DNA of 39,500 bases, from the IMG/VR virus record IMGVR_UViG_3300031839_001685, positions 1 to 39,500 of that record, one strand, 5' to 3'. The position numbers were made by a program, and so were the translations under genes. The notes under the pieces are model-generated. The model did not search any database, was not told where the DNA came from, and saw nothing but the letters and a program-made list of their open reading frames with translations. The stretch comes from a virus. Below are positions 1 through 39,500 of the stretch, in pieces (positions within the stretch are counted from its first letter, which is position 1; the number at the start of each line of letters is the position of its first letter).

Positions 1-13
1 GCCCTTCGATTGA

Positions 14-90
14 AGGCGCGTAGCTCAGCTGGTTAGAGCACCACCTTGACATGGTGGGGGTCGTTGGTTCGAGTCCAATCGCGCCTACCA
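14..90 (+). tRNA. tRNA-Val (anticodon GAC)
   Basis: Complete tRNA of 77 nt with the CCA encoded. The 7-bp acceptor stem pairs positions 14-20 with 80-86, and the discriminator A is at 87. The anticodon arm is CCACC (41-45) with GGTGG (53-57), and the loop places GAC at 48-50, which reads valine codons GUC and GUU. The prophage entered this gene. Its 3' half, from position 44, lies in the attachment core, so the integrated phage rebuilds the same 3' end and the tRNA stays intact. Confidence 0.97.
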
Positions 91-91
91 A
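44..91 (+). other. attL core (48-bp direct repeat)
   Basis: These 48 bases are identical to 39415..39462. They run from the 3' side of the anticodon stem of the tRNA-Val gene to one base past its CCA end. This is the normal crossover site for tyrosine integrases that use tRNA genes. The outer flanks differ at both ends (A versus G before, A versus C after), which fixes the repeat limits. Confidence 0.96.
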
Positions 92-120
92 AATCAAAGG
101 CTTAGAGGTGGCCTCTCACC

Positions 121-170
121 TTTCAGCTTATTTTCAGCGAATTTTCAGCATTCACTGAAGTGATTTCAGC
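121..170. repeat. Four TTTCAGC direct repeats, candidate integrase arm-type sites
   Basis: TTTCAGC occurs at 121-127, 132-138, 143-149 and 164-170. The start spacing is 11, 11 and 21 bp, so all copies sit on about the same face of the helix. They lie between the attL core and the 3' end of the integrase gene, where lambda-type integrases have arm-type binding sites. The binding role is inferred from position and phasing. Confidence 0.55.
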
Positions 171-1321
171 CCCGCAGAGACCCTGCGGGGCTTTTTTTGT
201 GCGTGGTCTTCGGCGTAGCGCTTGTACGCGGATTCAGTGCTGTGACCGGACAGGGCCATGATGTAGGCGCTGTCGAACCCGGCCAGTTCGTACAGGTGCG
301 TGCCGTAGCCGCGCAGCTTGTGGAAGCCCGGTCGCTGGTCTGGCTGCAGGTCAGCGTAGGCGCCGCAACTGTCGCGGATCTCGGCGAACGCCTTCGTGAC
401 GTATGCCGGCAGCACAGCGAACGGGTGCGGCCTTGGATGCTTGTGAGTCTGGTCCCTGCCCTTCCGCCGCTCCGGGCGCTTGTGCACCAGGTACGGGCAC
501 GGAATGTCACTGGCAACGCAGCTGGCCACCACGTCGCGGAGCTGGCCAGTCATCTCGATTTCGAGGTACACCGGGTTGCGGTAGTTGCGGGTCTTGCGCT
601 GCAGGATTGTCAGCGTGTTTGCCTGCAGGTCGACCTGGCTACGGTGCAGCAGCACCAGGTCCTCGCGTCGCTGCAACGAGTAGATCGCGAGATCGATGGC
701 GCGGCGGAGCCACTCGGGTGCCTTGTCGCGGATCAGCGCGATGCCCTCGGCGGTGTGGTGTACCTGGCGTGGCTTGCCTTCCCGACGCTCCAGGGTGACG
801 GCCACAGGGTTGAGGGTGATGTAGCCCTGGTGGCCACAGAACTGCATCAGATCGAGCAGCAGCGCGCGGTGCTTGATGTAAGGCGACGGCGTCAGCGGGT
901 TGAGGAACTGGGCGAAGTCGGCGGTGGTAAGGCTCTGCACCGTGCGAGTGCCCCACTCGCGTTGGTACTGCGCGAGCTTGATGCGGATCTCGTCGCGCGA
1001 CCGCTCGCTGTAAGTTCGGTCGGCCAGCACCATACGCTGAAACTCGGGGATGACGCTGGTCAGCGCCGGATTGCCGGCAGTGGGGCGCGGTGCTGGAGCG
1101 GCGATCAGAGCGCCAATATCGGGATGCTGGCTTGCAAAATGCGCGTTCAGCGCTCGTGCTTTTTCATATGCAGCGCTCCGATCGTTGCTGTTGCCGATAG
1201 ACGCCCTGCGCCCGTCAGGGAAGATATAGAGGAAGTAGGTCACCTCCCCCTTTGTCGACAGACTCACGTTCGGCGGACGGTCGGCAAACCGCCCCGCTCT
1301 TTTCCGGCCCACAGTGCTCAC
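152..1321 (-). CDS. int: Tyrosine-recombinase integrase
   Basis: Site-specific recombinase that joins attP to the tRNA-Val attB and, with Xis, excises the prophage. The predicted protein is 389 aa. The N-terminus has the lambda-Int-like arm-binding pattern (GRKR, then PPNV, then a short beta-rich stretch). The C-terminal catalytic domain shows an Arg in LQRREDL, the HKLR box (about residues 334-337), His in GHST (about 360) and the nucleophilic Tyr in AYKRYA (about 369). The open frame extends upstream to 1492, but the GTG at 1321 is chosen because it overlaps the xis stop as GTGA and because homology to lambda Int starts here. It is the last gene of the leftward operon and ends 60 bp from the attL core. 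Confidence 0.95.
   Translation of the reverse strand: MSTVGRKRAGRFADRPPNVSLSTKGEVTYFLYIFPDGRRASIGNSNDRSAAYEKARALNAHFASQHPDIGALIAAPAPRPTAGNPALTSVIPEFQRMVLADRTYSERSRDEIRIKLAQYQREWGTRTVQSLTTADFAQFLNPLTPSPYIKHRALLLDLMQFCGHQGYITLNPVAVTLERREGKPRQVHHTAEGIALIRDKAPEWLRRAIDLAIYSLQRREDLVLLHRSQVDLQANTLTILQRKTRNYRNPVYLEIEMTGQLRDVVASCVASDIPCPYLVHKRPERRKGRDQTHKHPRPHPFAVLPAYVTKAFAEIRDSCGAYADLQPDQRPGFHKLRGYGTHLYELAGFDSAYIMALSGHSTESAYKRYAEDHAQKKPRRVSAGLKSLQ
168..198 (+). terminator. Rho-independent terminator after tRNA-Val, inside the 3' end of int
   Basis: A perfect 10-bp stem (68-77 of the second hundred, 168-177, with 183-192) has a 5-nt loop and is followed by a run of T on the plus strand. It would stop tRNA transcription from running antisense into the integrase gene. 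It lies within the last codons of int, so the same bases serve as coding sequence on the other strand. Confidence 0.85.
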
Positions 1322-1584
1322 CGCGTTGACTCCCACTGCTGTAGTAGCGCATCCGCCTCGGCATTGCCAGTCGCGGGGCGCGAGCGGGTGCGTAGCGGTT
1401 GGCCCTGGGCATCGACGAACACCATCCAGGTGCCGCCCCGTTTCTCGCCGGGCAGCTCCCCCTTCTCCAGCCAGCGCCGGATCGTGGAGCACGATGGCGC
1501 CGTGCCGATGAACGCCAGGCGCCGGTACTCGGGGACCGAGATCCGGTAGACAACGGGTTGGAGGGGGGCGGCGGTTTGGGTCAA
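1318..1584 (-). CDS. xis: Excisionase-like small DNA-binding protein
   Basis: 88-aa protein directly upstream of int and overlapping it by 4 bp (GTGA). The central segment (SVPEYRRLAFIG, then TIRRWLEKGELPGEK, then GTWMVFVD) has the winged-helix pattern of MerR-like/AlpA-type phage excisionases: a recognition helix followed by a Gly-rich wing. The C-terminus is basic, then acidic. The start is probably TTG at 1584, as no ATG is available in frame, and its ribosome-binding site is weak. The function is inferred from fold pattern and position. Confidence 0.75.
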   Translation of the reverse strand: MTQTAAPLQPVVYRISVPEYRRLAFIGTAPSCSTIRRWLEKGELPGEKRGGTWMVFVDAQGQPLRTRSRPATGNAEADALLQQWESTR

Positions 1585-1817
1585 GATGATCTGACCGATT
1601 GAAGCATCGGCATCAAGATCTCTTGATCCTGGCTGCTGGCCGAATGCCCCGAAATATCAACAACCCACCTTGATGCGCCATGTTCCACCAGGCCAAAAAG
1701 GTCGTGATCGAACTGCCTCCCGGTTTCGGAATGGATGCCATCTACTTCAAACCAGTCGACGAACTCGCCAGGGTTGTGGTGGCGATCGCTGTATGCGTGC
1801 GTGATATCAAGGCTCAC
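1581..1817 (-). CDS. Hypothetical small phage protein
   Basis: 78-aa acidic protein of unknown function (starts VSLDITHAYSD, ends LQSVRSS). I do not recognise a family. The GTG start at 1817 is chosen because it forms a GTGA overlap with the stop of the upstream gene. The longer frame to 1868 would overlap that gene needlessly. Its own stop overlaps the proposed xis start by 4 bp. The chain of 4-bp overlaps through xis and int shows translational coupling. Confidence 0.7.
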   Translation of the reverse strand: MSLDITHAYSDRHHNPGEFVDWFEVDGIHSETGRQFDHDLFGLVEHGASRWVVDISGHSASSQDQEILMPMLQSVRSS

Positions 1818-2014
1818 GGCTGCCCCCTCCACAACAATGCGTCGGCCTTGCCGGTGAATACAAGCCAAGCCGCGCTCAGACGTTCTCGTATGCCTCCAAC
1901 GCGCAAAGCGCGAGCAGGCACCCAGACGCCGGGCGCCACTTGTGCCTCAACGGTGTTGTGCTCGATCGCGCGGAGCAGGTTGTCGATCTGATAAGTGCTC
2001 GGCGGTGCGTTCAT
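1814..2014 (-). CDS. Hypothetical small phage protein
   Basis: 66-aa protein starting MNAPPSTYQIDNLLRAI. Length and layout resemble the small unknown proteins often found between recombination genes and int in temperate phages. The segment WVPARAL suggests a compact beta fold but no family is recognised. The ATG at 2014 overlaps the stop of the upstream DUF1508-like gene by 4 bp. The longer frame upstream to 2152 is a shadow of that gene and was not used. Confidence 0.75.
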   Translation of the reverse strand: MNAPPSTYQIDNLLRAIEHNTVEAQVAPGVWVPARALRVGGIRERLSAAWLVFTGKADALLWRGQP

Positions 2015-2202
2015 GCCTGCTCCTCCACCTCCGCCAAAAACGCTTCCGCCTGCACAAGCGCGACGGCCTTCTCGGCGCGGTCGCGCCGGGAGTAGCCCTC
2101 GCCACTGTCGGCGATGATGCGGTGGTTGCCGGCGCGCAGTCGCCAGCGCCACTGGCCTGCCTTGTCGCGATAGATCTGAAAGCGGGAGTTGGTCATGGCC
2201 AT
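2011..2202 (-). CDS. DUF1508 (YegP-like) small protein
   Basis: 63-aa protein. The pattern FQIYRDKAGQWRWRLRAGN, then IIADSGEGYSRRDRAEKAV, matches the DUF1508/YegP repeat, a small beta-beta-beta-alpha unit of unknown biochemical role found in bacteria and phages. AGGAGG lies 4 nt before the ATG at 2202 and 10 nt before the ATG at 2196, so either Met could start it. It follows the reverse transcriptase stop by 8 bp and ends in a 4-bp overlap with the next gene. The family call is good, the function unknown. Confidence 0.8.
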   Translation of the reverse strand: MAMTNSRFQIYRDKAGQWRWRLRAGNHRIIADSGEGYSRRDRAEKAVALVQAEAFLAEVEEQA

Positions 2203-2210
2203 GGGGCCTC

Positions 2211-3491
2211 CTAGAGTTGTGCCAGCCAGGGGTTTCGCCGGCGAAAGTCCGCGCGCAGGCGATAGGCGTTGGCGTGGTGGAAGTGACCGGCGTAGGACGC
2301 GATCACGGTGCGGATCTGGGCGCGCTGGGCGGTGGTGGCGGTGACGCGGCCGGCGGTGTCGACGTGCTGCTGCTGCCAGGCGAACAGCTTTTCCCGGGCG
2401 TGCTGGACGACACGCTTGCGCACCAGGGTGTGGGTGGGGCGCACGACGTAGCCGAGGAAGTCGATCCCCTGGGTCAGCGGCGCGAGCTTGATCTCGGCTT
2501 TCAGCCGCAGGGCGAGGCGGTCTGCAAGGAAGGCCTCGATGCGCTGCTGCCACTCCACCAGCTGCTGGCGGTCGTGGTGGATGAGGACGAAGTCGTCGAC
2601 GTAGCGCAGGTAGCGTTGGGCATTGAGCTGGTGTTTGACGAACTGATCCAGCTCGTTCAGGTAGACGTTGGCCAGGAACTGTGATGACAGGTTGCCGATC
2701 GGCAGGCCGCAGTCACGCGCGGCGTTGGCGAGTTGCTTGTGACGCGGGACCAGGGCGCGCTCGGGGGGGGCGCAACGGTGTTTGACGCCGGCGGCGGTCG
2801 GGTGCTGGCGCAACAGGGCGTGGACGATGCGCTGATAGGCCTCGGCCACGTTGTGGCGCTGCATGCGGTCCCGCACCAACTGCCAGAGAATGCGCCGGTT
2901 GATGCAGTAGAAGAAGTTGGCGATGTCCAGTTGCAGGTACCAGCCGCCGCCCTGGCCGGACTGCACCTGGCGGGTGAAGGCCTGCAGGCGCCGCACGGCG
3001 GCATGGGTGCCTTTTCCGGCGCGGTTGGCGTAGCTGTCGTGGATGAACATCCGTTCGTAGATGGGCTCCAACCGCGGCACCACCAGGTGGTGGACGACGC
3101 GGTCGGCGAAATCGGGCGCGTGGATCTCGCGGGCCTTTGGTGACCGTGCCACGAAACAGGTCGACGGCCGCGGCGACCAGGTGCCCGTGTTGATGGCGTC
3201 GAGGATCTCGAACAGTTCGTCGATCCACCGGGTCTCGAAGCGCAGCTGGTTGACGCTGGGGCGTTTGTGGCGGCGCGCCTGTTTCCAGGCGTGCACCAGG
3301 TCATCGAACCCCACCGCATCGTGACACTCACTGGCGGGCGCGAGCCGGCAGCCCAACACGTAGCCGCTGTTGTTGCGGTTGTTGTTGTTGACGTTGCCGT
3401 TGTGCAGGTTCACGTACCACGCGTTCTCGGACGCATCCCCGCCCACTTGCGACCTGGCCGCGCATCCACTGGGGTAGCACGGCTTCGTCAT
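2211..3491 (-). CDS. DGR reverse transcriptase (template repeat in frame at its N-terminus)
   Basis: Retroelement reverse transcriptase that copies the TR RNA with errors at adenines and drives mutagenic retrohoming into the VRs. From the ATG at 3491 it is 426 aa. The catalytic Asp lies in YLQLDIANFF (about 189), the DGR-type motif IGNLSSQ at about 263-270, and YVDD at 297-300. The ATG at 3491 overlaps the avd stop as ATGA, which supports coupling. Translation from there reads the Asn-rich TR (roughly residues 20-56) as an N-terminal extension. A GTG at 3314, just before the conserved FDDLVHAWKQARR region, is an in-frame alternative giving 367 aa. Group II intron domains (maturase X, HNH) are absent. 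Confidence 0.95.
   Translation of the reverse strand: MTKPCYPSGCAARSQVGGDASENAWYVNLHNGNVNNNNRNNSGYVLGCRLAPASECHDAVGFDDLVHAWKQARRHKRPSVNQLRFETRWIDELFEILDAINTGTWSPRPSTCFVARSPKAREIHAPDFADRVVHHLVVPRLEPIYERMFIHDSYANRAGKGTHAAVRRLQAFTRQVQSGQGGGWYLQLDIANFFYCINRRILWQLVRDRMQRHNVAEAYQRIVHALLRQHPTAAGVKHRCAPPERALVPRHKQLANAARDCGLPIGNLSSQFLANVYLNELDQFVKHQLNAQRYLRYVDDFVLIHHDRQQLVEWQQRIEAFLADRLALRLKAEIKLAPLTQGIDFLGYVVRPTHTLVRKRVVQHAREKLFAWQQQHVDTAGRVTATTAQRAQIRTVIASYAGHFHHANAYRLRADFRRRNPWLAQL
3325..3434 (-). repeat. DGR template repeat (TR)
   Basis: This 110-bp segment aligns without gaps to VR1 (3960..4069) and over 108 bp to VR2 (4672..4779). On the coding strand it is packed with AAC codons at just the positions that vary in the VRs. 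TR against VR1 differs at 14 template adenines. TR against VR2 differs at 13 adenines and one T. At the GC-rich 3' end (initiation-of-homing side) one base differs from both VRs: G in TR, C in the VRs (plus strand 3329 against 3964 and 4676). It lies within the 5' end of the reverse transcriptase frame. Confidence 0.95.
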
Positions 3492-3934
3492 GGTTTGGCC
3501 TCCTGGCCGGAGGCGGAGCGGGTACTCAGTGTCAAGGGTCGCTCCGGCCGCGCGGCGGCGGCAGGACTCTGCCCTGTACGATGCTCATTGCGGGCGCGCA
3601 GCATGGCGCCCGATTGGCGGCCGACATCCCGTGCCAGCCCCGCCAGCAGCTCGAAGTTGCCACGCGAGGAAAACACGTTCAGCCGGTGCCCGGTCTGCAG
3701 GTGAAGCTTGAGGCGGTCATTGCTGGCGATGAGCTTGCCCACGATCTCGAACTGCCGCTGCGGATACCGTGCGGCCCGCAGGTAATCGTGCGACAGCAGC
3801 GCGCCCTGCAGCGCCAGCTTTCGGAGATCGGCGCCCAACAGGTATTTGTGGGCACGCGGGAAGCGCGAGACGCTGCGCTCGATCTCGGTCAGCAGGCGCT
3901 CGCTGGCGCGAGCGATCGGGGCAATGGTGCTCAT
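3488..3934 (-). CDS. avd: DGR accessory variability determinant (Avd)
   Basis: 148-aa basic helical protein. Avd forms a pentameric four-helix-bundle barrel that binds the reverse transcriptase and TR RNA and is needed for homing. The pattern RASERLLTEIERSVSRFPRAHKY, then LGADLRKLALQG, then FEIVGKLIASNDRLKLHLQ fits the Avd/S23-like four-helix family. It sits between the VR1 gene and TR, as in Bordetella-type DGRs. The ATG at 3934 is preferred over the TTG at 3958, which lies in the VR1 downstream element. The stop overlaps the reverse transcriptase ATG. The C-terminal 30 residues are probably disordered. Confidence 0.88.
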   Translation of the reverse strand: MSTIAPIARASERLLTEIERSVSRFPRAHKYLLGADLRKLALQGALLSHDYLRAARYPQRQFEIVGKLIASNDRLKLHLQTGHRLNVFSSRGNFELLAGLARDVGRQSGAMLRARNEHRTGQSPAAAARPERPLTLSTRSASGQEAKP

Positions 3935-3935
3935 T

Positions 3936-3966
3936 GTCAGCTCAGGCCCAAATGCCAATCACTGAC
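3936..3966 (-). other. Conserved hairpin-like element downstream of VR1
   Basis: TCAGGC(3942-3947)...GCC(3954-3956)...CTGA(3962-3965) can form a bulged stem-loop, and a second GTCAG (3936-3940) can pair with CTGAC (3962-3966). A closely related block sits downstream of VR2 but not of TR, where the base that differs breaks the pairing. DGR targets need a hairpin here for efficient homing, so this is the candidate element. The stem is weaker than in Bordetella phage. Confidence 0.45.
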
Positions 3967-4627
3967 TGGCGGGCGCGAGCCGGCAGCCCAACACGTAGCC
4001 GCTGCCGTCGCGGTTGCCGTAGTAGACGTAGCCGTCGTGCAGGAGCACGCACCACGCGAGCTCGGACGCGGTAGCGTGCTCGGTGGCGGTCCAGTACCAG
4101 TCGTCCGTCGGGTGGTTGGGGAACAGATCGGTATTGAGCGCCGGCTCGCAGCGGGTGCGGTCGATGATGAGCTGGGCGTAGCGCAGCGGGGCCAGTTGCC
4201 AGTCGTCGGCGCCGAAGAGGCTGATCTGCGCCGCCAGCTCTTTGGCGTGCTGCCAGTTTTCGGCCTGCGGCGGTTTGCGGCTGTCGAAGGTGACCCCGAA
4301 ATCCGGCAGCAAGACGGCGCAATGGTGCGCGCTTGTCTCGTTGCCATCGGATCCCAGCTTGACCATTCGCGGATTGAAAAAGCGCTCCACGTCCATGGTT
4401 GGCGTAGAACGCCGCAGGAAGGCCTCCAGGGCCTCGTCCTCGGCCTTTTCGGTGCGCGCCTTCACGGTTTGCTCCAGCAGCGTCTGCAGGGTGTCGCGGG
4501 CGCTGTCGTCGGGTGCCAGCGCGATGACAGTCTCGAAGCGCGTGCGGATGTCGGCTTCGAGCGCGTCGCGGGCTTGCTTGCGGATCTGCTGCTCGAGGGC
4601 AGCGAGACGGGGTGCAGTTGCAGTCAT
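3959..4627 (-). CDS. DGR target protein 1 (coiled-coil plus DUF1566 with VR1)
   Basis: 222-aa protein. Residues 1-75 are helical and charged, a likely coiled coil. Residues about 100-222 form a DUF1566-type C-type-lectin fold (WQLAPLRYAQLIIDRTR, then YWTATEHATASELAW). The last 36 residues are VR1 (3960..4069), ending in the invariant CRLAPASQ just before the stop. Variable positions lie in the surface ligand-binding part, as in Bordetella Mtd. There is no signal peptide, so it is likely cytoplasmic or packaged in the virion. GGAG lies before the ATG. The ligand is unknown. It is transcribed with the early genes, away from the tail module. Confidence 0.9.
   Translation of the reverse strand: MTATAPRLAALEQQIRKQARDALEADIRTRFETVIALAPDDSARDTLQTLLEQTVKARTEKAEDEALEAFLRRSTPTMDVERFFNPRMVKLGSDGNETSAHHCAVLLPDFGVTFDSRKPPQAENWQHAKELAAQISLFGADDWQLAPLRYAQLIIDRTRCEPALNTDLFPNHPTDDWYWTATEHATASELAWCVLLHDGYVYYGNRDGSGYVLGCRLAPASQ
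3960..4069 (-). repeat. DGR variable repeat VR1
   Basis: Gap-free 110-bp match to TR. All 14 substitutions in the variable part are at adenines of the TR coding strand: for example AAC to CTC, GAC, TAC or GGC, and TAC to TGC. The only other difference is the homing-side base (TR G, VR C). Adenine-only change is the signature of DGR mutagenesis. The stop codon of target 1 lies at the downstream edge. Confidence 0.95.
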
Positions 4628-4653
4628 GGGTGACTCCAGGTGTGGGGTGAGAG

Positions 4654-4678
4654 GTCAGGCCAAAAGCCGATCACTGAC
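4654..4678 (-). other. Conserved hairpin-like element downstream of VR2
   Basis: GTCAG (4654-4658) pairs with CTGAC (4674-4678), with an inner GGC...GCC around CAAAA. The block matches the VR1 downstream element almost base for base and lies between the two target genes. The role in target-primed homing is inferred. Confidence 0.45.
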
Positions 4679-5126
4679 TGGCGGGCGCGAGCCGGCAGCC
4701 CAACACGTCGCCGCTGCCGTCGCGGTCGTTGCCGCCGACGAGGCCGTCGTGCAGGTTCACGTACCACGCGAGCTCGGACCACTCGACATGGTTGTCACGC
4801 GTCCAGTGCCAGTGAGGCTTGATGCCCTTGAGGGCGGGGTCGGTCGGCAGCGCCGGGTTGTAGCGCGTGCGGTCGACCAGTTGGTTCAGTTCGTCAGCGC
4901 TGGCGGCCTGCCAGCCGCCGCCGGAAAGGGTGCAGCTAATGGCCAGCTCCAAGCATTCGGCATGCGGGCGCTTGTTGTCCGGGTTGAGGGTGGGGGTGTA
5001 CTCGCGGTGAACCCACGCACCCTCTTCGTTGCGGACGAGGATGGAGGTGTCGCGGAAGCAGCCGTCTTCGAGGATCACGAAGCGCGGGCCTGGGGAGGCG
5101 GGTGCAGCAAGAAATGCGGGGTCCAT
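4671..5126 (-). CDS. DGR target protein 2 (DUF1566 with VR2)
   Basis: 151-aa protein made of one DUF1566 C-type-lectin-like domain: GGGWQAASADELNQLVDRTRYNP, then HWHWTRDN, then SELAWYVNLHDG. The last 36 residues are VR2 (4672..4779) and share the CRLAPASQ ending with target 1. It lacks the coiled-coil N-terminus of target 1. There is no signal peptide or membrane segment. GGAG precedes the ATG at 5126, within a 13-bp leader string (CTCCGGTGGGGTT on the plus strand) also found before the gene at 5156. It is the first gene of the DGR cassette in transcription order. The ligand is unknown. Confidence 0.9.
   Translation of the reverse strand: MDPAFLAAPASPGPRFVILEDGCFRDTSILVRNEEGAWVHREYTPTLNPDNKRPHAECLELAISCTLSGGGWQAASADELNQLVDRTRYNPALPTDPALKGIKPHWHWTRDNHVEWSELAWYVNLHDGLVGGNDRDGSGDVLGCRLAPASQ
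4672..4779 (-). repeat. DGR variable repeat VR2
   Basis: Gap-free 108-bp match to TR. Thirteen substitutions are at TR adenines. One is not: TAC in TR and VR1 reads GAC in VR2 (a T-to-G change at plus 4709). The homing-side base is C, as in VR1. VR1 and VR2 differ from each other at many sites, so the two targets have diversified independently from one template. Confidence 0.95.
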
Positions 5127-5155
5127 AAGGATCTCCGGTGGGGTTGAGCGCGGGC

Positions 5156-5455
5156 CTATGCTTTGACGAAGGCAGGCTTTTCGGCGGGGCCCTTGAGCCC
5201 CGCAGCAACAGCAGGCGGTGACCAGTCGAATGCCGGGCGCTCCATCACCGGCGTGTTATCGACGACCTCTAGGCGAGCGACGTCGTACCAGCAGATCTCA
5301 CCAGGGCGACCGGTCGTATCGAGCCCGGGGTGAACGGTGGCCTGGATGCAGCCGTAGAGATCAAAGCAGACGCTTGTGGCGATGCCGGTCAGGCCAGTAA
5401 CGCGGTCGCGGACCTTGAGGCCAAGGAGTGTGAGGTGCTGCTGGAGGTTTTCCAT
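5156..5455 (-). CDS. Small conserved phage protein
   Basis: 99-aa protein with the pattern LLGLKVRDRVTGLTGIATSVCFDLYGCIQATV, a small beta-rich module I recognise as common among uncharacterised proteins of proteobacterial prophages. The biochemical role is unknown. The C-terminal 30 residues are Pro/Ala-rich and probably unstructured. GGAG precedes the ATG at 5455. It lies between the ParB-domain gene and the DGR, in the same leftward operon. Confidence 0.8.
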   Translation of the reverse strand: MENLQQHLTLLGLKVRDRVTGLTGIATSVCFDLYGCIQATVHPGLDTTGRPGEICWYDVARLEVVDNTPVMERPAFDWSPPAVAAGLKGPAEKPAFVKA

Positions 5456-5473
5456 CGTGGGACTCCGGTGGGG

Positions 5474-6859
5474 TTAATCGATGAGGGCAATGCCGACGTA
5501 CACGCGGCCGCTGTTGAGGCGATGTCGTTGCAGGCCGGCGGCGGCATCCCAGCTCGGCCAGCGTTCGTCGGTCGGGGCGACTGGTGTAATGCCCTGGCCT
5601 GAGAGCCAGCGGTTGTAGGCAGCAAGGAACTCGCTGCACTTGACGCGGCCGTCGTCGGCCGCAGTGGTGCAGTCACGCACAAAGCGCTGCAGACACTCGG
5701 TATCGGCGGGCACGCCGCGCTCCAGCAGCTCGACGATGGCAGTTGCCTGGCGCAGTGTGACTGGGACCTGCAGTAGCAGAGGGCAATCGTCCACGCCTGT
5801 GGGCATGGGGTCCTCGCTCCACGCGCCCGGGACGATCACGTCGCAGCCCGGAGTGCCCCACTCGCCGGTGTCGAGGTCGATTTCGCCATCCTCATTGCGC
5901 GGCACTTCGATGCCCAAAGCGGCATAGGCACGGACCACAAGCGCAGTCGCCTGGGGGGCGAGTTCGGCATCCAGCGCCTGGGCTTTCTGGCGGCGGGCTT
6001 CCTGCGCCTGCCGCCACCGCTCGTGCTCCTCGTTTTGCCGGCGCGTCTCCTCCGCATCCTCCCGCTGCTGCTCGGGCGTCATGTTGAACGTGCCCTGCGC
6101 GGCATTGGTTGCAGCCTCCTGCCGCCGCGCCTCCTCCTCCCGTTCCGATTGAAGCCGCTTGATCAGGCCCTTGATTGCGTCTATATGCTCGCGCGCTGCT
6201 GCGCGCGTCAGCACGCCCTGGCCGGCATCCTTGAGTGCGTCGTCCCGACGCCAGGTTGCGCCGTAAGCGCCGCCTGCCTCTTCGGTCAGCTCGCAGATGC
6301 GGTGCAGGTCATGCGCGATATCGGCGCTGGTGATATGCCCGCCGTCGACCAGGCCGCTGATGGCCTCGGGCAGCTCATAGATCCGCGCGTGCTTGCTAAC
6401 CCAGCCCTCGCTCTTGCCGAGCTGAGCGGCTGTTTTCGTGGTGCCCAGGGCTTCGACCAGGGCAGCGACGCCACGGGCAGTTTCGGGCAGGGTGAGGTCG
6501 GCGCGCTGCAGGTTCTCGAGCACTTGGACAACGCGTAGATCCTGGCCCGCCAGGTCATCGCGCACCAGGGCCGGGATAGCCTGGATACCCGCGAGCATGG
6601 ACGCACGCCAGCGCCGCTCGCCGGCGATGATCATGTGCGACACGTCGGGCAGCAACGTGTCGGTGCCGTCGCAGCTGCGGACAATGATGGGCTCAATGAC
6701 CCCGTGCGCGCCGATGCTGTCGGCCAACTCGGCAAGCGCATTCTCGTCAAACTCGCGACGCGGCTGGTCGGGGTCTGGCGTAATGTGGCGCGGATCCAGC
6801 ATCAGGAAGTGAGCGGCGGGTTTCGCCGGCGAAAGTGCGGCTGTGGCGGTGTCGGCCAT
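5474..6859 (-). CDS. ParB/Srx-domain DNA-binding protein
   Basis: 461-aa protein. Residues about 18-115 carry a ParB N-terminal domain (DPDQPRREFDE, then GVIEPIIVR, then IIAGERRWRASMLAG, with ENLQRADLTLPE). This is followed by a KorB-like HTH (TKTAAQLGKSEGWVSKH, about 143-160). The middle is a long charged helix (about 215-285), and a C-terminal domain of about 150 residues is unfamiliar. No ParA gene is nearby, so plasmid-type partition is unlikely. Stand-alone ParB-fold proteins in phages may act as CTP-dependent clamps, nucleases or regulators. AGG-type SD before the ATG at 6859. A copy of the TTTCGCCGGCGAAA palindrome lies in codons 10-14. Confidence 0.88.
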   Translation of the reverse strand: MADTATAALSPAKPAAHFLMLDPRHITPDPDQPRREFDENALAELADSIGAHGVIEPIIVRSCDGTDTLLPDVSHMIIAGERRWRASMLAGIQAIPALVRDDLAGQDLRVVQVLENLQRADLTLPETARGVAALVEALGTTKTAAQLGKSEGWVSKHARIYELPEAISGLVDGGHITSADIAHDLHRICELTEEAGGAYGATWRRDDALKDAGQGVLTRAAAREHIDAIKGLIKRLQSEREEEARRQEAATNAAQGTFNMTPEQQREDAEETRRQNEEHERWRQAQEARRQKAQALDAELAPQATALVVRAYAALGIEVPRNEDGEIDLDTGEWGTPGCDVIVPGAWSEDPMPTGVDDCPLLLQVPVTLRQATAIVELLERGVPADTECLQRFVRDCTTAADDGRVKCSEFLAAYNRWLSGQGITPVAPTDERWPSWDAAAGLQRHRLNSGRVYVGIALID

Positions 6860-6879
6860 CGGGATAGACCTCCGGGCGG

Positions 6880-7236
6880 TCAGGTAGACGGTAGGGGTGG
6901 CGAGGCCGCATCGAGGCGGTCTTGCCGTTCGATTTCGGCCAACAGCAGCGCTGCGGCCTCTACGAGTGCCTGGCGCGTGGGCAGGACGCGCATGGGGCGA
7001 TGCGAAAAGGGCCAGTGATGGCTGGCCACCAACTCGGCGCTGAGCCCTCCGGCCCGTTGTTGGTGGATGGCGACCCGGATATGTGCCACGGCGGCCTCCG
7101 CCAGTTCGTGGAACTGATGGCTGTCGTCAACGGCAGGGGTATGGCCGTCCATCACCTGCTGGAACCGCACACGGAGCACGTCGGTGGCAGCTTTGGCGGT
7201 CGCACCCGTCATGCCGACAACGTCATTCGCTGACAT
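6880..7236 (-). CDS. Hypothetical phage protein
   Basis: 118-aa mostly helical protein starting MSANDVVGMTGATAKAA. It is rich in His and Ala, with the stretch FHELAEAAVAHIRVAIHQQ. I do not recognise the family. The ATG at 7236 is chosen over 7293 because the longer form would overlap the upstream gene by about 70 bp. It still overlaps that gene by 14 bp, in keeping with the tightly packed leftward operon. Confidence 0.65.
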   Translation of the reverse strand: MSANDVVGMTGATAKAATDVLRVRFQQVMDGHTPAVDDSHQFHELAEAAVAHIRVAIHQQRAGGLSAELVASHHWPFSHRPMRVLPTRQALVEAAALLLAEIERQDRLDAASPPLPST

Positions 7237-7459
7237 CGGGGCGTCCTGTGCCGGCAGGTTTGGGGTGCAGCCGGACGGGAGATCCGGCCGCATCCCGTGC
7301 AGCCTCCAGCGTCGCTAGCGTGGAACGCACCAGATCCAGGTTCCGGTCTCGCGCGGCGGGCTGCATTTGGCCGCGCTGGACGAGGCTGTCCCAGAACTTC
7401 CGCTGGCGGGACATCTCCCGGCGGAAGAAGTCGATCTGGCAGTCAATCGGCATGGCCAT
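7223..7459 (-). CDS. Hypothetical phage protein
   Basis: 78-aa charged helical protein (MAMPIDCQIDFFRREMSRQRKFW, then LVRSTLATLEAARDAAG). A good AGGAGG lies 7 nt before the ATG at 7459, which supports the start and expression. No family is recognised. It overlaps the genes on both sides by 14-17 bp within the leftward early operon. Confidence 0.7.
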   Translation of the reverse strand: MAMPIDCQIDFFRREMSRQRKFWDSLVQRGQMQPAARDRNLDLVRSTLATLEAARDAAGSPVRLHPKPAGTGRPDVSE

Positions 7460-7622
7460 GGCTGGCCCTCCTATTGCGAACAGCGATCAGGCCCCGGCGC
7501 GTTTGTCGCAGCACGTAGCCTGCTGCCACCAGCGGGCGGGTCACGTCGATCAAGCGGGTGTGCGGTGGGTAGTCGGCGGCACTGAGCCGCCGCGAGACGT
7601 AGGTGGGACCTGCCGCGTTCAT
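7443..7622 (-). CDS. Hypothetical phage protein
   Basis: 59-aa basic protein (MNAAGPTYVSRRLSAADYPPH, then TRPLVAAGYVLRQTRRGLIAVRN). The last half looks like a small winged-helix or beta-hairpin unit, but no family can be assigned. The ATG at 7622 overlaps the stop of the upstream gene as ATGA, so the longer frame to 7688 was not used. Confidence 0.65.
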   Translation of the reverse strand: MNAAGPTYVSRRLSAADYPPHTRLIDVTRPLVAAGYVLRQTRRGLIAVRNRRASHGHAD

Positions 7623-8107
7623 GCCCCACCCTCCGGCAGCGCGGCTGCGGTGAGCTGGTAGTGCCGGCCGGTGCTGCGCTCCACGCACTGGGCAACAACC
7701 ATCCGCACTTCGCCGTCATCGGTGTAGGTCTCGGACAGCTCGGCGATGTCCAGGCCATGCAAGCGGGCACCGTCCCACAGCATCTGGGCACTGAGCTCGC
7801 CCTCCCCTGGCCGTCCGGCGCTGGTTGCCGGGCGGGGCGCTGGCGAAATGGCATCCCACAGCGCCTGGGCGCGGGTGAGCTCGATTTGTGCGACGAACAT
7901 GAAGTAGCGGCGCAGCTCGGCGCTGGAGGTGCTGCGTGCCTGCAGCGCAAGCCGACCCACTCGAAAGAGTTGGCGGCGCATATCAGAGGCGCTGTTGGCC
8001 AAGGCAGCCTGGTGATTCGGACTAGGGTCAACGCTGGGCTGCAGGGGCAGCCGTAGGTTGAGTTCGCGAATGGATGTCCGAGGAAGCTGGGAGCTAAGCA
8101 ATGGCAT
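7619..8107 (-). CDS. Hypothetical protein, first gene of the leftward early operon
   Basis: 162-aa helical protein with no recognised family. Residues about 55-90 (LQARSTSSAELRRYFMFVAQIELTRAQALWDAI) look like a helix pair, and the C-terminus (MVVAQCVERSTGRHYQLTAAALPEGGA) is beta-like. GGAGG lies 4-5 nt before the ATG at 8107. As the first gene after the operator-bearing promoter, it is the one most directly exposed to repressor control. Confidence 0.75.
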   Translation of the reverse strand: MPLLSSQLPRTSIRELNLRLPLQPSVDPSPNHQAALANSASDMRRQLFRVGRLALQARSTSSAELRRYFMFVAQIELTRAQALWDAISPAPRPATSAGRPGEGELSAQMLWDGARLHGLDIAELSETYTDDGEVRMVVAQCVERSTGRHYQLTAAALPEGGA

Positions 8108-8132
8108 TTGACCTCCGTCATGTGTGCCGTGC

Positions 8133-8182
8133 TTAGTACGCTAGTACTACTTTTCTATGCCTGTCAAGTATCGCGCTACTAG
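8133..8182 (-). promoter_or_regulatory. Left early promoter and operators (PL/OL-like)
   Basis: On the minus strand TTGACA (8168..8163) is a consensus -35, with TACTAG/TAGCGT-like -10 choices 15-18 bp on. Around it lie AGTAC (8134-8138), AGTACT (8143-8148) and ACTAGT (8177-8182). The same hexamers occur in the cro promoter region at 9327..9369, so the repressor and/or Cro-like protein probably bind both. Exact -10 choice is uncertain. Confidence 0.65.
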
Positions 8183-8188
8183 TTGGTG

Positions 8189-8225
8189 AAAAAAAAGAGC
8201 CGGCGCCTTCACGGGTGCCGGCTCT
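8189..8225 (-). terminator. Rho-independent terminator after the outer-membrane gene
   Basis: A 9-bp stem (8196-8204 with 8217-8225) carries a GC-rich core and reads into eight consecutive T on the minus strand (plus 8196..8189). It separates the moron/repressor transcript from the leftward early promoter just downstream. Confidence 0.9.
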
Positions 8226-8237
8226 TGAAGCACAAGC

Positions 8238-8891
8238 TCAGAAGGTGAACCGCACCCCTGCGCTAAACCGCGAAGCCTCGTATTCACCGTCGGTGTCAAT
8301 ATCCAGATCGGTAAAGCGATACTCCACGAATGGGTCGAAAGGCGCCAAGTCTATCGATACTCCCAACAAGGCCTCTGGCCCATCGGCATCTGAGAGGGAG
8401 ACGTACCCGATCTCAATATAGGGGTGCACTCGCGCCGTGCGATTGATACTGTCCAGCCGCAGGTGCGCCGCAACACCCTCAGCAGTATCCTTTTCGGACC
8501 CCATACCAGGGGATGAGATTTTCAGGTCAAGGCGGACATATTCAACTCGTGCCGCCACTGCAGCTTTGCCATCAAGCGTTAGATTGACAGCGCCGAATCC
8601 GGCTCGATACTCGGTGGATTCCACGTCAAACCGAACCCCCGCAATAGAGCCATCGGTATCAGAGATGTAACCGTCGGCACTGAAGAACCAGTTTCCTTCG
8701 ATTGGCAATCTGAGGCTGGCACCTCCACCGGGGCCGTCGGTGGAGAGATCAACTGGATTCTGCGAAAGGTCCGCGCTAGCGACACCTATACGCCCTTCTA
8801 CGTAATTGTAGGCGTCCGCAACCGCATGAGCGGATGCGCCGCACGTTATTACAGCCAAGGCGCTGCCAAGCAGTGCTCGGTTCAAGTCCAT
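8238..8891 (-). CDS. Outer-membrane beta-barrel protein (lysogenic conversion moron)
   Basis: 217-aa protein. A signal peptide covers residues 1 to about 23 (MDLNRALLGSALAVITCG, cleavage after AHA). The rest is alternating beta strands, and the last residue is Phe (VRFTF), the signature read by the BAM machinery. Size and strand pattern suggest an 8-strand OmpA/OmpX/Ail-like barrel. It is expressed next to the repressor, with its own terminator, a typical place for lysogenic conversion genes that change the host surface or block phage adsorption. GGGAG lies 7 nt before the ATG at 8891; an adjacent ATG at 8894 is possible. Base use is less GC-rich than the phage core, which suggests transfer. 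Confidence 0.85.
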   Translation of the reverse strand: MDLNRALLGSALAVITCGASAHAVADAYNYVEGRIGVASADLSQNPVDLSTDGPGGGASLRLPIEGNWFFSADGYISDTDGSIAGVRFDVESTEYRAGFGAVNLTLDGKAAVAARVEYVRLDLKISSPGMGSEKDTAEGVAAHLRLDSINRTARVHPYIEIGYVSLSDADGPEALLGVSIDLAPFDPFVEYRFTDLDIDTDGEYEASRFSAGVRFTF

Positions 8892-8969
8892 CATGGTCTC
8901 CCGATATATGGGCGTCTGCACCCAAATTCAGAACCGTAAGCTAACAGTAATTAGACAGCAAGCGGCAGG

Positions 8970-9305
8970 CTAACGATCGCGGGAATGCCGGCCAATGATC
9001 GCAGAGACTGCTGTCTGTAATTCGGGCGTGAGCTCGTGAAACCGTGACACCAAATCACCCAGCTGCCCGTTGTTGGCGCTGTGAAAATCAACATCTGGGA
9101 TCAGCAGGTGCCATGCCTTCAAACCAAAAGGGCGCGCCAACTTCTCAACAGTGTCCAGTTTGCTGACACTTCTGGAGTGAAGGGTGTTGTTGATTAGCTT
9201 CTGAGAGAGTCCGGCCCGCTTGGCAAGGGCAGTCTCTGTCAGAGCATGCTCGGACATGAGCCGCCGAACATTTGCCGCAAGTGCCGCCTGCGATTCAAGT
9301 TCCAT
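8970..9305 (-). CDS. XRE-family prophage repressor (CI-like)
   Basis: 111-aa protein with an HTH at about residues 20-45 (LTETALAKRAGLSQKLINNTLH). It is divergent from a Cro-like gene across a 73-bp region with repeated operator motifs, the classical immunity layout. It lacks the C-terminal S24 autoprotease of lambda CI (about 230 aa), so RecA-driven self-cleavage is not expected and induction must work otherwise. It may be co-transcribed with the outer-membrane gene downstream, 76 bp away. Confidence 0.85.
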   Translation of the reverse strand: MELESQAALAANVRRLMSEHALTETALAKRAGLSQKLINNTLHSRSVSKLDTVEKLARPFGLKAWHLLIPDVDFHSANNGQLGDLVSRFHELTPELQTAVSAIIGRHSRDR

Positions 9306-9326
9306 GGCGTGATTCTCTCGAAACCA

Positions 9327-9371
9327 TCTAGTACTCGGGGACTTGACGCTTTAGTACTTGGCTACTAGTCT
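9327..9371 (+). promoter_or_regulatory. Divergent immunity promoter region with operators (PR/PRM-like)
   Basis: TTGACG (9343-9348) with TAGTCT (9366-9371) at 17-bp spacing would start rightward transcription at about 9378. Operator-like AGTACT copies lie at 9330-9335 and 9353-9358, and ACTAGT at 9364-9369, overlapping the promoter. The predicted start falls on or next to the cro ATG, and no Shine-Dalgarno is seen, so the cro mRNA may be leaderless. Confidence 0.6.
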
Positions 9372-9378
9372 TCGCGCC

Positions 9379-9597
9379 ATGGACTCGATCGAATCGATTC
9401 GTGAGCGGTTGCATCGCGCCGAACGGCAGTTGGCACGAGCGCGCATCGCGCGCGACGCCGATCTGAATCCGTACTGGCTTGAGAAGTTCAGCCAGGGCGT
9501 CATTCGTGAGCCCGGGTACCTGCGGCTCTCTGCTCTCAGCTCCTGGCTCGATCGATGGGAGAACCAACTCCCTACCAGCAATCCAGCAGCCGCATGA
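9379..9597 (+). CDS. Cro-like HTH regulator
   Basis: 72-aa protein starting MDSIESIRERLHRAERQL. The segment RARIARDADLNPYWLEKFSQG, then YLRLSALSSWL, fits the small phage HTH family in the cro position (compare VSYSWLxKFxxG motifs). It is divergent from the repressor and probably antagonises it at the shared operators. The ATG at 9379 is preferred over 9358 because the longer form would run through the operator. No SD is visible. Confidence 0.8.
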   Translation: MDSIESIRERLHRAERQLARARIARDADLNPYWLEKFSQGVIREPGYLRLSALSSWLDRWENQLPTSNPAAA

Positions 9598-9726
9598 CTC
9601 CTCCCCTCGCCCAACGAACGACCTCCGGCTACTCCTCGCCGGCGTCTCCGTGGGTGAGGCCCCCGGGAGGCGATTACGGGCGCCTCCTCCGCCACCGCGT
9701 TGATTCCCCGTCAGTCGGTGGCAACT

Positions 9727-9759
9727 CCCGGCCCCTCGTCGCGCGGGGCCGGGCTTTCT
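9727..9759 (+). terminator. Terminator between cro and the rightward early genes
   Basis: A perfect 9-bp stem CCCGGCCCC (9727-9735) with GGGGCCGGG (9745-9753) and a 9-nt loop is followed by CTTTCT. It would end the cro transcript. Genes beyond need read-through, antitermination or a new promoter. Confidence 0.8.
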
Positions 9760-9799
9760 ATTGCTGTGGATGGGCACGGTGTTCATGGCGTCCATCCTC

Positions 9800-9840
9800 T
9801 TTTTTTGCCCGCAAAAAAGCGTTCCAAACCGTTCCAAATC
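9800..9840 (+). promoter_or_regulatory. Inverted repeat and tandem GTTCCAAAYC repeats before the next regulator
   Basis: TTTTTTGC (9801-9808) and GCAAAAAA (9811-9818) form an 8-bp inverted repeat with a 2-nt centre. Directly after it come two tandem decamers, GTTCCAAACC (9821-9830) and GTTCCAAATC (9831-9840), 17 bp before the next start codon. Tandem repeats at about one helical turn suggest an activator or repressor site. No promoter of consensus type is evident. Confidence 0.4.
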
Positions 9841-9856
9841 TTTTGGAGACCTGTGG

Positions 9857-10246
9857 ATGACTCCACCGCAAGCCCTTCATTTTGATAGCAGTGAGGCTGC
9901 AACGCGGCACGCGATCACCGCTTCCGGCCGGGACCCCAAGGACGTGGGCCATGCGCTGTGGCCGGACAAGTCGCCACCCGCAGCGCGGACGGCGCTGCTG
10001 AATGCTCTCAACGAGAGTCGGGCCGAGCGGTTGACGGCCGACCAGCACCTGTTTGTGGCCCGCTACTGCGGCGATTTCAGCTGGCTGTACTACGTGTGCG
10101 CCCGGGCCAATCACTCCCGTCCGGTGCTACAGGCGCCAGAGAACCGGGCGCTGGAGATTCTGCAGCGCGTCGATGCCTGCAAGGCGGATCTGCGCGGGCT
10201 GCTGGCGCAACTCGAGAACCTGCCCTCTACGGGAGGTGGCCGATGA
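9857..10246 (+). CDS. Phage regulator in the CII position
   Basis: 129-aa helical protein. The pattern EAATRHAITASGRDPKDVGHALWPDKSP, then LNALNESRAERLTADQHLFVARYCG, is one I know from uncharacterised early regulators of proteobacterial prophages, with an N-terminal HTH-like half. By position after cro it may activate or time early genes, as CII does. GGAG lies 9 nt before the ATG at 9857, and longer frames upstream would cross the tandem repeats. The exact family is not certain. Confidence 0.65.
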   Translation: MTPPQALHFDSSEAATRHAITASGRDPKDVGHALWPDKSPPAARTALLNALNESRAERLTADQHLFVARYCGDFSWLYYVCARANHSRPVLQAPENRALEILQRVDACKADLRGLLAQLENLPSTGGGR

Positions 10247-10422
10247 TTCGCCGGCTGCGACTGTGGCTGATCGAGCGCGAGCTGGATATCGCGATTCAGC
10301 AGGCGGACCACTACACCGAGATTGCGCGGTGGGCTGAGAACAAGGCGACGCGGCTGGCATGGAAGCGCCAGGTGCTGCTCGCCGGCGGCAGCACAACGCG
10401 GAGGCCGCGTGAATCGGTTTGA
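10243..10422 (+). CDS. Hypothetical small basic protein
   Basis: 59-aa protein (MIRRLRLWLIERELDIAIQQADHYTEIARWAENKATRLAWKRQ), one amphipathic helix pair with many Arg and Trp. No family recognised. The ATG overlaps the previous stop as ATGA, which supports translation in this frame. The longer upstream frame is a shadow. Confidence 0.7.
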   Translation: MIRRLRLWLIERELDIAIQQADHYTEIARWAENKATRLAWKRQVLLAGGSTTRRPRESV

Positions 10423-10615
10423 CCGCGCCCAGGACCTCGCGATCGAGGAACTCGAATACATCAACCGCCGGGCCCGGCTGCCGGACCCGCCTTCTGCAGA
10501 GCCTGATCCACGTGACTGCGCGTATTGCGGCGAGCCCATCCCGCGGGCCCGTCTGCGGGCTGTGCCGGGGGCGCTGGCGTGTGTGCCCTGCCTGGAGGGG
10601 GCGAGCCGGGCATGA
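10409..10615 (+). CDS. TraR/DksA-type zinc-finger protein
   Basis: 68-aa protein with a C-terminal C4 finger: CAYC at about residues 38-41 and CVPC about 19 residues later. The N-terminus has the short helix RAQDLAIEELEYINRR. This matches the small phage and plasmid TraR/DksA group, which can bind in the RNA polymerase secondary channel. The GTG start at 10409 overlaps the previous gene by 14 bp. The stop overlaps the primase ATG as ATGA. Confidence 0.85.
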   Translation: MNRFDRAQDLAIEELEYINRRARLPDPPSAEPDPRDCAYCGEPIPRARLRAVPGALACVPCLEGASRA

Positions 10616-12831
10616 GTGACCCCATCGGACACGCTCTGGAGCAATTGCTGGCGGCGGGGCTGCTGGTTGAACGCACGGACTTCAACACCGATGGCGCGAT
10701 TCATCGTTGCGACGTTGAGGGCGAAAAGCGGAACAAACGAAGCGGCTGGTACATCGCCAAGCCTTTCCGCCTGGATGATGGCACCGAGGTCATCGTCGGC
10801 AGCTTTGGGGCCTGGACAGGCACTCAGAACAATGCCCAGAAGCTCCGATTTGATGGCTCGAAGTCGAGCAAGGCAGAGCGGGACCGCCTGCGAGACGAAA
10901 TGCGCGAGCTCCGCGCGCGCAACGCGGCCCACGAGGTGGACCTGGCACGCGAGGTAGCTGAGCGGGCCGCCGGGCTGTGGAAGGGCCTGCCGGATCTGAC
11001 GCGCCCTACCCCGTATCTGGAGCGGAAGCGGGTTTCGCCCATCGGCCTGAGAGGTGGCCGAAACGGCGCGCTGGTGATGCCGTTGCGCAACACCGCCGGC
11101 GTGATCGTGCAGCTCCAGTTTATCCAGGCCGACGGCACCAAGCGGTTCCTGTCAGGCCCTGGCAAAAAGGGCGGGTTCCACCTGGTTGGCGAGGTGGCGG
11201 ACGAGTATCCGCTGGTCTTTGTCGAGGGCCTGGCGACTGGCCTATCCGTCCACCAGGCCACGGGGTGGCCGGTGGTGGTGTGCGTGGATGCGGGGAATCT
11301 GCTGCCGGTGGCGCGGGCACTGCGGGTGATCTACCCGTCGGCGCGCTATTTGTTCGCCGGTGACGATGACCACGAAAAGCGGGATCCCAAGTCCGGTGAG
11401 CCGCTGAACACTGGCCGGGTAAAGGGTAATGCTGCTGCTGAGGCGATGGGCGCGCGCGTGGTGTTCCCCACGTTCGTCGACCCCCTCGGAAAGAGCGATT
11501 TCAACGATCTGCACGTGCACGAGGGCCTGGACACGGTTCGCGCTCAGCTGCTGCAGGCCTACACGCCCACGCCGAGGGCGGATGCAGGTCAGGACGGGCC
11601 GGACGAGCCCTGGGAGCGCGAGCTGGTGTTTGGTGACCGGGGCCTAAAGCCCATGGTGCACAACACGATGCTGATTGCGGAGCATCACCCTGCCTGGAGG
11701 GGCGTGCTGGCGCTCGATGTTTTTGCGCAACGTGTCGTGATGCGCCGAGAACCGCCCTGGGGCGGCAAGCCGGGGGCGTTGACGGATGCGGACGAGATTC
11801 GCGCTGCGGCGTGGTTCGGGCGGCGGGATACCTACGGCATCAACATCAAGACAGGCATTGCCCACGAGGCCTGTGTGGCGGTGGCCTGCCGCAACACGTT
11901 CCACCCGGTGCGGGATTACCTCACGTCGCTGACGTGGGACGGCGAGACCCGGCTCGAGTCGTTCTTTCCGGACTTCTGCCATAGCAAGCGTGACCCGGCG
12001 ATCGAGGCGTTTGGCCGCAACTTCTTCATCAGTTGCGTGGCGCGCGTCATGGACCCGGGCTGCAAGGCCGACCTGATGCTGGTCCTCGAGGGCGAGCAGG
12101 GCCTCAAGAAATCAACGCTTGCCCGCGTTCTCGCGGGGGCGGAGTGGTACGTGGACGTGGGCACGTCCCCCGCCGACAAGGACTTCTATCAGCTCATCCA
12201 GGGCAAGTGGCTGGTCGAGATTGCCGAAATGTCGGCGTTCGTCCGGGCCGAGACGACGCAGATCAAGCGCGCGGTGTCGGTCCAGGTCGATTATTTCCGC
12301 CCACCCTATGGGCGCAACCCGGAGGCCTTCCCGCGGCAGTGCATCTTCTTCGGCACGAGCAATGACTCGGACTGGCAGCGGGACGCCACGGGGGCGCGGC
12401 GTTATATGCCGGTGTGGGTCGGCGGCGAGATCGCCCTGGATGCCATCGCCGACCTCCGGGACCAGCTCTGGGCCGAGGCCTTCGTGCGATACCAGCGGGG
12501 CGATACCTGGTACGAGCTGCCGGAGGAAGCCAAGGAGGAGCAGGACGCCCGCTACCTGGAGGACCCCTGGGCTGAGCCGGTGATTCGATGGCTCGATGGC
12601 CAGGCCGGCGCATCGCGGTATCCAGAGGGCAACAAGCGGATCATTCAGGAAACCACGGCGTGGCAGGTACTGGTGTTTGCACTGGACCTGGACGCCAAGA
12701 AGCATGATCGAGCAGCGCAGACACGCATCGGCAATTTGATGCGGCGCCTCGGATGGAAGCGTGCCCAGGTGCGTAGCGGGGGCACGCGAATATGGCAGTA
12801 CCGGCGTCAGCCGGAGGGGCGTATGGCATGA
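10612..12831 (+). CDS. Primase-helicase (TOPRIM plus VapE-type ATPase)
   Basis: 739-aa replication protein. Residues about 1-150 form a primase-associated N-terminal region. A TOPRIM core follows, with VEGLATGLS (204-212), VCVDAGN (about 223-229) and DDDHEKRD (about 251-258). The C-terminal half is a VapE/virulence-associated E ATPase with Walker A GEQGLKKST (about 494-502) and a Walker-B-like VEIAEM (about 535). Such fused proteins prime and unwind at the phage origin, alone or with host DnaB replaced. The ATG at 10612 is set by ATGA overlap. The iteron-like array begins within 4 bp of its stop codon, which fits an initiator-origin pair. Confidence 0.92.
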   Translation: MSDPIGHALEQLLAAGLLVERTDFNTDGAIHRCDVEGEKRNKRSGWYIAKPFRLDDGTEVIVGSFGAWTGTQNNAQKLRFDGSKSSKAERDRLRDEMRELRARNAAHEVDLAREVAERAAGLWKGLPDLTRPTPYLERKRVSPIGLRGGRNGALVMPLRNTAGVIVQLQFIQADGTKRFLSGPGKKGGFHLVGEVADEYPLVFVEGLATGLSVHQATGWPVVVCVDAGNLLPVARALRVIYPSARYLFAGDDDHEKRDPKSGEPLNTGRVKGNAAAEAMGARVVFPTFVDPLGKSDFNDLHVHEGLDTVRAQLLQAYTPTPRADAGQDGPDEPWERELVFGDRGLKPMVHNTMLIAEHHPAWRGVLALDVFAQRVVMRREPPWGGKPGALTDADEIRAAAWFGRRDTYGINIKTGIAHEACVAVACRNTFHPVRDYLTSLTWDGETRLESFFPDFCHSKRDPAIEAFGRNFFISCVARVMDPGCKADLMLVLEGEQGLKKSTLARVLAGAEWYVDVGTSPADKDFYQLIQGKWLVEIAEMSAFVRAETTQIKRAVSVQVDYFRPPYGRNPEAFPRQCIFFGTSNDSDWQRDATGARRYMPVWVGGEIALDAIADLRDQLWAEAFVRYQRGDTWYELPEEAKEEQDARYLEDPWAEPVIRWLDGQAGASRYPEGNKRIIQETTAWQVLVFALDLDAKKHDRAAQTRIGNLMRRLGWKRAQVRSGGTRIWQYRRQPEGRMA

Positions 12832-12834
12832 CCT

Positions 12835-13085
12835 GTCACTACCCCGTCACCACCCTGTCACCACCAAAAACCTCAATGGTTTCAGTGGTGTCACCACCGT
12901 CACCACCTGCAGCGCACGCACCCGCACATACGCGAGGGCGCGTGTGGGCGCGGGCAGGCGCGCACGCCCCCCTGTGTGTGCGGGGGGAGATTTCCGGTGG
13001 TGACGGTAGTGACGTAGTGACAAGCCCCGAAACTGCAGAGTTTCAGCGTCACCACCCCGTCACCACCTGCCGCCCAGGTGGTGAC
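12835..13085. repeat. Iteron-like array, candidate replication origin
   Basis: GTCACCACC occurs exactly at 12846, 12857, 12890, 12899, 13048 and 13059, with a one-mismatch copy at 12835. The inverse GGTGGTGAC occurs at 12996 and 13077, with near copies at 13005 and 13013. Copies at 12835, 12846 and 12857 are 11 bp apart, and 12890 is 33 bp further on; 13048 and 13059 are again 11 bp apart. Phased repeats beside a primase-helicase gene are typical of iteron origins. The 436 bp from 12832 to 13267 contain no convincing gene. Confidence 0.65.
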
Positions 13086-13267
13086 AGCCGGCGCCGGGCC
13101 ACCGAATCACGGGTCCTCCCTGGCGTCGGCGAGTGCGGGTACGCAGAACCGCTCTTTTTTCACAGAGTCACGGGGTCGCGGATCAGTTCACGGGGTGGCC
13201 GTGAAGGCGGGGCGCCAGCCCGTGGCCGGGGCCGTGATCTCACGGCGCAGGCTGTGAGGGCACGGGC

Positions 13268-14041
13268 ATGAGCCATCTCACGGGTCGTCAACTGGTGGGT
13301 GAGCTGCAGCGCCTGGGCCTTGGGACCTGGACGCCCGACGCGGTGCGGCAGTGGATCCGCGAAGAGCCGCCGTGTCCGATTGCGGAGCCGGCCGACCAGG
13401 GCAAGCCGCACCGCTACGCGCTGCTGGACGTGCTGCACTGGCTGCAGGCCCGCACGGCCCGTGATCGCAACCGCGGTTACACCACGGCCGGCGCCGAGCA
13501 GCTGGTGGAGCGTCTGCAGCGCGTCATCGCCGCGTTCGTTACTTCCGGATCCGCGCCGCAAGCGGCGGGGTTGACCTCAACGCTTCCGGCTACGCCGACC
13601 CCCGCGCCTTCCGCTGAACTGTTCGCGCCTGGCGAGCCTGCGCCGGCCCCGCTTTCGCCGGCGAAACCCGCAGCACCGCTGGAGGCTTTCGACTTCGGTG
13701 GCGCGAGTGAGCTGGAGGCGGTGCTGGAGGTGGTGCGAACCAACCGGCCGCAGGCCTGGAAGGCAGTCGAGGAAGCGCTCAACCAGCGCCGCAAGCGGCT
13801 GGAGGCGGAGGGGAAGCTCGTGCCGATCGACGATGTGCAGCGCACTGTCGATACACAAGCCCTGGCCATGCGCAGCGTCGCCCAGGCGCTGGTGATGCCG
13901 CTGGCGCAGCGGATCCCGGATGCCAGCACGTTGGACCAGCGGCGGCTGCTCATCCAGTCGGCGATCGACGGCATGCTGCAGCGCCTCGCCGACGAGGACA
14001 CCGAGGCCCTGGCCACCGGTGAAGCGGAGGCCAGCGCGTGA
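13268..14041 (+). CDS. Terminase small subunit (Nu1/DUF1441-like)
   Basis: 257-aa protein. The N-terminus has a winged-helix of the Nu1 type (HLTGRQLVGELQRLGLG, then TPDAVRQWIREEPPCPI, then YALLDVLHWLQ). A Pro/Ala-rich linker (about 105-140) leads to a helical C-terminal half that should bind the large subunit. It recognises phage DNA at the packaging site. The linker DNA carries a TTTCGCCGGCGAAA palindrome (13653..13666). The stop overlaps the GTG of the large subunit. Confidence 0.85.
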   Translation: MSHLTGRQLVGELQRLGLGTWTPDAVRQWIREEPPCPIAEPADQGKPHRYALLDVLHWLQARTARDRNRGYTTAGAEQLVERLQRVIAAFVTSGSAPQAAGLTSTLPATPTPAPSAELFAPGEPAPAPLSPAKPAAPLEAFDFGGASELEAVLEVVRTNRPQAWKAVEEALNQRRKRLEAEGKLVPIDDVQRTVDTQALAMRSVAQALVMPLAQRIPDASTLDQRRLLIQSAIDGMLQRLADEDTEALATGEAEASA

Positions 14042-16071
14042 GCGCCGCCCTGGCACTGTCACCGCAAGCCCGGTCGGTCCTGCGCCGCGCACGGCGCCAC
14101 TACGCCCCGCCGGAGCGCATGAGCGCCCGCCAGTGGGCCGAGCGCTACCGCGTGATGCACTCGGGGCCGTTCGCTGGCAATCGGTTCAGCCTCGCCGCCA
14201 CCCCCGCCCTCGCCGGCCTGTTCGCTGCGTATGAGGATCCGCTGGTACGCGAGATCTGGTGCGCCAAGTCCAGCCAGCTCGGTTGGACCCAGGGCTTTGT
14301 CCTGAACTGCATCGGCAAACAGATCCACCTCGATCCCTGCCCGATGCTGGTGCTCACCGCGAAAGACGGCGATGCGCGCGGGTTCAGCCGCAAAAAGCTT
14401 GAACCGGCCATCAAGGCGTCGCGTCCGCTGCTGGAGCGGGTGCCGGTGGGCGGCAAGGTCACGGGGTCGAGCTGGGACTACAAGTCATTCCCCGGCGGCT
14501 GGCTGCAGATCGCCGGCGCGAACAGCCCGGGTAACGTCAAATCGACCGACTACAAGCGGGTGTTCGTCGAAGAGCCTGACGACACGTCCCGAAACGTGCA
14601 CGGGCAGGGCGATGCGATCGCGCTGGGCCGCGAGCGCTACAAAGCGTTCGCGGATGGCAAGCTCATCGTTGGCGGCACGCCCACCACCATGGGGCTCAGC
14701 CGGGTCTGGGCGGGGCTGGAGCGCACCGACAAGCGCCGCATGTATGTCGCCTGCCCGCATTGCGGCCACGAACAGACTTTGCGCTGGGAACAAGTGCGCT
14801 GGGACCAGGACGCGCTCATCCACCACCCGATTTACGGCACCCACCAGCCCGAAACGGCCCGCTATGAGTGCGAAGCCTGTTGCACGCCGGAGCAACCGGA
14901 CGGCCGCTGGACCGATTCCGAGAAAAACGATGCGGTGCTCGTGGCGTCAAAGCGGCCGGATCACGGCTGGCGTGCCACCGCGGCGTTCAGCGGCGCGGCC
15001 GGGTTCCTGATCAACGAGCTGCACAGCACATTTTCGGAATCGCGGTTCGAAGTGCTGGTGCGCAAGTTCCTCGAAGCGCAGCACGCCCTCGACAACGGCG
15101 ACGACACGCTCATGCGGGCGTTCGTCAACAACCAGCTCGGCGAACCCTGGGAGATCAAGAGCAACGCACCGGAGCTGGACGCCCTGGTCGAACGCGGCGA
15201 GGACTATGCGCTGTGGACGGCGCCAGCCGAGGCGCTGGTGGCCACCTGTTTCGTCGACGTGCAACGCGGTGGCGAACAAAGCGGCGAGGCGCGACTTGAG
15301 TATCTGATCGTCGCCTGGGGGCGGGGGCTGGAATCGTGGCGGGTCGCGCGTGGCCATGCCCTCGGCAACCCGCTGGAAGAGGCGACGTGGGACGAACTCG
15401 ACCGCCAGCTCGCCGAGCCCATCCGAAGCGCCGGCGGCGGCAGCCTGCCGATCACGCTGATGGGCGTCGACAGCGGTGACGGCATGACTCAGGAGGCCGT
15501 GCTGCGCTACTGCCGGCGTGCGCAGCGGCAGGGGCGCGACGTGATCCCCACAAAGGGCTCCAGCGTGCCCGGCAAGCCTATTTTCAGCACGCCGCGGGCG
15601 CTCGATCATCTACACAACGATCGCGCCAGCAAGTACGGCCTCAAGCTGTACTTGGTCGGGACCGACACCGCGAAGGATGCACTCGTCTCACGGCTCAAAC
15701 TGACCGGGCGCGGCCCTGGCCGCATGCACTGGCCGGCCGCGATCGGCACGGACTACCTCCAGCAGATCACTGCGGAGGTCAAAGTGCCGGGCCGCAACGG
15801 CAAAGAGAGATGGGAAGTGCTCGCGGGGCGGCGGAATGAAATGACCGACTGCGAAGTCGGCAACCTGCACCTTGCCTACAAGCTCCGGCTGCAGGCGATG
15901 CCGGAGCAATACTGGCTCGATGTCGAGTCGCGGCTGCGGCAGCCGTCGCTCCTGACGCCGGTAGATGCCCCTGCCGCGCCTGGCGCAGCATCTGCAGCGA
16001 CGGAACCGCCACCTTCCGCGCCCGTCGGCCGCCCGGTCACCGGCAGTCAGCCATTTCGGGGGTTTCGGTGA
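14038..16071 (+). CDS. terL: Terminase large subunit (GpA family)
   Basis: 677-aa packaging ATPase-nuclease. The pattern YAPPERMSARQWAERYRVM, then FSLAATPALAGLF, then WCAKSSQLGWTQGF (Walker-A-like, about 74-88) is diagnostic for the GpA family of lambda-type cos phages. A Cys/His cluster CPHCGHE...YECEACC (about 240-285) and a C-terminal nuclease region (GVDSGDG about 477-483) are present. The GTG start overlaps the small subunit stop as GTGA. The family suggests cos-type packaging with cohesive ends. Confidence 0.95.
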   Translation: MSAALALSPQARSVLRRARRHYAPPERMSARQWAERYRVMHSGPFAGNRFSLAATPALAGLFAAYEDPLVREIWCAKSSQLGWTQGFVLNCIGKQIHLDPCPMLVLTAKDGDARGFSRKKLEPAIKASRPLLERVPVGGKVTGSSWDYKSFPGGWLQIAGANSPGNVKSTDYKRVFVEEPDDTSRNVHGQGDAIALGRERYKAFADGKLIVGGTPTTMGLSRVWAGLERTDKRRMYVACPHCGHEQTLRWEQVRWDQDALIHHPIYGTHQPETARYECEACCTPEQPDGRWTDSEKNDAVLVASKRPDHGWRATAAFSGAAGFLINELHSTFSESRFEVLVRKFLEAQHALDNGDDTLMRAFVNNQLGEPWEIKSNAPELDALVERGEDYALWTAPAEALVATCFVDVQRGGEQSGEARLEYLIVAWGRGLESWRVARGHALGNPLEEATWDELDRQLAEPIRSAGGGSLPITLMGVDSGDGMTQEAVLRYCRRAQRQGRDVIPTKGSSVPGKPIFSTPRALDHLHNDRASKYGLKLYLVGTDTAKDALVSRLKLTGRGPGRMHWPAAIGTDYLQQITAEVKVPGRNGKERWEVLAGRRNEMTDCEVGNLHLAYKLRLQAMPEQYWLDVESRLRQPSLLTPVDAPAAPGAASAATEPPPSAPVGRPVTGSQPFRGFR

Positions 16072-16361
16072 GCGCCCGCAGCATCGATTTCCTGGCCGCG
16101 CTGCGCGCCGACATCGTCCGTGTGCTCGTCGAGCAGACCGGTGCGCCCGAGGGGCATGTCATGGGCATGGCAGCGCAGATCATCGAGGTCACCCAGCGGC
16201 GTTTCGGCGCGGACAGCGTCTACATTCGTAAACCTGCATACGACCCGGACGCCGTGCTCTCCGATTTTGACGGCCGCAATCACGCGGCCGTGTGCCGGAA
16301 ACATCAGATCTCGCGACGGACGCTGTATCGAGTGCTGCACCGGCAGCGGCGTGGGTCGTAG
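16068..16361 (+). CDS. Mor-family transcription activator
   Basis: 97-aa protein matching the Mor/C activator family of phage Mu: an N-terminal dimerisation part (LAALRADIVRVLVEQTG), the strand-rich YIRKP segment, and a C-terminal HTH (GRNHAAVCRKHQISRRTLYRVLHRQ). Mor-type activators bind dyad sites just upstream of -10 elements and turn on middle or late genes. The two 26-bp dyads at 18109 and 22141 are candidate targets. GTG start overlapping terL as GTGA. Confidence 0.9.
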   Translation: MSARSIDFLAALRADIVRVLVEQTGAPEGHVMGMAAQIIEVTQRRFGADSVYIRKPAYDPDAVLSDFDGRNHAAVCRKHQISRRTLYRVLHRQRRGS

Positions 16362-16408
16362 TTGCGAACCGATCTCATCGCGGGCCGACGAACGGTAGGT
16401 GTGGGGTG

Positions 16409-16437
16409 TTGCAATAGGAACAGTGTTCCTGTATCGT
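16409..16437 (+). promoter_or_regulatory. Promoter with a palindromic operator filling its spacer (acr-type promoter)
   Basis: TTGCAA (16409-16414) and TATCGT (16432-16437) are 17 bp apart. The spacer contains a perfect 15-bp palindrome, AGGAACA-G-TGTTCCT (16416-16430). Binding there would block RNA polymerase. Aca proteins are known to repress acr operons through such inverted repeats, and an Aca1-like gene ends this operon. The leader also has a small GCCGG/CCGGC hairpin (16467-16482) and an AGGAG site at 16489-16493. Confidence 0.85.
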
Positions 16438-16499
16438 GGCAGTCACTGGATAGGACATCCAGCCCTGCCGGGGGTTTCCGGCCTCAATAGGAGATCATC

Positions 16500-16913
16500 A
16501 TGACTGGCTACACCAACTACGCTGTGACCATCACCGAATGCGGCCCCGGCCGCGAGTTCATCGTCAATGTCCGCGTGCCGCACGACGCCGTGCGTGAGCG
16601 TGACGGCAGGCCCGTTACCGCGGCCGAGGCGGCTGTCCTGGCTCGTCAGCGTGCCATCCGGAGCCGCTTCGGCTCTAGCGCGGTCTGGGTGCCCGACAAC
16701 AGCCTGGCCGGTTACGGGCAGGTCGGCCGCTCGGTCGAGACCGGCGTCAGCACCATTACTGCCAGGAGCCGCTGGGACGCATCCCCGCAGCGGCCGTTCC
16801 CCGTTGACGTGGAGGGGCAGCGCCGCCACGACGAGATGATGGATGACATGCACAGTCAGGAGGACGCCGCGTTCTACGAATCGTTTGATGACGAGGCGGA
16901 GCCCGCCCAGTGA
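16500..16913 (+). CDS. Candidate anti-CRISPR protein, first gene of the aca1-type operon
   Basis: 137-aa acidic protein (begins MTGYTNYAVTITECGPG, ends in a Glu/Asp-rich tail ESFDDEAEPAQ). I do not recognise a known family. The first 40 residues look like paired beta strands, and a helix with AAEAAVLARQRAIRSRFG follows. AGGAG lies 6 nt before the ATG. It is the first gene behind a strong promoter with a palindromic operator and is co-transcribed with an Aca1 homologue, the association used to discover anti-CRISPRs. The small size and acidic tail fit, but inhibition of CRISPR-Cas is inferred only from context. Confidence 0.75.
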   Translation: MTGYTNYAVTITECGPGREFIVNVRVPHDAVRERDGRPVTAAEAAVLARQRAIRSRFGSSAVWVPDNSLAGYGQVGRSVETGVSTITARSRWDASPQRPFPVDVEGQRRHDEMMDDMHSQEDAAFYESFDDEAEPAQ

Positions 16914-17314
16914 CGTACCGCGTATATTTGCGGACCCCAAATCAGCGGGTCCACCCTGACACCCGCACCGTCACTGAGGATCCATTCGTGGCGGAGGCCG
17001 CATTCAGGGCGCTGATGCGCCGGAGGGAGTTCTGGTGCCTGAAAATGGCGGCAGTGCTCACCGAGGACGGCATCCAGATCGAGTACCGCAGGTTCGACTC
17101 GGTGAAAATCGTAGGGAAATACGGCAGGGTCCAGGAGCGCGGGGGGCACATTCCTGATTGGCCCCGATGGCTCTATCCGCACGACCGCAATAATCCCGAT
17201 CACCCGGAGCCGGAGGCGGATTCGAAATACCTGCCCTGTTATCTGGAGCGTGAGAAATCCACGACGCTAATCCTCGATGACAGGCCGATCCTGCTGACCT
17301 CCCATGACACCTGA
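16910..17314 (+). CDS. Candidate anti-CRISPR protein, second gene of the aca1-type operon
   Basis: 134-aa protein with no recognised family. Residues 1-60 have an alpha/beta pattern (TYRVYLRTPNQRV, then AEAAFRALMRRREFWCLKMAAVL, then GIQIEYRRFDSVKIV). The C-terminal half is rich in Pro, Trp and Tyr. The GTG start at 16910 overlaps the previous stop as GTGA, and the 3' end overlaps the aca1-like gene by 11 bp. The three genes are thus one translationally coupled unit. The anti-CRISPR role is inferred from context. Another phage accessory function is possible. Confidence 0.72.
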   Translation: MTYRVYLRTPNQRVHPDTRTVTEDPFVAEAAFRALMRRREFWCLKMAAVLTEDGIQIEYRRFDSVKIVGKYGRVQERGGHIPDWPRWLYPHDRNNPDHPEPEADSKYLPCYLEREKSTTLILDDRPILLTSHDT

Positions 17315-17543
17315 TGCATCACAGCACGATCCGCGCCCGGAGTACCTCCGGGCGTTGATCACTGCCTCCAATCGGACCCAGCGTGACGTGGCCCTGGCAA
17401 TTGGCGTGAGCGAGCGCCTGCTGAGGTGCTATCTCGCGCCGGTGACAGCAGCGAGCCGGCGCGAGGCGCCGTACCCGGTGCAGTATGCGATTGAATGCCT
17501 GGCCGCTGACGCCCGAGGGCATGGCCATCACAGCGCAGGCTGA
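17304..17543 (+). CDS. aca1: Aca1-like anti-CRISPR-associated HTH regulator
   Basis: 79-aa protein, the same length as Aca1 of Pseudomonas phage JBD30. It shares with Aca1, in order, TPDAS, HDP, a YLR-L helix, the HTH with Q-R and a GVSERLLR-YL recognition part, and an ending with APY.VQ.A.E.LA. I recall the Aca1 sequence from memory and could not align it by program. Aca1 binds inverted repeats in the acr promoter and represses acr transcription after early infection. It is the last gene of the operon starting at 16500, and the palindrome at 16416-16430 is its likely operator. Confidence 0.88.
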   Translation: MTPDASQHDPRPEYLRALITASNRTQRDVALAIGVSERLLRCYLAPVTAASRREAPYPVQYAIECLAADARGHGHHSAG

Positions 17544-17561
17544 ACAAATTGCCAACCTGCC

Positions 17562-17735
17562 GCCCCTCGCCCCGCTCTACGGGGAACGTTTTCCCGATAG
17601 TGACCGGCACGCTCAATCACAAACGGTTCATCCCCTCAGTGAGGGGAACGGATTGCCGCCACGAACTCTCGTTCAACCACAATCGGTCCATCCCCAGATC
17701 CCGGGGAACGGTGGCTACCCCGCCCTGCGGGGAAT
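17562..17735 (-). CRISPR. Degenerate type I-E-like CRISPR mini-array (possible RNA anti-CRISPR)
   Basis: Unit 2 (17624..17651) and unit 3 (17684..17711) keep the I-E plan: CGGTYCATCCCC, short loop, GGGGAACGG, 28 nt each. Unit 1 (17562..17589) keeps only the hairpin and GGGGAACG. The GGGGAAC tails start at 17581, 17643 and 17703, that is 62 and 60 bp apart, close to the 61 bp of a 29+32 I-E unit. A fourth hairpin (17718..17735) abuts unit 3. The crRNA sense, judged by the ATGAACCG handle, is the minus strand. No cas genes are present. Ten bases before units 2 and 3 are also alike, unlike true spacers. Tandem terminators are a weaker reading. Confidence 0.7.
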
Positions 17736-17751
17736 AGGCAGATCTATACGG

Positions 17752-17780
17752 AACCTACATCGATGACGACCAGCTATCAA
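17752..17780 (-). promoter_or_regulatory. Possible leftward promoter into the CRISPR-like units
   Basis: On the minus strand TTGATA (17780..17775) and TAGGTT (17757..17752) are separated by 17 bp and would start RNA at about 17745, just before unit 4. This would transcribe the repeats in crRNA sense, antisense to the aca1 operon. Matches to consensus are moderate. Confidence 0.35.
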
Positions 17781-17858
17781 CGCCTCCGGCCAGTTACCGG
17801 CAACATCTCGGACGGCATCCGCATCGCAGCCGAGCGGGCCACCCGTGATGAGCGGTAG
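17763..17858 (+). CDS. Very small open frame, uncertain
   Basis: An ATG frame of 31 codons (MTTSYQRLRPVTGNISDGIR, then AERATRDER) lies between the CRISPR-like units and the next gene and overlaps it slightly. No strong ribosome-binding site is seen and no family is recognised. The amphipathic C-terminus and the ATG are the only support. It may not be translated. Confidence 0.3.
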   Translation: MTTSYQRLRPVTGNISDGIRIAAERATRDER

Positions 17859-18093
17859 CGGCCGCATCCACATCCGGCTGGTCCTCAGGATCATCGAACG
17901 CGTACAGCGGGCGCCTGCCGCATCACTCGCACAGGATCTGCATGCACTCCGATGCAGCCGGGCGACACTGTATCGGCAGATCGCGGCGGCGCGTGATGAG
18001 CTGGGCGTGGAGATTGAGTACCGCGAGGCAGGCGTGTCGGAAATCCGCTCGTGGGGCATTCTCAACCCCGCCAAAATCGCCTCACGCCGCTGA
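17848..18093 (+). CDS. Small HTH protein
   Basis: 81-aa basic protein. The segment HIRLVLRIIERVQRAP, then LAQDLHALRCSRATLYRQIAAARDELG, is a helix-turn-helix with a following strand pair (VEIEYREAGVSEIRSW), so a winged-helix regulator is likely. Start is ATG at 17848 (MSGSGR), with a GTG directly before it. It lies alone between the mini-array and the late dyad element and may regulate either neighbour. No closer family is recognised. Confidence 0.65.
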   Translation: MSGSGRIHIRLVLRIIERVQRAPAASLAQDLHALRCSRATLYRQIAAARDELGVEIEYREAGVSEIRSWGILNPAKIASRR

Positions 18094-18108
18094 CCGCTCC
18101 GGCACTCC

Positions 18109-18134
18109 GTGCCACTTTGCCGTGTAACTGGCAC
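18109..18134 (+). promoter_or_regulatory. Late control element 1: GTGCCA-N14-TGGCAC dyad
   Basis: A 26-bp element with perfect 6-bp inverted arms encloses CTTTGCCGTGTAAC. It matches 22141..22166 at 22 of 26 positions with identical arms and length. TGTAAC inside could serve as a -10. It lies 38-63 bp upstream of the lysis gene start. Binding by the Mor-like activator is inferred. An extra GGCAC (18101-18105) precedes it. Confidence 0.6.
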
Positions 18135-18171
18135 GCCCGCATGACCAGCATGAGCTGCATCACTTGCACCG

Positions 18172-18609
18172 ATGCGGCTCATGGGCAACGCGGCGACACT
18201 CCGGGCGGTACTGCAGCGGCACGCGGGGGGCGATGAGGGCACGCCTGGCGTGCTCACCCTGGGCGAGCACCGCTGGTACACGCTGGAGCTGCCCTGGCGG
18301 GGCAACACGGTCCGCAAGAGCTGCATCCCGGCCGGCACGTATCGCTGCGGGCCGGTCAACTCCCCGCGATTCGGCGACGTGTACGGCGTACACGACGTGC
18401 CGGGGCGCTCCCACATTCTGATCCATGCCGGCAACCACGCCGGTGATGTCGACATCGGCCTGCGGTCGGACGTGGAGGGCTGCATCCTGCTCGGATCAAT
18501 CGCGGGCTCGCTGTGGGGGCAGCGCGCGGTGCTGCGATCGCGCATCGCGGTGACGGCATTCCTGGTTGCCGCCGGCGGGCGTGAGATCGAGCTGGAGATC
18601 CGCGAGTGA
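18172..18609 (+). CDS. DUF5675 protein, probable endolysin-position gene
   Basis: 145-aa protein. The pattern LTLGEHRWYTLELPWRGN, then SCIPAGTYRC, then HILIHAGNHAGDVDGCI-type segments with conserved His and Cys, matches DUF5675, a family found in phages where the endolysin is expected. An YkuD-like cysteine-dependent cell-wall activity has been suggested for the fold, but I cannot show it. It begins the lysis cassette after the late dyad. Start ATG at 18172 or 18181; neither has a clear SD. Confidence 0.8.
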   Translation: MRLMGNAATLRAVLQRHAGGDEGTPGVLTLGEHRWYTLELPWRGNTVRKSCIPAGTYRCGPVNSPRFGDVYGVHDVPGRSHILIHAGNHAGDVDIGLRSDVEGCILLGSIAGSLWGQRAVLRSRIAVTAFLVAAGGREIELEIRE

Positions 18610-19109
18610 GTGTGCTGGCGACGCTGATCACCCGGCACTGGGAGTGGGTGCTGATCGGTGCGCTGGCGTTCGGCGGCTACGCTCTGGTGCAGCGCCTCGA
18701 TCACGTCCAGCAGCAGCGCACGCGGCTGGAGGTGCAGCTCGAATCCGCCCAGTCCCAGATCGCCCTGGTGCGAGCCGAGGCGCAACGCGCGCAGGCGGCT
18801 GCCACCGAACTCCGGAGGACGCTCCATGACATCCGCCAGCGCACCGAGACCGCGCGGGCGGCGATCAACGCCGTGCCTGATGACGGCTGCCTCGATCGTC
18901 ACCTGCCTGCTGCTGTTGCCCGCGTGCTCCACCACCACACCGGCGGTACGCCCATGCAGCAACCAGTGGCTGCTGCAGCCGAGGCCGATCCCGGCTTTCC
19001 AGGGGCTGACCTGGCGCGAGCTATCCGACTACGTGTTGAGGCTCTACGAAGCGGCAGCGGCGGCGGAGGCGGACAAACGAGCGGCACTGCAACAGTGCCC
19101 GGAGGCTGA
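18606..19109 (+). CDS. Inner-membrane spanin (Rz-like)
   Basis: 167-aa protein with one N-terminal membrane segment (WEWVLIGALAFGGYALV, about residues 12-29) and then a long periplasmic coiled coil (DHVQQQRTRLEVQLESAQSQ to about 95). This is the i-spanin topology. A lipoprotein frame (Rz1-like) is embedded in its 3' half in another reading frame. Together they bridge both membranes and disrupt the outer membrane in lysis. The C-terminal 60 residues are low complexity, probably forced by the overlapping gene. GTG start overlapping the previous stop. Confidence 0.82.
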   Translation: MSVLATLITRHWEWVLIGALAFGGYALVQRLDHVQQQRTRLEVQLESAQSQIALVRAEAQRAQAAATELRRTLHDIRQRTETARAAINAVPDDGCLDRHLPAAVARVLHHHTGGTPMQQPVAAAAEADPGFPGADLARAIRLRVEALRSGSGGGGGQTSGTATVPGG

Positions 19110-19131
19110 CACGGATGTGGACCCGGGATGA
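18880..19131 (+). CDS. Outer-membrane lipoprotein spanin (Rz1-like), nested in Rz
   Basis: 83-aa frame starting at ATG 18880 inside the Rz-like gene. It opens with a lipoprotein signal peptide and lipobox, TAASIVTCLLLLPAC, so Cys at about residue 16 would be lipidated. The mature part is Pro-containing at first and then helical (LTWRELSDYVLRLYEAAAAAEA), as in many o-spanins. It ends 22 bp past the Rz stop and overlaps the holin start by 17 bp. Confidence 0.8.
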   Translation: MTAASIVTCLLLLPACSTTTPAVRPCSNQWLLQPRPIPAFQGLTWRELSDYVLRLYEAAAAAEADKRAALQQCPEADTDVDPG

Positions 19132-19480
19132 GATGTCGCTGTGGCTGACGCTGACGCTGATCGCGGTACTGGGTGGCCTCGTGAGCTACTACCGGAAAAT
19201 CACCAACGGCGTGATGCAGCACGCGATCTGGCGCCTGGCCGGTGAGCTGGTCACCAGCGCGTTCGCGGGCCTGAGTGCAGCAATGCTGCTGGCGGACGTG
19301 GACGCCAGCCTCGGCTGGAAAGCGGCCATCGTGGGCATCGTGGGCCACATGGGCAGCCGCGCCCTGGACATTTTCGAGGACGTGGTGCGGACCGTGCTGA
19401 TGTCGGCCGCGAACGTCGAGAGGCGGAGGTCCACGTCGGACCGAAAGCCGCCGAGTGCCGATCGTGACGACACCGACTGA
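19115..19480 (+). CDS. Holin (superfamily III / LydA-like)
   Basis: 121-aa membrane protein with segments at about residues 8-25 (LWLTLTLIAVLGGLVSYY), 43-60 (ELVTSAFAGLSAAMLLA) and 67-83 (AAIVGIVGHMGSRALDI), then a charged tail. The pattern LVSYYRKITNG, then SLGWKAAIVGIVGHMGSRALDIFE, fits the phage holin family of the lambda-like P2 LydA group. It times lysis by permeabilising the inner membrane. It sits after the spanins in the lysis cassette. Confidence 0.85.
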   Translation: MWTRDEMSLWLTLTLIAVLGGLVSYYRKITNGVMQHAIWRLAGELVTSAFAGLSAAMLLADVDASLGWKAAIVGIVGHMGSRALDIFEDVVRTVLMSAANVERRRSTSDRKPPSADRDDTD

Positions 19481-20054
19481 CGCCTGGCTCGTCCTCGCGA
19501 GTGGGCCGTCCGCGCAGCGCGTTGACCTTAGCCGGTACCGGGCCGACCGAACGATCTGCGTCAACGATTCCTGGCGCCTGCGGCCGGATGCGTACGCGAT
19601 GCTCGCGGCCGATCTGGAATGGTGGGAGGAGCACCTGGACGCGGTCCGCGCCGGGTTCGGTGGCTACTGCTACACGACGCATGCAGTGGCCGGCGGGCGC
19701 TACGCCGAGCACCTCTACTACGTCCCGCTGACCCGCTCTGACCGCCTGAGCGAGGTTCAGATGCAGATCGTGCGTCCGATGACCCACGGCGCGAACAGCG
19801 CCGCACAGGCGATGCAGCTGGCGTGGCACCTGGGTGCCCGCGACATCCACCTCGGCGGTGTCGATCTGTGCGCCGTGAACGGCGCCACGCACTGGTTCGG
19901 CGAACACCCCGCGCATATCGACCGGCGGCATCGGATGTGGGATGCGTTCCGCGATCACATTGCGTCGCTCGCGCGGGACATGGGGGAGCGCGGCGGGAAC
20001 GTGGTGAACCTGTCGCCCTACAGCGTCATCGAGAACACGGGGATCTGGCCTTGA
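19455..20054 (+). CDS. Glycosyltransferase-like protein (DUF115/sialyltransferase-like fold)
   Basis: 199-aa protein. The N-terminus WLVLASGPSAQRVDL, then RTICVNDSW, has the nucleotide-sugar-binding look of DUF115/CST-type transferases (GPS loop followed by VN-DS). GANSAAQAMQLAWHLGARDIHLGGVDL is a Rossmann-like segment of the same group. The substrate is unknown. The GTG at 19455 overlaps the holin by 26 bp; GTG at 19464 is possible. It is first of three sugar-transfer-like genes that are coupled by overlaps. Confidence 0.65.
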   Translation: MPIVTTPTDAWLVLASGPSAQRVDLSRYRADRTICVNDSWRLRPDAYAMLAADLEWWEEHLDAVRAGFGGYCYTTHAVAGGRYAEHLYYVPLTRSDRLSEVQMQIVRPMTHGANSAAQAMQLAWHLGARDIHLGGVDLCAVNGATHWFGEHPAHIDRRHRMWDAFRDHIASLARDMGERGGNVVNLSPYSVIENTGIWP

Positions 20055-20854
20055 TCAATGCGTTTTGCCAGAGCCGCGGCTGGTTGTTCGATGATCTCAA
20101 GCGGCACCTGGGCGCGGTCGATGGCGTCACCGTGTCGGATGAGCCGATCCGTCGGGCGCGGGCGTGGATCTGCATCCGGTCGTCCGAGATCAACCGCATC
20201 ATTCGCCCCGCACACACCGTGCTGCAGGTGCATGACGTGAAGCCGCCACCATCTGAGGCGCAGCGCCTCGATCTCGGACACGTCACGTTCACACACCCGG
20301 TGCAGCAGTGGATCTGGCGCAACGTCAAGGTTCCCGGCACGGTGGTGCCGATCGGCGCCCGTGACGAGATCGCGCAGTGGGGGCTTCCAGAGCGGCCGAC
20401 AATCGGCTTCTTCTGCCGCGAGGTTGCCGGCGCCAAGGGGTCCGACCTGTTTGCCGAGGTCGTCCGCCTGGTGCGGCAGCAGATTGACTGCGACGTGCTG
20501 ATGATCGGTGACCGGCTGGGTCACATCGCCTCACTCGGCACCTATGAAACCCGCGCAGCCGGCCCTGACGACTACCGTCGCATTGACGTGCTGTTCTGCG
20601 CCAGCCGCAGCCCGGCCGTGCCGCTGAGTGTCTATGAAGCCAGCGCGGCGGGTTGCAGCGTGGTCACAACCGACCGCTGGTTTCCCGGTCCTTGCCGCTG
20701 GCCGAACGTGAAAACCGGCAACACACCGGCGGAACTCGCTCAGGCGCTGATCGCAGTGCTGCGCCTCCGTGGGCGCCATCCACCTGTTCGCCCCTTCCTG
20801 TTGTCCCACTGGGTCGCAGAGCAGGTGCGCATCGCCCGGGAGATCGCCCGATGA
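20051..20854 (+). CDS. GT-B-type glycosyltransferase-like protein
   Basis: 267-aa protein with a GT-B C-terminal half: TIGFFCREVAGAKGSDLFAEVV, then CDVLMIGDRLG, then IDVLFCASRSPAVPLSVYEASAAGCSVVTT. The last segment is the E-x7-E-like donor site of GT1/GT4 enzymes (YEASAAG). The N-terminal half is less clear. TTG at 20051 overlaps the previous stop (TTGA) and is the likely start. Longer frames would run deep into the upstream gene. The acceptor could be phage DNA, virion protein or host envelope. Confidence 0.75.
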   Translation: MINAFCQSRGWLFDDLKRHLGAVDGVTVSDEPIRRARAWICIRSSEINRIIRPAHTVLQVHDVKPPPSEAQRLDLGHVTFTHPVQQWIWRNVKVPGTVVPIGARDEIAQWGLPERPTIGFFCREVAGAKGSDLFAEVVRLVRQQIDCDVLMIGDRLGHIASLGTYETRAAGPDDYRRIDVLFCASRSPAVPLSVYEASAAGCSVVTTDRWFPGPCRWPNVKTGNTPAELAQALIAVLRLRGRHPPVRPFLLSHWVAEQVRIAREIAR

Positions 20855-21651
20855 CCAGACGCACAGCCCGGCTCTACTGCTCGCCGACGGCCGCCCATCA
20901 GCGCGCCATCATGGGCGGCTTGTGTGAGGCGATGCGCCGCGACGGCTGGGATGCGCAGGTGGCACGCTCGCGGGACTACGTGCCATCCGACCTCGCTGTG
21001 TTTTGGGGGCATCGTCAGCAGGTCATCATCGAGCACCAGCGCAAGATCGGGGGTGATTACCTGGTCTGCGAACGCGGCTATGTCGGCGACCGGTTCTACT
21101 GGACCTCGCTCGGCTTCAACGGGCTCAACGGCCGCGCGGATTTCGCCAACGAGTATGTGCCCGGCGATCGCTGGGAGCGCTACTACGCAGACCAGCTGCA
21201 GCCGGTTCGCTCGGGCGGCGACTATGCCCTGCTGATCGGGCAAGTCCCCGGTGACGCTGCCCTGGTCGGCCTGCCCGGCAATACGATGGAGCCGCTAATC
21301 AAGGAGCTGCGCGCCTGCATCCCTCGCACGTTCGGCATGCCGGTGCGCTATCGCCCGCACCCGCAGGTTGGGCATTCGGACACAACGCTCGAACAAGACC
21401 TCGAACGCGCTGCCGTGTGCGTCACGTGGAACAGCAACAGCGGCGTCATCAGCGCCCTGCACGGTGTGCCCACCGTCACCCTCGATCCCGGAGCCATGGC
21501 CTGGCCGGTCGCGGCGCATGAGTTGCAGCTCCAGCCCCTGGCCGACCGCACCGAGTGGTGCCATCGCATCGCATATGCGCAGTGGTCTCCGGACGAGATC
21601 GTCGACGGCAGCGCCTGGAAGCACCTCCGGAGGCGCTATTTCGACAGCTGA
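20851..21651 (+). CDS. Capsule-polysaccharide-type transferase-like protein
   Basis: 266-aa protein. The segments RYRPHPQVGHSDTTLEQDL, then AVCVTWNSNSGVISALHGVPTVTLDPG, match the region of capsule and CDP-glycerol-type transferases where an H-P motif is followed by an S-N-S-x-x-x-x-A-L-x-G-x-P donor loop. The N-terminus is shorter than in those families. The ATG overlaps the previous stop as ATGA. Its 3' end overlaps the convergent gene at 21636. The substrate is unknown. Confidence 0.7.
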   Translation: MTRRTARLYCSPTAAHQRAIMGGLCEAMRRDGWDAQVARSRDYVPSDLAVFWGHRQQVIIEHQRKIGGDYLVCERGYVGDRFYWTSLGFNGLNGRADFANEYVPGDRWERYYADQLQPVRSGGDYALLIGQVPGDAALVGLPGNTMEPLIKELRACIPRTFGMPVRYRPHPQVGHSDTTLEQDLERAAVCVTWNSNSGVISALHGVPTVTLDPGAMAWPVAAHELQLQPLADRTEWCHRIAYAQWSPDEIVDGSAWKHLRRRYFDS

Positions 21652-22091
21652 CGTTGCACGTATTTCTTGACGGCGTCATTTACTAACGCGCGGTTTAACT
21701 CGGGTGGATTCAGAGCCTTTTTGTCTTCGCCCCATCCAGCGACCTGAATATCTTGAATGATGGATCCATTCCAAATCTTATACCGCAATCCCATAACGTC
21801 CCTCGCGCCCCTTGGGCCGTGCTTTATCGGATGCTCAGAAACGCGAAAAACAACCTCAATGACTCGACTCTCAGCGTCTTCAATCGAATCGATAGATCCA
21901 TGAGTTTTCTTGATTTCCACGGTCGCCAGGCAGTCGCGGAGTTCGGGCAGGACTTCGCTCTCCATGACTTTCACGGCGGCATTTAGCTTCTCGTCAAGTT
22001 CCCTTGTGACGGCATCCGCTCTGGCACGCTCCGCATCTGCCGCAGCCTTCTTTTCAGCAAGGACAGCATCAATCGTTTCACCGAGGTTCAT
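21636..22091 (-). CDS. Reverse-strand accessory gene within the late region
   Basis: 151-aa protein of unknown function. The N-terminal 45 residues form a coiled coil (TIDAVLAEKKAAADAERARADAVTRELDEKLNAAV). The C-terminal part is alpha/beta (VIEVVFRVSEHPIKHGPRG, then LRYKIWNGSIIQDIQVAGWG). It is opposite to all late genes, visibly richer in A+T than its neighbours and sits between the transferase cassette and the second late dyad. This is the profile of a moron. AGGAG-type SD (plus CTCCT at 22099) precedes the ATG. The role is unknown. Confidence 0.8.
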   Translation of the reverse strand: MNLGETIDAVLAEKKAAADAERARADAVTRELDEKLNAAVKVMESEVLPELRDCLATVEIKKTHGSIDSIEDAESRVIEVVFRVSEHPIKHGPRGARDVMGLRYKIWNGSIIQDIQVAGWGEDKKALNPPELNRALVNDAVKKYVQRQLSK

Positions 22092-22140
22092 AGCTTTCTC
22101 CTAGTTGCCCTCGGGACTTCATAACACCCGCGAGTATTTA

Positions 22141-22166
22141 GTGCCACTTTCCCCTGTAGATGGCAC
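22141..22166 (+). promoter_or_regulatory. Late control element 2: GTGCCA-N14-TGGCAC dyad
   Basis: The second copy of the 26-bp dyad, 22 of 26 identical to 18109..18134, with the same arms and TGTAGA at the -10-like place. It lies 24-49 bp before the first head gene. It is not preceded by a consensus -35, as expected for an activator-dependent promoter. Confidence 0.6.
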
Positions 22167-22189
22167 TGGCGCGCACGCACTGTGCGGCC

Positions 22190-22405
22190 ATGTCCGACAC
22201 CGCCGCCCGACTCGCGCAGTACAAAGCCGCTGAGGTCCGCATCCTCAAGGCGCAAAGCCTGGGGCATGGCGATCGGTCGCTCACAAATGCATCACTGAGC
22301 GAAGTACGCGCCGCGATCAAGGACCTCGAATCCAAACTCGCCGCAGAGTCGCGCGGTGGCCGGCCGGCGCTAATGGTGTCTGGCTTCAACCGGGGGCTCG
22401 GATGA
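22190..22405 (+). CDS. Small head-completion protein (gpW/DUF6148-like)
   Basis: 71-aa protein (SDTAARLAQYKAAEVRILKAQ, then RSLTNASLSEVRAAIKDLESKL). The pattern is that of DUF6148/gpW-like proteins, two helices around a short hairpin, found directly upstream of portal genes in lambda-like phages. It should help join head and tail. Start ATG at 22190; the frame from 22160 would begin in the dyad element. The stop overlaps the portal ATG. Confidence 0.85.
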   Translation: MSDTAARLAQYKAAEVRILKAQSLGHGDRSLTNASLSEVRAAIKDLESKLAAESRGGRPALMVSGFNRGLG

Positions 22406-23982
22406 GCGGCGCCGGCGATCTGAACTGGATCGATCGCATCGTCGCCGAATTTTCGCCGGCGAAAGGCCTGCGCCGGCTCGGTGACCGCCGGGCGCTGGCG
22501 TATCTGCGCGGGTATGAGGCCAGTGAAGAAACCCGCAAGCGCCGCTTCCATCGCAACACGATGTCCGGCGAGACGCTGGCGCGGCTGTCGGCCATGCCCC
22601 TCCGCAACCAAGCCAGGCACCTCGAACGCAACCACGACATCGCGCGCGGCATCCTCGACAAGCTGGTCGATTTCACGGTGGGGCCGAATGGCATCACTGT
22701 TGAGCCGCAGCCGCGAACCCGCGACGGTGAGATCCACGAGGAGATCGCGGCGGAGCTGGAGCGCGACTTCGCCCAGTGGAGCGAATGGCCGGAGGTCACC
22801 TGGACCCACAGCCGCGGCTCGATGGAACGCCTGGCGGCGCGGTCGGCGTTCCGCGACGGCGAGGTGCTGGGGCAGCAGGTCGCTGGCCACCGCGCCGACC
22901 TCCGCTACTCCACGCATGTGCCGTTCGCGATCCAGTTCATGGAGGCGGATCACCTGCCGCTGGACCTGGAGAACCGCGCCACCAACCTGCGGCAGGGCAT
23001 CGAGCGCGACCAGTGGGGCCGGCCGATCCGCTATCACCTGCTGCGCGAGCATCCCGGCGATGAATACGCGGTGGCGGGCTACCAGGACACCGTGCCGGTT
23101 GATGCCGAGCGCATCCTTCACCCGCGCCACATCGATCGCATCGGCCAGCTGCGCGGCATCACCGTGCTGGCCTCGATCATCACCCGGTTGCAGGACCTGT
23201 GGGAGTACGAGGACAGCGAGCGCATCGCCGCAAAGATGGCCGCCTCCCTGGTGCTCAAGCTGACCCACGGCGCGCCGGACGTCTGGGACCCCAACAAGAA
23301 CACGTACGACCCCGCAAAGCCGCCCATTTTTCAGATGGACGGCGGCATGACTTATGTGTCGGCCGCGCCGGGCGAGGACGCTGAGTTTTTCGATACGAAG
23401 CGCCCGTACTCGGGCGTCGAACCCTTTGTAAATTCGCAGCTGCGCCGGATCTCCGGCGGTGTCGGACTGACGTACAGCGCGGTGGCCCGCGACTACAACG
23501 GCACGTATAGCGCGCAGCGGCAGGAGCTGGTCGAGAACTGGCCTCACTATCACGCCCTCACCGGCCAGTGGGTCGGCGAGTGGTCCCGTCCGGCCTACCA
23601 GGGCTGGGTGCGGTGGTGGGCGCTGAGCCGCAAGCGGCCGCTGCCGGCCGACCTCGATCTGAGCAGCCTGGCCGACGCGCTGTACCTCGGCCCGCCGATG
23701 CCGTGGATCGATCCCGAGCGCGAGGTCAACGCCCAGATCATGCAGGTGCAGGCGGCGTTCAAGTCGTCGGCCGCAGTGGTGCGCGAGCGCGGTGGCTCGC
23801 TGCGCGACACCTACCGGCAGATCCGCACGGAAATCGGCATGCGCCGCGAAGACGGCATCACCAGCACCGTCGACGTGCCCGCCGTCAACAACACGCCCGC
23901 CCGCCCCACGTCGACCGAAGCGCCGCCGCCGGCGGACGACGGATCGCGGCCGGGCGCGCACCAGCTGAGGATCGTCAAGTGA
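22402..23982 (+). CDS. Portal protein (lambda family)
   Basis: 526-aa portal protein that forms the DNA gateway at one capsid vertex. Diagnostic segments include RHLERNHDIARGILDKLVDFTVGPNG, then FRDGEVLGQQV, then VGLTYSAVARDYNGTYSAQRQ, all typical of the lambda gpB family. The C-terminal 50 residues are Pro/Ala-rich. ATG at 22402 overlaps the previous stop. The stop overlaps the GTG of the protease-capsid gene. A palindrome copy (22451..22464) lies near the start. Confidence 0.95.
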   Translation: MSGAGDLNWIDRIVAEFSPAKGLRRLGDRRALAYLRGYEASEETRKRRFHRNTMSGETLARLSAMPLRNQARHLERNHDIARGILDKLVDFTVGPNGITVEPQPRTRDGEIHEEIAAELERDFAQWSEWPEVTWTHSRGSMERLAARSAFRDGEVLGQQVAGHRADLRYSTHVPFAIQFMEADHLPLDLENRATNLRQGIERDQWGRPIRYHLLREHPGDEYAVAGYQDTVPVDAERILHPRHIDRIGQLRGITVLASIITRLQDLWEYEDSERIAAKMAASLVLKLTHGAPDVWDPNKNTYDPAKPPIFQMDGGMTYVSAAPGEDAEFFDTKRPYSGVEPFVNSQLRRISGGVGLTYSAVARDYNGTYSAQRQELVENWPHYHALTGQWVGEWSRPAYQGWVRWWALSRKRPLPADLDLSSLADALYLGPPMPWIDPEREVNAQIMQVQAAFKSSAAVVRERGGSLRDTYRQIRTEIGMRREDGITSTVDVPAVNNTPARPTSTEAPPPADDGSRPGAHQLRIVK

Positions 23983-26273
23983 AAGGCAAGCTGCAACTGA
24001 TCAAGGCGCGGGCACGCGCCGCCGTGCAATCGGCCCAGCTGCTGATCTACGGCGACATCGGCGACTTCGGCGACGCCGGCGTCACCGCGAAGGCCGTGGC
24101 GCAGCAGCTGATTGATCTGGACGCACCGGAGGTGCTGGTCCGCATCAACAGCTACGGCGGCCGCGTGGACGAGGGGCTGGCCATCTACGGCGCGCTGCGC
24201 GATTTCGACGGCACGGTGACCGTCCGGATCGAAGGCGTCGCCGCCAGCATCGCCGGCATCGTCGCCATGGCGGGCACACGTGTGGAGATCGCCCAGGACG
24301 CGCTACTGATGATCCACAGCGCCTGGAATTTCGCCGAGGGCAGCGCATCGGATTTGCGCAATGCCGCCGACGGGCTGGAAAAGGCCGACCGCCAGCTTGC
24401 CCAGATCTACGCCCGTAAAAGCGGGCGCAGCGTCGACGAGGAACTGGAGGCGATGCAGACCGGCGGTGACCGCTGGTTTACCGCCGAAGAAGCCCTGGCA
24501 GCCGGCTACGTCGATGCCATCTATGACCCCGATGACGCGAGCGCGTCTACACGCAACCCGATTCTGTGCGACGCGCTCACGCACTACCTGCCTCGCAGCG
24601 GCGCCTACGCCGCCGCGCTGCGCAAGCGGCTCAAGGCCGCGAAGCACCCCCCTACCGGCCGCAGGCCGAAACCCCTGGAGAATCGTATGAACTGGCTCGA
24701 ACTCGCCCGCAAGCTGGGCGTTGAAGTTGCGGATGACGCGGACGACGCCACCATCCGTGCCGCAATTGCTGCTCACCTCGGCCTCGATGAGGACGCGGAG
24801 GAAAGCGACATCATGCTCACCATCGCCGAGCGCGCGGCCGATGCTGGCAGCGGTGATGACGGCGAAGGCGATGACCCCAGCGCCCATAGCCGCGCGCGGA
24901 TGACCGCCGCCGCCAAGGCCGCCAAGCGGAAGACGGCTGCGAAGGCCAAGGCCAACGCCGACCCCACCCTGCAGCCGAACCGTCGCGAGCAGATCGAAGA
25001 GCTGTTCGATATCGCCGCGGAAGGACGCGACCAGGATAGTGCACTACGCACGATGCGCGCCCAGGCGCTGATCGGCACCGACACGGTTGCCGACGTGCGC
25101 AACCGCCTGCTGGCTCACCTGGGCAGCGGTACGGCGATCAGTTCCACCGTCGTCGTCCAGGGCGGTGAAGATAAGCGCGACAAGCGTGTTCGTGCTGCCG
25201 GCTTGTGGTTGATGGCCCGTGCCGGCGCAACGCTCAATGAAGAACAGCAGCGCGGCATGAACGGCAACAAGTTCCGGGGCATGAGCTTCCATGACCTCGC
25301 CCGCGACTGTCTGGAGGAGGCGGGCATCTATGCCCGGTCAATGAACCGCATGGACATCATCCATGCGGCCCTGACCCACTCCACCAGCGATTTCCCGAAT
25401 ATCTTCGAGAACGCGCTGCACAAGATGGTGCTCACCGGATTCGAGGCCCAGCAGCCCACCTGGGACCGGTTCTGCAAGGTCGGCTCGTTGAGCGACTTCC
25501 GCCCGCACATCCGGTACCGAATGTCGTCCTTTGGCGATCTCGAGGTGCGGCTGGAGAACGGCGAGTACAAGTCGCTGACCCTGAGCGACGCCGAGCGCGA
25601 AAGCATCGTTGCGAAGTCGCGCGGTGGAATTATCAATATCACGCGCGAGATGATCGTCAACGACGACATGAACGTCTTCAGCGGCTTGGCGCAGATGTTG
25701 GGTGGCGCTGCAGCGCGCACGCTCGACAAAGCGGTGTGCGAGCTCTTCGGCTTCAACGGTGGCAATGGCCCGACCATGGGCGACGGGAACCCGCTGTTCC
25801 ACGCGGACCACGGCAACATCGCCGCTGATGCCGCGGCGCCGACTGTCGCAGCGGTTGAGGCGATGCGGGTGCAAATGGGTTCCCAGCTTGATCCGGGTGG
25901 CAATGACTATCTCGATCTGCGGCCGGACCGCGCGCTCGCGCCGCTGTCGCTGGGTGGGCAGCTCCGGATCATCAATACCTCCACCTATGACCCGGATGCC
26001 AGCAATAAGCTCCAGCGCCCGAACATCGCGCTGAACATGCTGAGCGACATCATCGATACGCCCCGGCTGACTGGCAACGCCTGGTACCTGCTCGCAAACC
26101 CCAGCATTGATCCGACGTTCGAGGTTGGCTTCCTCGACGGCCAGCGTACTCCGCAGATCGCCCAGGAAGAGTCCTTCAATCAGGCTGGCATGAAGTGGCG
26201 GGTGGTCTACGAGTTCGGCGTCGCGGCCGTCGGCTGGCGCGGAATCATCAAGAACGCGGGTGCGGGCTCGTAA
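23979..26273 (+). CDS. ClpP-like head protease fused to major capsid protein
   Basis: 764-aa fusion. Residues about 1-215 form a ClpP-type protease with catalytic Ser90 in GVAASIAG and His113 in MIHSAW. Residues from about 237 form a scaffold-like helical region and then a major capsid protein (RGMSFHDLARDCLEEAG, then GGIINITREMIVNDDM, to the end). The protease should cut itself free and trim the scaffold. An ATG at 24687 (residue 237) has GGAG 6 nt upstream, so the capsid part could also be made alone (528 aa). GTG start by GTGA overlap with portal. Confidence 0.92.
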   Translation: MKGKLQLIKARARAAVQSAQLLIYGDIGDFGDAGVTAKAVAQQLIDLDAPEVLVRINSYGGRVDEGLAIYGALRDFDGTVTVRIEGVAASIAGIVAMAGTRVEIAQDALLMIHSAWNFAEGSASDLRNAADGLEKADRQLAQIYARKSGRSVDEELEAMQTGGDRWFTAEEALAAGYVDAIYDPDDASASTRNPILCDALTHYLPRSGAYAAALRKRLKAAKHPPTGRRPKPLENRMNWLELARKLGVEVADDADDATIRAAIAAHLGLDEDAEESDIMLTIAERAADAGSGDDGEGDDPSAHSRARMTAAAKAAKRKTAAKAKANADPTLQPNRREQIEELFDIAAEGRDQDSALRTMRAQALIGTDTVADVRNRLLAHLGSGTAISSTVVVQGGEDKRDKRVRAAGLWLMARAGATLNEEQQRGMNGNKFRGMSFHDLARDCLEEAGIYARSMNRMDIIHAALTHSTSDFPNIFENALHKMVLTGFEAQQPTWDRFCKVGSLSDFRPHIRYRMSSFGDLEVRLENGEYKSLTLSDAERESIVAKSRGGIINITREMIVNDDMNVFSGLAQMLGGAAARTLDKAVCELFGFNGGNGPTMGDGNPLFHADHGNIAADAAAPTVAAVEAMRVQMGSQLDPGGNDYLDLRPDRALAPLSLGGQLRIINTSTYDPDASNKLQRPNIALNMLSDIIDTPRLTGNAWYLLANPSIDPTFEVGFLDGQRTPQIAQEESFNQAGMKWRVVYEFGVAAVGWRGIIKNAGAGS

Positions 26274-26324
26274 GAGCCTGCCCCTCACGGTTGCACAACC
26301 CCCTGGCTTAACGAGGACAGCATC

Positions 26325-26672
26325 ATGGCTCGCAAACATGTCCAGCCCGGCAAGGTCATCGAGGTCGCCCTTACGGCGACGGTGGCTTCCGGCGAACTCA
26401 TCAAGGTCGGCGAACTCGCCGGTGTGGCGCTTGGCTCCGGTGGCAACGGTGACAGCATCAGCGTGGCGATCGACGAAGTGTTCAACGTCGACAAGGTCCC
26501 GACCGATGTCATCGCCGTCGGGACCGTGGTTTATCTGGACCCCGTCAACAAGCGTGTGACCCTGGCGACCGACGATGGCGGCAGCCCGCCCACGGATCTG
26601 ATCCGTGCCGGCGTGGCCACCAGCGCGGCCGGCAACCCGTCGGCCACGGTCAACGTCAAGCTGAACGCCTGA
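26325..26672 (+). CDS. DUF2190 capsid decoration-like protein
   Basis: 115-aa beta-rich protein (MARKHVQPGKVIEVALTATV, then GDSISVAIDEVFNVDKV, then VGTVVYLD). It fits DUF2190, a family of head decoration or stabilising proteins placed directly after the capsid gene. It probably binds capsid trimers and reinforces the filled head. A GAGGA-type SD lies before the ATG at 26325. Confidence 0.85.
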   Translation: MARKHVQPGKVIEVALTATVASGELIKVGELAGVALGSGGNGDSISVAIDEVFNVDKVPTDVIAVGTVVYLDPVNKRVTLATDDGGSPPTDLIRAGVATSAAGNPSATVNVKLNA

Positions 26673-26679
26673 TCTGACC

Positions 26680-27039
26680 GTGTTCGCAGACCTCGTCGCA
26701 GACGCTACCGTGACGCTCTTCGAGTCCCTCTCGGAGAGCGCCACCTACACCCCGCCCAACGGCGGGGTGGCGGTGGCCACGCGGGCGTCGATCGACGAAC
26801 CCAATGTAGAGCTGCCGCCGGGCGTGCCGCGATCTGCCATGCGCGAGCGGCAGCCGCAGTTGATTCTGCCGCGCGTATCCGACCCGGACGGCGCCTGGCA
26901 GGGCATCGGTAAGCCGCAGCGCGGTGCGGTGGTGGCGATCACCACTGTCACCCACGGCACCCGCACGTTCGAGATCGACAGCCTTGTGGACGCAGACTCG
27001 GATCGCTGGCGGGTTGCGGCGCGGGAGACAACAGCATGA
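26680..27039 (+). CDS. Head-tail connector protein (gpFII-like position)
   Basis: 119-aa beta-rich protein, GTG start at 26680. Its size, strand pattern (TATVTLFESL, then HGTRTFEIDSLVDADSDRWRV) and place between decoration and tail-completion genes fit the gpFII-like connector or neck group. Sequence similarity is too low for certainty. It would bind the gpW-like ring and form the tail docking site. Confidence 0.7.
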   Translation: MFADLVADATVTLFESLSESATYTPPNGGVAVATRASIDEPNVELPPGVPRSAMRERQPQLILPRVSDPDGAWQGIGKPQRGAVVAITTVTHGTRTFEIDSLVDADSDRWRVAARETTA

Positions 27040-27692
27040 ATGTGACGCTCACCCTCGCGGGCGGCGGCAACTTCGTGCTTCGCGGGCTGCAGGCCTCGCC
27101 GGGGCTGGTGCAGGCCGGCACCCGCAGGGCCGTCAACCGCACCCTGTCGCGCGCCCGCACCCAGGGCGCCAAGGGCATCGGCCAGCGGCTGCACCTCAAG
27201 GGCGCCTACATCCGCGAGCGGATGGAAACATTCCGTGCCACCGCGCAAACGCCGACCGCGCTGCTGCGGGTGCGCAAGCGCGAGACGCGGATGGATCGCT
27301 TTCCCCATCGGCAGCTCACCACGCGCGGCCGCAACGGTGGACGCAAGCCCGCCGGCATCCAGGTGCGCATCCGCAAGGATCGCGCGCCGAAGGTGCTGCG
27401 CTCGGCGTTTCTGGTGCCGCTCAAGAAGGGCAAGAAGTCGGCAGGCGCTGGAGGCGTCGGCATTGCCGTACGCACCTCGGTGCTGGAAAAGCTGGGCTAC
27501 GGCCGGTCGTTGAATCAGTCCAACCTCGGCGGTGCGGGATCGCGCCGCTACGAAGTGCTGCACACCACCTCGCTGGCCGACGCCATGCGCGACGTGCTGG
27601 GCGCCGGCCTCAACCGCGAGCTGGACCGCTACTACCGCCAGCAGATGGACAGCGAGATGAAGCGCGCGCTGGAACGGACGAAGCGCAAATGA
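27036..27692 (+). CDS. Minor tail protein Z-like
   Basis: 218-aa very basic protein. The pattern GTRRAVNRTLSRARTQGAKGIGQRLHLKGAYIRERM is that of lambda gpZ / phage minor tail protein Z, which completes the tail top before head joining. The middle is rich in Arg and Lys (GRNGGRKPAGIQVRIRKDRAPK). ATG overlaps the previous stop as ATGA. Confidence 0.85.
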   Translation: MNVTLTLAGGGNFVLRGLQASPGLVQAGTRRAVNRTLSRARTQGAKGIGQRLHLKGAYIRERMETFRATAQTPTALLRVRKRETRMDRFPHRQLTTRGRNGGRKPAGIQVRIRKDRAPKVLRSAFLVPLKKGKKSAGAGGVGIAVRTSVLEKLGYGRSLNQSNLGGAGSRRYEVLHTTSLADAMRDVLGAGLNRELDRYYRQQMDSEMKRALERTKRK

Positions 27693-28210
27693 TGCGCGAG
27701 GAACGCTATCTGCGTGCGCTTGTGGCCCGGCTGCAACGCATCACCATCGCCAACGGTTTCAACACCAATGGCGGAACGCGGGTGGAAGTGGACCCGCCGG
27801 ACGAGCACGAAGACGACTACGACTGGACGCCTACGACGCCGCCACGAGTCATCGTGCTGCCCGACAGCGTTGACCCGGCCAGCATCAATCGGCACCTGGT
27901 CAGCGCGCAGCAGTCCATCAGCGTTGTCGGCTACACCAACGCCACCCTCCCGCCCGCCGACGACGAAACCGACGTTGATCTCGCGTTGCGGCGCCGCGCG
28001 GTGGCGTACCCGCTGCTGGCCGATCTGCTGCGCGCCCTGTTTCCCGACGGCGCGGCAGACGCCTACCAGGACGACCTGGACAGCGTCGCGACATCCATCA
28101 CCTACAACGGCCACGCCCTGTATCCGCGTGACGACGGCGGCAGGACCACCGTTGTCGAGATCAGCGTGCTGGTCGATTTCAAGTTGCACCTCAACAACCC
28201 CGATCAATAG
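27689..28210 (+). CDS. Tail terminator-like protein (gpU position)
   Basis: 173-aa acidic protein starting MMREERYLRALVARLQRI. A central acidic loop (DEHEDDYDW) and a final strand (TTVVEISVLVDFKLHL) fit the alpha/beta fold of gpU-type tail terminators, which cap the tail tube. The family is inferred from position between gpZ-like and tail tube genes. ATG overlaps the previous stop. A long in-frame extension upstream (to 26924) is a shadow. Confidence 0.7.
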   Translation: MMREERYLRALVARLQRITIANGFNTNGGTRVEVDPPDEHEDDYDWTPTTPPRVIVLPDSVDPASINRHLVSAQQSISVVGYTNATLPPADDETDVDLALRRRAVAYPLLADLLRALFPDGAADAYQDDLDSVATSITYNGHALYPRDDGGRTTVVEISVLVDFKLHLNNPDQ

Positions 28211-28219
28211 GAGCCCACC

Positions 28220-28981
28220 ATGGCAGTCACAACCAAGCGCACGTTCAGCGGCAAGGGCAAGGTGCACGTAGGCCCATACGGGGGCGGAGGCCCGCTGGGC
28301 TTCGTTGGCAACTGCAGCGACCTGACGTTCGAGCACACGGAAAACAAGACGTCTATCGGGGACTTCACCACCCCGGGCGGCGGTGAGTACGACAGCATTC
28401 GGCGGGTCGACGCGGTGACGCTCTCGTCGACGCGTTGGGACATCCTCGACCCTACTGAACTTTCCCGCAGCCTGCGGGGAACAGCGTCCGAGCAATCCAC
28501 GACGACGCCGATCGTTTCCGAGCCGCACACCGCCTACAAGGGTGGCTTGATCGTGCTCTCCCGACTGCCCGACCACAGCCAGACGATCACGGTTGTGGAC
28601 GCCGGTACCGGCGGCTACGTCGAGGGCACTGACTATCTGCGCACGGCGGCCGGGATCACCGTTCTCACCGGCGGCAACATTGCAGACGAAGCGACGCTGG
28701 AGATTTCGTACACGCCGCTGATCAGCGACACCGTCGAAGCGCTGACCAGTTCGGGCGAAACCTTCCGGCTGGTGTTCGAGGGCCTGAACGAAGCCGACAG
28801 CGACCGCCCGGTGGTGATCGAGGTCCACAAGTTCAAGCCGGGCGTACCGGGCTCCATGAGCTGGCTCAGTCAGGAGTTCCTCTCGATGCAGGCGCCGGGG
28901 GATGTGCAGAAGGACACGTCCATCGTCGGCGACGCCCTGAGCAAGTTCTACCGCGTCCGCATCGCACGGCCCACGGCCTAA
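28220..28981 (+). CDS. Major tail tube protein
   Basis: 253-aa beta-rich protein (KRTFSGKGKVHVGPYG, then DLTFEHTENKTSIGDFTTPGGGEYDSI-like region, then GLNEADSDRPVVIEVHKFKPG). The pattern matches phage tail tube proteins with a central sandwich. It polymerises around the tape measure. An AGGAG site lies before the ATG, consistent with high expression. Confidence 0.87.
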   Translation: MAVTTKRTFSGKGKVHVGPYGGGGPLGFVGNCSDLTFEHTENKTSIGDFTTPGGGEYDSIRRVDAVTLSSTRWDILDPTELSRSLRGTASEQSTTTPIVSEPHTAYKGGLIVLSRLPDHSQTITVVDAGTGGYVEGTDYLRTAAGITVLTGGNIADEATLEISYTPLISDTVEALTSSGETFRLVFEGLNEADSDRPVVIEVHKFKPGVPGSMSWLSQEFLSMQAPGDVQKDTSIVGDALSKFYRVRIARPTA

Positions 28982-28990
28982 GGGGGCGAC

Positions 28991-29416
28991 ATGGAACAGC
29001 CTGTGACGGCCATCGGGGGTGATCCGCGCTGCATGCGGATCACCCTCGGTGATGACCAGGTGGCGTACACGCTGCGGCCGATCCGGGCGGCAGCGGTGGC
29101 GCCGTTCCTCGCCAGCGGCGGCGACCCGATCCGCGAGCTGATCAACAGCGGCAGCGATGCGGACTGGGTGGAGCTGGTGCAGCGGCACACGCCGGCATTG
29201 ATCGATGCGCTGCCGATTGCGACGGAGATCCCACGCGAGGTGATCGCGCAACTCGACGCGGCGGATCTGGTCGAGCTGTGTGCGGTGACGATGCAGCTCA
29301 ACCTGGATTTTTTCGTCCGGCGGGCACGGCCCGCGATCGGAAAGCTGCTGATCGATCTGGGGCGGGTCGTGCAGCACGCCTCGCGGACGACGTCGACTGC
29401 GCCGCCGCGTACCTGA
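28991..29416 (+). CDS. Tail assembly chaperone G
   Basis: 141-aa protein between tail tube and tape measure, the place of lambda G. It helps load the tape measure before tube assembly. Helical C-terminal part, FVRRARPAIGKLLIDLGRVV. A slippery heptamer T-TTT-TTC (29308..29314) lies in frame at codons 107-108 and would shift ribosomes to the -1 frame, giving a longer G-T product. Confidence 0.85.
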   Translation: MEQPVTAIGGDPRCMRITLGDDQVAYTLRPIRAAAVAPFLASGGDPIRELINSGSDADWVELVQRHTPALIDALPIATEIPREVIAQLDAADLVELCAVTMQLNLDFFVRRARPAIGKLLIDLGRVVQHASRTTSTAPPRT

Positions 29417-29610
29417 TTGCGCGGGGGCACACCGTGGCCACCGTGCGCACCTGCAGCTGGACCGAACTGCACGCCTGGGCTGAGGCCCACCGGCGGCAGG
29501 ATCAGCGCGAGCGCGCCGCCTACTGGAGCGAGATGCGGGTGACGGTTGTCAGCGTGCTGGGCAACGACAACGGCCCCTGGGACCGCATGATGGACATGCT
29601 CGATGGCTGA
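29308..29610 (+). CDS. Tail assembly chaperone T part, made by -1 frameshift
   Basis: The -1 frame is open from before the slippery site to 29610 and carries the conserved-looking segment YLIARGHTVATVRTCSWTE, then LHAWAEAHRRQDQRERAAYW. No good independent start or SD precedes it. With a shift at T-TTT-TTC the fusion is about 206 aa (108 from G plus 98). This matches the lambda G/GT arrangement. The stop overlaps the tape-measure start by 8 bp. Confidence 0.75.
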   Translation, partial: FFRPAGTARDRKAADRSGAGRAARLADDVDCAAAYLIARGHTVATVRTCSWTELHAWAEAHRRQDQRERAAYWSEMRVTVVSVLGNDNGPWDRMMDMLDG

Positions 29611-32140
29611 GCGCGACGATCTGCTGTACCGCATCGGCGGTGACGCCAAGGGGCTGACCAATGCCCTGATGGCCGGCCGCAAGGGCTTCCAGGGCCTGCA
29701 GAAGCAGGGCGAGAGCGCGGTCAATGGCATCAAGTCGCAGATCGGCAGCCTGCGCGGCATCCTCACCAGCGCGGCTGCGGCGTTTTCGGTCAGCAACATC
29801 ATCAGCGCGACGATCGAGCAGGAGCGCGTCACCAAGGCGCTTGAGCAGACGATCATCAGCACCGGCCGCGCGGGTCGCATTACCGCTCAGCAGCTGCTGG
29901 CCATGGGCGGCGCGCTGCAGCAGGTCACCACCTACGGCGATGAAACCATCGCCAGCGCGCAGAACATCCTGCTGGCCTACAAGCGCATTGGCGAAGACGC
30001 GCTGCCACAGGTCACCGAGCTGACCCTGGATCTCGCCACGCAGTGGAAGAAGGAATTGCCCGAGGCGGCACGGATCGTGGGCAAGGCCCTGGAGGCGCCG
30101 GAGAAAGCCGTCGAGGCGCTTCTGGAAGTGGGTATCAGCTTCACCAAGCAACAGCGCGAGCAGATCAAGGCACTGGTGGATATGGGCCGCAGCGCGGAAG
30201 CGCAGCGGATCATCCTGGACGCGATGGAAGGGTCGTTCGGCGGCGCCGCCAGGGCTGCCCGCGACACGTTCGGCGGCGCCATTCAGGGCGCCAAGAACGC
30301 GCTCGGCGACCTGCTGGAGGGCAATGGCCCCAACCTGGCCAATGCAACCGACGCGGTCAACGACTTTACCGACGCACTTTCGGACCCGGACGTAAAGGGC
30401 GCGTTCGCCGACCTGGTCGGCGGCGTACTGCAGGGCGTGGCCAGCATTGCGCGGGCGCTGCCGAGCGTGATCTCTGGGGTGCGCGGGATCGCCGAGGAAG
30501 TGGCCAGCGTGGTGTCCGGCCTTGATGATCTGGAGAGCCAGCTCAACCGGGAGGTCTTTCGCCGACGAATCACCAGCGGTGTCCTGGGTATCGTGCCGCC
30601 GGTGTTCATCGCCCGGCAGTTGGGTTACGACCCCCTTGGTAGCCAGGCAGCGCTGGAAGACGCCCGCCGTCGCCGGGATGCCCTGCGCGCGCAACGGGAC
30701 GCCCCGCCGCCCGAGGTCCAGATCCCGTTGCGCCCCGGCGCGGGCGGCAGCGACACGGGCGACGAGACCCCCACCGAACCCATCATCAACCCGGCCGAAG
30801 CGCGGCAGCGGGCAGCTGCGGCGGCGGCAGCGGCATCGGCGGTGTTCCGCGCCGGGCTGGAGCGCGACAGCGCCGCTCTGAAGGCGCAGCTGGCCGACAA
30901 CCTGATCAGCCATGCCGACTACTATTCCCGCAAGCTGGAACTGGACCTGTCGGCCGTCGACCAGGAAATCAGCGCCCGCCGCACCGCATTGGCCACCGCC
31001 AACGCGGCGGAACGCACACGCATCGAGGGCGAGCTGCAGGCGCTGGCGATCCGCCGGCAGGGCATCGTCGAGCAGTCGGCGCGTGACCAAGCCGCGGCCG
31101 AGCGGAAACTGGCGGACGAGGTGAGCGGCCTGCAGCAGCAGCTGCTGGAGGCTACCGGCCGCGGCGCCGAGGCGCGACGTATTGCGCTGGAGCGGCAGTA
31201 CGGCGAGCTGATCCAGCGGCTGACGGTGATGGGCGACGAGGCCGGCCTGCAGATCGCGCAGCGCCTGTTCGACGTGGAACTGGCGCGTGTGGAGCTGGAC
31301 CGAGTGCAGGGCGAGTACGACCGCGCGCTGCAGGCGATGGCGCGCACCGAGGCGAGCATCCAGGCGCAGATCGACGCCGGCATCATCAGCGAGCGCAACG
31401 GCCGCGAGCAGATTGTCGCGCTGCATCAGCGTACAGCGGAGGAAGTCGAAAAGCTGCTGCCGTTGATGCGCGAGCTGGCCGCCGCGACGGGAGACCCGGA
31501 GGCGCTGGCCCGTCTGCGGGATCTGGAGATTGAGCTGGGCCGCCTGAAGGTAACCGCCGACGAGCTGAAGACTGCCCTGCGGGACGCCCTGCGCGATGGC
31601 CTGGAGGAGGGCATCGCCGGCGTGCTGAACATGGAGACCTCGATCGGCGATGCGCTGTCCGGCATGTTCCAGCGCGTGCTGCGGGCACTGAACGAGCAGA
31701 TCGCCCAGGAGGTCACCGACATGATCCTGGACGGCGTGAAGCGCGCCGCCAGTCAGGGCGGCGGTGGCGGTGGTGGCGGCGGCGCTGCCGATGGCCTGCT
31801 GCAGGCCGGCATCAACTGGCTGGCCGGCCTGTTCCACACCGGCGGCGTGGTCGGCGGGGGCGCCCCGCAGCGGTCGGTGCCGGCGCTGGCCTTCGCCGGC
31901 GCGCCGCGCTACCACAACGGTGGCATCGCCGGCCTGGCGCCGGATGAGCGCCCGGCGATCCTCAAGGTGGGCGAGCGGGTGCTGACGAAAGAGCAGCAGG
32001 CGGGTTTCGCCGGCGAAAGGATGCCGCCGGTGCAGGTGACCATCATGGCCAACGACCTCGGCTCATTCCGGAGGGCGGAATCCGAGGTTGCCGCCTCGCT
32101 CGGTGTGGGCATCCAGCGCGCGATCCGGAGGAACCGCTGA
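29603..32140 (+). CDS. Tape measure protein
   Basis: 845-aa protein that sets tail length. Mostly helical with long coiled-coil parts (about 400-620). The N-terminus (RIGGDAKGLTNALMAGRKGFQGLQKQ) matches the start of phage tail tape measure proteins. A Gly-rich run near residue 720 precedes a hydrophobic, Gly/His-containing end with a GGG.AP motif. A TTTCGCCGGCGAAA copy (32005..32018) lies near the 3' end. ATG overlaps the T frame. Confidence 0.93.
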   Translation: MAERDDLLYRIGGDAKGLTNALMAGRKGFQGLQKQGESAVNGIKSQIGSLRGILTSAAAAFSVSNIISATIEQERVTKALEQTIISTGRAGRITAQQLLAMGGALQQVTTYGDETIASAQNILLAYKRIGEDALPQVTELTLDLATQWKKELPEAARIVGKALEAPEKAVEALLEVGISFTKQQREQIKALVDMGRSAEAQRIILDAMEGSFGGAARAARDTFGGAIQGAKNALGDLLEGNGPNLANATDAVNDFTDALSDPDVKGAFADLVGGVLQGVASIARALPSVISGVRGIAEEVASVVSGLDDLESQLNREVFRRRITSGVLGIVPPVFIARQLGYDPLGSQAALEDARRRRDALRAQRDAPPPEVQIPLRPGAGGSDTGDETPTEPIINPAEARQRAAAAAAAASAVFRAGLERDSAALKAQLADNLISHADYYSRKLELDLSAVDQEISARRTALATANAAERTRIEGELQALAIRRQGIVEQSARDQAAAERKLADEVSGLQQQLLEATGRGAEARRIALERQYGELIQRLTVMGDEAGLQIAQRLFDVELARVELDRVQGEYDRALQAMARTEASIQAQIDAGIISERNGREQIVALHQRTAEEVEKLLPLMRELAAATGDPEALARLRDLEIELGRLKVTADELKTALRDALRDGLEEGIAGVLNMETSIGDALSGMFQRVLRALNEQIAQEVTDMILDGVKRAASQGGGGGGGGGAADGLLQAGINWLAGLFHTGGVVGGGAPQRSVPALAFAGAPRYHNGGIAGLAPDERPAILKVGERVLTKEQQAGFAGERMPPVQVTIMANDLGSFRRAESEVAASLGVGIQRAIRRNR

Positions 32141-32784
32141 TGGCGCACTACGACACCGTGTTCGACATCGGCTACGACTACGGCGCCCAGGGCGGCCGCG
32201 GCTGGAACAACGCGGTGACGATGTTCCCCAACGGCCGGCGCCGCACCAATCAGCAGTGGGCGGACCCGTTGGGCTTGTGGGCGATCGGCAACCGCAACGT
32301 CGACCGCGTGTTTCTCGACTATCTCTACTCCTTCCACGCCGCCATGCGCGGCAGCGTGCATAGCTTTCTGTTCGTGGACTGGCAGGACCACCAGTGCAGC
32401 CGCGAGCCGCTGACGCTCACCGGAGCGGCCACCACGCAGCTCATCAAGACCTACGGCGCCGGCATCAACCCGTATGTGCGGGCGATCGCCAAGCCGAAGG
32501 CGACCACGGTGCAGCTCTACGACTACGACGCTGACCCCGAGGGCGCGCTGCTGACAGTCGACGAGGACTACGCCCTCGATGCCGCCACCGGGCTCATCAC
32601 CTGGGCCGATTCACCGCCGCCGGCGCCGTCCGCCGATATCCGTTGGAGCGGCGATTTCTACGTGCCGGTGCATTTCGATCGCGACAACGTTGACGCCCAG
32701 TTCCTCGCCTATGAGGAGCGCAGCGGCGGGCCGGCGGCGATCTATGCGCTGTCGGCGTTGTTCGTGCGGGAGACGCGGCTGTGA
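32140..32784 (+). CDS. Distal tail protein, DUF2460
   Basis: 214-aa protein with the DUF2460 pattern: the Arg-Asn/Asn-Trp segment early, FHAAMRGSVHSFLFVDWQDH, then YTPGAGINPYVRAI-like segment, and DFYVPVHFDRDNVDAQFLAYE. This family (gene-transfer-agent type gp12) forms the distal tail ring. It starts the fixed set DUF2460, DUF2163, NlpC/P60, tip protein. ATG shares its A with the previous stop. Confidence 0.92.
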   Translation: MAHYDTVFDIGYDYGAQGGRGWNNAVTMFPNGRRRTNQQWADPLGLWAIGNRNVDRVFLDYLYSFHAAMRGSVHSFLFVDWQDHQCSREPLTLTGAATTQLIKTYGAGINPYVRAIAKPKATTVQLYDYDADPEGALLTVDEDYALDAATGLITWADSPPPAPSADIRWSGDFYVPVHFDRDNVDAQFLAYEERSGGPAAIYALSALFVRETRL

Positions 32785-33692
32785 AGAACATCCCCTCCGC
32801 GCTGCTGGCGCACTACCAGCAGGACGAGACGACGCTGGCGCTGTGCTGGCAGGTCACGCGCAGTGACGGCGTCAAGGTGCGCGCCACCAGCCACGACCGC
32901 GCCATCACCATTGCCACCGCCGACCCCTGGCCGGGGGTGGAGGGCGCCTACCAGGCGACCACCGGGATTGCCGGCAGCAGCGTGCGCAGCGCCGACGACA
33001 TGAGCGTCGACAACGCGGAGATCAGCGGCCAGCTGAGCGGCGAGGGCTTCGTCATCCCCAACCTGCGGGTGCCGGACATCGAGGCCGGGCTGTATGACGG
33101 TGCCGAAGTGCTGCTGTTCGAGCTGAATTGGGCGGCGCCGGATGACGGCCAGAACATCCTGCGGCGGGGCCACATCGGCAACATCCGCCGCGATAGCGAT
33201 GGCGTGTTCACCTGCGAGGTGCGCGGCCTGGCGCAGAAGCTGAGCCAGATCACCGTGCGCACCGACGGCGCCACCTGTGATGCGGACCTCGGCGACGCGC
33301 GCTGCGGGGTGGAGCTGGCGCTGTACACCGTCAACGGTGACGTGTCAGTGGCGATCAGCCGGCGGTCGATCACCGTCAACGTGCCGGCGGACTCGCCGCC
33401 GGTCGCGGCGGGGTTCTATGTCGGCGGGCTGTTGCGCTTCACCAGCGGCGACAACAACGGGTTCGCGCGCGAAGTCAAAGCCGAGACGCTGCCGGCGTTG
33501 GAGTTCTACGAGCCGTTCCCGGCCGACATCGATCCGGGGGACACGTTCACCCTGGAGCCGGGCTGCGACAAGACCCGGCCGACGTGCCATGACAAGTACC
33601 AGAACGTCATCAACATGCGGGCGTCGGGCCTGTTGATTCCGGGGCAGGACTATCTCACCCGCGTGGCCATCCCCGGCGGGGGTGACCAGTGA
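32781..33692 (+). CDS. Baseplate hub protein, DUF2163
   Basis: 303-aa protein of the DUF2163/BR0599 family: IPSALLAHYQQDETTLALCW at the start, a Cys-containing segment CDADLGDARCGVELA, and GCDKTRPTCHDKYQNVINMRASG near the end. Four Cys in the C-terminal half are typical and bind an iron-sulphur cluster in the GTA hub. GTG start overlapping DUF2460 as GTGA. Confidence 0.92.
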   Translation: MKNIPSALLAHYQQDETTLALCWQVTRSDGVKVRATSHDRAITIATADPWPGVEGAYQATTGIAGSSVRSADDMSVDNAEISGQLSGEGFVIPNLRVPDIEAGLYDGAEVLLFELNWAAPDDGQNILRRGHIGNIRRDSDGVFTCEVRGLAQKLSQITVRTDGATCDADLGDARCGVELALYTVNGDVSVAISRRSITVNVPADSPPVAAGFYVGGLLRFTSGDNNGFAREVKAETLPALEFYEPFPADIDPGDTFTLEPGCDKTRPTCHDKYQNVINMRASGLLIPGQDYLTRVAIPGGGDQ

Positions 33693-34126
33693 GGCTTGGC
33701 AGCGAGGTGGTGCGCGCGGCCCGCGAATGGGTGGGCACGCCCTGGCGGCATCAAGGCCGGACGCGCGGGGTGGGGGTGGACTGTGTCGGCGTTGCTGTCG
33801 GCGTGGCGCGCGAGCTGGCCCTGTTGCCGCCAAGCTGGGACTACACCGCCTACGCCCGCGAGCCCCGCGGCGATGCGTTGCAGCAAGCGTTGGAGGCCGA
33901 ATGCACCCGCCTGCTGCTGCGCAAGCCCGGCTGCCTGCTGCTGATCCGTGTCGGCCGCCAGGGGCGCCATCTGGCGATCTACGCCGGCCACAACTGGGAC
34001 AGCCGCAGCCACACGCTGATCCACGCCAGCCCGCGCCACCGCAAGGTCGTCGAGCACGGGCTGACCGAGACGTGGCAGCGCGCGGTGATTGCCGCGTACG
34101 GGCTGCCGGGGGTGGTGTATGGGTGA
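33689..34126 (+). CDS. NlpC/P60 tail-tip peptidase
   Basis: 145-aa cysteine peptidase. Cys in VDCVG (about residue 32), His in RHLAIYAG (about 92) and a second His in LIHASPRH give the NlpC/P60 triad. It probably cuts host peptidoglycan as DNA is injected. GTG start by overlap. The stop overlaps the tip protein start by 8 bp. Confidence 0.93.
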   Translation: MRLGSEVVRAAREWVGTPWRHQGRTRGVGVDCVGVAVGVARELALLPPSWDYTAYAREPRGDALQQALEAECTRLLLRKPGCLLLIRVGRQGRHLAIYAGHNWDSRSHTLIHASPRHRKVVEHGLTETWQRAVIAAYGLPGVVYG

Positions 34127-37100
34127 TCTCGGCCGCACTGGCATCCAGTTGGTCTTTACCGCGGTGGGTTCGATGTTCGGGCCGTGGGGCGCGGCGATCG
34201 GCAGCTTTATCGGCGGTGTGGTCGGCGCTGAACTGTTCCCGTTCGACCCGCTGCAGGGCCCGCGCCTCAAAGATCTGTCGATCATGTACAGCGAGATCGG
34301 CGCGCCGATCCCGCAGCTCGACGGCAACGCGCGCATGGGCGGCAATGTCATCTGGGGGCTGCCGCTGCGGGAGGTCGCGGACACAGAGACCGAAGGCGAT
34401 TTCCTCGGCCTGGGCGGACAGGACATCACCACCTACACCTACTACGGCACCTGGGCCGTGCGCTTCTGCGAGGGCGAGATCGGGGCCGTCCGCAAGATCT
34501 GGTTCGACGGCAAGCTGGTGTACGACAAGAGCAAGCCGCCGGAGGTCGCTACCGTGCCGCCTGGCACGGGATTCAGCCAAGTGTTTAACGCGGCCCTGCG
34601 CATTATCGCCGCCAGCGAGAGCCTGGCCGACCATTTCACGTTCTACTCCGGTAGCGAGACCCAAATGCCGGACCCGGACATCGAGGCCGACCAGGGCGTC
34701 GGCAACACGCCGGCGTTTCGGGGCATCTGTTACATCGTGTTCCGCGATGTGCTGCTGACCGACTACGGCAACCGGTTGCCGCAGGTGACGGTGGAGCTGG
34801 TGAAGAAGCCGGTGGAGGAGACGAATACGATTGAGTTGTGGGCGGCGAAGCGGTTGGAGCCGTGGCGGCTGGGGGGGCGGGACCCCAGATCGCCTTGCGG
34901 GAACTACGAGTATTTTTGGAACGAGGTTATTTATGACAACCTTGAATCTGCAATCGGGGCTCTGGAAGCCAACCTGGGCAGGACGCTAAGCCGAACTATT
35001 ATCGGTTACGGGCCGCCTTCGACTGAGGGGACGTTCGCAAGCGGTGACGTAGTTCCGTATAGCGATGTCGACGAAAGCGATATTAAAAAACTGCGCTCTG
35101 TGCGTTTGTTGTTCAATGAACCTGAAATCGAGCAGGTGGATGCGGATAGGTTCTTTGGCGATACCCCCGTCGGTGGGAACGGATTCAACCAGCTGCATAC
35201 ATTGGGAGCCGAGCTGGAGGAATTCGTTTGGTGGACTGGAGGAAGCAACTTCACCGGTCTTTCCGGCATATACAAGGTCGCGAACGGGAATTCGCCGGTC
35301 CCAGCGCATTGGGACTTGTTAACACATTGCATTGAGGACTTTGGGTGCCCGTACGCAGAATTTGAGCCGCCGCAGATCACTCTGCGGTTTGGGGCCGATG
35401 TCGATATTTTTGTGCGGCGCAAACTAAACTGCCCGGGCTCGCCGTGTGAATGTGATTGCGACCCTACGACGCCAGCCGATGCCGATCAATTCGAGTGTCC
35501 AGTTGAGCTTCCGGAGAATCAGAATTTTTGTGTTACAGCTCTGGGCCAGGTTTTTCGAGATATCGTCTACAGCACGGAAAGCGGAAATTTCTTGCAGTTG
35601 CAGGATGCGAATCTCGCTGATGAGCGTGTCATCAGGGTCCCCTTGGGGCCAGTGCTAAAAGAAGGCACGCACCAATACGAGCAGTACAACACTGAGGCCT
35701 TCTGGACCAACGCCTACGTCCAGGCACGCAATCTCTACCCGAACGACATCGAAGCGGGGCTGATTTACGGCGAGGACTATCCCGTCGAGGTCAGTGAGGC
35801 CTGCAAATATGAAGACGGTGGCTCGCACCTGGATTACGAAGTCACTACGCTCGAAGAAGTGGTGCGGCGGATCTGCCTGCGCCACGGCTGCACCCTCGAC
35901 GACATCGATACGACAGGCCTGCGCAAAATCCTCAACGGAACGCTGACCGAGGAACACGTGCCGATTCTGGGCTACACCGTCACCCGCCAGAGCACCGGCC
36001 GTGCGCAGATCGATCAATTGCGCACCTTCGGCCAGTTCGACGTAGCGGAGACCGGTGGCAAGCTTAAGTTCGTGCGGCGTGGCCTGAATGCCGTGGCGAC
36101 CCTCGATGCCAGCGATCTCGGTGTGTTTGCCAGCGGCAGCAGCCGGCCGCCGGCGTTGCGGGTGGAGCGACAGCAGGATGTCGAGATCCCGCGCATGGCG
36201 CGCGTCCACTACCCAGAGCCGCTGCGTGACTATCAGCCGGACCAGCAGCACAGCCAGCGCTTGGTCACCGCCAGCAGTGTCATCAACGATATCGAGCTGG
36301 CGATCCCGATGACCAGCACCGAGGCGCTGCGCATTGCCGACATCGTGCTCTATGACGCCTGGGCGGCCCGCAATCGCTACGGCACTGCATTGGCCAGCCA
36401 GTGGGCGCGCCTGGAGCCCACCGACTGCATTGCAGTACCGGTCGACGGCACGTTGCAACGGATGCGGCTGCTGACGGCCGACTACGCGGCGCCCGGGCTC
36501 ACTGAGGTGGCGCTGGTGCGCGACGATCAGGATGTCTATGTCAGTGATGCGGTTGGGATCGATCTGTCGCAGCTCGCCAACGACATCGCGCTGCGCGGAC
36601 CCACCCAGGTGGTGCTGCTGGACATCCCCGCGCTACGGCCGGAGGACGACGACGCCGGCTACTACGTGGCGGTGCGCGGCATGCTCGATGGCTGGTCACA
36701 GGCGGTGATCTACCGCAGCCACAACGATGGCGACAGCTATCAGTCGATCGGCCTGCAGGGCGTGGAAAGCATCATCGGCACTGCAACCAACGCCTTGGCC
36801 AGCGGCCCTACGACGATCTGGGACGAGGGCAACACGCTGACCATCGCGCTGCCGGAAGGCGCGTTGGCCACCGCCACCGAGGCGGAGGTCTACAACGGCG
36901 CCAACCTCGTCGCCCTGGGCCAGCAAGGGCGGTGGGAGCTGCTGCAGTTCCAGACCGCCACGCTCAATGGCGACGGCAGCTACACCCTGTCGCGCCTGCT
37001 GCGCGGCCGCAAGGGTACCGAGCATAACGTCGGTAGCCACGTTGGCGGCGACCGCTTCGTGCTGCTGACGGCGCTGGCACGCTACCCGCTGTCGCTGGAT

Positions 37101-37514
37101 TACGTTGGCCAGTCCACACCGCACAAGGGCGTGACCGTTGGCACGCCGCTGGCCAACGCGCCGGCGCTGCCGTTCACCCCCGCGGCAGTGGCACTGGAGC
37201 CGTTTTCGCCGGCGAATCTGCGGGCGAGCCACACCGCCGGTGGTGACATTGAGCTGAGCTGGCAATGGCGCAACCGATTCACCCGGGGGCTGCGGGCGGG
37301 TGTCAGCGTGCCGCTGACAGAGACCGCGGAGGCGGGCGAGGTCGACGTGCTGATCGGCGGCACAGTCGTGCGCACCCTCACCGTGACCGCGCCAGCCGCG
37401 ACCTACACCGCCGCGATGCAGTCGGCCGACGGTTACGCCGGCGCGGTCACGTTCCGCGCCTACCAACTTTCACCGGATGTCGGCCGCGGATGGCCGGCGG
37501 AGATCACGCTATGA
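34119..37514 (+). CDS. Tail tip / host specificity protein (gpJ/GTA-gp15 type)
   Basis: 1131-aa central tip protein. The start has a Gly-rich hydrophobic segment (FGPWGAAIGSFIGGVVGAELF) and DLSIMYSEIGAPIPQLDG, typical of the GTA-like tip family. The C-terminal half (about 525-1131) holds the conserved hub, with fibronectin-like parts near the end (SPANLRASHTAGGDIELSW). Residues about 258-524 (34890..35690) are coded by DNA clearly richer in A+T than both sides and include a Cys pair region (CPGSPCECDCD). That segment looks like an exchanged domain. ATG at 34119 by overlap. Confidence 0.92.
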   Translation: MGDLGRTGIQLVFTAVGSMFGPWGAAIGSFIGGVVGAELFPFDPLQGPRLKDLSIMYSEIGAPIPQLDGNARMGGNVIWGLPLREVADTETEGDFLGLGGQDITTYTYYGTWAVRFCEGEIGAVRKIWFDGKLVYDKSKPPEVATVPPGTGFSQVFNAALRIIAASESLADHFTFYSGSETQMPDPDIEADQGVGNTPAFRGICYIVFRDVLLTDYGNRLPQVTVELVKKPVEETNTIELWAAKRLEPWRLGGRDPRSPCGNYEYFWNEVIYDNLESAIGALEANLGRTLSRTIIGYGPPSTEGTFASGDVVPYSDVDESDIKKLRSVRLLFNEPEIEQVDADRFFGDTPVGGNGFNQLHTLGAELEEFVWWTGGSNFTGLSGIYKVANGNSPVPAHWDLLTHCIEDFGCPYAEFEPPQITLRFGADVDIFVRRKLNCPGSPCECDCDPTTPADADQFECPVELPENQNFCVTALGQVFRDIVYSTESGNFLQLQDANLADERVIRVPLGPVLKEGTHQYEQYNTEAFWTNAYVQARNLYPNDIEAGLIYGEDYPVEVSEACKYEDGGSHLDYEVTTLEEVVRRICLRHGCTLDDIDTTGLRKILNGTLTEEHVPILGYTVTRQSTGRAQIDQLRTFGQFDVAETGGKLKFVRRGLNAVATLDASDLGVFASGSSRPPALRVERQQDVEIPRMARVHYPEPLRDYQPDQQHSQRLVTASSVINDIELAIPMTSTEALRIADIVLYDAWAARNRYGTALASQWARLEPTDCIAVPVDGTLQRMRLLTADYAAPGLTEVALVRDDQDVYVSDAVGIDLSQLANDIALRGPTQVVLLDIPALRPEDDDAGYYVAVRGMLDGWSQAVIYRSHNDGDSYQSIGLQGVESIIGTATNALASGPTTIWDEGNTLTIALPEGALATATEAEVYNGANLVALGQQGRWELLQFQTATLNGDGSYTLSRLLRGRKGTEHNVGSHVGGDRFVLLTALARYPLSLDYVGQSTPHKGVTVGTPLANAPALPFTPAAVALEPFSPANLRASHTAGGDIELSWQWRNRFTRGLRAGVSVPLTETAEAGEVDVLIGGTVVRTLTVTAPAATYTAAMQSADGYAGAVTFRAYQLSPDVGRGWPAEITL

Positions 37515-38233
37515 CGACCCCCTTGCTCCAGATGCCGGAATACGTTTCAGGCCAGCTCCAGCCCGAGATCCCGATCAACACCACGGCCCGCATCCTGGAG
37601 CAGGGCTGTACGCGGTTCGTGGTGCTCGAGGATGACCTGACAGCACCGCCGGGTGGCGAGATGGATGGCGACGCCTACCGGGTGGCGGGTGGCGCCACGG
37701 GGGCGTGGGAGGGCAAGAGCGATCACATCGCTTTGTTCATAGGAACAGCGTGGTGGTTTGTGGCGCCGCGCGAAGGGTTGCGCTACGAAAAGCCGGGGGG
37801 ATTCCAGTACGTCTACCGAGGGACCGACAGCCCGGCGCAGGGATGGACGCTGGAATCCGCAACGGCAGCCTCGATCCAACATATTGCGATCGCGTGCAGT
37901 GACGAGACTACGAATTTGACGGCAGGCACAGCGAAGGTGACGTTTCGTCTGCCGTATGCTTTTACGTTGTCGGAGGTTCGAGCGAGTCTCACTGTGCCAC
38001 AGCCCGGCGGTGCGATATTTACCGTCGATATCAACGTCGGCGGCTCATCAATCCTGAGCACCAAGTTGACGATCGACAACACGGAGACAACGAGCGTTAC
38101 CGCGGCCACACCGGCAGTGATCTCAAGCGCTGCACTGGGTGACAATGCCGAAGCCACAATCGACATTGACCAGGTTGGGGACGCTGGGGCTAAGGGATTG
38201 AAGGTCTACCTGATAGGGGTGCGGACGTCATGA
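37511..38233 (+). CDS. Tail fibre protein with DUF2793 domain
   Basis: 240-aa protein. Residues about 1-105 match DUF2793 (EYVSGQLQPEIPINTTARILEQG, then LTAPPGGEMDGDAYRVAGGATGAW, then WWFVAPREGLRYE), a fibre-base domain of GTA-like tails. The rest is a beta-rich receptor-binding part with lower GC. ATG at 37511 by overlap with the tip protein stop. Confidence 0.88.
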   Translation: MTTPLLQMPEYVSGQLQPEIPINTTARILEQGCTRFVVLEDDLTAPPGGEMDGDAYRVAGGATGAWEGKSDHIALFIGTAWWFVAPREGLRYEKPGGFQYVYRGTDSPAQGWTLESATAASIQHIAIACSDETTNLTAGTAKVTFRLPYAFTLSEVRASLTVPQPGGAIFTVDINVGGSSILSTKLTIDNTETTSVTAATPAVISSAALGDNAEATIDIDQVGDAGAKGLKVYLIGVRTS

Positions 38234-38267
38234 TGGAGTGCCCGGTGGCTACCACGGTGCTGCGGTC

Positions 38268-39140
38268 ATGAGGCGGCATCAGCGTGGGTTTTTGCTGAAT
38301 CCGTATCGGTTTGGGGGTGATGGCGGTGAATGGACGCCAGCCAATCTCGCCAATCCGCCGAAGATATGGGTCAATGAACAAAGTGAGGTGACCGACGCAG
38401 GCGGCGGATCTTGCTCGCAGTGGAACGACATCAGTGGGAACAATTGGCACTTTGAGCAACCCACATCCAGCGATAGACCTGCAATCCTGGCCGCCGAGCT
38501 AAACGGAAAGAGAGTAATTCGATTCGACGGATCGAACGACCGCATGTATCACGGTGCGGGTGGGGCCAATATTTACAGAAACACCGGCTATGGTTGGGCC
38601 GCAACGCTTTATAAAAAACGCAGCACCTCGACGGGATCGGCATCGTCGGTTGTTTTCTACACGAATGCGTCAAGCACCGCAGTCCATACAAACCGGTTCA
38701 ACGTAATATCTTCTCGGGGTTCCACCCCGACATTCGGCGCTTTCGCGGCGCGAACCGGAACGACAGATTCCACTGCAGTTATAGGAAGGTCGGCCAGCGA
38801 TGTCGGAGCTTGGGTGGCCAGAATTGACATCGCAGACTGGTCGAATGGAGATGTCTACACCTACGTCAACGGAGAGCTGGACGCAAGCGCTCTCGACGCG
38901 ATGAATGCCGGCACAACATCCGATGTCGCAGGCCCTGGGCTAATAATTGGGGCAGGCGGCACGGCTTTGTCGCCCAACACAAATACATACAGCGACATTG
39001 ATCTCGCAGAGCTTGTTGCAGGATCAGGCGCGGCGCTGACAACAGACGATATAGACAAGATTTTTGGCTACCTCATGCACCGCTGGGGACTGGCCGACAG
39101 CTTGTCGGCGATGCACCCGTACAAGATAAGCCCGCCGTAA
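38268..39140 (+). CDS. Lectin-like (LamG/concanavalin-fold) tail fibre tip
   Basis: 290-aa protein. MRRHQRGFLLNPYRFGGDG is a typical short fibre N-terminus. The rest has the LamG-like pattern KIWVNEQSEVTDAGGGSCSQWNDISGN, then KRVIRFDGSNDRMY, and DIDLAELVAGSGAALTTDDIDKI near the end. It should bind host surface sugars. Base use is less GC-rich than the tail core, as is common for exchangeable receptor-binding genes. Start ATG at 38268 is preferred over 38238 because of the fibre-like N-terminus. Confidence 0.85.
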   Translation: MRRHQRGFLLNPYRFGGDGGEWTPANLANPPKIWVNEQSEVTDAGGGSCSQWNDISGNNWHFEQPTSSDRPAILAAELNGKRVIRFDGSNDRMYHGAGGANIYRNTGYGWAATLYKKRSTSTGSASSVVFYTNASSTAVHTNRFNVISSRGSTPTFGAFAARTGTTDSTAVIGRSASDVGAWVARIDIADWSNGDVYTYVNGELDASALDAMNAGTTSDVAGPGLIIGAGGTALSPNTNTYSDIDLAELVAGSGAALTTDDIDKIFGYLMHRWGLADSLSAMHPYKISPP

Positions 39141-39168
39141 AGCGGCCAATCTACATACAGGAGGCGAT

Positions 39169-39420
39169 ATGCAGATTCCAGAAGCATTGAAAATATCGAC
39201 CGCAGTCGCGGGAACGGCCGCGACCTGGGCGGCGGCGGACAGCATGACCCTCTCCCCGCCGACTTCCGCGACCGCTGCTGGCGGGGCACTCGGATATTTC
39301 AGGGAATCGCCCGCTATCGTATTGATTTCATTGGCGCGCATTGCGCGGATTGCACGCGCCGCCTTTCGGCGTTTTCTGCATGAAAATCAGGCGACTGGCG
39401 CCGGCACAGACCCGCCTTGA
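39169..39420 (+). CDS. Small protein at the right end of the prophage
   Basis: 83-aa protein (MQIPEALKISTAVAGTAATWAAADS, then PAIVLISLARIARIARAAFRRFL). A strong AGGAGG lies 6 nt before the ATG, so it is probably translated. Function unknown; the second half could be an amphipathic or membrane-bound helix. The stop codon (39418-39420) lies inside the attR core, and since the core is the same in attP the gene is unchanged by excision. Confidence 0.75.
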   Translation: MQIPEALKISTAVAGTAATWAAADSMTLSPPTSATAAGGALGYFRESPAIVLISLARIARIARAAFRRFLHENQATGAGTDPP

Positions 39421-39462
39421 CATGGTGGGGGTCGTTGGTTCGAGTCCAATCGCGCCTACCAA
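39415..39462 (+). other. attR core (48-bp direct repeat)
   Basis: Identical to 44..91. It holds the 3' part of a tRNA-Val gene without the 5' half, as expected for the phage-carried fragment displaced to the far end. Host sequence follows from 39463. Confidence 0.96.
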
Positions 39463-39467
39463 CACGC

Positions 39468-39497
39468 AAAGCCTCCGGTGACCCCGGGGGCTTTTTC
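39468..39497 (+). terminator. Original host terminator of the tRNA-Val gene
   Basis: AAAGCC (39468-39473) pairs with GGCTTT (39489-39494), with more GC pairs inside and a T-run after. It lies 6 bp past the attR core, so before integration it followed the tRNA directly. The phage terminator at 168..198 now takes its place. Confidence 0.75.
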
Positions 39498-39500
39498 GTT

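Follow-up and report, generated by a model that had tools for sequence, protein, structure and literature searches.

A putative Aca1-controlled anti-CRISPR operon with an adjacent cluster of candidate type I-E repeat mimics in a temperate tailed phage

The closest counterparts of the locus described here are the aca1 operons of the Pseudomonas phages JBD30 (AcrF1) and DMS3 (type I-E anti-CRISPR) on the protein side and the RNA anti-CRISPRs (Racrs) on the RNA side. Racrs are repeat mimics that pull Cas proteins into dead complexes, as RacrIF1 does with Cas6f and Cas7f (PMC10651486). Inhibition of a P. aeruginosa system has been shown for two type I-E Racrs, a type I-C Racr is located on one transcript with AcrIC5, and published Racrs co-locate with acr genes (PMC10651486). 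Candidates with a full match within 100 bp or a partial flank match of more than 70% are dropped by SRUFinder (PMC10651486), and because of this filter unequal clusters, in which two units can be 75% identical and 60 nt apart like R2 and R3 below, fall outside solitary-repeat screens.

The viral DNA analyzed here, a stretch of 39,500 nt referred to as the window, contains an integrase, ParB, a VapE-like replication gene as well as capsid and tail genes, and therefore belongs to a temperate tailed phage. A terminase-based search for the host revealed only relatives with at most ~40% identity, spread across scattered genomes and contigs. The window also holds a probable diversity-generating retroelement (2211-4779), whose variable-repeat differences are located nearly all at minus-strand A. 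All features are listed in Table 1.

Table 1. Features of the window, in the order of their position.
Feature	Position	Strand	Remarks
Reverse transcriptase gene	2211-3491	-	part of probable diversity-generating retroelement
Template-like repeat	3325-3434		probable diversity-generating retroelement
Two variable repeats	3939-4069 and 4652-4779		probable diversity-generating retroelement
Large terminase gene, GpA type	14038-16071		upstream side of acr-aca1 operon
Mor-like activator gene	16068-16361		between terminase gene and operon
acr-aca1 promoter	16409-16437	+	-35 TTGCAA 16409-16414, 17-bp spacer, -10 TATCGT 16432-16437
Putative Aca1 operator	16416-16430	.	perfect 15-bp palindrome AGGAACAGTGTTCCT, inside promoter spacer
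5' leader	16446-16482	+	two possible hairpins, CTGGAT-n5-ATCCAG and GCCGG-n6-CCGGC
Gene 1, candidate anti-CRISPR 1	16500-16913	+	137 aa; G637 relative; no family below E 0.01
Gene 2, candidate anti-CRISPR 2	16910-17314	+	134 aa; N-terminal ~65 aa common to unnamed phage/plasmid proteins
Aca1 homologue, putative operon repressor	17304-17543	+	79 aa; PDB Aca1 1.5e-16; phrog_3865 1.2e-19
R1, repeat-like hairpin	17562-17589	-	ACGTTCCCCGTAGAGCGGGGCGAGGGGC; far end of block, 3' half diverged
Spacer-like interval	17590-17623	-	34 nt
R2, type I-E repeat mimic	17624-17651	-	CCGTTCCCCTCACTGAGGGGATGAACCG
Spacer-like interval	17652-17683	-	32 nt
R3, type I-E repeat mimic	17684-17711	-	CCGTTCCCCGGGATCTGGGGATGGACCG
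R4, fourth TTCCCC-N7-GGGG hairpin	17718-17734	-	before R3 on minus strand
Weak promoter-like site TTGATA-17-TAGGTT	17752-17780	-	upstream of R4; relaxed scan only
DUF5675 gene	18172-18609		downstream side of operon
Holin gene	19115-19480		downstream side of operon

A preliminary description of this locus had reported a promoter with a perfect 15-bp palindrome in its 17-bp spacer, followed by three genes joined by GTGA and 11-bp overlaps, and had interpreted the last gene as aca1, the palindrome as its operator and both upstream genes as anti-CRISPR genes. The promoter was recovered at 16409-16437, where the TTGCAA/TATCGT pair has 8 of 12 consensus bases, and the coordinates confirm the overlaps of 4 nt (GTGA) between gene 1 and gene 2 and of 11 nt (ATGACACCTGA) between gene 2 and aca1. 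The codon-position GC of all three genes is like that of the rest of the phage genes. The operon thus stands as described, but the description ended at 17543 and missed four type I-E repeat-like hairpins at 17562-17734.

Significant profile matches bear out the Aca1 assignment of the 79-aa protein (Table 1): the match to solved Aca1 (7c0g) covers residues 2-69, and PHROG 3865 is the family to which JBD30 Aca1 belongs as well (1.1e-45). The 79-aa protein is 43-61% identical to the aligned relatives, among them the ones next to anti-CRISPR genes of JBD30 and DMS3, and several of the 130 phage records with a relative have an annotated AcrF1, AcrF3, type I-E Acr or putative AcrIF7 at the match. 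Furthermore, a scan of bacterial genomes yielded 15 further aca1 loci in Pseudomonas, Rhodanobacter, [Pseudomonas] boreopolis, Dechloromonas, Azoarcus, a zetaproteobacterium and others. Homology, the place of the gene at the end of a short operon of small proteins and an Aca1-type operator palindrome in the promoter together support the view that this protein is an Aca1 homologue.

The palindrome AGGAACAGTGTTCCT is the sole match in the window at up to 2 mismatches (0.06 expected). The identical 15 bp are located ~600 bp upstream of an independent aca1 in L014 ([Pseudomonas] boreopolis), within the sequence TAGGAACAGTGTTCCTA that directly precedes the first gene of the aca1 cluster there. Allowing at most one mismatch of twelve, the core AGGnACAnTGTnCCT was found upstream of aca1 in seven loci (window, L002, L003, JBD30, DMS3, L014 and L017), and at each of them at most one of 200 shuffles of the upstream region was as good. 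In JBD30 the palindrome likewise lies between TTGCGA and TAATCT with 17-bp spacing. Because of the exact copy in L014 and of AGGnACAnTGTnCCT upstream of seven aca1 genes, the palindrome is beyond chance, and this comparative evidence supports the earlier proposal that it is, very probably, the operator of the Aca1 homologue.

The 5' leader of the window differs from the one conserved in other aca1 operons. In 13 of the 20 other aca1 loci (L002, L003, L004, L006, L010-L012, L014, L016, L017, L019, L020 and L023), with hosts among the gamma-, beta- and zetaproteobacteria, a 26-nt leader CATGCCAGCCannnCGGCGAGGCG follows the acr promoter and precedes the first acr gene (for example L010:1230-1255); it was not found in the window. 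This leader could fold as GCC-a-GCC-n5-GGC-ga-GGC, its variation being too small to show covariation, and is possibly an RNA site for Aca1 regulation. A reading as small peptide was rejected because two copies (L003 and L023) hold an in-frame stop. The zetaproteobacterial operon at L023 4822-6213 combines the 26-nt leader with an AcrVA2 homologue and aca1, joined by an ATGA overlap.

Gene 1 gave nothing below E 0.01 in Pfam, PHROG, NCBIfam and PADLOC, no relative in single-sequence searches of phages and IMG/VR, and no sequence match in the PDB or to AcrVA2. Most Acrs are unrelated to one another, and homology to a known Acr is not required. Among 299 genomes of the order of [P.] boreopolis one convincing relative was detected, in G637 (1e-15, 41% over 110 aa), and it overlaps by ATGA a gene for a 369-aa protein that matches AcrVA2 (7ci1) with 8.8e-16. 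Judged by eye, this stretch of G637 also has ParA/ParB-like genes. AcrVA2 homologues are common on conjugative plasmids, and another one overlaps aca1 in L023. Gene 1 thus has a genetic link to anti-CRISPR-type genes in two genomes, to aca1 in the window and, via its relative, to the AcrVA2 homologue in G637, and its reading as an Acr gains support because the sole detected relative overlaps an AcrVA2 homologue. An AlphaFold2 model built from a two-row alignment was of low confidence (pLDDT 63), and a fold search with it gave no match at E ≤ 0.001. A second apparent relative (L046) turned out to be the wrong frame of a gene resembling a fatty-acid oxidation enzyme. In G637, the AcrVA2-like gene, the gene 1 relative and a CRISPR array (GGTTCCCCTGCGCAGGCAGGGATAGAAGG, 61-nt period) lie within 3 kb (L047 8541-11248); the array looks orphan, since no Cas6e was found in G637 by PF08798.

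For gene 2, searches of Pfam, PHROGs, NCBIfam and PADLOC returned nothing convincing, single-sequence searches including phages and IMG/VR returned no relative, and the structure model was unusable (pLDDT 33). A relative (1.5e-6) was found in L124, a viral contig retrieved because it carries type I-E repeats, and via this contig further relatives on Cupriavidus, Salmonella and other plasmids and on viral contigs. The family shares an N-terminal YRVYLR domain of ~65 residues; by eye, the other members extend into a ribbon-helix-helix-like tail (VYLD..S...A..LG.GN.S.GIR.AL), which gene 2 lacks. One reading is that the relatives fuse effector and autoregulator, a job that would be done by the separate Aca1 in the window. 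As the relatives carry this tail, gene 2 may itself be a regulator, and an Acr role is less sure because its domain is common to unnamed phage and plasmid proteins. The earlier claim that both upstream proteins are anti-CRISPRs therefore fared unevenly, with gene 1 strengthened by its AcrVA2 neighborhood and gene 2 less certain, and both would remain predictions; a match of both to well-known non-Acr phage families did not occur in the profile searches.

These observations could also mean that gene 2, and perhaps gene 1, counters another defence or acts as a regulator, and that Aca1 controls an anti-defence operon. The genetic link of gene 2 to aca1 is seen only in the window, and its tailed relatives occur in mixed contexts, namely on conjugative plasmids and in prophages without obvious acr context. 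However, anti-CRISPR genes stand immediately before aca1 in the operons of JBD30 and DMS3, and the gene 1 relative overlaps an AcrVA2 homologue, so that we regard such an anti-defence operon as rather unlikely, if worth keeping in mind.

Within 190 bp after aca1, four TTCCCC-N7-GGGG hairpins are located on the minus strand, R1 starting 19 nt past the end of the gene. In the 39.5 kb the motif has 4 copies, all on one strand and within 165 bp (0.05 expected). R1-R3 have CRISPR-like periods of 62 and 60 nt, and R2 and R3 carry the type I-E repeat with an ATG(A/G)ACCG handle, which R1 and R4 lack. Outside the loop R2 equals the type I-E repeat found in other genomes; R2 and R3 are identical at 21 of 28 positions (75%). 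Each of the four folds as a 6-bp stem with a triloop. From R1 to R4 the inner stem pairs are G-C/U.G, U-A/C-G, G.U/G-C and G-C/C-G, so that all eight pair although the sequence changes; these two inner pairs played no part in the definition of the motif, and by our own arithmetic the chance of such pairing is ~4e-4, assuming that 6 of the 16 base combinations pair. The minus strand of the block has a folding z of -3.1. After R2 and after R3, 11 of the first 14 nt are the same (0.0002 for random local pairs), and the units therefore look duplicated, not independently acquired. A strict sigma-70 promoter and terminator scan of both strands was empty, but it misses the acr promoter too, and the site of the relaxed scan scores 8/12, equal to the acr promoter. 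The Rfam CRISPR models did not match R1-R4 even at E 10, and Rfam otherwise gave chance matches only.

The pattern CGGTTCATCCCCN{7,8}GGGGAAC occurs in 5 of the 299 genomes (one with 102 copies), in three at 61-nt array spacing and in two as single copy, and the reversed pattern in none. Among the IMG/VR records only three contigs besides the window carry the N7 form, and 87 stretches carry the N8 form. IMGVR_UViG_3300017963_000668 (L061, L064, L065) contains four type I-E repeats with differing triloops in one cluster, spaced by 59, 61 and 48 nt. Two or three unequal type I-E repeats at distances of 52-72 nt occur in several further viral contigs, and some of these clusters may be host arrays in misassigned contigs. 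Around 15 other genomic aca1 loci and in five viral contigs with aca1 no repeat mimics were detected, so that the coupling to aca1 has been seen once. The second gene downstream of the repeat cluster in IMGVR_UViG_3300017963_000668 is a DUF1456 gene, and such genes also accompany an AcrVA2-like gene on Pectobacterium plasmids, which makes DUF1456 a possible anti-CRISPR-associated gene. In another viral contig (L063 2886-2950) a type I-E repeat mimic is closely followed by the type I-C-like repeat GTTTCAATCCACGCCCCGGAGGGCGACAC, which may be a pair of adjacent Racrs directed at different subtypes.

The block could be a decayed CRISPR fragment, or plain hairpins such as terminators, with no anti-CRISPR function. 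With no handle in R1 and R4 and no more than 75% identity between R2 and R3, a captured mini-array may have decayed; the degenerate, unequal repeats, the empty strict promoter scan and the fact that R4 and R1 are mostly hairpin fit this explanation. It is at odds with inner stems that are still paired despite sequence change, with a handle kept in two copies, with a scan that detected no hairpin of terminator type followed by a T run, with a full repeat pattern that is rare in the 299 genomes and there mostly array-spaced, and with the unequal type I-E repeats that stand in clusters on other viral contigs. We assume that a block without function is unlikely.

Still less can be said for a real acr-aca1 operon accompanied by a CRISPR mini-array, with which the host Cascade would be turned by two spacers on competing phages. 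In its favour, the intervals measure 32 and 34 nt, three of the repeats are in register, the last one has a degenerate 3' end, which is frequent in terminal repeats, and viral examples with one or two spacers are known (PMC11656645). Yet known mini-arrays carry host-identical repeats (PMC11656645), whereas R2 and R3 match at only 21 of 28 positions and R1 has no handle; at most one repeat of the block could equal that of the host, because the repeats differ among themselves. In addition, the 11 of 14 leading nucleotides common to both spacers suggest duplication, and blastn of the intervals against 50,697 phage records gave no spacer match. Taken together, a mini-array appears improbable. That the plus-strand block, which follows aca1 directly in operon direction with no terminator found between, is part of the operon transcript and masks host pre-crRNA repeats as antisense RNA is very improbable, since such pairing competes with the hairpins, their stem being palindromic, and only on the minus strand does the handle sequence make sense.

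We therefore return to the block as a Racr-type element. R2 and R3 have the sequence and predicted fold of the type I-E repeat and lie close to acr-type genes, and the block would accordingly be a cluster of Racr candidates; it is filed as a Racr-like cluster, not as a solitary repeat unit (SRU), because four hairpins lie within 175 bp. By sequence and predicted folding it mimics type I-E repeats; expression, binding and inhibition we infer. These mimics beside the operon point specifically to type I-E as the probable target.

On balance, we hold it to be reasonably probable that the temperate tailed phage carries an Aca1-type anti-CRISPR locus made up of a protein arm and an RNA arm. One promoter would drive gene 1, gene 2 and aca1, and Aca1, to judge from known Aca1, would bind the palindrome between -35 and -10 and shut the operon after an initial burst. 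The gene 1 protein, and probably the gene 2 protein too, would block CRISPR-Cas. Read on the minus strand, the block would yield at least one small RNA, with up to four hairpins that resemble the type I-E repeat, two of them with a full 5'-handle. The host Cas6e and other Cascade subunits would bind these hairpins in non-productive complexes, as with Racrs, and the cluster would supply several hairpins per transcript. Such an arrangement suggests that protein and RNA decoys are combined against the same defence. More tentatively, and with a good chance of being wrong, we propose a poly-Racr, a tandem set of unequal type I-E mimics whose stems and loops have diversified while pairing is kept; its place next to an Aca1-controlled acr operon would let the protein and RNA inhibitors act jointly.

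The locus would add two anti-CRISPR protein candidates outside Pseudomonas aeruginosa phages and give a comparative definition of the Aca1 operator. A full-text literature search, with most subscription papers outside its scope, found no paper combining anti-CRISPR, Racr and aca1, and this would be the first aca1 operon found together with mimics of the type I-E repeat. Should the cluster function, RNA decoys of phages also come as multi-hairpin arrays, not as solitary units alone, and many of them may have been filtered out of surveys; the similar clusters on other viral contigs, with two to four unequal type I-E repeats each, would then be a class that solitary-repeat screens exclude by design.

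Compared with known systems, the window agrees with the operons of JBD30 and DMS3 in having Aca1 last, overlapping the preceding gene, and a AGGnACAnTGTnCCT palindrome between -35 and -10. It differs from them in its two unrelated upstream genes, in one such palindrome instead of two, in lacking the 26-nt leader of 13 of the 20 other aca1 loci, in its phage type with a GpA-like terminase, and in the repeat mimics behind aca1. To the AcrVA2 family the connection is indirect, running through one homologue that overlaps the sole gene 1 relative and a second that overlaps aca1, whereas gene 1 itself has no AcrVA2 match. Viral CRISPR mini-arrays share the ~61-nt period and the spacer-like intervals with the block, but its repeats are not identical and its intervals have no known spacer target. 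The type I-E Racrs (PMC10651486) are likewise phage-borne, non-coding copies of type I-E repeats beside acr-type genes; they are solitary units, whereas the block consists of four unequal hairpins.
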